From Rhodospirillales bacterium (GTDB taxonomy: Bacteria; Pseudomonadota; Alphaproteobacteria; Kiloniellales; JAKSDN01): a stretch of DNA of 45,033 nt. The position numbers and the translations under genes are program-made. The first letter of the stretch is position 1. The number at the start of each line of letters is the position of its first letter. A model generated the notes under the pieces. It searched no databases, was not told the DNA's origin, and was given only the letters and a program-made list of their open reading frames with translations. Positions 1 through 45,033 of this stretch are shown piece by piece. The stretch spans positions 1 through 45,033 of the forward strand of contig JAOUCL010000007.1 of the NCBI GenBank assembly GCA_029859805.1. The letters run 5' to 3'.

Positions 1-582
1 CGGGTGCCGCCCTTCCTGCGCAAAAGCGGACGGGGCTGGGTGACCGCCGAGTATGGCATGCTGCCGCGCGCCACCAACAGCCGCACCGACCGGGAAGCGG
101 TGCGCGGCAAGCAGACCGGCCGCACCCTGGAGATTCAACGGCTGATCGGCCGGTCGCTCAGGGCGGTGACCGACGATCGCGGATTCGGCGAGCGTTCGAT
201 CCGCGTCGACTGCGATGTCCTGCAGGCCGACGGCGGCACCCGGACCGCGGCGATCACGGGCAGCTATGTCGCCCTCCATCTGGCCTTCGCTCACATGGTG
301 GAGATCGGCGCAATCGAGTCGGTGCCGCTCAGCGACCAGGTTGCGGCCGTATCCTGCGGACTGTATCAGGGCGTGGCCGTGCTCGACCTGGATTACGAGG
401 AGGATTCCAACGTCCAGGCGGACGCGAATTTCGTGCTGACCGGACAGGGCGGAATCGTGGAGATCCAGACCACGGCCGAGCATGAAGCCTTCAACCGCGC
501 CGAGTTCGACCAGCTGCTGAGCCTCGCCGAGGGGGGCGCTCGAGAACTGTCCGACCTTCAGCGCCAGGTGCTGAAGCTTTGA
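1..582 (+). CDS. rph: Ribonuclease PH, 3' part (5' end outside window)
   Basis: RNase PH is a phosphorolytic 3'-5' exoribonuclease that trims tRNA 3' ends and releases nucleoside diphosphates. The frame is open from base 1, so the N-terminal ~45 residues lie outside the window. Family blocks seen in order are [35 protein letters not shown], and [19 protein letters not shown], the last being the phosphate/metal site region. The protein ends LKL with TGA at 580-582. In many alphaproteobacteria hrcA lies divergently upstream and rdgB-hemW follow; here a histidine kinase gene separates rph from rdgB. No residue essential to the family is missing in the visible part. Confidence 0.96.
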
Positions 583-663
583 GCCGCAGAAAGCTGCGCC
601 AACGGGGCGATTAATAGCTTCTTAGGTTCAACTAAATATCCTGCCAATCACACGTTGATAACT

Positions 664-681
664 ACGTGGAGGAATCCACGT
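664..681 (+). other. Perfect 7-bp hairpin with GGAA tetraloop
   Basis: Arms at 664-670 and 675-681 are exact reverse complements (ACGTGGA/TCCACGT) around a GGAA (GNRA-type) loop. It lies between the rph stop and the histidine kinase start, just after an AT-richer stretch at about 609-660. No U-run follows, so it is not a classical intrinsic terminator. It could stabilise the rph 3' end or sit in the 5' leader of the kinase mRNA. Confidence 0.4.
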
Positions 682-727
682 CCCGTGGTGTGTCGCAAGG
701 CGCGGGGCGGGATCGCAGGGGGCATCT

Positions 728-2155
728 TTGCCGCAGGCAGCAACGCCGAGCATCGAAGAACGGGTCTATGCCGGCCGCATCGCCACGCTGATCCGCCAGC
801 AACCCTTGGCGGTCCTTGCCAACTTGGTCAATTCCGGGTTGCTGGCGCTTCTCTTGGGCGGGGTCTGGCCGACAGCCTGGCTGGCCGCCTGGGTCGCCGG
901 CGTGTGGCTCGTGACCGCGCTGCGCGGCGCCGTGTGGTTGCGATATCGGCGCGCTTCGGCCGAGTCCGCCCGAGCAAGGACTCCCGGCCGCCTGCTGACG
1001 GGGATCGCGCTGGCATCCGGTGCGATCTGGGGCTTGCCGGCGGTGGTTTTCTTCCCGGAGGCCCCACTTGCCCTGCAGGGCTTCATCGTGTTCGTGTTGG
1101 GTGGCATGTCGGCCGGTGCGGTCGCGACCCTGGCCAGTCATTTGCCGGCCTTCCATTGTTTCATCGTTCCGGCCCTGGTGCCCCTGGTCGGCCGGCTGCT
1201 GTTCGAGGGCGAGGTGCTCTATATCGCCATGGGGCTGATGGGAGGGGTCTATCTCGCGGTCCTAGTAGCCACGAGCCTCAATCTGAACCGTACCCTGACC
1301 CGCGCGCTGATGCTTCAGATCGAGAAGTCCGACCTGGTGGATGATCTGACGGAGGCGCGGGCCAAGGCAGAGGCCGCCAACGTCGCAAAATCCGCCTTTC
1401 TCGCAACGGTCAGTCACGAACTGCGCACGCCCTTGAATGCTGTAATCGGCTTTGCCCAGCTCCTGGAAGCCGAGATCCACGGGCCGCTCGGACATGGCAA
1501 GTACCGTGAATACCTCGGGCACATGAGCGGCAGCGGCGTCCACCTGCTGAACCTGATCGACGAGCTGCTCGACCTGTCACGAGCGGAGGCCGGACACCTC
1601 TTGATCCGGGACGAGGTCGCCGTGGACCTGGCCGCCGAACTGACCCACTGCGTCGCCCTCATGGCGGCCCGCGCCGAGCACAGTGGGATCCGCCTGGAAA
1701 CCTCCCTACCGGAGAACTTGCCGCTGCTTCGCGCCGACCCGCAACGCCTGCGGCAAATCGTCCTCAACGTCCTGTCGAATGCCGTCAAGTTCACCCCGAA
1801 AGACGGGCTAGTCGAACTTACGGCCACACGCGAACCGACGGGTAAGCTGGCTCTCACGGTTCGGGACTCCGGCATCGGCATGTCCGAGGGCGACCTGGCA
1901 GTCGCCCTGGAATTCTTCGGGCGCGCCGACAATGCACGCTCCCGTGCGACCGAGGGCACCGGCATCGGCCTGCCGTTGACCGCCCTGTTGTTGGAGATGC
2001 ATGGCGGCGAGTTGGAAATCGACAGCCAGCCGGACGGCGGCACCCTGGTGAACTTGCGCTTCCCGCCCGAACGCGTCATAGAGGATGCGGAGCCTGGGCC
2101 GCCTGCCGAGGCGCCCGTGCAGGAGGACTCGTACGGGTCGAGCCCGGCCGCCTGA
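728..2155 (+). CDS. Orphan membrane-bound sensor histidine kinase
   Basis: A 475-residue histidine kinase. Residues about 28-185 form several hydrophobic helices ([36 protein letters not shown]) with no recognisable extracytoplasmic domain. A linker is followed by HisKA with H-box SHELRTPLN (phospho-acceptor His230), an N-box NVLSNAVKF (Asn351), G1 DSGIGM (380-385) and G2 GTGIGLPL (410-417), so it should be an active ATP-dependent autokinase. The start is TTG at 728, chosen because AGGGGG at 717-722 sits 5 nt upstream. No response regulator is adjacent, so the partner and signal are unknown. The acidic, Pro-rich C-terminal tail (about 452-475) is not part of the catalytic fold. Confidence 0.88.
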
Positions 2156-2202
2156 TCGATCTGCGCGGCTACGCACGCGAGACCGAAGCTTTGAGGAGCG
2201 CC

Positions 2203-2805
2203 ATGGGGCGGGCACTGAGCGACGGACGCCTCGTGATCGCCAGCCACAATCCTGGAAAGCTGCGCGAAATCGCCGAACTTCTCGAGCCGCACGGCATCGA
2301 AGCGGCCCCGGCCCGGGATTTCGGCCTGAGCGAGCCGGAGGAAAACGGCCGCAGTTTCGCCGAGAACGCCGCCATCAAGGCACTGGCCGCGGCCTTGGGG
2401 GCCGGACTGCCGGCCCTAGCCGACGATTCCGGGCTGGTCGTCCCGGCCCTCGGCGGCCGTCCGGGTATCCATTCCGCGCGCTGGGCCGGCCCGGAGAAGT
2501 CATTCGAGCGGGCCATGGAGCGGGTCGAGCGCGCGCTTTCCGGCGAGGACGACCGGAGCGCCTATTTCGTCTGTGCCCTCTGCCTGGCCTGGCCCGACGG
2601 GCACCGCGAGATCTTCGAGGGCCGGGTCGACGGCCGCCTGGTATGGCCGCCGCGCGGCCAGCAGGGCTTCGGCTACGACCCGATTTTCGAGCCGGAGGGG
2701 CACAGCCTCACCTTCGGCGAGATGGAGCCCGCCCGAAAGCACGCGATGAGCCACCGGGCGCGGGCTTTCGCGAAGTTGCTCGCCGAAGCCGTCGAAGGGC
2801 CCTGA
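2203..2805 (+). CDS. rdgB: XTP/dITP pyrophosphatase (RdgB/Ham1)
   Basis: House-cleaning nucleotide pyrophosphatase that hydrolyses dITP, XTP and dXTP to monophosphates and pyrophosphate, keeping deaminated purines out of DNA and RNA. Family motifs are visible: SHNPGK (14-19), FAENAAIKA (52-60), DDSGL (74-78) and the C-terminal SHRA (183-186). ATG at 2203 is preferred over the in-frame TTG at 2191 because GAGGAG (2193-2198) is 4 nt upstream of it; the product is then 200 residues, normal for the family. The hemW start lies 2 nt beyond its stop, so the two are probably cotranscribed and coupled. Confidence 0.95.
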
Positions 2806-2806
2806 G

Positions 2807-4021
2807 ATGCCGAGCCGGGCGGGTCGATCCATCATCGAAACCGGGGGCCCGGAGCACGGCCTCGGCGTCTATGTGCACTGGCCCTTCTGCCTTTCCAAGT
2901 GCCCGTACTGCGACTTCAACAGTCACGTCCGGGACAGCGTCGATCAGCGACGCTGGCAAGACGCCCTTCTGGGCGAGCTGGACCATTTCGCTTCCGAAAC
3001 CGCGGGCCGACCGGTAACGAGCGTGTTTTTCGGCGGCGGCACGCCCTCGCTGATGGCGCCTCAAGTGGTGACGGCTTTGCTCGAAAGGATCGACTCGCGC
3101 TGGCGCTTGGATCCGGCAGCCGAGATCACGCTCGAGGCCAACCCGACCTCCGCGGAGGCGGCCCGATTTGCCGACTTCCGCGCCGCCGGGGTAAACCGTC
3201 TATCGCTTGGGGTTCAGGCTCTTGACGACAAGGCGCTGGCGTTTCTCGGGCGGCGGCACAGCGCCGCAGAAGCACTCGATGCCGTTGCCCTGGCGAGGCG
3301 TCATTTTCCCCGCTTTTCCTTCGATCTGATCTATGCCCGACCGGCGCAGACCTTGGCGGCCTGGCAGCACGAGCTGGAACGGGCGCTCGAGGAGGACGCC
3401 GAACACCTGTCGCTCTACCAGCTCACCATCGAGGAGGGCACGTCCTTCCACGCCGCTTGGCGGCGCGGTGAATTGGTCCTGCCCGGCGCGGCGCAGGCCG
3501 CGGACCAATTCGAAGCGACCCAGGAGGCCATGGCCGCCGCGGGATTGCCCGGCTATGAGATTTCCAATCATGCTCGGCCCGGCGCCGAGTCGCGCCATAA
3601 CCTGACCTACTGGCGCTATGGCGACTACCTCGGCATCGGCCCGGGCGCTCACGGACGTCTTACCCTCGGACCCATAAAGGTCGCGACCCGGCAGCACCGG
3701 GCGCCGGAGGCTTGGCTGGCGATGGTCGAGCGCAGCGGCCATGCGACCCGCATGCGCAGCGAGCTGGGCCGGGCGGAGCGCCTCGTCGAACTCACCATGA
3801 TGGGGCTGCGCCTGGTCGAGGGCATCGCCCGCGCCACCTTCCGGCACGAGTTGGCGGCCGACCCCGAAGAGGTCTTTGCGCAGGAACCGTTGAACGCTCT
3901 TCGTCAGGCCGGCTATCTGGAGCTGGATGCAGCGGGGTTGCGCGCAACGGCGGCCGGCCGGCAGCGTCTGGATGCCGTGCTGGGCCGCCTCCTGTCAGAC
4001 CAACCGGGCAGCCTTAGTTGA
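2807..4021 (+). CDS. hemW: HemW heme chaperone / radical SAM (HemN-like) protein
   Basis: Radical SAM protein of the HemN/HemW family, 404 residues. The 4Fe-4S/SAM cluster motif is Cys28-x3-Cys32-x2-Cys35 (WPFCLSKCPYCDFNSH), followed by GGGTPSL near 76-82 and the HemW-type HNLTYW block. Genes in the rph-rdgB-hemW context, with the short CxxxCxxC N-terminus and lacking HemN-specific N-terminal extensions, are generally HemW, a heme-binding chaperone rather than coproporphyrinogen dehydrogenase; that assignment is by family and context. The 3' end overlaps the convergent lipoprotein gene by 8 bp (4014-4021). Confidence 0.92.
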   Translation: MPSRAGRSIIETGGPEHGLGVYVHWPFCLSKCPYCDFNSHVRDSVDQRRWQDALLGELDHFASETAGRPVTSVFFGGGTPSLMAPQVVTALLERIDSRWRLDPAAEITLEANPTSAEAARFADFRAAGVNRLSLGVQALDDKALAFLGRRHSAAEALDAVALARRHFPRFSFDLIYARPAQTLAAWQHELERALEEDAEHLSLYQLTIEEGTSFHAAWRRGELVLPGAAQAADQFEATQEAMAAAGLPGYEISNHARPGAESRHNLTYWRYGDYLGIGPGAHGRLTLGPIKVATRQHRAPEAWLAMVERSGHATRMRSELGRAERLVELTMMGLRLVEGIARATFRHELAADPEEVFAQEPLNALRQAGYLELDAAGLRATAAGRQRLDAVLGRLLSDQPGSLS

Positions 4022-5405
4022 TCAGCTCCTCGAAGCTTTGCGGCGCCGGATCGAGCACGACCAGACCGTCTTTGGTCATTTCCAACACGGCCAAGCCCCT
4101 CTGGATCTCACCGTTCGGCAGGAACCTGAAGATGCCGTCCATTCCGGCAAACCCGCTGGCCTGGGTGAGCGCCGCCCGACTGAAATCCGGCGCCCGGCCC
4201 GTTTCCGTCGCGTTCCGGGTCAACACCGCGGCCAGGGCCGTAGCGTCGTAGGCCAGGGAGGCGATCCTTATAGGCTCGCTTCGGTAGGTCGCTTGATAGC
4301 GTTCCTTGAAACCCTGCCACATCTCCGGCGGCGGCGCGGCGAACCAACCGCCCTGCAGGGTCACTTCCGATCCCAGGCGCGAATCGGCCCAGAAGGCGGT
4401 TCCGAGAAACTGTACTTCGTCGGGATCGACGTCGTAGTAGGCCAGCAATGGCGCAAGTGTCATGAGGTTCTTGCCGCCGACGGGCACCAGCACGGCATCG
4501 AAATCGGGACTGCCGACGGTATCGACGTTCTCCAGGTCCTCGAGTTGGCGCTTAGCGTCCTCGTCGTTGCGGCGCTCGAGTGTCTTTTTCAGCTCCAAGA
4601 GGTCATCGTGCCGCTCGTCGTAGTTGCCGAGCGCCCGCACTTGCGGCGACGGATCCTCGAGGGGGTCGTAGATGGCGATGCCGGTCAATTCGTCACCGTT
4701 CTTGTCGATCACGGCCTGCATGGCCGAAAGCACCGTCCAGCCGTAGGGCGATTCGGGCGCCAGGACCGCATAGCGCCGCAGGCCCTGGAGGCTGGCATAG
4801 TCGAGCACGCGTTGGATCTGACTGCGCGGCGAGAGCCCCATCACATAGACACCGTTGCCGGCCACCGAGGCGTCGTTCGAGAAGGCCAGGACGTTCACGC
4901 CGCGCGGCCGCGCTTCCATCGCCACCGCCTGCACGGAGGTCGCAAACAGGGGGCCGAGGATCACACTGGCGCCGGCCTGCAGGGCCGAGCGCGCCGCCCT
5001 GCGGGCACCGTCGGGCGTGCCGGTGGTATCGCGGACGATCAGCACGAACTGGTCGCCGGCTATCTCGAAGATCGCAAGCTGCGCGGCGTTCAACATTGCT
5101 TGGCCGACCTTCGCTTGTGGACCGCTCAGCGGCAGCAACAGGCCAACATAGGGTGTCGCCGGCGTCGCGGGGCGAAGCGGCCCGACAAAATCTGGGCCCC
5201 AGGGCCCGTCGCTCGAAAGCACCCCCGGCGGGAAGATGCTTGTATCGCCTGGCGCGCCTTGCATGCCAGGCGCGCCTTTCTGTACCGTGGGGCTCTCACA
5301 GGCCGTGAGCAATAGCACGGCCGCCAGCGCCGCGCCGGTAACTCCGCGCGCCGTGGCGGTGATCCGTCGGGACAGGAATGTCAACGAAGCCACGTTCAAC
5401 CTCAT
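4014..5405 (-). CDS. Penicillin-binding protein activator-like lipoprotein (LppC/LpoA family, YraM)
   Basis: A 463-residue exported lipoprotein. The N-terminus has a basic stretch, a hydrophobic segment (AALAAVLLL) and a lipobox LTAC with Cys36 as the lipidation site. The rest is a periplasmic-binding-protein type I fold: YVGLLLPLSGPQAKVGQAM, VILGPLFATSVQAVA, NVLAFSNDASVAG, and a second lobe through the C-terminus. It corresponds to the C-terminal domain of E. coli LpoA, which activates PBP1A at the outer membrane; whether the alphaproteobacterial proteins do the same is not established. It is divergent from rsmI as in E. coli (yraM/yraL). The start codon region overlaps the rsmI start by 28 bp. 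Confidence 0.85.
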   Translation of the reverse strand: MRLNVASLTFLSRRITATARGVTGAALAAVLLLTACESPTVQKGAPGMQGAPGDTSIFPPGVLSSDGPWGPDFVGPLRPATPATPYVGLLLPLSGPQAKVGQAMLNAAQLAIFEIAGDQFVLIVRDTTGTPDGARRAARSALQAGASVILGPLFATSVQAVAMEARPRGVNVLAFSNDASVAGNGVYVMGLSPRSQIQRVLDYASLQGLRRYAVLAPESPYGWTVLSAMQAVIDKNGDELTGIAIYDPLEDPSPQVRALGNYDERHDDLLELKKTLERRNDEDAKRQLEDLENVDTVGSPDFDAVLVPVGGKNLMTLAPLLAYYDVDPDEVQFLGTAFWADSRLGSEVTLQGGWFAAPPPEMWQGFKERYQATYRSEPIRIASLAYDATALAAVLTRNATETGRAPDFSRAALTQASGFAGMDGIFRFLPNGEIQRGLAVLEMTKDGLVVLDPAPQSFEELIN

Positions 5406-6304
5406 CTCTGTCGGGGCGCGCCGAGCCTAGCGACGCCGCCACTGGAAGTAAACCGACCAAGCCCCGCCCCGGCCTGCATATCGTCGCCACGCCGATCGGC
5501 AATCTGGCCGACATCTCGCTACGGGCCCTCGACGCCCTCTCGGCGGCGGACACGGTCGCCTGCGAAGACACCCGCGTCACCCGAAAGCTGCTGAACGCCT
5601 ACGGCCTGGACCGGGCGCTAACCGCCTATCACGAGCACAACGCGGACCGTATGCGACCGCGACTGATTAAACGCATGAAAGATGGCGAATCGGTGGCATT
5701 GGTGTCGGACGCCGGGACACCGCTGGTTTCCGACCCGGGCTACAAGCTTGCGCGCGCCGCGATCGCCGAAGGACTGACGGTGACCACCCTGCCCGGCGCC
5801 TCGGCGCCGCTCGCAGCTCTGGTCGTTTCTGGCCTGCCAAGCGACCGCTTTCTCTATGCGGGATTCCTGCCGCCCAAGCGCGCCGCGCGACGTAAGGCCC
5901 TGGGGAACTTGGCAGGCGTGCCGGCGACCCTGATATTCCTCGAGTCGGCCCGGCGCCTGGCGGCAGCCCTCGAAGACATGGCGGCAATTCTCGGCGCGCG
6001 GCCTGCCGCGGTGGTCCGCGAGCTTACCAAGCTGTTCGAGGAAGCGCGGCGTGGCGATCTGGCGGAGCTGGCCATGCTCTATCGCTCGGCTGGTCCGCCC
6101 AAGGGCGAAATCGTGGTTGTGGTCGGGCCACCCGAGACCCCGGCGAGCGAGGCAGCGGATCTCGACGAGCAGCTCGCGGTGGCGTTGGAGCGTGCCAGTC
6201 TGCGCGATGCCGCGGCGATGGTCGCCGCCGCGACCGGCTTGCCGCGCCGGGAGGTCTACGCGCGCGCCCTGGCGCTCAGCGGTCGGAACCGAGGCAAGGC
6301 ATGA
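5378..6304 (+). CDS. rsmI: 16S rRNA C1402 2'-O-ribose methyltransferase RsmI
   Basis: SAM-dependent tetrapyrrole-methylase-fold enzyme that 2'-O-methylates C1402 in the ribosomal decoding centre. Visible motifs: VATPIGNLADI (36-46), ACEDTR (61-66), and SDAGTPLVSDPG (110-121), all typical of RsmI/YraL. Length is 308 residues including a ~30-residue low-complexity N-terminal extension (Ser/Pro/Arg rich). ATG at 5378 is the only ATG, GTG or TTG codon before the conserved core, but it lies inside the divergent lipoprotein gene. The stop overlaps the yraN start (ATGA, 6301-6304), indicating translational coupling. Confidence 0.94.
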   Translation: MSTKPRSTSSLSGRAEPSDAATGSKPTKPRPGLHIVATPIGNLADISLRALDALSAADTVACEDTRVTRKLLNAYGLDRALTAYHEHNADRMRPRLIKRMKDGESVALVSDAGTPLVSDPGYKLARAAIAEGLTVTTLPGASAPLAALVVSGLPSDRFLYAGFLPPKRAARRKALGNLAGVPATLIFLESARRLAAALEDMAAILGARPAAVVRELTKLFEEARRGDLAELAMLYRSAGPPKGEIVVVVGPPETPASEAADLDEQLAVALERASLRDAAAMVAAATGLPRREVYARALALSGRNRGKA

Positions 6305-6675
6305 GCCTGGAGCGGCGTCAGCGCGCTTGGCTGCGCGGTCGCAGGGCCGAGAGCCTAGCCGCCTTATGGTTGCGTCTGAAGGGTTATCGTGTCCTCGCTC
6401 GGGATTACCGCGCGGGCGTCGGCGAGATCGACCTGATCGCCCGGCGGGGGCGGATCCTGGCGCTGGTCGAGGTCAAGGCGCGCGGCGGCTTGGCCGAGGC
6501 CGGGGAGGCGCTCGGCAGGCGTCAGCAGGAACGAATCGCCCGGGCCGCAAAAGCCTTCTTGCAGAGGCACCCGAGTCTCGGCAAGCTCGACCTGCGGTTC
6601 GATGCCATACTGATCGCCCCGGGCCGCTGGCCGCGCCACATTACGGACGTCTGGCGCGAGGAATTGCGATTCTGA
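6301..6675 (+). CDS. yraN: YraN/UPF0102 endonuclease-fold protein
   Basis: A 124-residue member of UPF0102, which has a Holliday-junction-resolvase/restriction-endonuclease-like fold of unknown physiological role. The family core is clear: GEIDLIARR (41-49) with Glu42 and Asp44, then LVEVKAR (55-61) with Glu57 and Lys59, the usual E-D-ExK nuclease-like metal site. It overlaps rsmI by 4 nt and is followed by the BON lipoprotein gene after 60 bp, matching the E. coli yraL/yraN/yraP order except that diaA (yraO) is missing. Confidence 0.92.
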   Translation: MSLERRQRAWLRGRRAESLAALWLRLKGYRVLARDYRAGVGEIDLIARRGRILALVEVKARGGLAEAGEALGRRQQERIARAAKAFLQRHPSLGKLDLRFDAILIAPGRWPRHITDVWREELRF

Positions 6676-6735
6676 GTCCGACTGGGGTATGGGAAGGTGC
6701 GAGCGACCATTCCGCAACACTGAGGAGTCCACCCC

Positions 6736-7353
6736 ATGTCCACATTCAGCCGCGGTCGCACTCTGATACTGACGCTGGCCGTCACGATTGGACCCGGTCA
6801 GTTCGTTTCGGCCTGCGCACCGGTGGTTCTGGCCGGTGCCGGCGCCACGGCCGGCGTGGCCGCGACACAGGAGCGCGGAGCAAAGGGCGCCTTGTCCGAC
6901 ACCCGCATCCGCGTCGATATCAACCACCTCTGGTTCCAGAAGAGCACGGAGCTGTACAGCAGCATCAATCTTCAAGTTCAGGAGGCGCGCGTGCTCTTGA
7001 GCGGCACGGTCGCCGACCCGCAGACCCGGGTCGACGCAGTGCGACTGGTCTGGCAGGTAGACGGCGTGAAGGAGGTCATCAACGAGATCGAGATCAAGGA
7101 CGACTCTTCGCTTTCCGACTGGTTCACGGACGTCAAGATAGGCACGGAACTGAAGAACAAGCTGCGGTTCGACAAGGCCGTTTCCTCGACGAACTACTCC
7201 GTCGAAGTGGTCAACCAGAGCGTCTATCTGATCGGTGTGGCGCAGGACCAGGCCGAGCTGGACCGGGTCATAGCCCACGCCAAGGACGTTCAATATGTCC
7301 GCCGCATCGTCAATTATGTCCGCCTCAAGGACGACCCGGCCCGCAAGTCATGA
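6736..7353 (+). CDS. Two-BON-domain outer-membrane lipoprotein (DolP/YraP-like)
   Basis: A 205-residue protein with a signal peptide ending in lipobox VSAC (lipidation at Cys27), then two BON domains: roughly residues 48-120 (SDTRIRVDINHLWF, LLSGTVADPQTRVDAV) and 125-198 (YSVEVVNQSVYLIGVAQDQ). DolP/YraP in E. coli binds anionic phospholipids at division sites and supports outer-membrane integrity; this gene holds the same position downstream of yraN. GAGGAGTCC before the ATG at 6736 provides a ribosome binding site. Function is inferred from domain architecture and synteny. Confidence 0.85.
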   Translation: MSTFSRGRTLILTLAVTIGPGQFVSACAPVVLAGAGATAGVAATQERGAKGALSDTRIRVDINHLWFQKSTELYSSINLQVQEARVLLSGTVADPQTRVDAVRLVWQVDGVKEVINEIEIKDDSSLSDWFTDVKIGTELKNKLRFDKAVSSTNYSVEVVNQSVYLIGVAQDQAELDRVIAHAKDVQYVRRIVNYVRLKDDPARKS

Positions 7354-7559
7354 TCCGGACGCCCGTCTGGGCAACTCGAGGTCCGCGGCGCGGTCGCTGG
7401 AACATCTTCTCGACCTGGGCGCCGGACCCGAGAGCCTGCACCAGGCAGCAACGCTCCTTCAGCAGGTGAAGTCTCCGCTCGGTTGACAGAGCACCGGGCC
7501 AAGAGCCGCCGAACCCGCTATAATGACGCGATACACACAGGGAACCCGCAGGTCCAGCC

Positions 7560-8519
7560 ATGAGCCTCGCCGTCGCAATCCAGATGGACCCGATCGAATC
7601 GATCGACATTGATGCCGACAGTACCTTCGTCCTGGCGCTGGAGGCGCAGCGCCGGGGGCATGCTTTGTTCCACTACCTGCCCCAGGAGCTGAGCTTCCGC
7701 GAGGGCCGCGTCTACTCCCGGGCCAGGCCGTTCGAGGTGCGGCGCGAGCGCGGCAACCACGCCACGCTGGGTCAGACGGAGCCGATCGATCTGGCCACGC
7801 TCGATGTCGTGCTGATGCGCCAGGATCCGCCCTTCGACATGGCCTACATCACCGCCACGCATCTGCTCGAGCACGTCCACCCGAAAACCCTGGTGGTCAA
7901 CGATCCGGTCCACGTGCGCAACGCGCCGGAAAAGCTCTTTGTGACCCACTTCGGCCCGCTTATGCCGCCGACCCTGATCAGTAGCGACCGGGCCGAAATC
8001 CTCGATTTCCGGGCGGAGCACAAAGACATCATCGTCAAGCCGCTGTTCGGCAACGGCGGCGCCGGCGTGTTCCATATCGACCCGGCTGACGAGAACCTCA
8101 ACGCGTTGCTGGAGATGTTCACCGAGCTCTACCGGGAGCCGATCATGGTCCAGCTCTACCTGCCGGAGGTGCGCGAGGGCGACAAGCGCATCATCCTGAT
8201 CGACGGGCGCGCGGCGGGCGCCATCAACCGGGTGCCGCCGCCGGGCGAGGCGCGCGCCAACATGCACGCCGGCGCACGCCCGGAGCGGGCCGGGTTGGAC
8301 CGGCGCGACCAGGAGATCTGCGAGGCGATCGGACCGGTCCTTGCGGAACGGGGGTTGATCTTCGTCGGCATCGACGTGATCGGCGGCCACATGACCGAGA
8401 TCAACGTCACCTCGCCGACCGGCATTCAAGAGATCAACCGCTTTAACGGGGTTTCGCTCGAATCCGACATTTGGGATGCCATAGAGGCCCGTTTCGCCAC
8501 CCGCCTAACGGGGGCTTGA
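7560..8519 (+). CDS. gshB: Glutathione synthetase
   Basis: ATP-grasp ligase joining gamma-glutamylcysteine and glycine to glutathione, 319 residues, the usual length. Motifs: N-terminal [25 protein letters not shown], the ATP-grasp segment [14 protein letters not shown], and the C-terminal metal/substrate block [19 protein letters not shown]. It lies 206 bp after the BON lipoprotein gene. A TATAAT at 7519-7524 lies 35 bp before the ATG, but no well-spaced -35 box accompanies it. Its presence implies glutathione use, consistent with the GFA-family protein at 31010-31489. Confidence 0.95.
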
Positions 8520-8615
8520 CCCTTGCCAAGTACGGGACCGCTTGACTAGGCTCCTCGCTTGCAATGGCCACAAGGGCCGCGAGCAAGCGGCCAGTTTGAC
8601 GCAGGGAACCCGTAT

Positions 8616-9707
8616 TTGACGCCAGCTTCCGGAATCGACATCCGCGGCGTGACGAAGGTCTTCGGCGGCGGCACCGATGTGGTGCGTGCGCTCGACGGGG
8701 TGTCTTTGGGCATCCAGGAGAACGAGTTCTTCACGCTCCTCGGGCCGTCGGGGTGCGGCAAGACGACATTACTGCGCCTGATCGCCGGCTTCGAACAGCC
8801 GAGCGGCGGCGAGATTCTGCTCGACGGGGCCAGCCTGACCCACCTGCCGCCGTTCCGCCGGCCAGTCAACACCGTGTTCCAGAGCTATGCGCTCTTCCCG
8901 CACATGACCGTGATCGACAACATCGCGTTCGGGCTGGAGATGCGCGGACTGTCTAAAACCGAAACCGCGGACCACGTCGCGGAGATGCTGGATCTGGTCA
9001 AGCTGAGCGACCTCGGCAAGCGCAAGCCCGGGCAGCTTTCCGGCGGCCAACAGCAGCGTGTCGCCCTGGCCCGAGCGCTCGCCAACCATCCCAGGGTGCT
9101 GCTGCTCGACGAGCCGCTCTCGGCGCTGGACCTCAAGCTGCGCAAGGAGATGCAGATCGAGCTCAAGCGCATCCACCGCGACACCGGCATCACATTCATC
9201 TTCGTGACCCACGACCAGGGCGAAGCGCTCACCATGTCGGACCGCATCGCGGTCATGAACGCCGGGCATGTCCTCCAGGTCGGATCGCCAACCGAGATCT
9301 ACGAGCACCCGACCTCGCACTTCGTCGCCGACTTCATCGGCGAGACCAACTTCCTCGAGGGAGAGGTGGTCGCGCGCGACGGCGCGAGCGCCAAGGTGCG
9401 CTTGAGCTCCGGGGTCGAGCGTCAGGCAAGCGCGCCGAAGGACGCGGCGGCCGCCGGCCGAGTCAGCCTGGCAATCCGACCGGAGCGCGTGACCCTGTCC
9501 CAAAGTCGCCAGACCGGGGCGCTCAACGGCCGTGTCGAGACCATGGTCTACTTCGGCACCGATACCAACTACCACCTCCGGCTCGAGGACGGCCGCGCCT
9601 TCATGGTGCGCCTGCAGAACCACGAGGGCGCGCAGGCGCCCTTCGCCACCGGCGACGAAGTGGCCGTAGAGATCGCCGACCACGCCTTGCAGGTGCTACG
9701 CGACTGA
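8616..9707 (+). CDS. potA: Spermidine/putrescine ABC transporter ATPase
   Basis: ATP-binding subunit of a PotABCD-type polyamine importer. Counting from TTG 8616 (363 residues): Walker [10 protein letters not shown] (43-51), Q-loop [13 protein letters not shown], signature LSGGQQQR (141-148), Walker B LLLDEP (162-167), switch His in FVTHDQGEA, and a C-terminal TOBE domain. The start is uncertain: the frame opens at TTG 8559, but TTG 8616 has AGGGA (8603-8607) 8 nt upstream and begins just before the conserved domain. The stop overlaps the next start by one base (TGATG), so the genes are coupled. The exact polyamine substrate cannot be read from sequence. Confidence 0.92.
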
Positions 9708-10657
9708 TGACGGCCGAGGCGATCAAGACTCCCGAAGGCCCGCCGTCCAGCATCACGGAGCGTACGGTGGCCGGGCGGCAGGCGAGGACCCGCGGCCTGC
9801 TGCTCGCGCCCGCCATGCTGGTGATCGGCGTGTTCGGCATCCTGCCGCTGTTCATCGCCCTGACCTACTCCTTCCTCGAGGGCGGTACCTATGGCGGCGT
9901 GGAGTGGGTGTTCTCGACCGAGGCTTACGTGCAGCTGCTGTTCGAGCGCGACATCTTCGAGGAGACCCTGACCTTCAACACGGCCTATCTGGAGATCTTC
10001 TGGCGGTCCTTCCTGCTCGCCGCGTTCTCGACGCTGGCCTGCCTGCTGATCGGCTTTCCGGCGGCCTATTTCATGGCCACTCGGCCCGCGAAATCGCGCG
10101 ATTTCTGGGTCTTTCTGATCACCATCCCATTCTGGACCAACCTGCTGATTCGCACCTTCTCGATCCAGCTCATCCTGCGCGACGAAGGCGTGATAAACAT
10201 CGTGCTGACGGAACTCGGCCTGCTTGCCCAGCCGCTTCAGCTCATCTACACCGATTTCGCCGTCGGACTCGGCCTGATCTACAGCTTCCTGCCCTTCATG
10301 GTGCTGCCGATCTATGCGGCCCTGGAGCGGCTCGATTTCCGGCTGGTCGAGGCCGGCTTCGACCTCTACGCCACCCGCGCGCAGGTCCTGCGCCGCATCG
10401 TCGTCCCGCTCGCCAAGCCCGGGATCGTCGCGGGCTCTATCCTGGTCTTCATCCCCGGGCTCGGCGCCTGGATCACGCCGGAGCTGCTGGGCGGCGGCAA
10501 GGAGCTCATGATCGGCAACATGATCGCGCTGCAGTTCGGCAGTTCGCGCAACTGGCCCTTCGGCTCGGCGGCGGCGCTGGTGCTCATGGCCATGGTGCTG
10601 GTGGCGCTCGTGATCTATGTGCGCAACGTCGGCAAATCGGGTGCGGACCATGGCTGA
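9707..10657 (+). CDS. potB: Polyamine ABC transporter permease 1
   Basis: Inner-membrane permease of the PotB/PotH type, 316 residues with six predicted helices (for example LLLAPAMLVIGVFGILPLFIA near 31-51, FLLAAFSTLACLLIGFPAAY near 102-121). The cytoplasmic EAA loop that docks onto the ATPase is at 215-240 (EAGFDLYATRAQVLRRIVVP). It begins on the last base of the ATPase stop codon and overlaps the second permease gene by 8 bp, so all three are probably made stoichiometrically from one transcript. Confidence 0.92.
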   Translation: MTAEAIKTPEGPPSSITERTVAGRQARTRGLLLAPAMLVIGVFGILPLFIALTYSFLEGGTYGGVEWVFSTEAYVQLLFERDIFEETLTFNTAYLEIFWRSFLLAAFSTLACLLIGFPAAYFMATRPAKSRDFWVFLITIPFWTNLLIRTFSIQLILRDEGVINIVLTELGLLAQPLQLIYTDFAVGLGLIYSFLPFMVLPIYAALERLDFRLVEAGFDLYATRAQVLRRIVVPLAKPGIVAGSILVFIPGLGAWITPELLGGGKELMIGNMIALQFGSSRNWPFGSAAALVLMAMVLVALVIYVRNVGKSGADHG

Positions 10658-11474
10658 TACCGCGCACCGCACGCCGCGCGCCCTCGACCTCAAGTACCAG
10701 CCCGGCTTCACCTCGGTGGCGATGCTCTGTTTCTTCGTGCTCTACGCGCCCATCGCGGTCCTGGTCTTCTTCTCCTTCAACGCCAACCGCTCGGTCACGC
10801 GCTGGACCGAATTCAGCCTCGACTGGTACGTCCGGGCCTTGGCCAACGAAGGCATCCAGAACGCGGCCGTCACGTCGCTCGAGGTCGCGGTCTTCGCCAC
10901 TGTCTTCGCCACGTCGATCGCCACGGCGGCGGCGCTCGCGACGACCCGGGTCGCGCGCTATCGGGGTATGACCGCCGCCTATACGGTGATCAACATGCCG
11001 CTCATGGTACCGGAGATCGTCACCGCCGTCGCGACTCTCTCCTTCTTCGCGCTGCTGCGCACGACGCTTGGCATAAACTTCGGCCTGGGCAACGTAATGA
11101 TCGCCCATACGGTGTTCTGCATTCCCTTCGCCTATCTGCCGATCCGCGCCCGCCTGGAGAACATGGACCTGACCCTCGAGCAGGCGGCCGCGGACCTCTA
11201 TGCCACGCCCTGGCGCACATTCCGGCGCGTCACCCTGCCCCTGCTGGTGCCCGGCGTCATTGCCGGGGCCATGCTGGCCTTCATCATCTCGCTCGACGAC
11301 GTGATCATCACCATGATGGTCGCCGGGCCGGGGCAGACCACCCTGCCGATCTACATCCTGGGCCAGATCCGCCGCGGCGTGACGCCGGAGGTGAATGCCG
11401 TTTCCACCATTTTGTTGGCGGTTTCCATTTTGTTTGTTACGCTTTTCTTCCTTTTGGGCCGGAGAAGAACATAA
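10650..11474 (+). CDS. potC: Polyamine ABC transporter permease 2
   Basis: PotC/PotI-type permease, 274 residues from ATG 10650. The frame also allows an upstream GTG at 10617, but that would lie entirely inside the previous gene and add a non-hydrophobic extension. Six helices are evident (VAMLCFFVLYAPIAVLVFFSF, YTVINMPLMVPEIVTAVATL and others), with an EAA-type loop around 178-203 (QAAADLYATPWRTFRRVTLP). It pairs with the first permease to form the transmembrane channel. The substrate-binding protein gene follows after 39 bp. Confidence 0.92.
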   Translation: MADTAHRTPRALDLKYQPGFTSVAMLCFFVLYAPIAVLVFFSFNANRSVTRWTEFSLDWYVRALANEGIQNAAVTSLEVAVFATVFATSIATAAALATTRVARYRGMTAAYTVINMPLMVPEIVTAVATLSFFALLRTTLGINFGLGNVMIAHTVFCIPFAYLPIRARLENMDLTLEQAAADLYATPWRTFRRVTLPLLVPGVIAGAMLAFIISLDDVIITMMVAGPGQTTLPIYILGQIRRGVTPEVNAVSTILLAVSILFVTLFFLLGRRRT

Positions 11475-11513
11475 CCCGATGGCCGGCCGGGAACAGGGGA
11501 GAGGATCCGCGAC

Positions 11514-12542
11514 ATGAAGAAGTTTCCAGGCGTGCTGGCGGCCGTCGCCGCCTTGCTGGCAGGTGGCCAGGCCATGGCGGCCGGCGAACTGCATATCTAC
11601 AACTGGGGCAACTACACCAGCCCCGAACTGAAGGAGAAGTTCGAAAAGGCCTACGACGTCAAGGTGACGATCGACGGCTACGATTCGAACGAGACCATGC
11701 TGGCCAAGGTCAAGGCCGGGGCCACCGGGTACGACATCGTGGTGCCGGGCGACTACATGATCCAGATCATGGTCGGCGAGGGCCTCCTGGCCGAGACCAA
11801 CCCCTCGGCGATGGAGAACTACAAGCACGTCGATGACCGTTGGAAGGACGTCTACTGGGACCCGGGCCGCAAGTACTCCGTGCCGTGGCAGTGGGGCACA
11901 ACCTCCTTCGCCGTCAACACGGCGGTCTATGACGGCGACATCAATACCCTGGCCATCCTGTTCGATCCGCCCGACGCGCTCAAAGGCCGGATCAACATGC
12001 TCAACGACATCAACGACGTCATCAACGCCGGGCTGCGCTATCTCGGCTATCCGCGCTGCAACAAGAACAAGGACCAGCTCAAGGAGCTCAGCCAGCTCCT
12101 GCTGAACGCCAAGCAGCACTGGCGGACCATGGCCTACGAGACCATCGAGAAGCTGACCTCGGGCGATGTCGACGTGTCGCAGAACTGGAATGGCGCGTCC
12201 ATGCGGGCGCGCAAGCAAGTGCCGACTCTGAAATACGCCTATCCGCGCGAGGGCTTCACCGGCTGGATGGACAACGTCGCGGTCCTGAAGGACGCGCCCA
12301 ACCTGGAGAACGCCAAGCTGTTCATGAACTTCATCATGGTGCCGGAGAACGCCGCCTTGATCTCCAACTTCGCGCGCTATGCCAACGGCGTCGTGGGCAG
12401 CGAGAAGTTCATGGATCCGGAGATGATCGAGTCGCCGGAGATCGTCATGCCGGCAAACGCGCCCGCACCGGAGTTCGTGCCGCCCTGCGACAAGGAGGTG
12501 GTCGACCTCTACAACAAGATCTGGACGAACCTGAAGAAGTGA
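11514..12542 (+). CDS. potD: Periplasmic polyamine-binding protein (PotD/PotF type)
   Basis: Extracytoplasmic solute-binding protein, 342 residues. The signal peptide MKKFPGVLAAVAALLAGGQ is followed by AMAA, with cleavage likely after residue 22 or 23. The mature protein starts GELHIYNWGNY, the family hallmark, and contains YDIVVPGDYMI, VPWQWGTTSFAVN and FTGWMDNVAVLKDA, which form the polyamine site in PotD/PotF. GGGAGAGG lies upstream of ATG 11514. A strong terminator follows directly, closing the potABCD operon. Being the specificity subunit, it would decide whether free or acetylated polyamines are imported; the sequence does not settle this. Confidence 0.92.
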   Translation: MKKFPGVLAAVAALLAGGQAMAAGELHIYNWGNYTSPELKEKFEKAYDVKVTIDGYDSNETMLAKVKAGATGYDIVVPGDYMIQIMVGEGLLAETNPSAMENYKHVDDRWKDVYWDPGRKYSVPWQWGTTSFAVNTAVYDGDINTLAILFDPPDALKGRINMLNDINDVINAGLRYLGYPRCNKNKDQLKELSQLLLNAKQHWRTMAYETIEKLTSGDVDVSQNWNGASMRARKQVPTLKYAYPREGFTGWMDNVAVLKDAPNLENAKLFMNFIMVPENAALISNFARYANGVVGSEKFMDPEMIESPEIVMPANAPAPEFVPPCDKEVVDLYNKIWTNLKK

Positions 12543-12562
12543 CCGGACCCCGAGGGGAGCTG

Positions 12563-12599
12563 GACCCGGGCGGCCGCATCCTGCCGCCCGGGTCTTTTT
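12563..12599 (+). terminator. Rho-independent terminator after potD
   Basis: A perfect 12-bp GC-rich stem, arms 12563-12574 and 12583-12594, with an 8-nt loop and a T5 run at 12595-12599. It starts 21 bp after the potD stop and lies 16 bp before the start of the serine hydrolase gene, so the latter probably needs its own promoter or read-through. Confidence 0.9.
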
Positions 12600-12614
12600 C
12601 GAGGGGAGAAAGCC

Positions 12615-13847
12615 TTGACAGTGAAACCGAACGCCGGCGCTTCGGCCGAGCGCAACGGAGATTCGGTGATGGCGGGGTTTCCACCGCCGCCTGAGCGGCG
12701 GGTGACGCTCGAGAACTGGGACCAGCCGCCGTTCAACCGTTGGACGTTCCAGCGGGTCCGCCAGGTGATCCCGACCCGGGAGGTAAGCCGCGGTGTGGAG
12801 CCGGCCTCCGCACTCGAGGCCGAGCCAAAGGACCTGGACGACGTGAGCGTACAATCTGTCCGGGGCGGGACCGCAACGCTCGCGCAGTTCCTGGACGAGA
12901 CCTTCACGGACGGGTTCCTGGTTCTGCACCGCGGCAAGGTGGTGATCGAGCGGTATTTGAACGGCATGCGGCCGGCAACGCTCCATCTCTCGCAGTCCGT
13001 GGCGAAGACCGTCGTCGGCACGGTGGCCGGCATCCTGATCCACCGCGGCACGCTCGATCCGGACGCGCCGCTCACCCGCTATGTCCCGGAGCTCGAGCGC
13101 TGCGGCTACGGGGATGCGCGGCTCTGCCACCTTCTCGACATGGCCAGCGGCGTGCGCTTCACGGAGGATTACGGCCACCCGGACTCCGATATGACCCGGC
13201 TGGACGTCGCCAGCGGCTGGCGGCCGAACACCCGTGGCGACGTGCCGGACTCGATCTACGACCTGGCCCTGACCCTGCCCAAGGAGTGCGAGCACGGCAC
13301 GCGCTTCCTGTATCGCTCGATCGAGACCGATGTGATCTCCTGGTGCATGGAGCGGGCCACGGGCCTGCACTTGACCGAGCTGGTCGGCTGCGAGCTCTGG
13401 GCGAAGCTGGGCGCCGAATGGGACGCCTGCTTCACCGTGGACCGGGCCGGGACGGCGCTGTCGGACGGCGGGTTCAACGCCACGCTGCGCGACTATGCCC
13501 GCTTCGGACAGATGATCGTGCAGGACGGCCGCTTCAACGGCCGGCAGATCGTGCCGGCGGAGTGGATCGCGGCCTGCCGGACCGGTGACAACGCACTGTT
13601 CGGCGAGCCGCACCGTTCGCACTTTCCGAACGGCGCCTATCGCAACAAGTGGTGGATCAAGGACGTTTCGACCAGAGTCACCATGGCGCTCGGCGTTTTC
13701 GGGCAGATGATCTATGTCGATCCCGACGCGGCGCTGGTGGTCGTCAAGCTGTCGACCTGGCCGGACTACCTGAACCCGGAGTTCAATCTCGACACGGTCC
13801 GCGCCGTGGAGGCGGTGGCCGTCGCCCTGAACGCGGGCGCCGGCTAG
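12615..13847 (+). CDS. Serine hydrolase of the beta-lactamase / 6-aminohexanoate-oligomer hydrolase (NylB) family
   Basis: A 410-residue penicillin-recognising-type serine hydrolase. SxxK is Ser128-Val-Ala-Lys131 (HLSQSVAKTVVGT). The following LLDMASGVRFTEDYGHPDS block, with Tyr186, and GWRP further on resemble NylB-type amidases more than true class C beta-lactamases. There is no convincing signal peptide, so it is probably cytoplasmic. TTG 12615 is chosen because GAGGGGAGAA (12601-12610) stands just upstream; GTG 12621 and ATG 12669 are alternatives. It lies between a polyamine importer and an acetylpolyamine amidohydrolase on the same strand, so an amide- or ester-bearing amine substrate is a reasonable guess, not shown. 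Confidence 0.85.
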   Translation: MTVKPNAGASAERNGDSVMAGFPPPPERRVTLENWDQPPFNRWTFQRVRQVIPTREVSRGVEPASALEAEPKDLDDVSVQSVRGGTATLAQFLDETFTDGFLVLHRGKVVIERYLNGMRPATLHLSQSVAKTVVGTVAGILIHRGTLDPDAPLTRYVPELERCGYGDARLCHLLDMASGVRFTEDYGHPDSDMTRLDVASGWRPNTRGDVPDSIYDLALTLPKECEHGTRFLYRSIETDVISWCMERATGLHLTELVGCELWAKLGAEWDACFTVDRAGTALSDGGFNATLRDYARFGQMIVQDGRFNGRQIVPAEWIAACRTGDNALFGEPHRSHFPNGAYRNKWWIKDVSTRVTMALGVFGQMIYVDPDAALVVVKLSTWPDYLNPEFNLDTVRAVEAVAVALNAGAG

Positions 13848-13876
13848 CGCCCCGCCGAACCCAAGGAATTCCGGAC

Positions 13877-14911
13877 ATGAAGACCATCTACACCGAAGAC
13901 CACCGCCTGCAGGACGGCAAGGCGGAACTGATCGACGGCAAGCTGCTGCCCTGCTTCGAAATGCCCCGGCGCGCGGAAATCGTGATCGCGCGGGTACGCG
14001 AGGTCGGCCTCGGCGAGGTGCTGCCGCCCGAGACCTTCGGCCGCCCGCCGCTCGAGCGGGTGCACAAGAAGAATTTTCTCGATTTCCTGGAGGGTGCTTG
14101 GGCGGCCTGGACCGCCGCCGGCCGCGACTGGGACGCCCTGCCGCTGGTCTGGCAGGTCCGCGGCCTGCGCGCCGACCGCGAGCCGGACTCGATCGACGGC
14201 AAGCTCAGCTACTTCTCCTTCGACGCCGGCACGCCGATCACAGCCGGCACCTGGCAGGCGGCCAGCGCCGCCGCCGATGTCGCGCTGACCGGCCAGAAGC
14301 TGGTCGGCCAGGGCGAGCGGGCGGTCTTCTCGCTCTGCCGCCCGCCCGGCCACCACGCCACCAGCGACTACTACGGCGGCTACTGCTTTCTGAACAATGC
14401 GGCGATTGCGACCCAGGCCTTCCGCGAGTCCGGTGCCGCCAAGGTCGCGATCCTCGATGTCGACTACCACCACGGCAACGGCACGCAGACGATCTTCTAC
14501 GACCGTCCGGACGTGCTGTTCTGCTCGCTGCACGGCCATCCCTCGCAGGAATTCCCCTTCTTCCTGGGCTACGAGGACGAAATGGGCGCGGGGGCGGGAG
14601 CGGGGTTCAACGCCAACTATCCGCTCCACTGGGGCAGCGGCTGGGCCCCCTGGTCGGAGGCGCTGGACGACGCCTGCCGACGGATCGGCGCCTACGGCCC
14701 CGAGGCATTGGTGATCTCGCTCGGTGTCGACACCTTCAAGGACGACCCCATCTCGCAGTTCACGCTGGAAAGTCCGAATTACCTCGAAATCGGGCAAAAG
14801 ATAGCGGCACTCGGCCTGCCCACCCTCTTCGTCATGGAGGGCGGCTACGCCGTCGAAGAGATCGGCGTCAATGCGGTCAACGTGTTGAAGGGCTTCGAGG
14901 AGGCGGGCTGA
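13877..14911 (+). CDS. aphA: Acetylpolyamine amidohydrolase (class II HDAC-like)
   Basis: Zinc-dependent deacetylase of the arginase/histone-deacetylase fold, 344 residues. It follows the well-studied Mycoplana ramosa acetylpolyamine amidohydrolase through its length: SLCRPPGHH (152-160), GGYCFLNNAA, ILDVDYHHGNGTQ with zinc ligands Asp196 and His198, SLGVDTFKDDPIS with zinc ligand Asp285, and catalytic Tyr324 in MEGGYA. It should release acetate from N-acetylputrescine, -spermidine or -cadaverine. ATG 13877 has AAGGAA (13863-13868) 8 nt upstream. The gene lies 29 bp after the serine hydrolase and downstream of potABCD, which fits uptake and deacetylation of acetylated polyamines. Confidence 0.93.
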   Translation: MKTIYTEDHRLQDGKAELIDGKLLPCFEMPRRAEIVIARVREVGLGEVLPPETFGRPPLERVHKKNFLDFLEGAWAAWTAAGRDWDALPLVWQVRGLRADREPDSIDGKLSYFSFDAGTPITAGTWQAASAAADVALTGQKLVGQGERAVFSLCRPPGHHATSDYYGGYCFLNNAAIATQAFRESGAAKVAILDVDYHHGNGTQTIFYDRPDVLFCSLHGHPSQEFPFFLGYEDEMGAGAGAGFNANYPLHWGSGWAPWSEALDDACRRIGAYGPEALVISLGVDTFKDDPISQFTLESPNYLEIGQKIAALGLPTLFVMEGGYAVEEIGVNAVNVLKGFEEAG

Positions 14912-15075
14912 CGCGGACAAGCCGGTCGTGCGATCCGTGAAGAATGGTTCAGCAGCATACCGGGCAAACGCATCGCGGCGTGGCGGCGCGCCGTTTCCAT
15001 GCCGCGGATCGGTCGACCTCTACGGCTTGAGTGCAGAGGGCAGACGGCTTGCTTAAGCCGCTTCCACCGCCCCGG

Positions 15076-15465
15076 TCACTTCGCCTTCCGTTTGCCGAAG
15101 TTCGCAAGATACTCCAGCAGTTCCCGCACGGTCATGCGGCCGCCTTCGCCTTCGGGCTTACGTCGACGGTTCTGCCCGATATAGCCACCATGACCGTTGC
15201 CATTTCCGTGCCCGGACGCCCCGGACGCCCCGGACGACCCGGACGACCCGGACGACCCGCCTCCACCTTTGCCGCCCTTGTTGTTGTGGTTGTCGAGATC
15301 CCCGTCGCCGATAACGACGCCGGCCTCCGCGGTCGAGGTCAGCGTAAGCAGCACGGGCGCCGCATAAGCGGCCGACACGCCGAGGCCGAGCCGGGTCAAT
15401 GCCTCGCGGCGGCCGATATCAACGTCCATGGCGGTAATCTCGCCCTTCCTGGGTCGATGGGCCAT
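15076..15465 (-). CDS. Tat-signal exported Gly/Ser/Asn-rich small protein
   Basis: A 129-residue protein of no recognised family. The N-terminus has a twin-arginine motif RREALTRLG followed by a hydrophobic segment (VSAAYAAPVLLTL) and a likely cleavage near AEA-G, so export by Tat is predicted. The mature part is low complexity: a KGG/GGG stretch, SGS/SGA triplets, a GHGNGNGHGG segment, then a basic, better structured tail (MTVRELLEYLANFGKRK). AGGAGG at 15471-15476 lies 5 nt before the ATG at 15465; ATG 15429 is an alternative that keeps the Tat signal. Glycine-rich composition suggests a flexible surface or matrix protein; function unknown. Confidence 0.72.
   Translation of the reverse strand: MAHRPRKGEITAMDVDIGRREALTRLGLGVSAAYAAPVLLTLTSTAEAGVVIGDGDLDNHNNKGGKGGGGSSGSSGSSGASGASGHGNGNGHGGYIGQNRRRKPEGEGGRMTVRELLEYLANFGKRKAK
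15213..15257 (+). repeat. Five tandem 9-bp repeats inside the Gly/Ser protein gene
   Basis: Two units of CGGACGCCC followed by three units of CGGACGACC, head to tail. In the coding (minus) strand each unit gives a Ser-Gly-Ala/Ser triplet. The length is a multiple of three, so slippage would change copy number without breaking the frame. Confidence 0.9.
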
Positions 15466-15822
15466 GCCATCCTCCTGTTACATCGACAGGGGGGATGTCC
15501 CTTATTCGGCTCCGGGCCTTGGTGGCCCAGACTGCCGATCGGCGCTCCATGGTCCCTTGAGGTTTTATGCCGGGACCAAGTTGACTTTCCGAAGCGGTCT
15601 CGGAGCGCTCGATACTTGGACTTCCTCCATGTATTGCGTTTTGCGTATTTGACCCAATTCTGTCACAGGCCGTCTTAATAAGCCGTTAACGGGATGCTTT
15701 TTCAGTGCGTTATAACATGTTTTTGACGTATTTATTAACGAAACTACCCGTTAAGCGGGTTTTTACTTGTCGAGGCCTTGTGCCCTTGGCTGGTCCTCGC
15801 CGCGGCCTAGGGCCTCGAGCCT
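15466..15822. promoter_or_regulatory. 357-bp gene-free region upstream of the Tat-signal gene
   Basis: No credible ORF is seen. Both flanking genes are on the minus strand, so the part near 15466 should hold the promoter of the Gly/Ser protein. It contains a 7-bp inverted repeat TGGTCCC/GGGACCA with a 15-nt spacer (15550-15578), a palindrome CCGTTAACGG (15683-15692), and a short hairpin ACCCG/CGGGT (15746-15760) followed by TTTT on the plus strand. The stretch 15650-15770 is clearly more AT-rich than its surroundings. No -35/-10 pair could be assigned with confidence. Confidence 0.5.
15550..15578. repeat. Inverted repeat TGGTCCC-N15-GGGACCA
   Basis: Exact 7-bp arms with centres 22 bp apart, close to two helical turns, about 85 bp upstream of the Gly/Ser protein start on the minus strand. 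The spacing suits a dimeric regulator binding one face of the helix; it could equally form a hairpin in a 5' leader. Confidence 0.45.
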
Positions 15823-16665
15823 TCAGTCGGCGGAATCGCGCCGGTTGATCGGATAGCGCCCCGCCTCGCCGAGGAAAGGCTGCACCAGCATCCGGTCGAG
15901 CCACAGATCGCGGGGGGCGCGGAACTGCTCGATGCCGATGGTCATTGCCCTGTGCCCGGCGGCGGGCTGGGCGCGGTAGGTGCCCAGCAGCCGGTCCCAC
16001 CAGGGCAGGTTGAAGCCGAAGTTGCTGTTGGTCTCGCGCGGCACGACCGAGTGGTGGACCCGGTGCATGTCCGGCGTCACGAGCACCCAGCGCAGGACCG
16101 TGTCGACCGCCTCGGGGATGCGGAGGTTGGCGTGGTTGAACATGGCCGTGGCGTTCAGCAGCACCTCGAAGATCAGCACCGCGAGCGCCGGGGCGCCGAG
16201 CGCCGCCACGGCGGCCAGCTTCAGCCCCATGGACAGCAGGATCTCGATCGGATGAAAGCGCGCGCCGGTCGTCACGTCGAAATCGAGGTCGGTGTGGTGC
16301 ATGCGATGCAGCCGCCAGAGCGCCGGGGCCGCATGGAACATCACGTGCTGCAGATAGATCACGAAATCGAGCAGCAGGACGGCGAGCGCCAAGGACAGCC
16401 AGGTGGGCAGGACCAGGTTGTTCAACAGCCCCCAGCCCCGCTCTTCGCCCAACAACGCCAGTCCCACAGCCGCGGTCGGGAAGAGGACTCTCAGAAGCAA
16501 GGTGTTGACGGCCACGATGCCTAGATTGCTCGGCCAGCGGATCCAGCGGGAAACGGTCCGACCGCGCCGTGGCATGAGGGCCTCCCAGACGGCCATGACC
16601 GCGAAGACCCCGAGGAAAATTCCCAGCCGGATCTCGGGCTCGACCGCAAGAATGTCCTTCGTCAT
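15823..16665 (-). CDS. Sterol desaturase / fatty acid hydroxylase superfamily membrane enzyme
   Basis: Integral membrane di-iron oxygenase family protein, 280 residues from ATG 16665 (the frame is open to 16746, but the first 27 residues would be Arg/Pro-rich and non-conserved; AAAGAG lies upstream of 16665). Four hydrophobic segments are seen. The histidine ligands are present: His107-x3-His111, His120-x2-His123-His124 (HRMHH), His138, His178, and HRVHH (201-205). Such enzymes hydroxylate or desaturate lipids, carotenoids or sterol-like substrates; the substrate is not predictable. It is divergent from comM. Confidence 0.87.
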   Translation of the reverse strand: MTKDILAVEPEIRLGIFLGVFAVMAVWEALMPRRGRTVSRWIRWPSNLGIVAVNTLLLRVLFPTAAVGLALLGEERGWGLLNNLVLPTWLSLALAVLLLDFVIYLQHVMFHAAPALWRLHRMHHTDLDFDVTTGARFHPIEILLSMGLKLAAVAALGAPALAVLIFEVLLNATAMFNHANLRIPEAVDTVLRWVLVTPDMHRVHHSVVPRETNSNFGFNLPWWDRLLGTYRAQPAAGHRAMTIGIEQFRAPRDLWLDRMLVQPFLGEAGRYPINRRDSAD

Positions 16666-16869
16666 GGTCCGCTCTTTCAAGGCGTCGTTACGCGGGGACC
16701 TTGGCAGGAGTCGCGGGCATGTCAATCGAAACACGAGGCGCGGCACCCCGGTCGGGGCGATGGCTTGGCGTTTGCGGAAGTCCTCGCCTCAGGGCCCCCG
16801 CACCGTTAGATTGCAAATCGGCCCGGGCGGGCGTAATCTCGGGTCACGCACAGCGAACAAAGAGGGAAC

Positions 16870-18399
16870 ATGGTCGCGCGGGTCAGCACCGTGGCCTTCC
16901 AGGGCATCGAAGTCGTCGACGTCGACGTCCAGGTGCAGATCGCCGGCGGCGGCCTGCCCAGCTTCACCGTGGTCGGCCTGCCCGACAAGGCGGTGGCCGA
17001 GAGCCGCGAGCGGGTGCGCGCGGCCTTGGGCGCCCTCGGATTGGCGCTGCCGCCGCGGCGCATCACGGTCAACCTGGCGCCCGCCGACCTGCTGAAGGAG
17101 GGCAGCCACTTCGACCTGCCGATCGCGCTCGGCCTGCTCACCGCCATGGCGGTGCTGCCGGGCGACGAGCTCGGCGGATATACGGCGCTCGGCGAGCTTG
17201 GCCTGGACGGCGGCCTGGCGCCGGTGGCCGGCGTGCTGCCCAGCGCGCTCCACGCCGCGGCCTCGGAGCGGGGCCTGATCTGCCCGGAGGCCCAGGGCGG
17301 CGAGGCCGCCTGGGCGGCCGGCGTCGAGGTGCTGGCGCCCGCCACCCTGCTGGCCCTGGTCAACCACTTCAAGGGCACCCAGGTCCTGACCCCTCCGGAG
17401 CCGGCGCTGGCCGAGGCCGGCGGCGAGGATCCGGACCTCAAGGACATCAAGGGCCAGGAGACGGCCAAACGGGCGCTCGAAGTGACCGCAGCCGGCGGCC
17501 ACAACCTGCTGATGATCGGCCCGCCGGGCGCCGGCAAGTCGATGCTGGCCCAGCGCCTGGCCGGCTTGCTGCCGCCTCTCGCGCCTTCCGAGGCTCTGGA
17601 GGTTTCGATGATTCATTCGGTGGCCGGGCTGCTCGAGGGCGGGCGGCTGCTGCGCCGGCGGCCGTTCCGCGACCCTCACCACTCGGCCTCCCTGGTCGCG
17701 CTGATCGGCGGCGGCAACCGGGCCCGGCCGGGCGAGATCTCGCTGTCCCACCTCGGCGTGCTGTTCCTCGACGAGCTGCCCGAGTTCGCGCGCGCCACGC
17801 TGGAGGCCCTGCGCCAACCCATGGAGACCGGCCGGGTCGCGATCGCCAGGGCCAACGCCCACGTTACCTATCCCTCGAGGGTCCAGCTGGTCGCCGCCAT
17901 GAACCCCTGCCGCTGCGGCTACCTGGACGACCCGGCGCTGGCCTGCAGCCGGGCGCCCAGATGCGCGCGCGACTACCAATCGAAGATCTCCGGCCCGCTG
18001 TTCGACCGCATCGACCTGCACGTCGAGGTGCCGGCGGTCTCCGCCGCCGACCTCTCCCTGCCACCGCCCGCCGAAGGCTCGCCCGAAATCGCGGAACGAG
18101 TCGCCGCCGCCCGCGCCCGCCAGCGGGCCCGCTACGCGGACTTGCCGGAAGCGGGCCGCCCGCGCTCCAACGCCGAGGCCGACGGCCAGCTCCTGGAGGA
18201 GATCGCCGCTCCGGACCCCGAGGGTCGGCGCCTGCTCGCCGAGGCGACGGACCGCATGCGCCTCTCAGCCCGCGGCTACCACCGCGTCCTGCGCGTCGCC
18301 CGCACCCTGGCCGACCTGGACGCGAGCGAAAACGTGCGCCGCATCCACGTCGCCGAGGCACTCAGCTACCGCCGAATCGCACCGGGACGGGGGTCATAG
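16870..18399 (+). CDS. comM: YifB/ComM family Mg-chelatase-like AAA+ ATPase
   Basis: A 509-residue protein with an N-terminal Lon-protease-like ChlI domain (residues ~1-170), a central AAA+ module with Walker A GPPGAGKS (217-224) and Walker B VLFLDE (297-302), and a C-terminal Mg-chelatase domain. A four-Cys cluster (Cys347, 349, 359, 365) in NPCRCGY...CSRAPRC looks like a zinc site. ComM is a hexameric branch-migration helicase helping integration of transforming DNA in naturally competent bacteria, but it is widespread in non-competent ones too. ATG 16870 has GAGGG just upstream. Confidence 0.94.
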   Translation: MVARVSTVAFQGIEVVDVDVQVQIAGGGLPSFTVVGLPDKAVAESRERVRAALGALGLALPPRRITVNLAPADLLKEGSHFDLPIALGLLTAMAVLPGDELGGYTALGELGLDGGLAPVAGVLPSALHAAASERGLICPEAQGGEAAWAAGVEVLAPATLLALVNHFKGTQVLTPPEPALAEAGGEDPDLKDIKGQETAKRALEVTAAGGHNLLMIGPPGAGKSMLAQRLAGLLPPLAPSEALEVSMIHSVAGLLEGGRLLRRRPFRDPHHSASLVALIGGGNRARPGEISLSHLGVLFLDELPEFARATLEALRQPMETGRVAIARANAHVTYPSRVQLVAAMNPCRCGYLDDPALACSRAPRCARDYQSKISGPLFDRIDLHVEVPAVSAADLSLPPPAEGSPEIAERVAAARARQRARYADLPEAGRPRSNAEADGQLLEEIAAPDPEGRRLLAEATDRMRLSARGYHRVLRVARTLADLDASENVRRIHVAEALSYRRIAPGRGS

Positions 18400-18401
18400 C
18401 A

Positions 18402-18989
18402 ATGAAGACCTTGGGAAGCTGCCCGATGGTTCTATTGCGCGTACTGCTGATTCTTGTGCCTGTTTGCGCGAACGAGCCAGCAACTGCGGCAAGCCCGCTC
18501 GAAGGTTCCTGGTTCGGCGAGCGGGGCGAACCCGGCACCGGCCACCTCATTCAGTGGCTGGTCCATCGACGATCCGACGGCACCTATACCATAGAGTTTC
18601 ACATCTACCGCGATTGCAGCCAGCCGGAAATCTGGCTGGAGACTGGAGTGTGGCGCTTCTCGAAGAACCTATATTTCACGATGACCCTCGAAGTTGACGG
18701 CACCCCGACCGATGTCGACAATCCTTTTTACCAGGACACCTACCGGGTCGAGGGCATAACGCCGACGGAGATGCGCTACACGCACCTCAAGTCCGGGCGA
18801 GCCTATTCCGTGCAACGGGTCGAGCGGGAGTTCTTGTTCCCGGGCTGCGCCCACATCGCTGAGGCCTTGAGCAATATGCGAATCGCGCCAGGAATAGGGC
18901 GAGGCGGGACCCCAAGACCCGAAATGACAGGACGCGGTCACGCCGTCGCCCACTCGGCGTCGCTGGCGCGCCCTGCGGGAATCACATAA
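18402..18989 (+). CDS. Small exported protein, lipocalin-like
   Basis: A 195-residue protein starting 2 nt after the comM stop, with GGGGG about 8 nt upstream, so translation is probably coupled. Residues 1-30 form a signal peptide (VLLRVLLILVPVCA, cleavage near TAA-S). The rest begins LEGSWFGERGEPGTGHLIQW and contains TETGVWRF-like and RYTHLKSGRAYSVQRV blocks, reminiscent of lipocalin-like GxW beta-barrel families. The last ~30 residues are Arg/Gly/Ala-rich and may be a disordered extension. No precise family or function is recognised. Confidence 0.7.
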   Translation: MKTLGSCPMVLLRVLLILVPVCANEPATAASPLEGSWFGERGEPGTGHLIQWLVHRRSDGTYTIEFHIYRDCSQPEIWLETGVWRFSKNLYFTMTLEVDGTPTDVDNPFYQDTYRVEGITPTEMRYTHLKSGRAYSVQRVEREFLFPGCAHIAEALSNMRIAPGIGRGGTPRPEMTGRGHAVAHSASLARPAGIT

Positions 18990-19029
18990 GAGAAGCGCGA
19001 CAATCCAGCCCAACACGGGGAGCCCGGAC

Positions 19030-19698
19030 ATGTCCCGGATCATCGATCTGACGCTGCCGATCGAAGAGCACTTCCGCTGGGGCGTAGAGCGGCGGCTGAC
19101 GGCCGACCTCACCAAGGGCGACCGCTTCCAGGTGACCTGGCTGGGGCTGCCGGTCCACGCCTTCACGCACATCGACGCGCCGCGGCATATGGTGCCCGAG
19201 GGGTCGACCACGAGCGAGGTCGGGCTGGAGCGTGTGGTCGGCGAGGCGGCGGTCGTCGACCTCTCCGGCCTCGCGCCCGACACCGCGGTCGGGCCCGACA
19301 TGCTGGAGGAAAAGGGCGCACACGTCGGCGCCGGCGACATCGTCCTGCTGAAGACCTGCTGGGACCGGGTGTGCTCGCACCACACGCCCGAGTTCTGGAC
19401 CACCGCGCCCTACATGACGCGCGAGGCCTGCACCTGGCTCCTCGAGAAAGGCATCAAGGCGCTCGGCGTCGATTTCCCGCAGGACTACCCGATCCGAGGG
19501 CTTCTGAATGGCGAGACCGCGCCGATCTCGGAGTTCGTGACCCACGACGTGCTGCTGAGATGCGGCGTGATCCTGATCGAGTACCTCTGCAATCTCGCGG
19601 CGCTCGAGACGGAGCGGACCATGCTCTTCGCGTTGCCTCTCAAGCTGCCTGAGGCCGACGGCGCGCCGGCCCGAGTGATCGCCTGGGAGCCGGACTGA
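19030..19698 (+). CDS. Cyclase-family metal-dependent hydrolase (kynurenine formamidase-like)
   Basis: A 222-residue member of the putative cyclase family (PF04199), which includes KynB and isatin hydrolase. The metal motif HxxTHxDxPxH is present as HAFTHIDAPRH with His43, His47, Asp49 and His53. Other family features: IDLTLPIEEH at the N-terminus and GVDFPQDYPI. GGGGAG lies upstream of ATG 19030. No kynurenine-pathway neighbours are seen, so the substrate remains open. Confidence 0.87.
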   Translation: MSRIIDLTLPIEEHFRWGVERRLTADLTKGDRFQVTWLGLPVHAFTHIDAPRHMVPEGSTTSEVGLERVVGEAAVVDLSGLAPDTAVGPDMLEEKGAHVGAGDIVLLKTCWDRVCSHHTPEFWTTAPYMTREACTWLLEKGIKALGVDFPQDYPIRGLLNGETAPISEFVTHDVLLRCGVILIEYLCNLAALETERTMLFALPLKLPEADGAPARVIAWEPD

Positions 19699-19723
19699 GC
19701 TCCGCGAGCACCCGCCTCCGCGA

Positions 19724-19978
19724 TCAGGTGCCGATCCGGCGCTCTTCGTCCTCCGGCGCCATTTCCTCCCGGGCCTGCCCGTTGCCGGACCTGGCGTAGG
19801 GGAAGAGGGCGTCCCGACCCAGCCACTGAGACCTCATCTGGCGCCAAACGGTCAGGGACTCGGTCTGCCTGATCCTCCGCCAAGCCAACCCGACGTTGGC
19901 GGCGTTCTGCTCCGACGGGTCCCTGGCGTAGGCCCGCACCGCCAGCTTCGCGGCGGCCCAAAGTTCTCTGTGTTGCAC
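19724..19978 (-). CDS. Hypothetical 84-residue protein
   Basis: Begins at GTG 19978 with a near-ideal ribosome binding site GGGAGG 5-6 nt upstream, and ends at 19724, 25 bp from the convergent cyclase gene. The N-terminal 60 residues are predicted helical and rich in Ala, Arg and Trp (ELWAAAKLAVRAYARD, VGLAWRRIRQTESLTVWRQM); the C-terminus is acidic. There is no signal peptide or membrane segment. No family is recognised. The upstream 19990-20080 stretch is AT-richer than average and is likely its promoter region. Confidence 0.6.
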   Translation of the reverse strand: MQHRELWAAAKLAVRAYARDPSEQNAANVGLAWRRIRQTESLTVWRQMRSQWLGRDALFPYARSGNGQAREEMAPEDEERRIGT

Positions 19979-20112
19979 GGCAGCCTCCCTCGACGATCGC
20001 GTTTGATCTTCCGAGGATCATAGCTACGTAACACTGTTAATAGAAGTGACAAACTTCGGACAACTTTAAGAAGCACACATGACTCGGCCGCCCGGGTGCC
20101 GGGAGCGCGCCG

Positions 20113-20316
20113 TCAGTGGAACGCCTCGCCGGGCTCCATTCCGAGCCGTTTCAGGATCATCGCCGCCGGGCAGAAACCGGTGAAGGCGGACTGCAGCATG
20201 TTGGCGCCGACGAAGGCGGTCAGCCACAGCCAGGCCGGGTGATGGACCTGGCTCAGGGCCAGGCTGATCAGGATGATGGTGCCCGCGAAGGCGAGCACGG
20301 CGCGGTCGATGGACAT
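20113..20316 (-). CDS. YgaP-type membrane protein (DUF2892)
   Basis: A 67-residue protein with two hydrophobic helices ([16 protein letters not shown] and [19 protein letters not shown]) and the hallmark [15 protein letters not shown] of DUF2892, found alone or fused to rhodanese domains (YgaP). The C in GFCPA is conserved in the family. ATG 20316 has GAGGAGA upstream; the longer open frame to 20448 has no ribosome site and is probably not used. It lies upstream of, and divergent in role from, the two-component genes on the same strand. Function is not known. Confidence 0.85.
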
Positions 20317-20463
20317 GGTCGGGTCTCCTCGGGTTTCGTACCTTGCCGGTGTCGGTGCCAAGAAAGACGCCACGCCCCATTCGAGGGCATTGACCTGCAT
20401 CAAAACGCGCCCGCAGACCAGACCGGCGCTCTGCGCATGGCTCTTCACGGGCTGGGACTGCCC

Positions 20464-21801
20464 TCATTCACCGGCGGGCAGGTCGAGTCGGGCACGGAGG
20501 CCGCCGAGTTCGGACTCGTCCAGGGCTAGCGAGCCGCGGTAGAGCACGGCGATTTCCTGGACGATATCCAGGCCGAGGCCGCTGCCGGCGACGGTTTCGT
20601 CGAGCCGCCGGCCGCGGTGCAGGACCTCGGCTCGCCTGTCCCCGGGAATGCCCGGCCCGTCGTCCTCGACCGCGATCACCAGGCGGTCGTCGACCTGGCT
20701 TGCGCCGACAGCAATCTGCGTTTTCGCCCACTTGCAGGCGTTGTCCATCAGGTTGCCGACCATCTCCTCCAAGTCGCGCGCATCGCCCCTAAAGACCAAG
20801 CCGTCCAAGCCGGAGACGGCGATCTCGAGGCCGCGCTCCCTGTGCAGGAGGCCCATCGAGAAGCGGATGTCGTCGACGACATCCGCAACCGCCGCGCGGG
20901 CGCCCAGCACGTCGCCCGAGCCCGCGGCTCGCGCCCGGACCAGGTAGCGGTCGACGTGATCGCTGATGGCGGCGATCCGGTCCCGCAGGAGCGCGCCCCG
21001 CTCGCCCTCGACCTCGCGGGCCTCGTTGCGTATCACGCTGAGCGGATTCTTCAGCGCGTGGGCCAGATTGCCGGCCTGGGTCCGCGCACGATCGAGCAGC
21101 GCGGCATCGCGATCGAGCAGCGCGTTCAGTTCGCTCACGACCGGCTGTACCTCTTCGGGAAAGCTCTCGGGCAGGCGCTCCGAACGCCCCTCCCGGATCC
21201 CGGCGATGGCCTGTCGCAGGGCCCGCAAGGGCTGCAGCCCGAAGCGGACCTGCAGCAAGACGGCGCCCAACAGGCCGATGCCCAGGGTCCCCAGGGTCAT
21301 CGCCAGCTGGACCACGAAGGCATCGACATCGCGGTCGATATCGCTGAGCGGTCCGGCAACCGCCAGAACGAAGTGACCGCGCGCGCGCGGCAGAGTTATG
21401 TCCGCGACGAGCCCCCGCAGGGCCTCCTGCCCGGGACCGATGAGTGCCTGCACCTGCGCGCCCGACCCGGCCCTGGGCCTCTCGACCTCGAGGCGGTCGT
21501 GCCAGAGCGATTCCGAACGGACGACGACGTCTTCCGAACTGGCGATCTGCCAGTACCAGCCCGAGTGGGGCCGGTTGTAACGCGGGTCGGAGGGCGTCCA
21601 GGGAAGCACCAGTTCGCCGCCGGCCGTGACCTCGCTTGCCGCAACCATTTCCTCCATATGGTCGAACAGCTGGCGGTCGAAGCGCCGTTCGATGTGGTCG
21701 CGGAACAGGAAGACCAGCAGCAAACCCGCCGCGGCCAGCCAACCCACCAACCAGAGGGTCGCGGTTGCGACCAATCTGAACGTCAGGGATCTACGAAGCA
21801 T
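20464..21801 (-). CDS. PhoQ-like sensor histidine kinase
   Basis: A 445-residue membrane histidine kinase. Transmembrane helices at ~8-34 and ~162-187 enclose a periplasmic sensor of about 127 residues (35-161). A HAMP-like linker follows, then a histidine-containing dimerisation segment with NLAHALKNPL (His248), an N-box NLMDNACKWA, G1 DDGPGIP and G2 GSGLGLDIV. The HALKNPL form of the H-box is typical of PhoQ-type kinases. Its start overlaps the regulator gene's end by 11 bp. Gene order (PepSY, regulator, kinase) points to sensing of envelope signals such as divalent cations or antimicrobial peptides; the actual signal is inferred only. Confidence 0.9.
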   Translation of the reverse strand: MLRRSLTFRLVATATLWLVGWLAAAGLLLVFLFRDHIERRFDRQLFDHMEEMVAASEVTAGGELVLPWTPSDPRYNRPHSGWYWQIASSEDVVVRSESLWHDRLEVERPRAGSGAQVQALIGPGQEALRGLVADITLPRARGHFVLAVAGPLSDIDRDVDAFVVQLAMTLGTLGIGLLGAVLLQVRFGLQPLRALRQAIAGIREGRSERLPESFPEEVQPVVSELNALLDRDAALLDRARTQAGNLAHALKNPLSVIRNEAREVEGERGALLRDRIAAISDHVDRYLVRARAAGSGDVLGARAAVADVVDDIRFSMGLLHRERGLEIAVSGLDGLVFRGDARDLEEMVGNLMDNACKWAKTQIAVGASQVDDRLVIAVEDDGPGIPGDRRAEVLHRGRRLDETVAGSGLGLDIVQEIAVLYRGSLALDESELGGLRARLDLPAGE

Positions 21802-22462
21802 CCCGGGGCGTGACCAGTTGATAACCCTGTCCTCTATGGGTCTTGATCAAAGCCGTGCCGAGCTTCCTGCGCAACCGGTTGACCAATACCTCGATCACGT
21901 TCGAATCGCGATCGAAGTCCTGACCATAGATATGTTCGGTCAGTTCGGTCTTGGAGATCACCTTGCCATGATGATGCATGAGGTAGGACAGAGTCCTGAA
22001 CTCGAGCGCTGTCAATTCCACGAGGTTTCCGTGCAGGGTTACGCGGGTCGTCCCCGGATCGACTCTGAGCGGGCCGTGTTCCAGCACCGGGCTCGCGCGT
22101 CCCGCGGAGCGGCGGATCAGCGCCTCGAGACGCGCCAGCAGCTCTTCCAGTTCGAAGGGTTTTGCCAGGTAGTCGTCGGCCCCGGCGCGCAGCCCGGTGA
22201 CCTTCTCCCGCCAGGTGTCGCGCGCCGTGAGGACCAGGACGGGCATGTCTCTGCCGGCCTCGCGCCAGCGCCGCAGGATCGTCAGGCCGTCGACGACGGG
22301 CAGACCGAGATCGAGAACGACCGCGTCATAGGGTTCGCTTTCGCCCAAGAACCCGCCCTCCTCGCCTTCATGGGCGAGGTCGACGACGTACCCGGCCTGC
22401 CTCAGCGTGGTTTCGACTTGCCGCGCCACGTCGCGGTCGTCTTCGACGACGAGGACCCTCAT
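21791..22462 (-). CDS. OmpR/PhoB-family response regulator (PhoP-like)
   Basis: A 223-residue regulator: receiver domain with acidic pocket Glu7-Asp8-Asp9, phospho-acceptor Asp51 (VVLDLGLP) and Lys101 (LAKPFE), then a winged-helix DNA-binding domain (LTALEFRTLSYLMHH, DSNVIEVLVNRLRRKL, IKTHRGQGYQL). It is the second gene of the minus-strand operon, 14 bp after the PepSY stop. Direct repeats with an 11-bp period upstream of both PepSY genes (23010-23031, 23581-23602) are candidate binding sites, so autoregulation is likely. Confidence 0.93.
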   Translation of the reverse strand: MRVLVVEDDRDVARQVETTLRQAGYVVDLAHEGEEGGFLGESEPYDAVVLDLGLPVVDGLTILRRWREAGRDMPVLVLTARDTWREKVTGLRAGADDYLAKPFELEELLARLEALIRRSAGRASPVLEHGPLRVDPGTTRVTLHGNLVELTALEFRTLSYLMHHHGKVISKTELTEHIYGQDFDRDSNVIEVLVNRLRRKLGTALIKTHRGQGYQLVTPRDAS

Positions 22463-22476
22463 TTCCGACGCCCGGG

Positions 22477-22881
22477 CTAGCCGTCGTCATGATCATGACC
22501 CTGCCGCCCGTGCTCTCCTTCCAGTTCGAGTAGCTCCAGACTTTTGGCATCGTACTCCAATTCCAGCACGTTGCCTTCGGGCGTCATGATCTTGGCCTCG
22601 TAGACCCATCTCAGCTGTCCCCGGTGCTTCACCTGCGCGAGATTGACCTTCAGGATCCGAGCGTGGAAGTCCCGGTGGACGTGCGCCAGGAGTTGCTGCA
22701 AGGAGACGATCTTATGGGCTCTTAGGACCTTATGGAAGTCGTCTTCGCCGGCACCCGCCATGCCGGGCCCGGCTGCCAGAAATAGGCTTGCCGCGAGGGT
22801 CACTCCGAAAACCGCCGCACCCGCGGCGATGCGGCGCAGGATCGAAGGGAAAGTTTGTGTTTGCGGGTTCCGAAGCCCCAC
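22477..22881 (-). CDS. Periplasmic PepSY-domain protein with His-rich tail
   Basis: First gene of the PepSY-regulator-kinase operon. From GTG 22881 the product is 134 residues with a signal peptide (ILRRIAAGAAVFGVTLAASLFLAAGPGMAGAG) and a PepSY domain (HKVLRAHKIVSLQQLLAHVH through NVLELEYDAKSLELLELEGE). The C-terminal HGRQGHDHDDG could bind metal. The frame is open to ATG 23040, but that upstream part overlaps the duplicated promoter, and differences between the copies there show no codon-position bias, so it is probably not translated. GTG 22911 is an alternative start. Many PepSY proteins are induced by, or modulate, adjacent two-component systems. Confidence 0.72.
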   Translation of the reverse strand: MGLRNPQTQTFPSILRRIAAGAAVFGVTLAASLFLAAGPGMAGAGEDDFHKVLRAHKIVSLQQLLAHVHRDFHARILKVNLAQVKHRGQLRWVYEAKIMTPEGNVLELEYDAKSLELLELEGEHGRQGHDHDDG

Positions 22882-23009
22882 CCCACAGCCGAAATGGTTG
22901 CTTCCAGTCACGCTGCTTACCCCGGTAACGTCCTGTCGCCAGTCTCTTGGTTGAAGGCGAGTGTGGCAAGCCGAAGCTGAACACAGCCTTAAATTACTCC
23001 TCAGCACCG

Positions 23010-23031
23010 GTTCAGGTTGCGTTCGGTATTG
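23010..23031 (+). promoter_or_regulatory. Candidate response-regulator site, copy 1
   Basis: GTTCAGGTTGC followed by GTTCGGTATTG: two half-sites with TTC-to-TTC spacing of 11 bp, as used by OmpR/PhoB-family regulators. The same arrangement recurs in copy 2. It stands about 130 bp upstream of the minus-strand PepSY start. Confidence 0.45.
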
Positions 23032-23038
23032 TTTGATC

Positions 23039-23110
23039 ATGGTTTCTCGAACAAGGCTCGAATGCGGAGTTCAGACCGGCAAGATGCTTAAGGAGATCGT
23101 ACAAGAATGA
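23039..23110 (+). pseudogene. Remnant of a plus-strand PepSY gene (copy 1)
   Basis: The sequence corresponding to the region just upstream of the intact PepSY start (23604-23645) is joined directly to its last 11 codons. ACC GGC AAG through GAG ATC and a TGA at 23108-23110 align in the same frame with the end of the intact gene (T-G-K-M-L-K-E-I-V-Q-E against T-G-N-P-L-K-E-I-L-D-D). The loss equals 182 codons, exactly in frame. An ATG at 23039 leaves a 23-codon ORF, but without signal peptide or domain it is best regarded as a relic. Confidence 0.75.
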
Positions 23111-23203
23111 GACCGGAGGGGGCCGGATCCGCCCAGCCCCCACCCCGACACCGGGAATGCGCCAGGAGGTCAAGACAAAGTGAACCTCCTTTCCCCCTAG
23201 TCG

Positions 23204-23297
23204 CCGGTCTGGTGAAGTGGTGTCGTGGCAGCCCACCAACCGGACCGCGCAAAATCACCCAGGCTTCCCCTGGCGCTCCTCTCCCCCGGTGGTCACA
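23204..23297. ncRNA. Conserved non-coding core, copy 1 (candidate structured RNA)
   Basis: Ninety-four bases identical to 24323-24416 except at three positions, in a duplication whose other parts have diverged more. It can fold: CCGGT-C-TGGTG near the 5' end pairs with CACCAACCGG, leaving one bulged C, and a second helix CGCC/GGCG lies further on in copy 2. The only long ORF across it (minus strand) is interrupted by a stop in this copy, arguing against coding. The strand is not determined; a terminator hairpin lies immediately downstream on the plus strand. No known RNA family is recognised. Confidence 0.45.
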
Positions 23298-23299
23298 GA

Positions 23300-23338
23300 A
23301 GAAGGACGGGCCGCTCCCCCCTCGGCCCGTCCTTCTTT
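23300..23338. terminator. Bidirectional terminator hairpin, copy 1
   Basis: A 14-bp perfect stem (arms 23300-23313 and 23323-23336) with a 9-nt C-rich loop. It ends in TTCTTT on the plus strand. The G23301-C23335 pair corresponds to an A-T pair (24420-24454) in copy 2, a compensatory change that keeps the stem intact. Confidence 0.8.
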
Positions 23339-23354
23339 GTGTCTGGACTCTGCG

Positions 23355-23414
23355 CTATTTCTCCCGCGGCTTGACCATGCGGCCGAGGTTCTTGCCGGCG
23401 AAGAGGTGCAGGTG
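23355..23414 (-). pseudogene. 3' fragment of the HIT-family gene
   Basis: On the minus strand this reads HLHLFAGKNLGRMVKPREK and a stop, matching the C-terminus of the intact HIT protein (HLHLFAGKDLGRMIKPPEK) at 24474-24842. It carries the last part of the HIT catalytic motif but no upstream domain. It marks the right edge of duplication copy 1. Confidence 0.85.
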
Positions 23415-23580
23415 TGAAGGGATCGACCTCGCTGGCGGGATCCAAGGGCCTCCGCTCCGTTCAACCGGTTGCTTCTGGTCGCGTAGCTTTCCCCGGTAAC
23501 GTCCTGTCGCGAGCTTGGTTGTTGAGGGCAATACCGGCAAGACGAAGCTGAACACCGCCTTAAGTTTCTCCTCAGCGCCG

Positions 23581-23602
23581 GTTCAGGTTGCATTCGATAT
23601 TG
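23581..23602 (+). promoter_or_regulatory. Candidate response-regulator site, copy 2
   Basis: GTTCAGGTTGC followed by ATTCGATATTG, again with an 11-bp period, about 45 bp upstream of the PepSY ATG at 23646. The first half-site is identical to that of copy 1, and the block from CTCAGC to TTGTTTGA is the best-conserved part of the duplicated promoter. Confidence 0.45.
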
Positions 23603-23645
23603 TTTGAGCAAGCTCTCTCGAACAAGGCTCGAACGCGGAAATCAG

Positions 23646-24227
23646 ATGAGCCCGAAGCACGCCGTCTTGACTGCAACGCTGTTCCGTCTTGGGGCCGTTC
23701 TAGCTCTGGGGAGCGGTGCTTTGGGTCCGGCGGTGGCTTGGGCCCAAACCGGCGTGACTTCGGGAACAGAGGTCGTCGGCGAGAGCGAAACATCCGAAAT
23801 GCGCCTGTCCGTCGGCCGGATCCTCTCCACGGTCAAGGCGGCCGGGTACACGGAAGTCCGCAAGATCGAACGCGAGCACGGCGTCTACCAGGTCGATGCC
23901 CGCGATCCCAAGGGCTGGCGGGTGGAGATCTTCGTCGACGCCAAGACCGGCGGCTTGGTGATCGACCCGGAAACCGGAAAGCCGCGCTCGGAGCGGCTGA
24001 GCGACAAAGTGCCGTCCGGGCCGCTCGATTTCGAGGCGGTGGTCGCCCAGGTCAAGGCCGAGGGCTACCCCGAAGTCTACGCCATCGAGTACGAGCACGC
24101 CATCTATGAGATCAAGGCCCGCGACGCGGCGGGCCGAAAGGTCGAGCTGTACGTCCATCCGAAGACCGGCAAGCTGCTCAAGCACCCCAAGACCGGCAAT
24201 CCGCTGAAGGAGATCCTAGACGATTAA
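23646..24227 (+). CDS. Exported protein with two PepSY-like domains
   Basis: A 193-residue protein: signal peptide to about residue 34 (LGAVLALGSGALGPAVAWAQ), then two repeats of a PepSY-type domain, about 53-115 (LSVGRILSTVKAAGYTEV, WRVEIFVDAKTGGLVI) and 126-190 (DFEAVVAQVKAEGYPEVY, KVELYVHPKTGKLLK). The repeats are plainly related, an internal duplication. ATG 23646 is used; an upstream in-frame TTG (23604) lacks a ribosome site and would place charged residues before the signal. It is divergent from the PepSY/two-component operon and probably controlled by the same regulator. Confidence 0.82.
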   Translation: MSPKHAVLTATLFRLGAVLALGSGALGPAVAWAQTGVTSGTEVVGESETSEMRLSVGRILSTVKAAGYTEVRKIEREHGVYQVDARDPKGWRVEIFVDAKTGGLVIDPETGKPRSERLSDKVPSGPLDFEAVVAQVKAEGYPEVYAIEYEHAIYEIKARDAAGRKVELYVHPKTGKLLKHPKTGNPLKEILDD

Positions 24228-24322
24228 GACCGGGGGGGCCGGATCCGCCCGGCCCCCACCCCGACCCCGGGAACGCGCCGGGAGGATGCCAAGATAAGGC
24301 GACCCTCCTTTCCCCCTAGGCA

Positions 24323-24416
24323 CCGGTCTGGTGAAGTGGTGACGTGGCAGCCCACCAACCGGACCGCGCAAAATCGCCCAGTCTTCCCCTGGCGCTCCTC
24401 TCCCCCGGTGGTCACA
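24323..24416. ncRNA. Conserved non-coding core, copy 2 (candidate structured RNA)
   Basis: Counterpart of 23204-23297, with three substitutions in 94 bases. It lies between the PepSY stop and the bidirectional terminator, so it could be a 3' UTR element, a small RNA processed from the PepSY transcript, or an independently expressed RNA on either strand. A GC-rich hairpin (GGGGGCCGG/CCGGCCCCC, about 24235-24258) follows the PepSY stop and may separate the two. Confidence 0.45.
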
Positions 24417-24417
24417 T

Positions 24418-24456
24418 AAAAAGGACGGGCCGCTCCCCCCTCGGCCCGTCCTTTTT
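24418..24456. terminator. Bidirectional terminator between PepSY and HIT genes
   Basis: A 15-bp perfect stem (24418-24432 and 24442-24456) with a 9-nt loop. The A5 run on the left and T5 run on the right give a U-tract on both strands, so it can end the plus-strand PepSY transcript and the minus-strand his/HIT transcript. Confidence 0.9.
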
Positions 24457-24473
24457 ATTGTCTCGGCTCCGCG

Positions 24474-24842
24474 CTATTTCTCCGGCGGCTTGATCATGCG
24501 GCCCAGATCCTTGCCGGCGAAGAGGTGCAGGTGAAAGTGCATGACCTCCTGGTGAGCATCGGGGCCGGTGTTGGCGAGGATCCGATAGCCGGGCTGGACC
24601 AGGCCCAGGTCGCGGGCGATCTTGCCGGCGGCGCGGATGAAGCCGGCGATTTCGGCCTCCGGGGCATTCCGAGAAAAGTCGTCGAAGGAGCTATAGGCGC
24701 CCTTTGGCACGACCAGGACATGGGTCGGAGTCTGCGGCTCGATGTCCTTGAACGCCAGCACGTGCTCGTCCTCGTAAACCTTGTCGCAGGGAATCTCGTT
24801 GCGAAGGATCTTCGCGAAGACATTGTTCTCGTCATAGGCCAT
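24474..24842 (-). CDS. HIT-family nucleotide hydrolase (Hint-like)
   Basis: A 122-residue histidine-triad protein. The triad HFHLHLF near residue 100 carries the catalytic histidines; the N-terminal NVFAKILRNEIPCDKVYEDE and the HVLVVPK block are typical of bacterial Hint/PKCI-like phosphoramidases acting on AMP-linked substrates. ATG 24842 has GAGGAAG 7-8 nt upstream. It is the last gene of the his run, 11 bp after hisE, a common alphaproteobacterial arrangement. A fragment of it persists in duplication copy 1. Confidence 0.93.
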   Translation of the reverse strand: MAYDENNVFAKILRNEIPCDKVYEDEHVLAFKDIEPQTPTHVLVVPKGAYSSFDDFSRNAPEAEIAGFIRAAGKIARDLGLVQPGYRILANTGPDAHQEVMHFHLHLFAGKDLGRMIKPPEK

Positions 24843-24853
24843 GGTTGTCTTCC

Positions 24854-25192
24854 TCACTGCTTCTTTCGCCGGGCTTTTTCCGTCAGGCCGGAGCTGCCCT
24901 TTCGCTCGGCCAGCGCCTGCCAGACCCTCTCCGGCTTGACGTCGCAGGCGGCCCAGAGCACCAGCAGGTGATAGAGCAGGTCGGCGCTCTCGGCGGCCAG
25001 CTTCTTCTTCTTGCCGCGCACGGCCTCGATCAGGGCCTCGACCGCCTCCTCGCCGACCTTTTGCGCGATTTTCGGGACGCCCCTCTCGAACAGCTTGGCG
25101 GTATGGGAGCTTTCCGGGTCGGCCCCGCGGCGGCTCTCGATCACCTCGTAGAGATCGTCCAGCACGGTAGCGTCCAACTCGTGCTCGGCCAT
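24854..25192 (-). CDS. hisE: Phosphoribosyl-ATP pyrophosphatase
   Basis: Second step of histidine synthesis: PR-ATP to PR-AMP and pyrophosphate. The product is 112 residues, all-alpha MazG-like fold, with SSHTAKLFERG (28-38), the metal motif KVGEEAVEALIEA (45-57) and ESADLLYHLLVLW (68-80). The C-terminal KARRKKQ tail is basic. HisE is separate from HisI here; hisI is not in the window. It sits 59 bp after hisF. Confidence 0.95.
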   Translation of the reverse strand: MAEHELDATVLDDLYEVIESRRGADPESSHTAKLFERGVPKIAQKVGEEAVEALIEAVRGKKKKLAAESADLLYHLLVLWAACDVKPERVWQALAERKGSSGLTEKARRKKQ

Positions 25193-25251
25193 GTCCACCG
25201 CCTTTCCGCTGTCCTCGCGTCGCGCTCCCGTAACAGGAATCGACCGCCCTG

Positions 25252-26016
25252 TCACCCGGCCGGGCGCACCGGGACGCCGGCCCGGGCCAGATGCGCCTTG
25301 GCCTCGGCAATCGAATAGGTGCCGAAGTGGAAGATCGAAGCGGCGAGCAACGCCGAGGCGTGGCCGTCGCGCACGCCCTCGACCAGGTGGTCGAGCGTGC
25401 CGACCCCGCCCGAGGCGATGACCGGGACGGGCACCGCGTCGACAATGCGCCGCGTCAACTCGATGTCGTAGCCCTGCTTGGTGCCGTCGCGGTCCATCGA
25501 GGTCAGTAGGATCTCGCCGGCACCATAGTCGGTCATGCGCCGGGACCAGTCGATGGCGTCTAGGCCGGTCGGCGTGCGGCCGCCGTGAACGAAGACCTCG
25601 AAACACCCCGGTTCGGCGCGCTTGGCGTCGACCGCGACCACGATGCACTGCGTGCCGAACTTCTCGGCCGCCTCGCGCACGAAGTCCGGGTTGTCGACCG
25701 CCGCGGTGTTGATCGAGACCTTGTCCGCACCGGCCAGCAGCAGGCGGCGGATGTCCTCGGTCGTGCGCACGCCGCCGCCCACGGTGAGCGGCATGAAGCA
25801 GACCTCTGCCGTGCGGGCGACCACGTCGAGGATGATGTCGCGCTTCTCGTGGCTGGCGGTGATGTCGAGGAAGCAGAGCTCGTCCGCGCCGGCGGCGTCG
25901 TAGATCCGGGCTTGCTCGACCGGGTCGCCGGCGTCGCGCAGGTCGACGAAGTTGACGCCCTTGACCACGCGGCCGTCCTTGACATCGAGGCAGGGGATGA
26001 TGCGCGCCTTCAGCAT
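25252..26016 (-). CDS. hisF: Imidazole glycerol phosphate synthase, cyclase subunit
   Basis: The (beta/alpha)8 subunit that uses ammonia from HisH to convert PRFAR to imidazole glycerol phosphate and AICAR. It has 254 residues; catalytic Asp11 ([10 protein letters not shown]) and Asp130 (VAVDAKR) are both in place. GGAGG lies upstream of ATG 26016. Its start overlaps the end of hisA by 7 bp, and the two proteins are homologous barrel enzymes acting in succession. Confidence 0.97.
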
Positions 26017-26753
26017 CCGGCCGCCTCCTTTGCGCCGACCAGGGCGAGCGCGCTCTTCGGATCAACGCGCCCGTCGTAGAGCGCGCGCCCGCAGATCACC
26101 CCCTCGATGCCGCGGTCCTCGACCGCCAGCAGGGCTGCGATGTCGTCGAGCGACGAGACTCCGCCCGAGGCGATGACCGGGATCGAGACGGCCTCGGCCA
26201 GCGCCGCCGTGGCCGCGACGTTGACACCCTGGAGCGCGCCGTCGCGTTCGATGTCGGTGTAGACCAGGGCAGCGACGCCCGCGTCCTCGAAGCGGCGCGC
26301 CAGGTCGTGCGCCTCGAGGTCGCTCTGCTCGGCCCAGCCCTCGACCGCGACCCGCCCGCCGCGCGCGTCGATCCCGACCACGACCCGCCCGGCAAAGCGC
26401 CGGCAGGCCTCGCGCACTAGGTCGGGGTCCTTGACCGCGACCGTGCCGAGGATGACCCGGGCCACCCCGGCCTCGAGCCAGGTCCCGATCGTCGCCATGT
26501 CGCGGATGCCGCCGCCGAGCTGCACCGGCAGGTCGATCGCCGCCAGGATCGCCTCGACCGCCGCGCGGTTGACCGGCCGGCCCTCGAACGCGCCGTTGAG
26601 ATCGACCAGGTGCAGCCAACGGAACCCCGCTTCGGCGAAGGCTCGGGCCTGGGACGCCGGATCGGGATTGAAAACCTTCGCGGTGTCCATCTCGCCGCGC
26701 AGCAGGCGCACGGCCGCGCCGTCCTTGAGATCGATGGCGGGGAAGACGATCAC
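26010..26753 (-). CDS. hisA: ProFAR isomerase
   Basis: Isomerises phosphoribosylformimino-AICAR-phosphate to PRFAR. A 247-residue TIM barrel with catalytic Asp8 (FPAIDLKDG) and Asp129 (VGIDARGG), and the phosphate loops GGGIRD and IASGGVSS. It begins with GTG at 26753. It lies 15 bp after the GNAT gene and overlaps hisF, so it is part of a single minus-strand his transcript. Confidence 0.97.
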
Positions 26754-26768
26754 CGTCCGGTCCTCACA

Positions 26769-27338
26769 TCAGTCATCGCCCGGAACCGTGGCGCCGTTGC
26801 CGACCAGGTCCTTGAAATAGAAGTAGCCGGTGATCCAGCGCCCGTCGACCCAGGCATAATGCGGATGCGTGCCCCAGCGCTGGTAGCCACGCCTCTTGTA
26901 GACCTGTATCGCCGCCTCCTGGGTCTCGCGGACGTCCAGGTTGAGCACCCGCAGATCGGCCGCCCGCGCCGCGGCCTCGACCGATTCGACCAGGCGCTGC
27001 GCGAGGCCGTGGCCCCGCGCCCAGGGGGCGACGAAGAAGGTCGTCAGCTGACCGGTCAGCGCCTGGGCCTCATTGTTCTTCGGCGGCCGCTGGAGCTGGG
27101 CCGAGCCGGCGATCGTGCCGTCCACGCGGGCGACGTGGAGCTCGCGCTCAGGAACCAGCAGCACGCCCTTCCAGTAGGTTTCCATGACATGGCGCGGCGG
27201 CGGCTTCAGCCAGCCGAACCCGCCGCCGTCCAGAATTGCCGCCTCGGCGGCATCGCAGAGATCGTGGAGATCACCGGCACTGAACTCGGTGAGCTGCTCG
27301 ACGGCGGTCTGCGGTTCGAAGTCGCCCGGTTCGCCCAT
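26769..27338 (-). CDS. GNAT-family N-acetyltransferase inside the his operon
   Basis: A 189-residue GNAT protein. The acetyl-CoA region is LTTFFVAPWARGHGLAQRLVESV (motif A, with RGHGLA as the pyrophosphate loop), followed by LNLDVRETQEAAIQVYKRRGY (motif B). The start overlaps the hisH stop by one base (TGATG) and hisA follows after 15 bp, so it is cotranscribed with histidine genes. The substrate is unknown; the location alone does not prove a role in histidine metabolism. Confidence 0.88.
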   Translation of the reverse strand: MGEPGDFEPQTAVEQLTEFSAGDLHDLCDAAEAAILDGGGFGWLKPPPRHVMETYWKGVLLVPERELHVARVDGTIAGSAQLQRPPKNNEAQALTGQLTTFFVAPWARGHGLAQRLVESVEAAARAADLRVLNLDVRETQEAAIQVYKRRGYQRWGTHPHYAWVDGRWITGYFYFKDLVGNGATVPGDD

Positions 27339-27982
27339 CAGGGTCTCCAGTTCAGAAAATTGGCCAAAAGACGCAGGCCGGCGGCCTGGCTCTTCTCAGG
27401 ATGGAACTGCGTGCCGACCAGGTTGTCCCGGCCGACCACCGCCGTGATCGGGCCGCCGTAGTCGGTCGTGGCCAGGACATGCTCCGGGTCCGCGACGGTG
27501 AAGCGGTAGCTGTGCACGAAATAGGCGTGCGCGCCCCGCTCCAGGCCGCTCAGCACCGGATGGCCGCTCTGCACGTCCTCGAGCTCGTTCCAGCCCATGT
27601 GTGGCACCTTGAGCGCGGGGTCGTCCGGTTCCAGCGCCACGACCTCGCCCCGGATCCAGCCCAAGCCCGGGTGCACGCCGTGCTCGCGGCCGACAGTGGC
27701 CATGAGCTGCATGCCGACGCAGATCCCCAGAAAGGGCCGGCCGGCATCCAGGGTCGCCGCCGCGAGGGCCTCGATCATACCCGGCAGGGCGTCGAGCCCC
27801 CGGCGGCAGTCGCCGAAGGCGCCCACGCCCGGCAGCACGATGCGCTCGGCCCGGGCGACCGTATCGGGGTCCGAGGTCACGGCAACCTCTGCCGCGAGGC
27901 CGGTCTCGGCCGCCGCGCGCTCAAGCGCTTTGGCCGCCGATCGTAGGTTGCCCGACCCGTAGTCGACGATCGCGACGATCAT
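27338..27982 (-). CDS. hisH: Imidazole glycerol phosphate synthase, glutaminase subunit
   Basis: Class I glutamine amidotransferase feeding ammonia to HisF. It has 214 residues with nucleophile Cys88 in [10 protein letters not shown] and the His194-x-Glu196 pair in [10 protein letters not shown], giving a complete triad. N-terminal [11 protein letters not shown] is typical. It starts at ATG 27982, 22 bp after the hisB stop, and its stop is shared with the GNAT start. Confidence 0.97.
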
Positions 27983-28004
27983 GCCTCGAACAGGACCGCC
28001 ATGG

Positions 28005-28592
28005 CTAGAGCGCCCCCTTCGTAGAGGGTACGGCGCCGGCCTGGCGCGGGTCGATCTCGATGGCCCGGCGCAGGGCCCTGGCCAGGCCCTTGTAGCAGGA
28101 CTCGACGATGTGGTGCGCGTTCACGCCGTAGAGGGTCTCGACGTGGAGCGTCAGGCCGGCATGCTGCGCGAAGGCCTGGAACCACTCCTTGAACAGCTCG
28201 GTGTCCATCTGGCCCAGCTTGTCGCGGCTGAAGTCGACCCGCCAGATCAGGTAGGGCCGGTTGGAGGCGTCGAGGGCCACCCGCGTGAGCGTCTCGTCCA
28301 TGGGGATCAGCGCCTCACCGTAGCGCGCGATGCCCTTTCGCTCGCCGAGCGCCTGGGCCACCGCCTGACCCAGTGCGATGCCCGTGTCCTCCGTCGTATG
28401 GTGGAAATCGATGTGCAGGTCCCCTTCGGCCTTCAGCGTGATGTCGATGAGGCTGTGGCGCGAGAGCTGCTCGAGCATATGGTCGAGAAAACCGATGCCG
28501 GTCTCGACGTCGTACTGGCCGGTGCCATCCAGCCGGACGGACGCGGTGATCCGCGTTTCCTTGGTATTCCGTTCGATGCTGGCCTCGCGCAT
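28005..28592 (-). CDS. hisB: Imidazoleglycerol-phosphate dehydratase
   Basis: Dehydrates imidazole glycerol phosphate to imidazole acetol phosphate. A monofunctional 195-residue enzyme without the phosphatase domain found in E. coli HisB. Manganese-binding motifs are present: [26 protein letters not shown] and [12 protein letters not shown] 28592 follows AGGAAGG. It is the first his gene here, transcribed away from hslV. Confidence 0.97.
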
Positions 28593-28738
28593 GGGGGCCT
28601 TCCTCTACTGCCGGTGCAATCCCTCTGGCGTGATTTGCGCGCCCTTGTAGCAGGAAGCGCCCGGGCTTGCCAGGGGCGGCAGGCGCCCGGGACGCAATTG
28701 TCTTGAACCGCCGGGTCGTTTGGCCCATCTCTCACACC
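28593..28738. promoter_or_regulatory. hisB/hslV divergent promoter region with a sigma32-like promoter
   Basis: Toward hslV, CTTGAA at 28702-28707 and CCCATCT at 28724-28730 are separated by 16 nt and match the heat-shock sigma factor pattern (CTTG..., CYTATNT / CCCCAT) with one mismatch. The implied transcription start falls within a few bases of the hslV ATG. A 9-bp direct repeat GCGCCCGGG occurs at 28657-28665 and 28683-28691, and its halves can also form a hairpin. No clear promoter for hisB could be picked out. Confidence 0.5.
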
Positions 28739-29296
28739 ATGCCCGAAAGAGGTCCCGCACAGTGGCACGGCACCACGATCCTTTCCGTCCGCAAGGGCGA
28801 TCAGGTCGTGATCGCCGGCGACGGCCAGGTCAGCCTCGGCCAAACCGTGATCAAGTCGAACGCCCGAAAGGTGCGGCGCTTGGGCAAGGGCGACGTGATC
28901 GCCGGGTTCGCCGGGGCTACCGCCGACGCCTTCGCTCTCTTCGAGCGCCTCGAGGCCAAGCTCGAGACCCATCCCGGCCAGCTGACCCGCGCCTGCGTGG
29001 AGCTGGCCAAGGACTGGCGCACCGACCGTTATCTGCGCCGCCTCGAAGCCATGATGGCGGTGTCCGATTCCGGGACCTCGCTGGTGCTGACCGGCACCGG
29101 CGACGTGCTCGAGCCGGAGGACGGCCTGATCGGCATCGGCTCGGGCGGGCCCTTCGCCTTGGCCGCGGCCCGGGCCCTCATCGAAATCGACGGCTTCGAC
29201 GCCGAGGCCATCGCCCGCAAATCCTTGAACATTGCCGCTGGAATCTGTGTCTACACCAATGAAACAATCGTCGTCGAAAGCCTCTCTGCCCAGTGA
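28739..29296 (+). CDS. hslV: ATP-dependent protease peptidase subunit HslV
   Basis: Proteasome-like Thr peptidase of the HslUV (ClpYQ) complex that degrades misfolded and specific regulatory proteins. It has 185 residues; processing after Gly11 would expose the catalytic Thr12 ([11 protein letters not shown]). Conserved [11 protein letters not shown] and [16 protein letters not shown] are present, and [14 protein letters not shown] near the C-terminus. ATG 28739 has no Shine-Dalgarno sequence, and a sigma32-like -10 ends only 8 bp upstream, so the transcript may be leaderless. The 3' end overlaps hslU by 38 bp. Confidence 0.95.
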
Positions 29297-30635
29297 GCAG
29301 CGGGGCGTCCGCAGCCCGAGCGACTCGGGCGCGTTCAGCCCCCGCGAGATCGTCTCGGAGCTCGACCGCTTCATCATCGGGCAGACCGACGCCAAGCGCG
29401 CGGTCGCCGTGGCGCTCAGGAACCGCTGGCGGCGTCAGCAGCTGCCCGAGGAGCTGCGCGAGGAGGTGCTGCCCAAGAACATCCTGATGATCGGCCCGAC
29501 CGGCGTCGGCAAGACCGAAATCGCCCGGCGCCTGGCCCGCCTCGCGCAGGCCCCTTTCATCAAGATCGAGGCGACCAAGTTCACCGAGGTCGGCTATGTC
29601 GGCCGCGACGTCGAGCAGATCGTCCGCGATCTGGTCGAAATCTCGCTCAACATGACCCGCGATCGCCTGCGCAAGGAGGTCAAGGCCAAGGCCGAGCTGG
29701 CCGCCGAGGAGCGCCTGATCGACGCCCTGGTCGGCGAGGGCGCTCGCGACGACACCCGCATCGCCTTCCGCCGGCGCCTGCGCAACGGCGAGCTGGACGA
29801 CAAGGAGGTCGAGCTCGAGCTGGCCGACACGGCCGGCCTCAGCCTGCCGACCATGGACATCCCGGGCATGCCCGGCGCCAGCATGGGCATGATCAACCTG
29901 AACGACATGCTCGGCAAGGCCTTCGGCGGACGCACCAAGAAACGGCGCATGGCCGTCTCCGAGGCGGCCCAGGTGCTGACCGGCGAGGAGAGCGACAAGC
30001 TGCTCGACCAGGAGACGGTGACCGCCGAGGCGCTGGCCGCGGTCGAGCAGAACGGCATCGTGTTCCTCGACGAGCTGGACAAGATCACGGCCCGCTCCGA
30101 GCGCATCGGCGCCGACGTCAGCCGCGAGGGCGTGCAGCGCGACCTGCTGCCGCTGATTGAGGGTACCACGGTCGCCACCAAGCACGGCTCGATCAAGACC
30201 GACTACATCCTGTTCGTCGCCTCGGGCGCGTTCCACATGGCCAAGCCCTCGGACCTGCTGCCCGAGCTCCAGGGCCGCCTGCCGATCCGCGTCGAGCTGA
30301 ACGCGCTGACGCGCGACGATTTCCGGCGCATCCTGACCGAGCCCGAGAACAGCCTGATCCGGCAGTACCGGGCTCTGATGAGCACCGAGGGGGTCACCCT
30401 CGAGTTCACCGAGGAGGCGATCGACGCGCTCGCCGACCTTGCCGCCGAGATCAATTCGAGCGTCGAGAACATCGGCGCCAGGCGCCTGCACACCGTGCTG
30501 GAGAAGCTGCTCGACGAGATCTCTTTCACCGCCACCGACCGCGGCGGCGAAACGATCACGATCGATGCCGAGATGGTCCGCGAGCGGGTCGGCGAGCTGG
30601 CCAAGAACGCGGATTTGAGGAAGTTCATTCTCTAG
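29259..30635 (+). CDS. hslU: HslU ATPase, unfoldase of HslUV
   Basis: AAA+ ATPase that unfolds substrates and feeds them to HslV. From ATG 29259 it has 458 residues: an N-terminal [16 protein letters not shown], Walker A GPTGVGKT (79-86), pore loop GYVGRD (112-117), an intermediate (I) domain about 130-240, Walker [11 protein letters not shown], and the C-terminal sensor-2/HslV-contact region ending LRKFIL. The first ~25 residues are a Ser-rich extension longer than usual; the start lies within hslV, implying coupling. Confidence 0.96.
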
Positions 30636-30650
30636 GCGGCGGGGACGCCT

Positions 30651-31013
30651 TCAGCCGCCGGAGACTTCGTCCAACGTTGCCAGTATTCGCCCGACGGTCT
30701 CGGGCGGCAAGTCGTGGATTCGCTCGGCCAACCGGTTGGCCAGCTCCGTAGCCTCGGGCGTGAGGCCGGCGGTGTCGACCGTGACCCGCGGGTGGGACAA
30801 GTCCGCCAGGCGCTGCAGCGTCTCCGCCTCGTCCCAGATGATCCCGAGATACTGGCAGACCCGGTGCACGAAGCGCCGGTTGGGCCGGCCGCGCCGGCCG
30901 TGCTCCAGCGCCGAGAGGTAGGCCGGCGAGACGCCGAGCCCTGCCGCCATATCCTTGGCGGCGAGGCCGCGCTCGGCGCGCAACGCGCGCAGTTTCCGGC
31001 CGAAGGGGGTCAC
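30651..31013 (-). CDS. XRE-family helix-turn-helix regulator
   Basis: A 120-residue protein whose residues ~4-60 form a Cro/CI-type HTH (LRALRAERGLAAKDMAAGLG, VSPAYLSALEHGRRGRP), with a helical C-terminal half that may dimerise. GTG 31013 overlaps the TGA of the GFA-family gene (GTGA), so the two are translated together. It may regulate its own operon; targets are unknown. It ends 15 bp from the convergent hslU. Confidence 0.88.
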   Translation of the reverse strand: MTPFGRKLRALRAERGLAAKDMAAGLGVSPAYLSALEHGRRGRPNRRFVHRVCQYLGIIWDEAETLQRLADLSHPRVTVDTAGLTPEATELANRLAERIHDLPPETVGRILATLDEVSGG

Positions 31014-31489
31014 GGGACCGTCAGGCCCCGCTTGTCGTGCCAGTCCGCGATCGACTCCTCTGGATACTCGGCGAAATGCCGGTCCTTCGGTCCCTCGGGC
31101 GCCTCGACCCAGGGCGCCTTGGAGTCGAGCATGATGTGGACCCGTTCGGGCGGCACCGGCAGGGCCGTGTCGACCGCCGAGGCGAAGGGGTGGACGAGCG
31201 CGGGCCAGCGCGAGTCGAAGGCCCAGAGCGCACTGCCGCAGCGCTTGCAGAAGTGGCGCCGCGCCGGGCTCGGCGGCTCGCCTTCGCGCAGTACGGCCTG
31301 GTAGACGCTTACGCTCTCCTCGCCGGTCACCTCGAGGGTCCCGGCGTCGGCGCCCAGATTGATCGCGTAGCCGCCGCCCCCCGCCGTCTTGCGGCAGATC
31401 GAGCAGTAGCAGCGCATGTAAGGCTGCGGCGTCGCGGACTCGACGGAAAAGCGAACCGCCCCGCAGTGGCAGGACCCTTCGAGCAGCAT
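31010..31489 (-). CDS. GFA-family zinc protein (CENP-V/GFA fold)
   Basis: A 159-residue protein of the glutathione-dependent formaldehyde-activating (GFA) family. Zinc-binding cysteines: Cys7 and Cys9 (GSCHCGAVRF), Cys27, Cys29 and Cys32 (CYCSICRK), Cys81 and Cys84 (HFCKRCGSALW). The original GFA was reported to speed formation of S-hydroxymethylglutathione, although most homologues have no proven activity. It is coupled to a downstream XRE regulator, and gshB in the same window shows glutathione is made. Confidence 0.88.
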   Translation of the reverse strand: MLLEGSCHCGAVRFSVESATPQPYMRCYCSICRKTAGGGGYAINLGADAGTLEVTGEESVSVYQAVLREGEPPSPARRHFCKRCGSALWAFDSRWPALVHPFASAVDTALPVPPERVHIMLDSKAPWVEAPEGPKDRHFAEYPEESIADWHDKRGLTVP

Positions 31490-31560
31490 GATGCCCCCGC
31501 GCTTTAAGTTTAACCTGGATGTAGTTTATAGCGCTGGGGAACGCGAGTCGCCCCCTATCG

Positions 31561-32127
31561 TCACGTGCCGCGCGAGCGCTTCAGCAGCAGATAGACGGCG
31601 CCGTGGCCGCCGTGGCGCGGCTGGGCCGGGGCGAAGGCGATCAGGCGGGCGCGGTTGCCAGGCTGGTTGAGCCACTGCGGCAATGCCCGGCGCAGCACGC
31701 CGCCCTCGCGGCCCGGCCCCTTGCCGGTGATGATCAGCACGCAGCGCTTGCCGGCGGCCTGGGCATCGGCCAGGAAGCCGCCGACCTCGCGCCGGGCCTC
31801 CTCTTCCGTCATGCCGTGCAGGTCGAGCCGTCCCTCGATGTCCAGCTTGCCGCGCTTCAGGCGGTCGGCGGTGCGCTTGTCGACGTCGGCGAGCGCGCCG
31901 GCGGCCAGCTCAGGCCGACGTGGGGCCGGCGAGTCCGCCGTCCGGGGCACCGGCGGCGTGGTCCTCGGTTTCGCCCCCGACCGCGGGGTTCCGGCTTTAG
32001 GGCTGTCTTCGCGCGGCGGCGTCCGGCCGGCCAGGGGCTTGGCGTCTTCCGTCACGCGGCGCCACAGGTCCTTGTCGTCGTCCGACACCTGGCCGGGCGG
32101 CGAGGGTTTCTTGCTCCTTCCGGTCAT
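31561..32127 (-). CDS. Smr/MutS2-type domain protein
   Basis: A 188-residue protein with a disordered, Pro/Arg/Lys-rich N-terminal ~90 residues and a C-terminal Smr domain: LDLHGMT (101-107), then VLIITGKGPGR (130-140) and RHGGHGAVYLLLKR at the end. Stand-alone Smr proteins are nucleases or nucleic-acid binders of uncertain role. In many alphaproteobacteria it neighbours mltA and the TIM44-like gene; here the lut operon and a methyltransferase intervene. It overlaps the upstream methyltransferase gene by 4 nt (ATGA). Confidence 0.9.
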   Translation of the reverse strand: MTGRSKKPSPPGQVSDDDKDLWRRVTEDAKPLAGRTPPREDSPKAGTPRSGAKPRTTPPVPRTADSPAPRRPELAAGALADVDKRTADRLKRGKLDIEGRLDLHGMTEEEARREVGGFLADAQAAGKRCVLIITGKGPGREGGVLRRALPQWLNQPGNRARLIAFAPAQPRHGGHGAVYLLLKRSRGT

Positions 32128-32723
32128 GGAACGATGGCCTCCGCGGTCCGCACGAGAATCACGATGCCGCTGGCCCAGCTCAGCTCGACCCGGGCGAAGC
32201 CGTCGCAGCCCTCAAGTTCGTTCAGCAGCGCATAGACTTCGGGCGCGTGGCCGGCCGGCCAGTTCGCCTGCGGCAGCATGTCGTCGACCACGTAGAAGCC
32301 CCCTGGCGCGAGCAGCCTGAGCGCGCGCTCGAGGCCTTCGAACTTGCCTGGAAAGCAGTCCGCGAAAATCAGGTCGAAGCGCTGTTCTCGTTCGGCCTCG
32401 AGGAAGTCCAAAGCGTCCTCGATGCGAATTTCCAGGCGGGGGTCGCCGCCCAGATGGCGCTCGGCCACGGCGGCCAAGCGCGGCTCCGCCTCGACCGTAA
32501 TCAGCCTGGACTCCCGGTCCATGCCGTCGAGCAGCCAGGCCGTGGCAAGACCGGTCCCCGTCCCGAGCTCCAGGAACCAGCCGCGGGGCTTGGCGGCGGC
32601 GAGGACGCGTAGCAACGCGCCGGCGCGGGCCTCCGAGGCCATCGCGAACCCCAGGTCCCCGGTTTCGCGCTCTATGGCCGCCAGCGCCGAGGGTGGTGAA
32701 AGTCCGGCCGCATCGTCCAGCAT
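32124..32723 (-). CDS. SAM-dependent methyltransferase (O-methyltransferase-like)
   Basis: A 199-residue class I methyltransferase. Motif I is FLELGTGTGLATAW (50-63), motif II LITVEAEP, and DLIFADCFPGKF matches motif IV. It resembles caffeoyl-CoA/catechol O-methyltransferase-like small enzymes, but substrate prediction is not possible. It starts 7 bp after the lutC stop and overlaps the Smr gene, making it part of the lutABC transcript. Confidence 0.85.
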   Translation of the reverse strand: MLDDAAGLSPPSALAAIERETGDLGFAMASEARAGALLRVLAAAKPRGWFLELGTGTGLATAWLLDGMDRESRLITVEAEPRLAAVAERHLGGDPRLEIRIEDALDFLEAEREQRFDLIFADCFPGKFEGLERALRLLAPGGFYVVDDMLPQANWPAGHAPEVYALLNELEGCDGFARVELSWASGIVILVRTAEAIVP

Positions 32724-32730
32724 GGCGCCG

Positions 32731-33435
32731 CTAACCCCGCTCTCCTTCCGCGTCGGCGCCGACCAGGATGATGTGCAGCCGGCGCGGGCCGTGGGCGCCG
32801 AGCTGGATCGTCTGCTCGATGTCCCCGGTGCGCGACGGGCCGGTGATGAAATTGACCGTTCGCGGCAGAAATCCTTCTCCGAAACGGGCGCGTAGCATAT
32901 CCCAGCCGTCCTCGTAGGAGGCCACCACCCGTTCCGCCGGCAGGACGATTACGTGGGTCTCGGGCAGGAAATTGAGGCTGGTCGGGCCGGCCGGCCCGGA
33001 ATGGAGCATGAGCGTCCCGGTCTCGGCGATGCCCGCCAGCGCGCCGGTCAGCGAAACCGCGTCCGACTCGCGTGCCGGCCCCTTGGTCACGGTGAGCATC
33101 GGTTGGTCCCGCCAGGGCAGGGCCTCGAGCTCCGGATCGGGGGCCATGCGGATCTCCGCCGGCAGGTTCTCGGCCTTGAGGAACGCCGCGAGCGCTCCCG
33201 GGACCGCGGCGGCGTCGGGCACGCGGGCAACGCTGGCCGCCTGCTGGACCGCCCAGGTCTCGAAGAGGGCGATCTGTTCGGCCCGGGGCAGGTCGGCGCG
33301 GGCCGGGATCAAGTTGCGCCGGTGCTCGGCGATCCGCCCAGTGGCCGCCGAGGCGGCTGCCAAGGTCTCCGCCGTGTCGCCGCGCCGCAGCGACCGGCGC
33401 ACGGCCCCCAGCACCTGTTCGCGCGCTTCGCTCAC
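32731..33435 (-). CDS. lutC: Lactate utilization protein C
   Basis: LUD-domain protein, 234 residues, third component of the LutABC L-lactate oxidase complex. The N-terminus VSEAREQVLGAVRRSL and the core SLTGALAGIAETGTLMLHSGPAGP, HVIVLPAERVVASYEDGW, and FITGPSRTGDIEQ are typical of LutC/YkgG. The start GTG 33435 overlaps the lutB TGA (GTGA). With LutA and LutB it should oxidise L-lactate to pyruvate independently of LldD. Confidence 0.92.
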   Translation of the reverse strand: MSEAREQVLGAVRRSLRRGDTAETLAAASAATGRIAEHRRNLIPARADLPRAEQIALFETWAVQQAASVARVPDAAAVPGALAAFLKAENLPAEIRMAPDPELEALPWRDQPMLTVTKGPARESDAVSLTGALAGIAETGTLMLHSGPAGPTSLNFLPETHVIVLPAERVVASYEDGWDMLRARFGEGFLPRTVNFITGPSRTGDIEQTIQLGAHGPRRLHIILVGADAEGERG

Positions 33436-34853
33436 CGGGACCCGCCCTGCCGGTGGCCGGCCCAGAGCTGCCGGAACGTCCGGCCTTCCGGCGCCGGCAT
33501 GTCGCGATGGGCGGTCCAGCCGCCCGCCAAGGGCAGGCGCCTGAATCGGCCCCGGCCCAGCGCGGCCAGCACAGGCGCGGCCATGCCGGTCACGAAGTGG
33601 TACAGCGCCGGCCGCTTGGCGAAAAAGGCCCAGAGCGCGAGCCCGGCGCGCGCGCCGGTCGGCGACAGGTGGCGCTCGAATTCGCGCTCGCGCCAGTGGC
33701 GCATCATCTTCGGCAGCGGAATACGCATCGGACAGACGCTCTCGCAGCGGCCGCAGAAGGTCGAGGCGCTGGGCAGGTGTCCGGCCTCCTCTATGCCGAT
33801 CAGGCTCGGGGTCAGCACGGCGCCCATGGGTCCCGGATAGACCCAGCCGTAGGCGTGGCCGCCGATCGCGTGGTAGACCGGACAGTGGTTCATGCAAGCG
33901 CCGCAGCGGATGCAGCGCAGCATGTCCTGGAACTCGCCGCCCAGCATGCTTGAGCGGCCGTTGTCCAGCAAGATAACGTGATATTGGTCCGGACCGTCCG
34001 GATCCTCGGCCCGCTTCGGCCCGGTCGAGAAGGTCGTGTAGGTCGAGCACTCCTGGCCGGTCGCCGAGCGGGCCAGAACCCGCAGGATCGTGCTGACGTC
34101 CTCCAGGGTCGGCACGATCTTCTCCAGGCTGGCCACCACGATATGGACCCGGGGCAGCACCTGGGTCAGGTCGCCGTTGCCCTCGTTGGTCACGATGACC
34201 GAGGTGCCGGTCTCGGCGACCAGGAAATTGGCGCCCGTGATGCCGACGTCGGCGGCCAGATACTTGTCGCGTAGCACCTCGCGGGCCTCGTTGACCAGCT
34301 GGCGCGGCTCTGAGAGCGGCCGCTCCGGCGGCAATGCCGTGTGATGCGCACGGAAGTCGGCCTCGATCAGGTCCTTCGTCAGGTGGACCGCCGGGGCGAT
34401 GATGTGGCTGGGCGTCTCACCCCGCAGCTGGATGATATACTCGCCCAGGTCGGTCTCGACCGGCGTGATCCCGTTGGCCTCGAGATGGTCGTTGAGCGCA
34501 ATCTCCTCGGCGATCATCGACTTGCCCTTGGTCACAGTGCGCGCGCCCGCCGCCCGGCAGATCTCGAGGACCGCCCGGCGCGCGTCCTCCGCGGTCGGGC
34601 ACCAATGCACCTGGCCACCGGCCTCGGTCACCTTGCGCTCGTAGTGCTCCAGGTACAGGTCCAGATGATCGAGCGTGTGGTTCTTGATGTCGCGCGCGGC
34701 GTCGCGCAGCACCTCGAATTCGGGCAACTTGGCGGCCGCCTTGGCGCGCTTGCCGATGAAGCCTTCCTTGACGTGGGACAGCGCGCGTTTGAGCTGCGGA
34801 TCGGCCACCGCCGCGCGGGCGTTCTCCTTGAAGGCGCGGGCACTCGACTCCAT
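33432..34853 (-). CDS. lutB: Lactate utilization iron-sulfur protein B
   Basis: A 473-residue LUD-domain plus ferredoxin-type protein. The LUD region (about 60-300) has NFLVAETGTSVIVTNEGNGD. It is followed by two cysteine motifs for Fe-S clusters: Cys314, 317, 320 and 324 (CIRCGACMNHCP) and Cys367, 370 and 374 (CGRCESVCPMRIP). It probably passes electrons from lactate to the quinone pool. The gene lies 7 bp after lutA and is coupled to lutC. Confidence 0.95.
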   Translation of the reverse strand: MESSARAFKENARAAVADPQLKRALSHVKEGFIGKRAKAAAKLPEFEVLRDAARDIKNHTLDHLDLYLEHYERKVTEAGGQVHWCPTAEDARRAVLEICRAAGARTVTKGKSMIAEEIALNDHLEANGITPVETDLGEYIIQLRGETPSHIIAPAVHLTKDLIEADFRAHHTALPPERPLSEPRQLVNEAREVLRDKYLAADVGITGANFLVAETGTSVIVTNEGNGDLTQVLPRVHIVVASLEKIVPTLEDVSTILRVLARSATGQECSTYTTFSTGPKRAEDPDGPDQYHVILLDNGRSSMLGGEFQDMLRCIRCGACMNHCPVYHAIGGHAYGWVYPGPMGAVLTPSLIGIEEAGHLPSASTFCGRCESVCPMRIPLPKMMRHWREREFERHLSPTGARAGLALWAFFAKRPALYHFVTGMAAPVLAALGRGRFRRLPLAGGWTAHRDMPAPEGRTFRQLWAGHRQGGSR

Positions 34854-34860
34854 GGGCGGT

Positions 34861-35631
34861 CTAACCCTCGGCGCTTTCGCCGATGGCAGGCTGCTCGGTC
34901 ATGCCGGCCAGCACCTCCGCGACATGGCGCGCACTCGTCTTGGCGCCACGGCGTTTCAGCTTGCCCGCCATGTTCAGGAGACAGCCGAGATCGCCGGCAA
35001 GCAGCGTGTCGGCCCCGGTGCCCTCGACCGCGTCGGCCTTTGCGCTGACCATCCTGTTGGAGATGTCCGGGTACTTGACGCAGAAGGTGCCGCCGAAGCC
35101 GCAACAGATCTCGGCATCGGCATGCTCTGCCAGGGTCAGTCCCTCGACGGTGGCGAGCAGAGCGCGCGGCTGGTCCTTGATGCCGAGCTCGCGCAGCCCG
35201 GAGCAGGAGTCGTGGTAGGTCACGCTGCCCGGAAACCGGGCCTCGACCCCCGTGACCCCGCGCACGTCGGTCAGAAAGGAAACGAGCTCGTAGGTCCGGC
35301 CGGCCAGCTCGGCCGCTTTCGCGGCCAGGCCCGGATCGTCATCGAAGAGCGCCGGGTAATGCTCGCTCAGCATGGCCGCGCAGGACCCGGAGGGCGCGAC
35401 CACGTAGTCGTACCCCGCGAAGGCCGCGATGGTATGCGCGGCGATCGACCTGGCATCTGCACGGTCGCCGGAATTATAGGCCGGCTGGCCGCAGCACGTC
35501 TGGGCTCGCGGCACCTCGACAGTACAGTCGGCATCCTCCAGCAGCTTGACCGCGGCAAAGCCGACGGTCGGCCGGAAGAGATCCACCAGGCAGGTAACAA
35601 AAAGCCCCACGCGGGGCGATTCTTCGGACAT
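34861..35631 (-). CDS. lutA: Lactate utilization protein A (CCG-domain)
   Basis: A 256-residue protein with two CCG cysteine-rich domains, as in LutA/GlcF/HdrB: TCCGQP (Cys46-47) and ICCGFGGTF (Cys176-177), which bind Fe-S clusters. ATG 35631 is chosen because GGAAGG lies about 7 nt upstream; the frame is open further to 35928 without family similarity. It is the first gene of lutABC. No lactate permease or GntR-type LutR is visible here. Confidence 0.94.
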   Translation of the reverse strand: MSEESPRVGLFVTCLVDLFRPTVGFAAVKLLEDADCTVEVPRAQTCCGQPAYNSGDRADARSIAAHTIAAFAGYDYVVAPSGSCAAMLSEHYPALFDDDPGLAAKAAELAGRTYELVSFLTDVRGVTGVEARFPGSVTYHDSCSGLRELGIKDQPRALLATVEGLTLAEHADAEICCGFGGTFCVKYPDISNRMVSAKADAVEGTGADTLLAGDLGCLLNMAGKLKRRGAKTSARHVAEVLAGMTEQPAIGESAEG

Positions 35632-35711
35632 CAACGCGCCTTCCCGACTGCCGGGGTGAACAATGCGGCGGCACCTTGGAAAATGCAAGCCGCGGCGCGT
35701 GTTCGCGCCGG

Positions 35712-36929
35712 TCAGCTCGTCGTACGGCGGCGCTCGGCGACGGTTTTCGGCAGCAGGAGATAGTAGGTGCCCCTTTGTCTCATCCGTCCGGCCTGGGCGA
35801 GCGCCGGCTCGCCGGCACCCCAGAAGAAATCGCCGCGCACGGGGCCCTTGATGGCGCTGCCGCTGTCCTGGGCGACCATGAGGCGGCGGAGCGGGCGGTC
35901 GCTGGCCGGCCAAGTCGTATCGAGCCATACCGGTGCGCCCAGAGGCAGAAAACTAGGGTCGACCGCCAGGCTGCGGCCGGCGGTCAACGCCACGCCCTGG
36001 GCGCCGATCGGCCCCTCGCCGTCGATCCTGCGGAAGAAGATGTAGCGGGAATTACGCTGCATCACGGCCGCGGCCTTCTGCGGGTTGCCGCGCAGCCAGG
36101 TCCGGATCCCCTGCATGGAGGCGCGGTTTCTCGGCACCTTGCCTTCGTCGACGAGGGCCCGCCCGATGGCATAGAAGGTGCGGCCGTTCGAGCCGGCGAA
36201 GCCGACCCGCATCGTCGAGCCGTCCGGCAGCGTCACCCGGCCGGAGCCTTGCACGTGAAGAAAGAAAGCATCGACCGGGTCGTCGACCCAGAGGAGCTCC
36301 AGCCCGCGGCCGGTCAGGGCCCCGTCGTCGATCTCCTCCCGGCTGTAGTAAGGGACCAGGCGCCCGTTCTGGACCCGGCCGTAGATCCGCTCGCCTTGAA
36401 GATCGGCCCGGAACAGGTCGAGATCCACGGTGACCAGGTCTTCGGGCAGGGTGAAGAGCGGCCAGCGGTAGACTCCCTCTGGACGCAGCGCGCCGCGCAG
36501 CTCCGCCTCGTAATAACCGGTGAAAAGGCCTTCGGCCGTGTCCGGTCCGGCGACCTCGAAGGGGACGAACCCGGTCTCCAGCGCCACGCGCAGAGCGGCA
36601 TCGTCGCCCGCTGGTAGCCGCTCGAGTGCCGCGCAGGGCTGCCGCCAATCCAGAACCCTGCCGGCCAAACCGTTCGGGCCGACGGGCCGGCCACTCGGCT
36701 GACCGAGCAGCCGCGCACAGGAACGCCGCAAGGCAGGTAGGGCTTCGGCTACCGAATCCGATTGCCAGCCCGGAAGCTGCGCGAAGGCCGTTTCGGTCAG
36801 AAGAATTCGTTCCGGGACTGCGACCGGCTCCGGCTTTGTCGGCTTTCTCTCGCAGGCGACCAGAACCGAAGCCGTCAATAGCATCGAGGCGACCGCCCAG
36901 ACACCCAGCGAGCCGCCTCTGCGCGTCAT
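35712..36929 (-). CDS. mltA: Membrane-bound lytic murein transglycosylase A
   Basis: Peptidoglycan lytic transglycosylase, 405 residues. The N-terminal signal ends in lipobox LVAC (Cys26). The MltA domain follows (FTGYYEAELRG, FFLHVQGSGRVTLPDG), then a 3D domain with catalytic Asp355 in MVAQDSGSAIKG and GDFFWG. It cleaves the MurNAc-GlcNAc bond forming anhydroMurNAc. The mltA/TIM44-like/fxsA/secB/dnaQ neighbourhood is common near the origin in alphaproteobacteria. Confidence 0.95.
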   Translation of the reverse strand: MTRRGGSLGVWAVASMLLTASVLVACERKPTKPEPVAVPERILLTETAFAQLPGWQSDSVAEALPALRRSCARLLGQPSGRPVGPNGLAGRVLDWRQPCAALERLPAGDDAALRVALETGFVPFEVAGPDTAEGLFTGYYEAELRGALRPEGVYRWPLFTLPEDLVTVDLDLFRADLQGERIYGRVQNGRLVPYYSREEIDDGALTGRGLELLWVDDPVDAFFLHVQGSGRVTLPDGSTMRVGFAGSNGRTFYAIGRALVDEGKVPRNRASMQGIRTWLRGNPQKAAAVMQRNSRYIFFRRIDGEGPIGAQGVALTAGRSLAVDPSFLPLGAPVWLDTTWPASDRPLRRLMVAQDSGSAIKGPVRGDFFWGAGEPALAQAGRMRQRGTYYLLLPKTVAERRRTTS

Positions 36930-36956
36930 TTCAAGACGGTCCAGGCCGAGCCGGAC

Positions 36957-37676
36957 TCAGTTCGAGCTACGCGTCGCGACCAGAGTCCAGTTGGGGTCGC
37001 GGCTGCGGGTGTTGCGTGCAAAGGTCCAGATGTCCGTGATCGAGGCAACATGGTTCGGGTCGCCATCCACCACCTCGCCGTCGGCATCGCGCGTGACGTT
37101 GATCTGCTCGGACACGAACTTGATGGTGGCGAAAGCGGTCCGGCCCTGGAGCTCCGCCTCTATCAGCTCGGCCTCCTTGACGCCGATCACTGTTGTTTCC
37201 AAGGTTTCCCCGGCATCGACGCGGGCCTTGATGGCGCCGGCAAAATCCTCGTAGACATCGTTGCTCAGCAACGGCCGCAAGGTCCTCGTGTCGCCCTGGC
37301 CGAAGGCGTTGATGATCATGTCGAAGGCCCCTTTGGCCCCGTCGAGGAAAGTCGTTTCATCGAAACCGCCGTCGGCCAGCTTTATTTGCGTTAGGCCGGC
37401 CGCAAGCGGCGTATCGGACTCGGTGGAGCCGCCTGCGGGGACGCCCAGATCTTCGGCGACAGGCCTGTCGCTTTCGCTCTGTTCGCTTCGGTCCGGCAGG
37501 TGGACGATTTTGTCCTCCGCCGCGCTTTCCGGCTTTTCAGCCTTGAAGGGATCGTAGCGCTCGGGCGGCTCTTCGTGGCCGCTGCGCCGGCCCAACACAC
37601 TGCGCAGTCGCAGCACCAGGAAGCCGGCGACCGCAGCCAGAAGAATTATGTCGAGAAATTGGAGACCGTTGCCCAT
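36957..37676 (-). CDS. TIM44-like (TimA-type) protein
   Basis: A 239-residue protein with one N-terminal membrane helix (FLDIILLAAVAGFLVLRLRSVLG), an acidic disordered linker (about 35-95) and a C-terminal TIM44 domain (GAFDMIINAFGQGDTRTLRPLLS, ITDIWTFARN). Bacterial TimA is the relative of mitochondrial import component Tim44; its role in alphaproteobacteria is unclear. It lies 27 bp upstream of mltA on the same strand and is divergent from fxsA over a 140-bp gap. Confidence 0.93.
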   Translation of the reverse strand: MGNGLQFLDIILLAAVAGFLVLRLRSVLGRRSGHEEPPERYDPFKAEKPESAAEDKIVHLPDRSEQSESDRPVAEDLGVPAGGSTESDTPLAAGLTQIKLADGGFDETTFLDGAKGAFDMIINAFGQGDTRTLRPLLSNDVYEDFAGAIKARVDAGETLETTVIGVKEAELIEAELQGRTAFATIKFVSEQINVTRDADGEVVDGDPNHVASITDIWTFARNTRSRDPNWTLVATRSSN

Positions 37677-37816
37677 AAATCTAAGACCATGCCGGGTATG
37701 ACGCCCGTGACCAAACTCGGGACATCGACACCGTTGACCGCGGTTGTCGGGGCCTATGGTATGTCACCCCTACGGACAGTACATAAGAAACCCCTAAGGA
37801 AAAAGAAAGAGCCAGC

Positions 37817-38311
37817 ATGGGCTTCCTGATTCTGATCGCCTTAATCTGCGTGCCCCTGATCGAAATCGCGGTGTTCATCGAGGTCGGCGGCCTAGTCGGG
37901 CTCTGGCCGACGTTGGCACTGATCGTCCTGACCGCGGTGCTGGGCACCTGGCAGCTACGCGCGCAGGGTCTGGCGACCCTATCCCGTGCCCGGAGCCAGA
38001 TGGAGCGAGGCGAGATGCCGGCCCGCGAGCTTTTCAACGGCCTCTGTCTGCTGGGTGCCGGCGCGCTCCTTTTGACCCCGGGGTTCGTGACCGACTCCCT
38101 TGGTGCGCTGCTCTTCGTTCCACCGCTACGCGACGCCCTGCGCCGGGCGATTGGCCGTTACATCGCCGCCAGGGCCGAAACCCGCGTGTTCGTTGACGGT
38201 CGGGAAGTCCACCGGCACCATCCGGGCGGTCGCACGATCGACGGGGAGTACGATGATCTGACGGAACGGCCCGGGCCCGACCGGGATCCTTCACGGAGGT
38301 TGCCTCGATGA
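37817..38311 (+). CDS. fxsA: FxsA family membrane protein
   Basis: A 164-residue inner-membrane protein: helices at about 1-20 (MGFLILIALICVPLIEIAVF), 28-44 and 75-100 (LCLLGAGALLLTPGFVTDSLG, the family hallmark), then a cytoplasmic tail rich in charged residues. FxsA overproduction in E. coli relieves exclusion of phage T7 by F plasmid; its normal role is unknown. The stop overlaps the next start (ATGA). Confidence 0.93.
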   Translation: MGFLILIALICVPLIEIAVFIEVGGLVGLWPTLALIVLTAVLGTWQLRAQGLATLSRARSQMERGEMPARELFNGLCLLGAGALLLTPGFVTDSLGALLFVPPLRDALRRAIGRYIAARAETRVFVDGREVHRHHPGGRTIDGEYDDLTERPGPDRDPSRRLPR

Positions 38312-38832
38312 TCCTGGTGCGTCACGGCCAGTCGCATTTCAACGTGCATTTCGGCGCGACCCGCGAGGATCCGGGGATCGTAGACCCGGGCCTGACCGAG
38401 GAAGGTATCGCCCAGGCCCGCGACGCTGGTCGGACGCTGCTCGGCTACGATATCCGCCGGATACTCGCCAGCCCCTATTCCCGCACCCTGGAGACCGCGG
38501 AGCTCATCGCCGATCAGCTCGGCCTGCCGGTCACGGTGGATCCGATGGTGCGGGAACGGGCCTTCTTCACCTGCGACATCGGTTCGCCACGCTCGCATCT
38601 CACCACGCGTTGGCCCGACTTCGAATTCGGCGATATGCCCGAGCGCTGGTGGCCCGACATCGAAACCGAGACCGAGCTTTTCGAGCGCTGCGGCCGGTTC
38701 CGCACGGCCACGTCGGTGCTTGAGGATTGGCGCCACATGCTGGTTGTAACCCACTGGGGGTTCATTCGGGGCCTGACCGGCCAAGAGGTGACGAACGCCG
38801 CCGTCGTACCCTACGATCCGACAGCCGGTTAG
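38308..38832 (+). CDS. Histidine phosphatase (phosphoglycerate-mutase-like)
   Basis: A 174-residue histidine-phosphatase-superfamily protein with the N-terminal MILVRHGQS motif (catalytic His6 in RHG), the ASPYSRTLETAELIA block, Glu in RERAFF, and the second catalytic His in VVTHWGFIRGL. It is translationally coupled to fxsA. Substrate unknown; SixA-like, GpmB-like or sugar-phosphatase activity are all possible. Confidence 0.9.
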   Translation: MILVRHGQSHFNVHFGATREDPGIVDPGLTEEGIAQARDAGRTLLGYDIRRILASPYSRTLETAELIADQLGLPVTVDPMVRERAFFTCDIGSPRSHLTTRWPDFEFGDMPERWWPDIETETELFERCGRFRTATSVLEDWRHMLVVTHWGFIRGLTGQEVTNAAVVPYDPTAG

Positions 38833-38914
38833 GCGCCCGGAATGGCGAGGGCCTTTGGTTGTGCCAAGGCATGATCCGTGTTAGCCACTGTGCCCCAACG
38901 ACCAGGAGAGCACT

Positions 38915-39442
38915 ATGGCCGACGATCTCGAGCAGGAGAATTCGCCCAACGGAGCCGACGAGGCAGACAAGCGCGGGCCCGCCGGGCAGCAGGCCGATAC
39001 ACAGCTCTTGCTGAACACCCACTACGTAAAAGACCTGTCGTTCGAAAACCCCAACGCGCCGCTCATCTATGCGGAAGTGCAGAAGGGGCCGGAACTCGAC
39101 GTCAACATCGACGTCCAGGTCCGTAACCTGAAAGAGCGGCTCTACGAAGTCCTTCTGGCGACGCGGGTCAAGGCCAGCATCCAGGAGAAGGTTGCATTCC
39201 TCGTCGAGTTGGACTTCGGCGGATTGGCCACGGTGGGCCAAGACGTCCCCAAGAACCAGATCGAGCGTCTGATGCTGGTCGAAGTGCCGCGGTTTCTCTT
39301 CCCCTTCGCGCGCGCCGTGATCAGCGACGTTACGCGCGACGGCGGGTTCCCGCCCTTGTTGATCAATCCGATCGACTTCGAGGAGCTCTATAGAAGCCGC
39401 AAAGAGAGGGGCGCACAGCAGGTCCAGGCGGAGACCGCTTAG
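38915..39442 (+). CDS. secB: Protein-export chaperone SecB
   Basis: A 175-residue tetrameric chaperone that holds precursor proteins unfolded and passes them to SecA. The acidic N-terminus leads into LLNTHYVKDLSFENPNAP and the conserved FPFARAVISDVTRDGGFPPL block. CAGGAGAG lies upstream of ATG 38915. It is convergent with dnaQ, a typical alphaproteobacterial layout. Confidence 0.96.
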   Translation: MADDLEQENSPNGADEADKRGPAGQQADTQLLLNTHYVKDLSFENPNAPLIYAEVQKGPELDVNIDVQVRNLKERLYEVLLATRVKASIQEKVAFLVELDFGGLATVGQDVPKNQIERLMLVEVPRFLFPFARAVISDVTRDGGFPPLLINPIDFEELYRSRKERGAQQVQAETA

Positions 39443-39476
39443 CCCGAGCCCGGCTGCTTGCTAAGAGCCGCCGGCA

Positions 39477-40148
39477 TCAAGTTCGCCAGATCGGATCGCG
39501 CAGCTTCTCGACCAGCGCCTTGTGGGCCTCGAGTTCTTCGGGTCTCGCTTCGTGCACGCGCGCGGGCCGCCGCGGACGCTCTTCACTGGACGATACGACG
39601 CTGGTCACGCGGTTCTGGGCCAAGCCCAGATCGGGCTGGCGGCCCCCGTTTAGCTCCAGATAGACCTCGGCCAAGAGCTCGCAGTCGAGTAGCGCACCGT
39701 GCAGAGACCTGGCCGAGTTATCGATCCCGAACCGCCGGCACAGGGCGTCGAGGCTGACCTGGGCACCGGGAAAACGCCGGCGCGCCAGGGGCAGCGTATC
39801 GATCGCCCGTCCCGGATCGAGCGCCGGGCGCCCGAGCAGGGCCAGCTCCGCGTTGATGAAACGCAGGTCGAACTCGGCGTTGTGTATGACCAAGGGCGCG
39901 GACTCGATGAACTCGAGAAATTCGCCGACGATTTCCGCGAAAAACGGATGCCGGGCGAGAAAATCCGCGCTCAGACCATGCACCTTGAAAGCTTCTTCCG
40001 GCATGTCGCGCTCGGGATTCACGTAGCGCTGAAACTGGCCACCGGTCGCCACGCCGTTGAGCAGCTCGAGGCACGCGATCTCGACGATCCGGTGGCCGGC
40101 GGCCGGGTCGAGGCCGGTGGTTTCCGTGTCCAGAACGATTTCACGCAT
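39477..40148 (-). CDS. dnaQ: DNA polymerase III epsilon subunit
   Basis: The 3'-5' proofreading exonuclease of the replicase, 223 residues. DEDDh residues: Asp7 and Glu9 (DTETTG), Asp94 ([10 protein letters not shown]), His150 and Asp155 ([12 protein letters not shown]). The C-terminal segment after ~175 is the flexible part that contacts the alpha subunit. ATG 40148 lies inside the end of coaE (8-bp overlap). Confidence 0.96.
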
Positions 40149-40812
40149 GGCGCTTACCTCGCGGCTGGGTAATGCGTTCCCCCGGCGACGGCCGCCGGCC
40201 AAACGGCGGCCAATGGCGCCCGGACCGCCCGCGCATCAGTCTGACGATCGCTGCGAGCCGGCGCAAGGTATCGCGCTTGCTGCCGCCGGTTGGGACGACA
40301 AAGTCAGCCCGGCGGCGCTTTTCCCGGTCAGTTACCTGTTTTGCCAAGATGGCCTTGTAGCGCTCCGGCGTCATTCCCTTGCGCGCCAAGACACGCGACG
40401 CCTGGACCGCGGGGGGCGCGCTGACGACGACGACGGCGTCGCACAGTTGCTGGCCGCCGGTCTCGAACAGCAGCGGTATGTCCAGTACAACGACGGTGCT
40501 GCGCGCTCGCGCCTGACGCTTCAGGAAGTCGAGAGTCGCAAGGCGCACGATGGGGTGAAGGATTGCTTCCAGCCGGGTGAGCGCGGCGGGGTCATCGAAG
40601 ACGCGCTCGGCAAGGCGTTGTCGGTCGACCGTATCGTCCCTGGCGACACCGGGGAATGCCGCCTCGACAGCGGCGACCGCAGCGCCTCCCCGACCGAGCA
40701 GCCGATGAACCGCCGCATCCGCATCATGGACAGGGACCCCGAGCAGACGGAACATGCGCGCCGCGGTCGATTTGCCCATGCCGATGGAGCCGGTCAGACC
40801 AAGAATCACCAC
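40141..40812 (-). CDS. coaE: Dephospho-CoA kinase
   Basis: Last step of coenzyme A synthesis: phosphorylates dephospho-CoA at the 3'-OH. It has 223 residues with P-loop [12 protein letters not shown] (5-16), DADAAVH, and [10 protein letters not shown]. It starts with GTG 40812. The last ~30 residues (Arg/Pro-rich) extend beyond the usual end of the family. It lies 16 bp after aroE and overlaps dnaQ. Confidence 0.95.
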
Positions 40813-40828
40813 GTCAGCCGACCCCGCA

Positions 40829-41665
40829 TCAGTCGGCGAGCACGAATCGGCGCAGCTCCGCGGTCACCTCCGGCTCGATGCCGAACCATGCCGCGAATCC
40901 AGGGCGCGCCTGGTGCAGCAGCATACCGAGACCATCGACCACAAGGTTCCCTCGCGCCCGGGCCCGTGCCAGCAGTGGCGTTTCCAAGGGCGCATAGACG
41001 ATATCGTTGACCATTGCGGTCATGGGCAAGTCCGCGAGATCGAGTTCGAGCGGCGGCTGTCCTGTCATGCCGAGGCTTGTCGCGTTGACCAATAGGCCGG
41101 CTTCGGAGAGAGCCCGGCCGCGCTGCGGCCAGTCCAGGACCCGCACGGGGCCGCCCAGGTCCTTCGCCACGGCGTCTGCGCGCGGTCGGGTCCGGTTGAC
41201 GACGCGGATTTCGGGCACCTCGGCGTCGATCAAGGCGGCCACCACGGCCCGCGCGGCACCGCCGGCGCCGATCACTACCGCCGGCGCCTCTTTGGCCTGC
41301 CACCCCGGGCCACCCCGCCTCAGATTCTCGATGAATCCGAAGCCGTCGCTGTTGAATCCGCGCAGCTGGCCATTGCCCATCACGATGGTGTTGACCGCGC
41401 CGAGGCGACGACCGGACTCTTCGACCTCGTCGCAGGCGGCGAGCGCCGCCTCCTTGTACGGAACGGTCACATTGACACCGCGAAAGCCCAGGTCGGCCAA
41501 GCTCCGAAGTGCTCGCTCAAACGCCTCGGAACGAACCGGCAAAGGGACATAAGCGCCATCAATTTGATGGTGCTGCAGCCAATATCCGTGGAGTCGTGGT
41601 GACCGGGAGTGCTCCACCGGCCAGCCGATGACGCCGGCGAGCTTAGCCCTGCCGCTGAGGGTCAT
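40829..41665 (-). CDS. aroE: Shikimate dehydrogenase
   Basis: NADPH-dependent reduction of 3-dehydroshikimate in aromatic amino acid synthesis. It has 278 residues; substrate-site SRSPRLH (20-26), catalytic Lys71 (VTVPYKE) and Asp107 (GFNSDGFGF), dinucleotide-binding GAGGAA (133-138), and the C-terminal GLGMLLHQA. ATG 41665 overlaps the maf stop (ATGA), so it belongs to the ppsR-maf-aroE-coaE-dnaQ cluster. Confidence 0.96.
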   Translation of the reverse strand: MTLSGRAKLAGVIGWPVEHSRSPRLHGYWLQHHQIDGAYVPLPVRSEAFERALRSLADLGFRGVNVTVPYKEAALAACDEVEESGRRLGAVNTIVMGNGQLRGFNSDGFGFIENLRRGGPGWQAKEAPAVVIGAGGAARAVVAALIDAEVPEIRVVNRTRPRADAVAKDLGGPVRVLDWPQRGRALSEAGLLVNATSLGMTGQPPLELDLADLPMTAMVNDIVYAPLETPLLARARARGNLVVDGLGMLLHQARPGFAAWFGIEPEVTAELRRFVLAD

Positions 41666-42315
41666 GTGAGAAGGACCCGGTGGTTTCGCAGGAAATCGAG
41701 CAGCGGGAGCAATGGCAGACCCAGTATCGTGAAATAATCGCCTTCGACGCGGCCGAACAGCTGTGCGCCCGGACCCTCCAGCTGGTAGGCCCCGACCGAG
41801 TCGAGAGCGTGCTTGCCGACGACAGCCAGATAGGCGTCTATGAAATCGTCGCTGAGCGGTCGCATGGTCAGGCGCGCATGGTCTCCGTGGTGCCAGAGGC
41901 AGGCACCGTCGCGTACCACGCAGGCGGACGAAATGAGCCTGTGCATTCGTCCGCTCAAGGCCTGCAACTGCTCCGCGGCTTGGTCCAAGGTCTCGGGTTT
42001 GTCGAACCAAGCGCCGTCGCACTCGAGCATCTGATCGGCACCGATGACGAGAGCACCGGGAAACCGCCGCGCAATTCGTTGGGCCTTCAGCTCGGCCAGG
42101 GTCTCCGCAACCTGGGCCGCGTCCGCAGCCTCGCTCGCCAGTGCAGCCTTGACACTGTGTTCGTCTATCTCCGCAGCCCTGCAGGTGACCGAGACCCCGG
42201 CATTTGCCAAAAGCCTGCGGCGGGACGGACTGGACGATGCCAATACGACGTCCGGTGCTGTTGGACCGGGTGTGCCAATCTGCCCCATGTGTGAAACCTT
42301 CGTCATGAGCTTCAT
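41662..42315 (-). CDS. maf: Maf-family nucleotide pyrophosphatase
   Basis: Nucleoside triphosphate pyrophosphatase that clears modified or non-canonical nucleotides. Motifs: LASSSPSRRRLL (25-36), GADQML, FDKPET, and GAYQLEGPGAQLF near the C-terminus. It is 217 residues from ATG 42315, which overlaps the ppsR stop (ATGA). ATG 42288, with GAAGG 8 nt upstream, is a good alternative that removes nine residues. Confidence 0.93.
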   Translation of the reverse strand: MKLMTKVSHMGQIGTPGPTAPDVVLASSSPSRRRLLANAGVSVTCRAAEIDEHSVKAALASEAADAAQVAETLAELKAQRIARRFPGALVIGADQMLECDGAWFDKPETLDQAAEQLQALSGRMHRLISSACVVRDGACLWHHGDHARLTMRPLSDDFIDAYLAVVGKHALDSVGAYQLEGPGAQLFGRVEGDYFTILGLPLLPLLDFLRNHRVLLT

Positions 42316-43127
42316 GCCTCGGTATGTCGCGTGTAGTAGGTCATGATCGTGGCAGCGGTTTCCTCTATCGAGCGCCGCGTCACGTCGATCACGGGCCACT
42401 CGTATTTGCCGCACAGGCGGCGCGCCATGGCGACCTCCTCGCGCACGCTCTCGAGGTCCGTGTAGTCGGTTTCCTCGCCGCCCTGCGAGATCATGCGGAG
42501 CCGATTCCGACGCACCTGCACCAAGCGTGCCGGTTCCTTGGTAAGCCCCACGACCAGCGGCCGGGTGAGATTGAGCAGTTCGTCGGGCAGCGGGCATCCG
42601 GGGACGATCGGTACGTTCGCCGCTTTTATGCCCCTGTTGGCCAGATAGATGCAGGTTGGGGTCTTGGATGTGCGGGAGACCCCGACCAATACGACATCGG
42701 CCTGGTTCAACTCCGCGCCGCATTGGCCGTCGTCATGCGTAAGGACGTAGTTCATCGCGTCGATTCGATGGTAATACTCGGCATCGAGGGCATGCTGCAG
42801 GCCCGGCCGGCCTCGGATTTCCACTTGGTAATAAGCAGCGAGCGTGTGAATTACGGGATCCAGAACGGGAACGCAGGGCACGCCCAGTTTTCGACATCCC
42901 TCGACCAGGACGGTTCGAAGCTCATCGTTTACGATGGTGAAGAGGACAGCCCCGGGATTGGCTTCGATCCCCTGCAGAACCTTAATCATCTGACCCTTGG
43001 TCCGAATCAGGGTCCATGCATGCTCGATCGGCTCTACGCCCGCGAACTGAACCAGGCAAGCACGGGCCACCGAATTCACGGTCTCGCCCGTGGCGTCGGA
43101 AACCAAGTGCATGTGATGGGCGGTCAT
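42312..43127 (-). CDS. ppsR: PEP synthetase regulatory protein family (DUF299, RP001 homologue)
   Basis: A bifunctional kinase/pyrophosphorylase family that in E. coli regulates PEP synthetase and in other organisms PPDK. It has 271 residues; N-terminal HLVSDATGETV and the P-loop GVSRTSKTPT (149-158). ATG 43127 is preferred to the longer frame to 43196. It flanks the replication origin in Caulobacter and Rickettsia (where it is called RP001), opposite hemE, exactly as here. Confidence 0.95.
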   Translation of the reverse strand: MTAHHMHLVSDATGETVNSVARACLVQFAGVEPIEHAWTLIRTKGQMIKVLQGIEANPGAVLFTIVNDELRTVLVEGCRKLGVPCVPVLDPVIHTLAAYYQVEIRGRPGLQHALDAEYYHRIDAMNYVLTHDDGQCGAELNQADVVLVGVSRTSKTPTCIYLANRGIKAANVPIVPGCPLPDELLNLTRPLVVGLTKEPARLVQVRRNRLRMISQGGEETDYTDLESVREEVAMARRLCGKYEWPVIDVTRRSIEETAATIMTYYTRHTEA

Positions 43128-43526
43128 CTCGTTCCATCCCAGTCCCAAATTAGACGAATGCCGGGGATAAGTGCCGCTTTTCGCTGGACTCGACAAAATC
43201 CCTGCACCCTCACCTCACAAACCTCCGCAAACTTAGCGCCGCATCGAACCAACCAGAAAAACCCGGGGGAAACCTGGAGCAGCGATATGACGAAGCAAGG
43301 TTATCCTCGTTATCCATCGGTTGCGAGCACAGTGCAAGCCGGCGCGGTTCTTGGCATTCCTGCCATATGTGCTAAGACCCTTACACAGGGGAACACGCAG
43401 CACGCAACCATCCGGAGAGCTTGCGGAAAAGCCCGTGGATCTCTTGCTAATCCTCGCGATTCACAGGGATCAACTACAACTACAACCAACCTTAATAATA
43501 AGATGTTTGAATTGAAAGGAACCGAG
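43128..43526. other. Probable chromosomal replication origin (oriC) between ppsR and hemE
   Basis: A 399-bp gene-free interval between ppsR and hemE, the location of oriC in Caulobacter and Rickettsia. DnaA-box-like 9-mers: TTATCCTCG (43301-43309) directly followed by TTATCCATC (43310-43318); TTATCCCCG on the minus strand (43162-43170); and AGATCCACG on the minus strand (43434-43442), near the Caulobacter G-box TGATCCACA. The right end (about 43465-43505) is AT-richer and could unwind. None matches TTATCCACA perfectly, and no CtrA site pair (TTAA-N7-TTAA) was noticed. The promoters of both flanking genes must also lie here. Confidence 0.65.
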
Positions 43527-44612
43527 GTGAACCAGTCGCCGCCAATTTCAGACCCTGTGTCGCCTATAGAATCCGGCACGGAACCGAAGCTGCTCTTGCG
43601 GGCGCTTCGTGGGGAGGTCTGTGCACGACCCCCGATCTGGTTGATGCGGCAGGCGGGTCGATATCTTCCGGAATACCGGGCGACACGGAAGAAGGCGCCG
43701 AGCTTTCTGGACTTCTGCTATACCCCGGAGCTTGCCGTCCAAGTGACGCTGCAGCCGATTCGGCGCTTCGGCTTCGATGCTGCGATTCTGTTTTCCGACA
43801 TCATGGTCGTACCTCATGCACTCGGCCAAAAGGTCTGGTTCGAGGAAGGCCGCGGCCCTCGTCTGGACCCTGTTGGCAGCTCGGGGGAGCTTGGGCGCTT
43901 ATCCATGGACTCCCTCAACGAGAACCTCGCCCCCGTCTATGAGACGGTCCGCGGGATCCGGTCGGAGTTGGGCCCTGAAACAGCTCTCATCGGGTTTGCC
44001 GGGGCGCCCTGGACCGTCGCGAGCTATATGGTCGAAGGCGGAGGCACAAGGGAGTTCGCCAAGGTCAAGACCTGGGCCTATGGGGATCCTGAAGGGTTCC
44101 AAAAGCTGATCGACTTGTTGGTGGATGCCACCACGCTGTATCTCGAATCGCAGATTGCTGCTGGCGTCGAGGTTCTGCAACTTTTTGATTCCTGGGCCGG
44201 TGCCCTGACAGCCAAGGGTATGCGGCAGTGGTGTCTCGATCCCAACGCCGAAATCATCCGGCGAATCAAGGTGAACTACCCAGGCATACCGATCATTCTG
44301 TTTCCGCGCGGCGCAGGGCTCATGTACCGGGATATCGCGGCCGAGTCCGGTGCCGATGCGGTTGCCGTCGACAGCACTGTGCCGCCGGCTTGGGTACGGG
44401 ACGAGCTTCAAAGCCGAGTTGCCGTCCAGGGCAATCTGGACCCGATTCTCCTGGTCGCCGGGGGTGAGGCACTGCGACAATCGGCCACCGAGATCCTCGA
44501 GACCTTGGGCGGCGGGCCCTTCGTGTTCAATTTGGGCAGCGGGATCGTACCTGAAGCAGATCCGGAACACGTCGGCGAACTGGTGGAGCTTGTTCAAGGC
44601 TGGTCGGCCTGA
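43527..44612 (+). CDS. hemE: Uroporphyrinogen decarboxylase
   Basis: Decarboxylates the four acetate side chains of uroporphyrinogen III to give coproporphyrinogen III. GTG 43527 is chosen since AAAGGA (43515-43520) lies 6 nt upstream; ATG 43503 is an alternative. It has 361 residues; the N-terminal hallmark PPIWLMRQAGRYLPEYR (Arg41, Arg45), the AILFSDIMVVPHALG block with the catalytic Asp, and FPRGAG. It runs away from the origin region, and hemH follows after 39 bp. Confidence 0.95.
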   Translation: MNQSPPISDPVSPIESGTEPKLLLRALRGEVCARPPIWLMRQAGRYLPEYRATRKKAPSFLDFCYTPELAVQVTLQPIRRFGFDAAILFSDIMVVPHALGQKVWFEEGRGPRLDPVGSSGELGRLSMDSLNENLAPVYETVRGIRSELGPETALIGFAGAPWTVASYMVEGGGTREFAKVKTWAYGDPEGFQKLIDLLVDATTLYLESQIAAGVEVLQLFDSWAGALTAKGMRQWCLDPNAEIIRRIKVNYPGIPIILFPRGAGLMYRDIAAESGADAVAVDSTVPPAWVRDELQSRVAVQGNLDPILLVAGGEALRQSATEILETLGGGPFVFNLGSGIVPEADPEHVGELVELVQGWSA

Positions 44613-44651
44613 TGAGAGTTTGGAGGGTGATCTGACGGGGGCTGGCCGGGC

Positions 44652-45033
44652 ATGAGCAAGACTGCCGTTGTGCTGTTCAATCTGGGAGGACCGGACCGGC
44701 CCGAGGCGGTCCAGCCGTTCCTTTTCAACCTCTTCAATGATCCCGCGATCATTGGGGCGCCAAAGCCGATTCGCTGGCTGCTGGCCAAGTTCATTTCATC
44801 GCGGCGTGCGCCGGTTGCCCGGGAGATCTATACCCATCTGGGCGGCAACTCTCCGCTGTTGGCCAATACACAAGCCCAGGCGCAGGCTCTCGAGGCGGCG
44901 TTGGGGGATCTTGGGGAGGTCCGGGTGTTCATTGCAATGCGCTATTGGCACCCGTTGACGGAGGAAACGGTGTCCGCGGTTGCGGCCTTCAACCCGAAGC
45001 AGGTCGTCCTGTTGCCGCTGTATCCGCAGTTCT
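44652..45033 (+). CDS. hemH: Ferrochelatase, 5' part (continues beyond window)
   Basis: Inserts Fe(II) into protoporphyrin IX, the last step of heme synthesis. The first 127 residues are visible: [42 protein letters not shown] and [10 protein letters not shown], all ferrochelatase landmarks. ATG 44652 is the likely start. The gene is cut by the window end, so catalytic His/Glu residues cannot be checked. It forms a heme-synthesis pair with hemE. Confidence 0.94.

Follow-up and report, generated by a model that had tools for sequence, protein, structure and literature searches.

The interval between the divergent genes ppsR and hemE (positions 43128-43526) raises the question of whether the chromosome of this Kiloniellales bacterium begins its replication here and, if so, how the DNA would be opened. 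An earlier note had read the interval as a probable oriC on the strength of its flanking genes and a handful of box-like 9-mers; the GC skew of relatives and the conservation of the 9-mers now support that reading, and the interval is very probably the chromosomal origin. Considering all the evidence, we are confident that the whole is best explained as a hemE/ppsR-type alphaproteobacterial oriC, including a proposed site of DnaA-mediated opening at 43448-43485. The assignment itself is ordinary, since an origin of this known kind is to be expected. Its computed support consists of the coincidence or near coincidence of the locus with the skew minimum in relatives, conserved DnaA boxes, a trinucleotide periodicity, the uniqueness of one sequence element within the genome, and covariation between the middle base of the trinucleotides and residue 187 of DnaA.

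The window, that is the whole stretch of 45,033 nucleotides analysed here, is a single contig (C383) from a draft genome that totals 5.36 Mb over 550 contigs. Around the locus the genes run, from left to right, secB, dnaQ, coaE, aroE, maf, ppsR, the interval, hemE and hemH. The last of these is truncated, and the contig stops within it (44652-45033), some 1.5 kb beyond the right side of the origin. Family-model matches (NF003742 and TIGR01464; Table 1) bear out the boundary genes given by the earlier note, ppsR (RP001) and hemE, the latter having an alternative in-frame ATG start at 43503. The ppsR gene is 97% identical to sequences from two metagenome-assembled genomes of an uncultured Kiloniellales bacterium (L018 and L019). 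It was present at all 55 relative loci fetched (56/56 of the loci examined overall), and hemE at 54 of the 56, the two remaining fetched stretches stopping short of it. A record titled Flavobacteriaceae bacterium SAT25 (L020) also has ppsR and hemE side by side in divergent orientation, with identities of 55% and 46%; this title is probably wrong.

Table 1. Coordinates of the origin features and flanking genes in the window; fractions are genera retaining the named base.
Feature	Position	Strand	Details
ppsR (RP001 family, PEP synthase regulator), left flank	42312..43127	-	ATG at 43127; NF003742 331 bits, cut-off 225
Left DnaA box, TTATCCCCG	43162..43170	-	2 mismatches; core kept: G43165 21/21, G43166 20/21, A43167 20/21, A43169 and A43170 19/21
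DnaA box, first of abutting tandem, TTATCCTCG	43301..43309	+	T43301 19/21, T43304 21/21, C43306 20/21
DnaA box, second of abutting tandem, TTATCCATC	43310..43318	+	T43310 18/21, T43313 19/21, C43315 20/21; identical 9-bp register
Weak conserved CACA site, CCTTACACA	43379..43387	+	4 mismatches; C43386 21/21, A43385 17/21
DnaA box, TTTTCCGCA	43422..43430	-	2 mismatches
Weak box, AGATCCACG	43434..43442	-	3 mismatches; partly conserved
R1 element-model match	43446..43508	+	E 7.4e-9
Box adjoining the presumed unwinding site, TAATCCTCG	43448..43456	+	3 mismatches; C43455 21/21, T43451 19/21, C43453 18/21; within model R1
Abutting second box, CGATTCACA	43457..43465	+	3 mismatches; C43464 19/21, C43462 18/21
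Spacer between boxes and trios, GGGAT	43466..43470	+	5 nt
Five CNA trinucleotides, candidate variant DnaA-trios	43471..43485	+	CAA CTA CAA CTA CAA; opposite strand 3'-GTT GAT GTT GAT GTT-5'
AT-rich edge, presumed site of first unwinding	43489..43520		GC 0.25
hemE (uroporphyrinogen decarboxylase), right flank	43527..44612	+	TIGR01464 408 bits; GTG start at 43527, AAAGGA upstream

Since the genome is in 550 contigs its own skew could not be followed, and the cumulative GC skew that the earlier note had proposed as a check was read in relatives only. The most informative is a genome of the same order held in a single contig of 4.18 Mb (G020). Sampled at 20 places, its skew is negative at 2.52-3.59 Mb and 0-0.23 Mb and positive at 0.42-2.33 Mb; 18 of the samples fit opposite signs on the two sides, and the others, at 3.78 and 3.99 Mb, are about zero (+0.003). 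Read continuously over 230 kb (210-440 kb), the cumulative G-C minimum falls at 373,925, which is 82 bp past the end of the R1 element described below (373,843) and 20 bp beyond the codon at which the hemE alignment starts (373,905; query residue 20), with the start of ppsR near 373,403. A member of another family (G044) gives negative samples at 0-560 kb, positive samples at 672-2,900 kb and negative samples again from 3,060 kb, with hemE at 692 kb; the sign change between 560 and 672 kb places the turn 20-130 kb left of hemE, and the skew over the 20 kb immediately left of hemE is already positive (+0.017) without a local minimum there, a small discord with the oriC reading. The samples from a third genome (G010) were weak and noisy and were given no weight. 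Two congeners of our bacterium, represented by contigs of 69.6 kb (G001) and 27.1 kb (G002), have skew minima inside the interval, which on such short contigs could be due in part to divergent transcription.

Judged on its own, the interval contains DnaA boxes in numbers only modestly above chance. Four sites lie within two mismatches of TTATCCACA, where dinucleotide shuffles lead us to expect 0.86, and 0.8% of 1000 such shuffles reached at least four; no other 400-bp segment of the 45 kb, scanned in steps of 50, has as many. The weight of the argument rests on comparison with relatives. Among 22 genera, each represented once, boxes with at most one mismatch total 30, where 200 shuffles gave a mean of 1.7 and never more than 6, and boxes with at most two mismatches total 120 against 22.9. 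When 21 genera are aligned, the left box, the abutting tandem and the right-hand pair all hold their positions, which is the conservation that the earlier note had made a test of its reading. Its individual observations have also survived: the tandem 9-mers it placed at 43301-43318 abut exactly, the two further boxes it saw on the opposite strand are those at 43162 and 43422, and the right edge is indeed AT-richer, in an interval with a GC content of 0.52 compared with 0.67 for the window. Whether the conserved CACA site at 43379 is a DnaA box is doubtful.

The earlier note also remarked that a perfect consensus box was missing and that the consensus might differ in this lineage. No exact or one-mismatch TTATCCACA occurs within the 45-kb window, and the suggestion of a differing consensus is borne out by the forms TTATCCCC and TTATCC[C/A]C of this lineage. 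The rest of the genome has 13 exact copies of TTATCCACA, compared with 6 in a backwards-sequence control. Two of these stand on contig C511 (L011, G000:C511) at 145-176, in direct orientation with starts 23 bp apart, close to one end of the contig and ahead of an ORF at 268-927; R1 does not match there. Our search likewise agrees that the interval lacks a CtrA pair (TTAA-N7-TTAA), an arrangement present in one of 50 intervals from the order. As CtrA sites are missing from several alphaproteobacterial species (PMC1914354), they are not defining for origins of the hemE/ppsR type. The IHF consensus (WATCAN5WTR or WATCAAN4TTR) is absent from the interval too, and WATCAN5WTR occurs in 9/50 intervals from the order. 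No parS site was found in the window, which spans mainly the ppsR side, and each of the two congeners has two exact sites on the hemE side, at 10.3 and 12.4 kb. An Rfam scan of the window returned nothing at gathering scores.

The most strongly conserved block, on which the earlier note had not remarked, lies at the hemE end, where a tandem of weak boxes is followed by a short spacer, a run of CNA trinucleotides and the AT-rich edge; we consider this element (43448-43520) likely to be the one at which the DNA opens. The boxes in the window are weak; the second box position reads TTATCCACA in members of the class such as L161, L164 and L178. We described the block by a sequence-only model, R1, built from 31 members of the order with the window's own genus left out. 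Across the 5.36 Mb genome R1 has one match at E <= 10, and this is the match in the interval. In 56 of the 57 order genomes with a match (25/26 of those held out from training) the best one falls in the range 0-400 bp upstream of hemE; in the single exception (G021) hemE sits at a contig edge, with the match close to a different edge. Among 143 genomes of the class the best match reached E <= 1e-3 in 49, of which 38 also gave a ppsR match; in 34 of these 38 (32/36 without two training genomes) the R1 match stands on the strand opposite ppsR and 256-532 bp upstream of it, and in four the best match is elsewhere. The class-wide search also returned many weak matches in AT-rich genomes. Where 27 loci outside the order were picked by ppsR alone, the element was present in 20 and absent from seven.

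To judge by its sequence, the CNA repeat has the geometry of DnaA-trios without their conserved middle adenine. On the strand that would be captured, the window's element repeats every three bases beginning with G. Across 22 genera, the plus strand has C at the first trio position in 99 of 110 cases and A at the third in 89/110, while the middle base is A in 64, T in 25, C in 20 and G in one. The resulting pattern score is 188/220 against 94.6 (sd 7.0) in shuffles, and for 20 further class members 143/200 against 80.7 (sd 6.6). The published search rule (PMC8287927) asks for at least three consecutive NAN trios beside co-oriented boxes no more than 3 bp apart, the better of which has at most two mismatches, whereas the boxes in the window abut but have three mismatches each. 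Three consecutive NAN trios occur nowhere in the window's interval, and at the trio position they occur in none of the 22 genera and in one of the 20 class members. Fits to the classical rule can be found elsewhere in the interval in 13 of 22 genera (at least one each); these were given no weight because their places are scattered and no chance level was computed. The authors of PMC8287927 themselves suspected that deviant trios without a middle adenine exist.

A possible reason for the deviation lies in the initiator. According to PMC10721633, the B. subtilis structure has the first trio base, G, in contact with Arg202 and Glu228 and the middle base in contact with Asn187, which reads an amine on that base; C may replace A there, and G and T do so less well. 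At these three positions (187, 202 and 228) the DnaA of our bacterium has Tyr, Lys and Glu. Tyr187 is found in all 30 members of the order that were compared, and among 50 genomes of the class, three of them from the order, position 187 is Tyr in 41, Phe in 3, Asn in 3 and His, Val or Ser in one each, with Lys202 and Glu228 in all 50. Outside the class the residue is Asn in T. maritima and Gln in A. aeolicus. The first genomes found with Asn187 were G148, G104 and G193, and the trios of G148 read CTA CTA CTT. In the Asn187 DnaAs of one order (L250, L253, L256, L308-L339) two residues preceding 187 have changed as well, KFMY having become SFVN or TFVN, so that the difference in the base-capture loop is not confined to a single position. 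In one class member (G191; L260, L294) DnaA shares only 31% identity with that of our bacterium and has Ser at 187, the Lys and Glu being kept, and R1 has no match upstream of ppsR there.

To compare residue and repeat, we sampled the orders of the three Asn187 genomes, using 30 of 33 genomes (G205, G212 and G218 were left out) and excluding G222 for its partial ppsR match. The trios were placed by a locator that scores the boxes together with position 1 of every trio and ignores the middle base; 84 of 88 genomes were placed with confidence, the locator score falling below 12 in three with Tyr (G177, G154, G146) and in G191. An unbroken run of three or more trios whose middle base is A or C is present in all 28 genomes with Asn187 (5 genera) and in none of the 56 others (39 genera); with the four low-scoring genomes restored the contrast is 28/28 against 1/60, the exception being G191. 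With middle A alone, a run of three is found in 23/28 Asn genomes against 0/56. Counted per genus on the captured strand, the middle base is A in 20 cases, G in 3 and T in 2 among Asn genera, and T in 100, A in 50, G in 42 and C in 3 among the rest. We infer from these sequences that the opening element is a DnaA-trio of variant form, and that the way it is read has changed together with residue 187. The fuller proposal, to which we give about an even chance, is that most Alphaproteobacteria read the trio by its outer bases (3'-G-N-T-5') and not by a middle adenine, because Tyr or another non-amide residue replaces Asn187, and that the two lineages with Asn have returned to 3'-G-A-N-5', with middle A or C, so that origin and initiator would have changed specificity together.

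This proposal has to be set against descent. The hypothesis arose from G148 and then from G193 and G104, and the 25 Asn genomes added later are their close relatives. On a single-gene DnaA tree, built without the residue-187 column and read for its topology alone, the Asn tips fall in two places, an order of five genera (f55) and a single genus (f99), which makes two independent events at best, and 20 of the 28 Asn genomes belong to one genus. It could be, then, that the trios are ordinary and that the pattern reflects the shared ancestry of two clades and not functional coupling, a serious possibility although we lean against it. The larger clade, f55, sits within a set of Tyr lineages, and G198, a member of the same order, carries Tyr and lacks any run of three; moreover, residue 187 is the very one that touches the middle base in the B. 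subtilis structure (PMC10721633). Alternatively, the interval might be the origin while the CNA repeat is incidental, a product of the hemE leader, of low complexity or of coding sequence, with unwinding left to plain AT-richness. A reading frame is open across the repeat in the window, and the repeat does not conform to the published NAN rule; in many relatives, however, the open frames (with lengths near 360 aa) stop shortly upstream of hemE, the periodicity is kept in 22 genera and 20 class members at a fixed place after the boxes, and the middle base tracks residue 187. We therefore think an incidental repeat unlikely. A further alternative would make the interval nothing but a divergent ppsR/hemE promoter region, its boxes serving as transcriptional control sites, with oriC at some other place, such as the neighbourhood of dnaA on contig C63 or the pair of exact boxes on C511. 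The exact boxes found elsewhere in the genome and never in the window speak for it, but the chromosome-scale skew turns at or near the locus in G020 and G044, the R1 element is found in this genome once only and in the interval, C63 has no listed exact box, and in G020 dnaA is about 123 kb from the skew minimum. We regard an origin elsewhere as very improbable.

If the interval is the origin, the order of events might be as follows, binding, filament, unwinding and direction being read from the arrangement of the sites. DnaA would bind at one box on the left, at the abutting tandem in the centre and at the weaker sites towards the right. A DnaA-ATP filament would start at the two abutting, co-oriented boxes at 43448-43465, cross the GC-rich spacer and proceed onto the strand opposite 43471-43485, with one base triplet for each protomer; the captured triplet would here be 3'-G-N-T-5' and not 3'-G-A-T-5'. 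The AT-rich stretch before hemE would then open, leading to helicase loading.

As far as our literature searches show, the covariation of residue 187 with the trio is new: they covered mostly non-subscription articles without supplementary files, and none of these dealt with trios in Alphaproteobacteria that lack a middle adenine or with residue 187 varying with trio sequence. The analysis locates the probable origin of an uncultured order and resolves its parts, and R1 offers a one-hit oriC marker for fragmentary alphaproteobacterial genomes. The natural covariation also provides a ready test of the base-reading mechanism of Asn187, in origins that the published rule would miss; if it is true, an origin and initiator that changed together would be nature's parallel to the base-capture mutants of B. 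subtilis.

The locus has its closest likeness in three known systems. With the hemE-flanked origin of the Caulobacter type it shares the hemE and RP001/ppsR flanks, the DnaA boxes and an AT-rich stretch beside hemE, but it is without a CtrA pair, an IHF consensus or a near-perfect DnaA box, its boxes having drifted to forms like TTATCCCC. The predicted origins of Wolbachia and its relatives (PMC1914354) resemble it in the hemE boundary, in boxes more conserved than their surroundings and in the scarcity of CtrA sites in several species, whereas their other boundary gene encodes a COG1253 protein and they have IHF sites, which the interval here lacks. The basal unwinding system (BUS) of B. subtilis, with boxes #6/#7 and DnaA-trios (PMC8287927 and PMC10721633), is alike in its two co-oriented boxes, which in the window are weak candidates, its short GC-rich spacer, the G-first three-base repeat on the captured strand and the AT-rich DNA beyond, and the window's DnaA retains both Glu228 and a basic residue (Lys) at 202. 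The two differ at the centre of the trio, where T, A or G stands here and a conserved A in B. subtilis, and at residue 187, which is Tyr here and Asn there.
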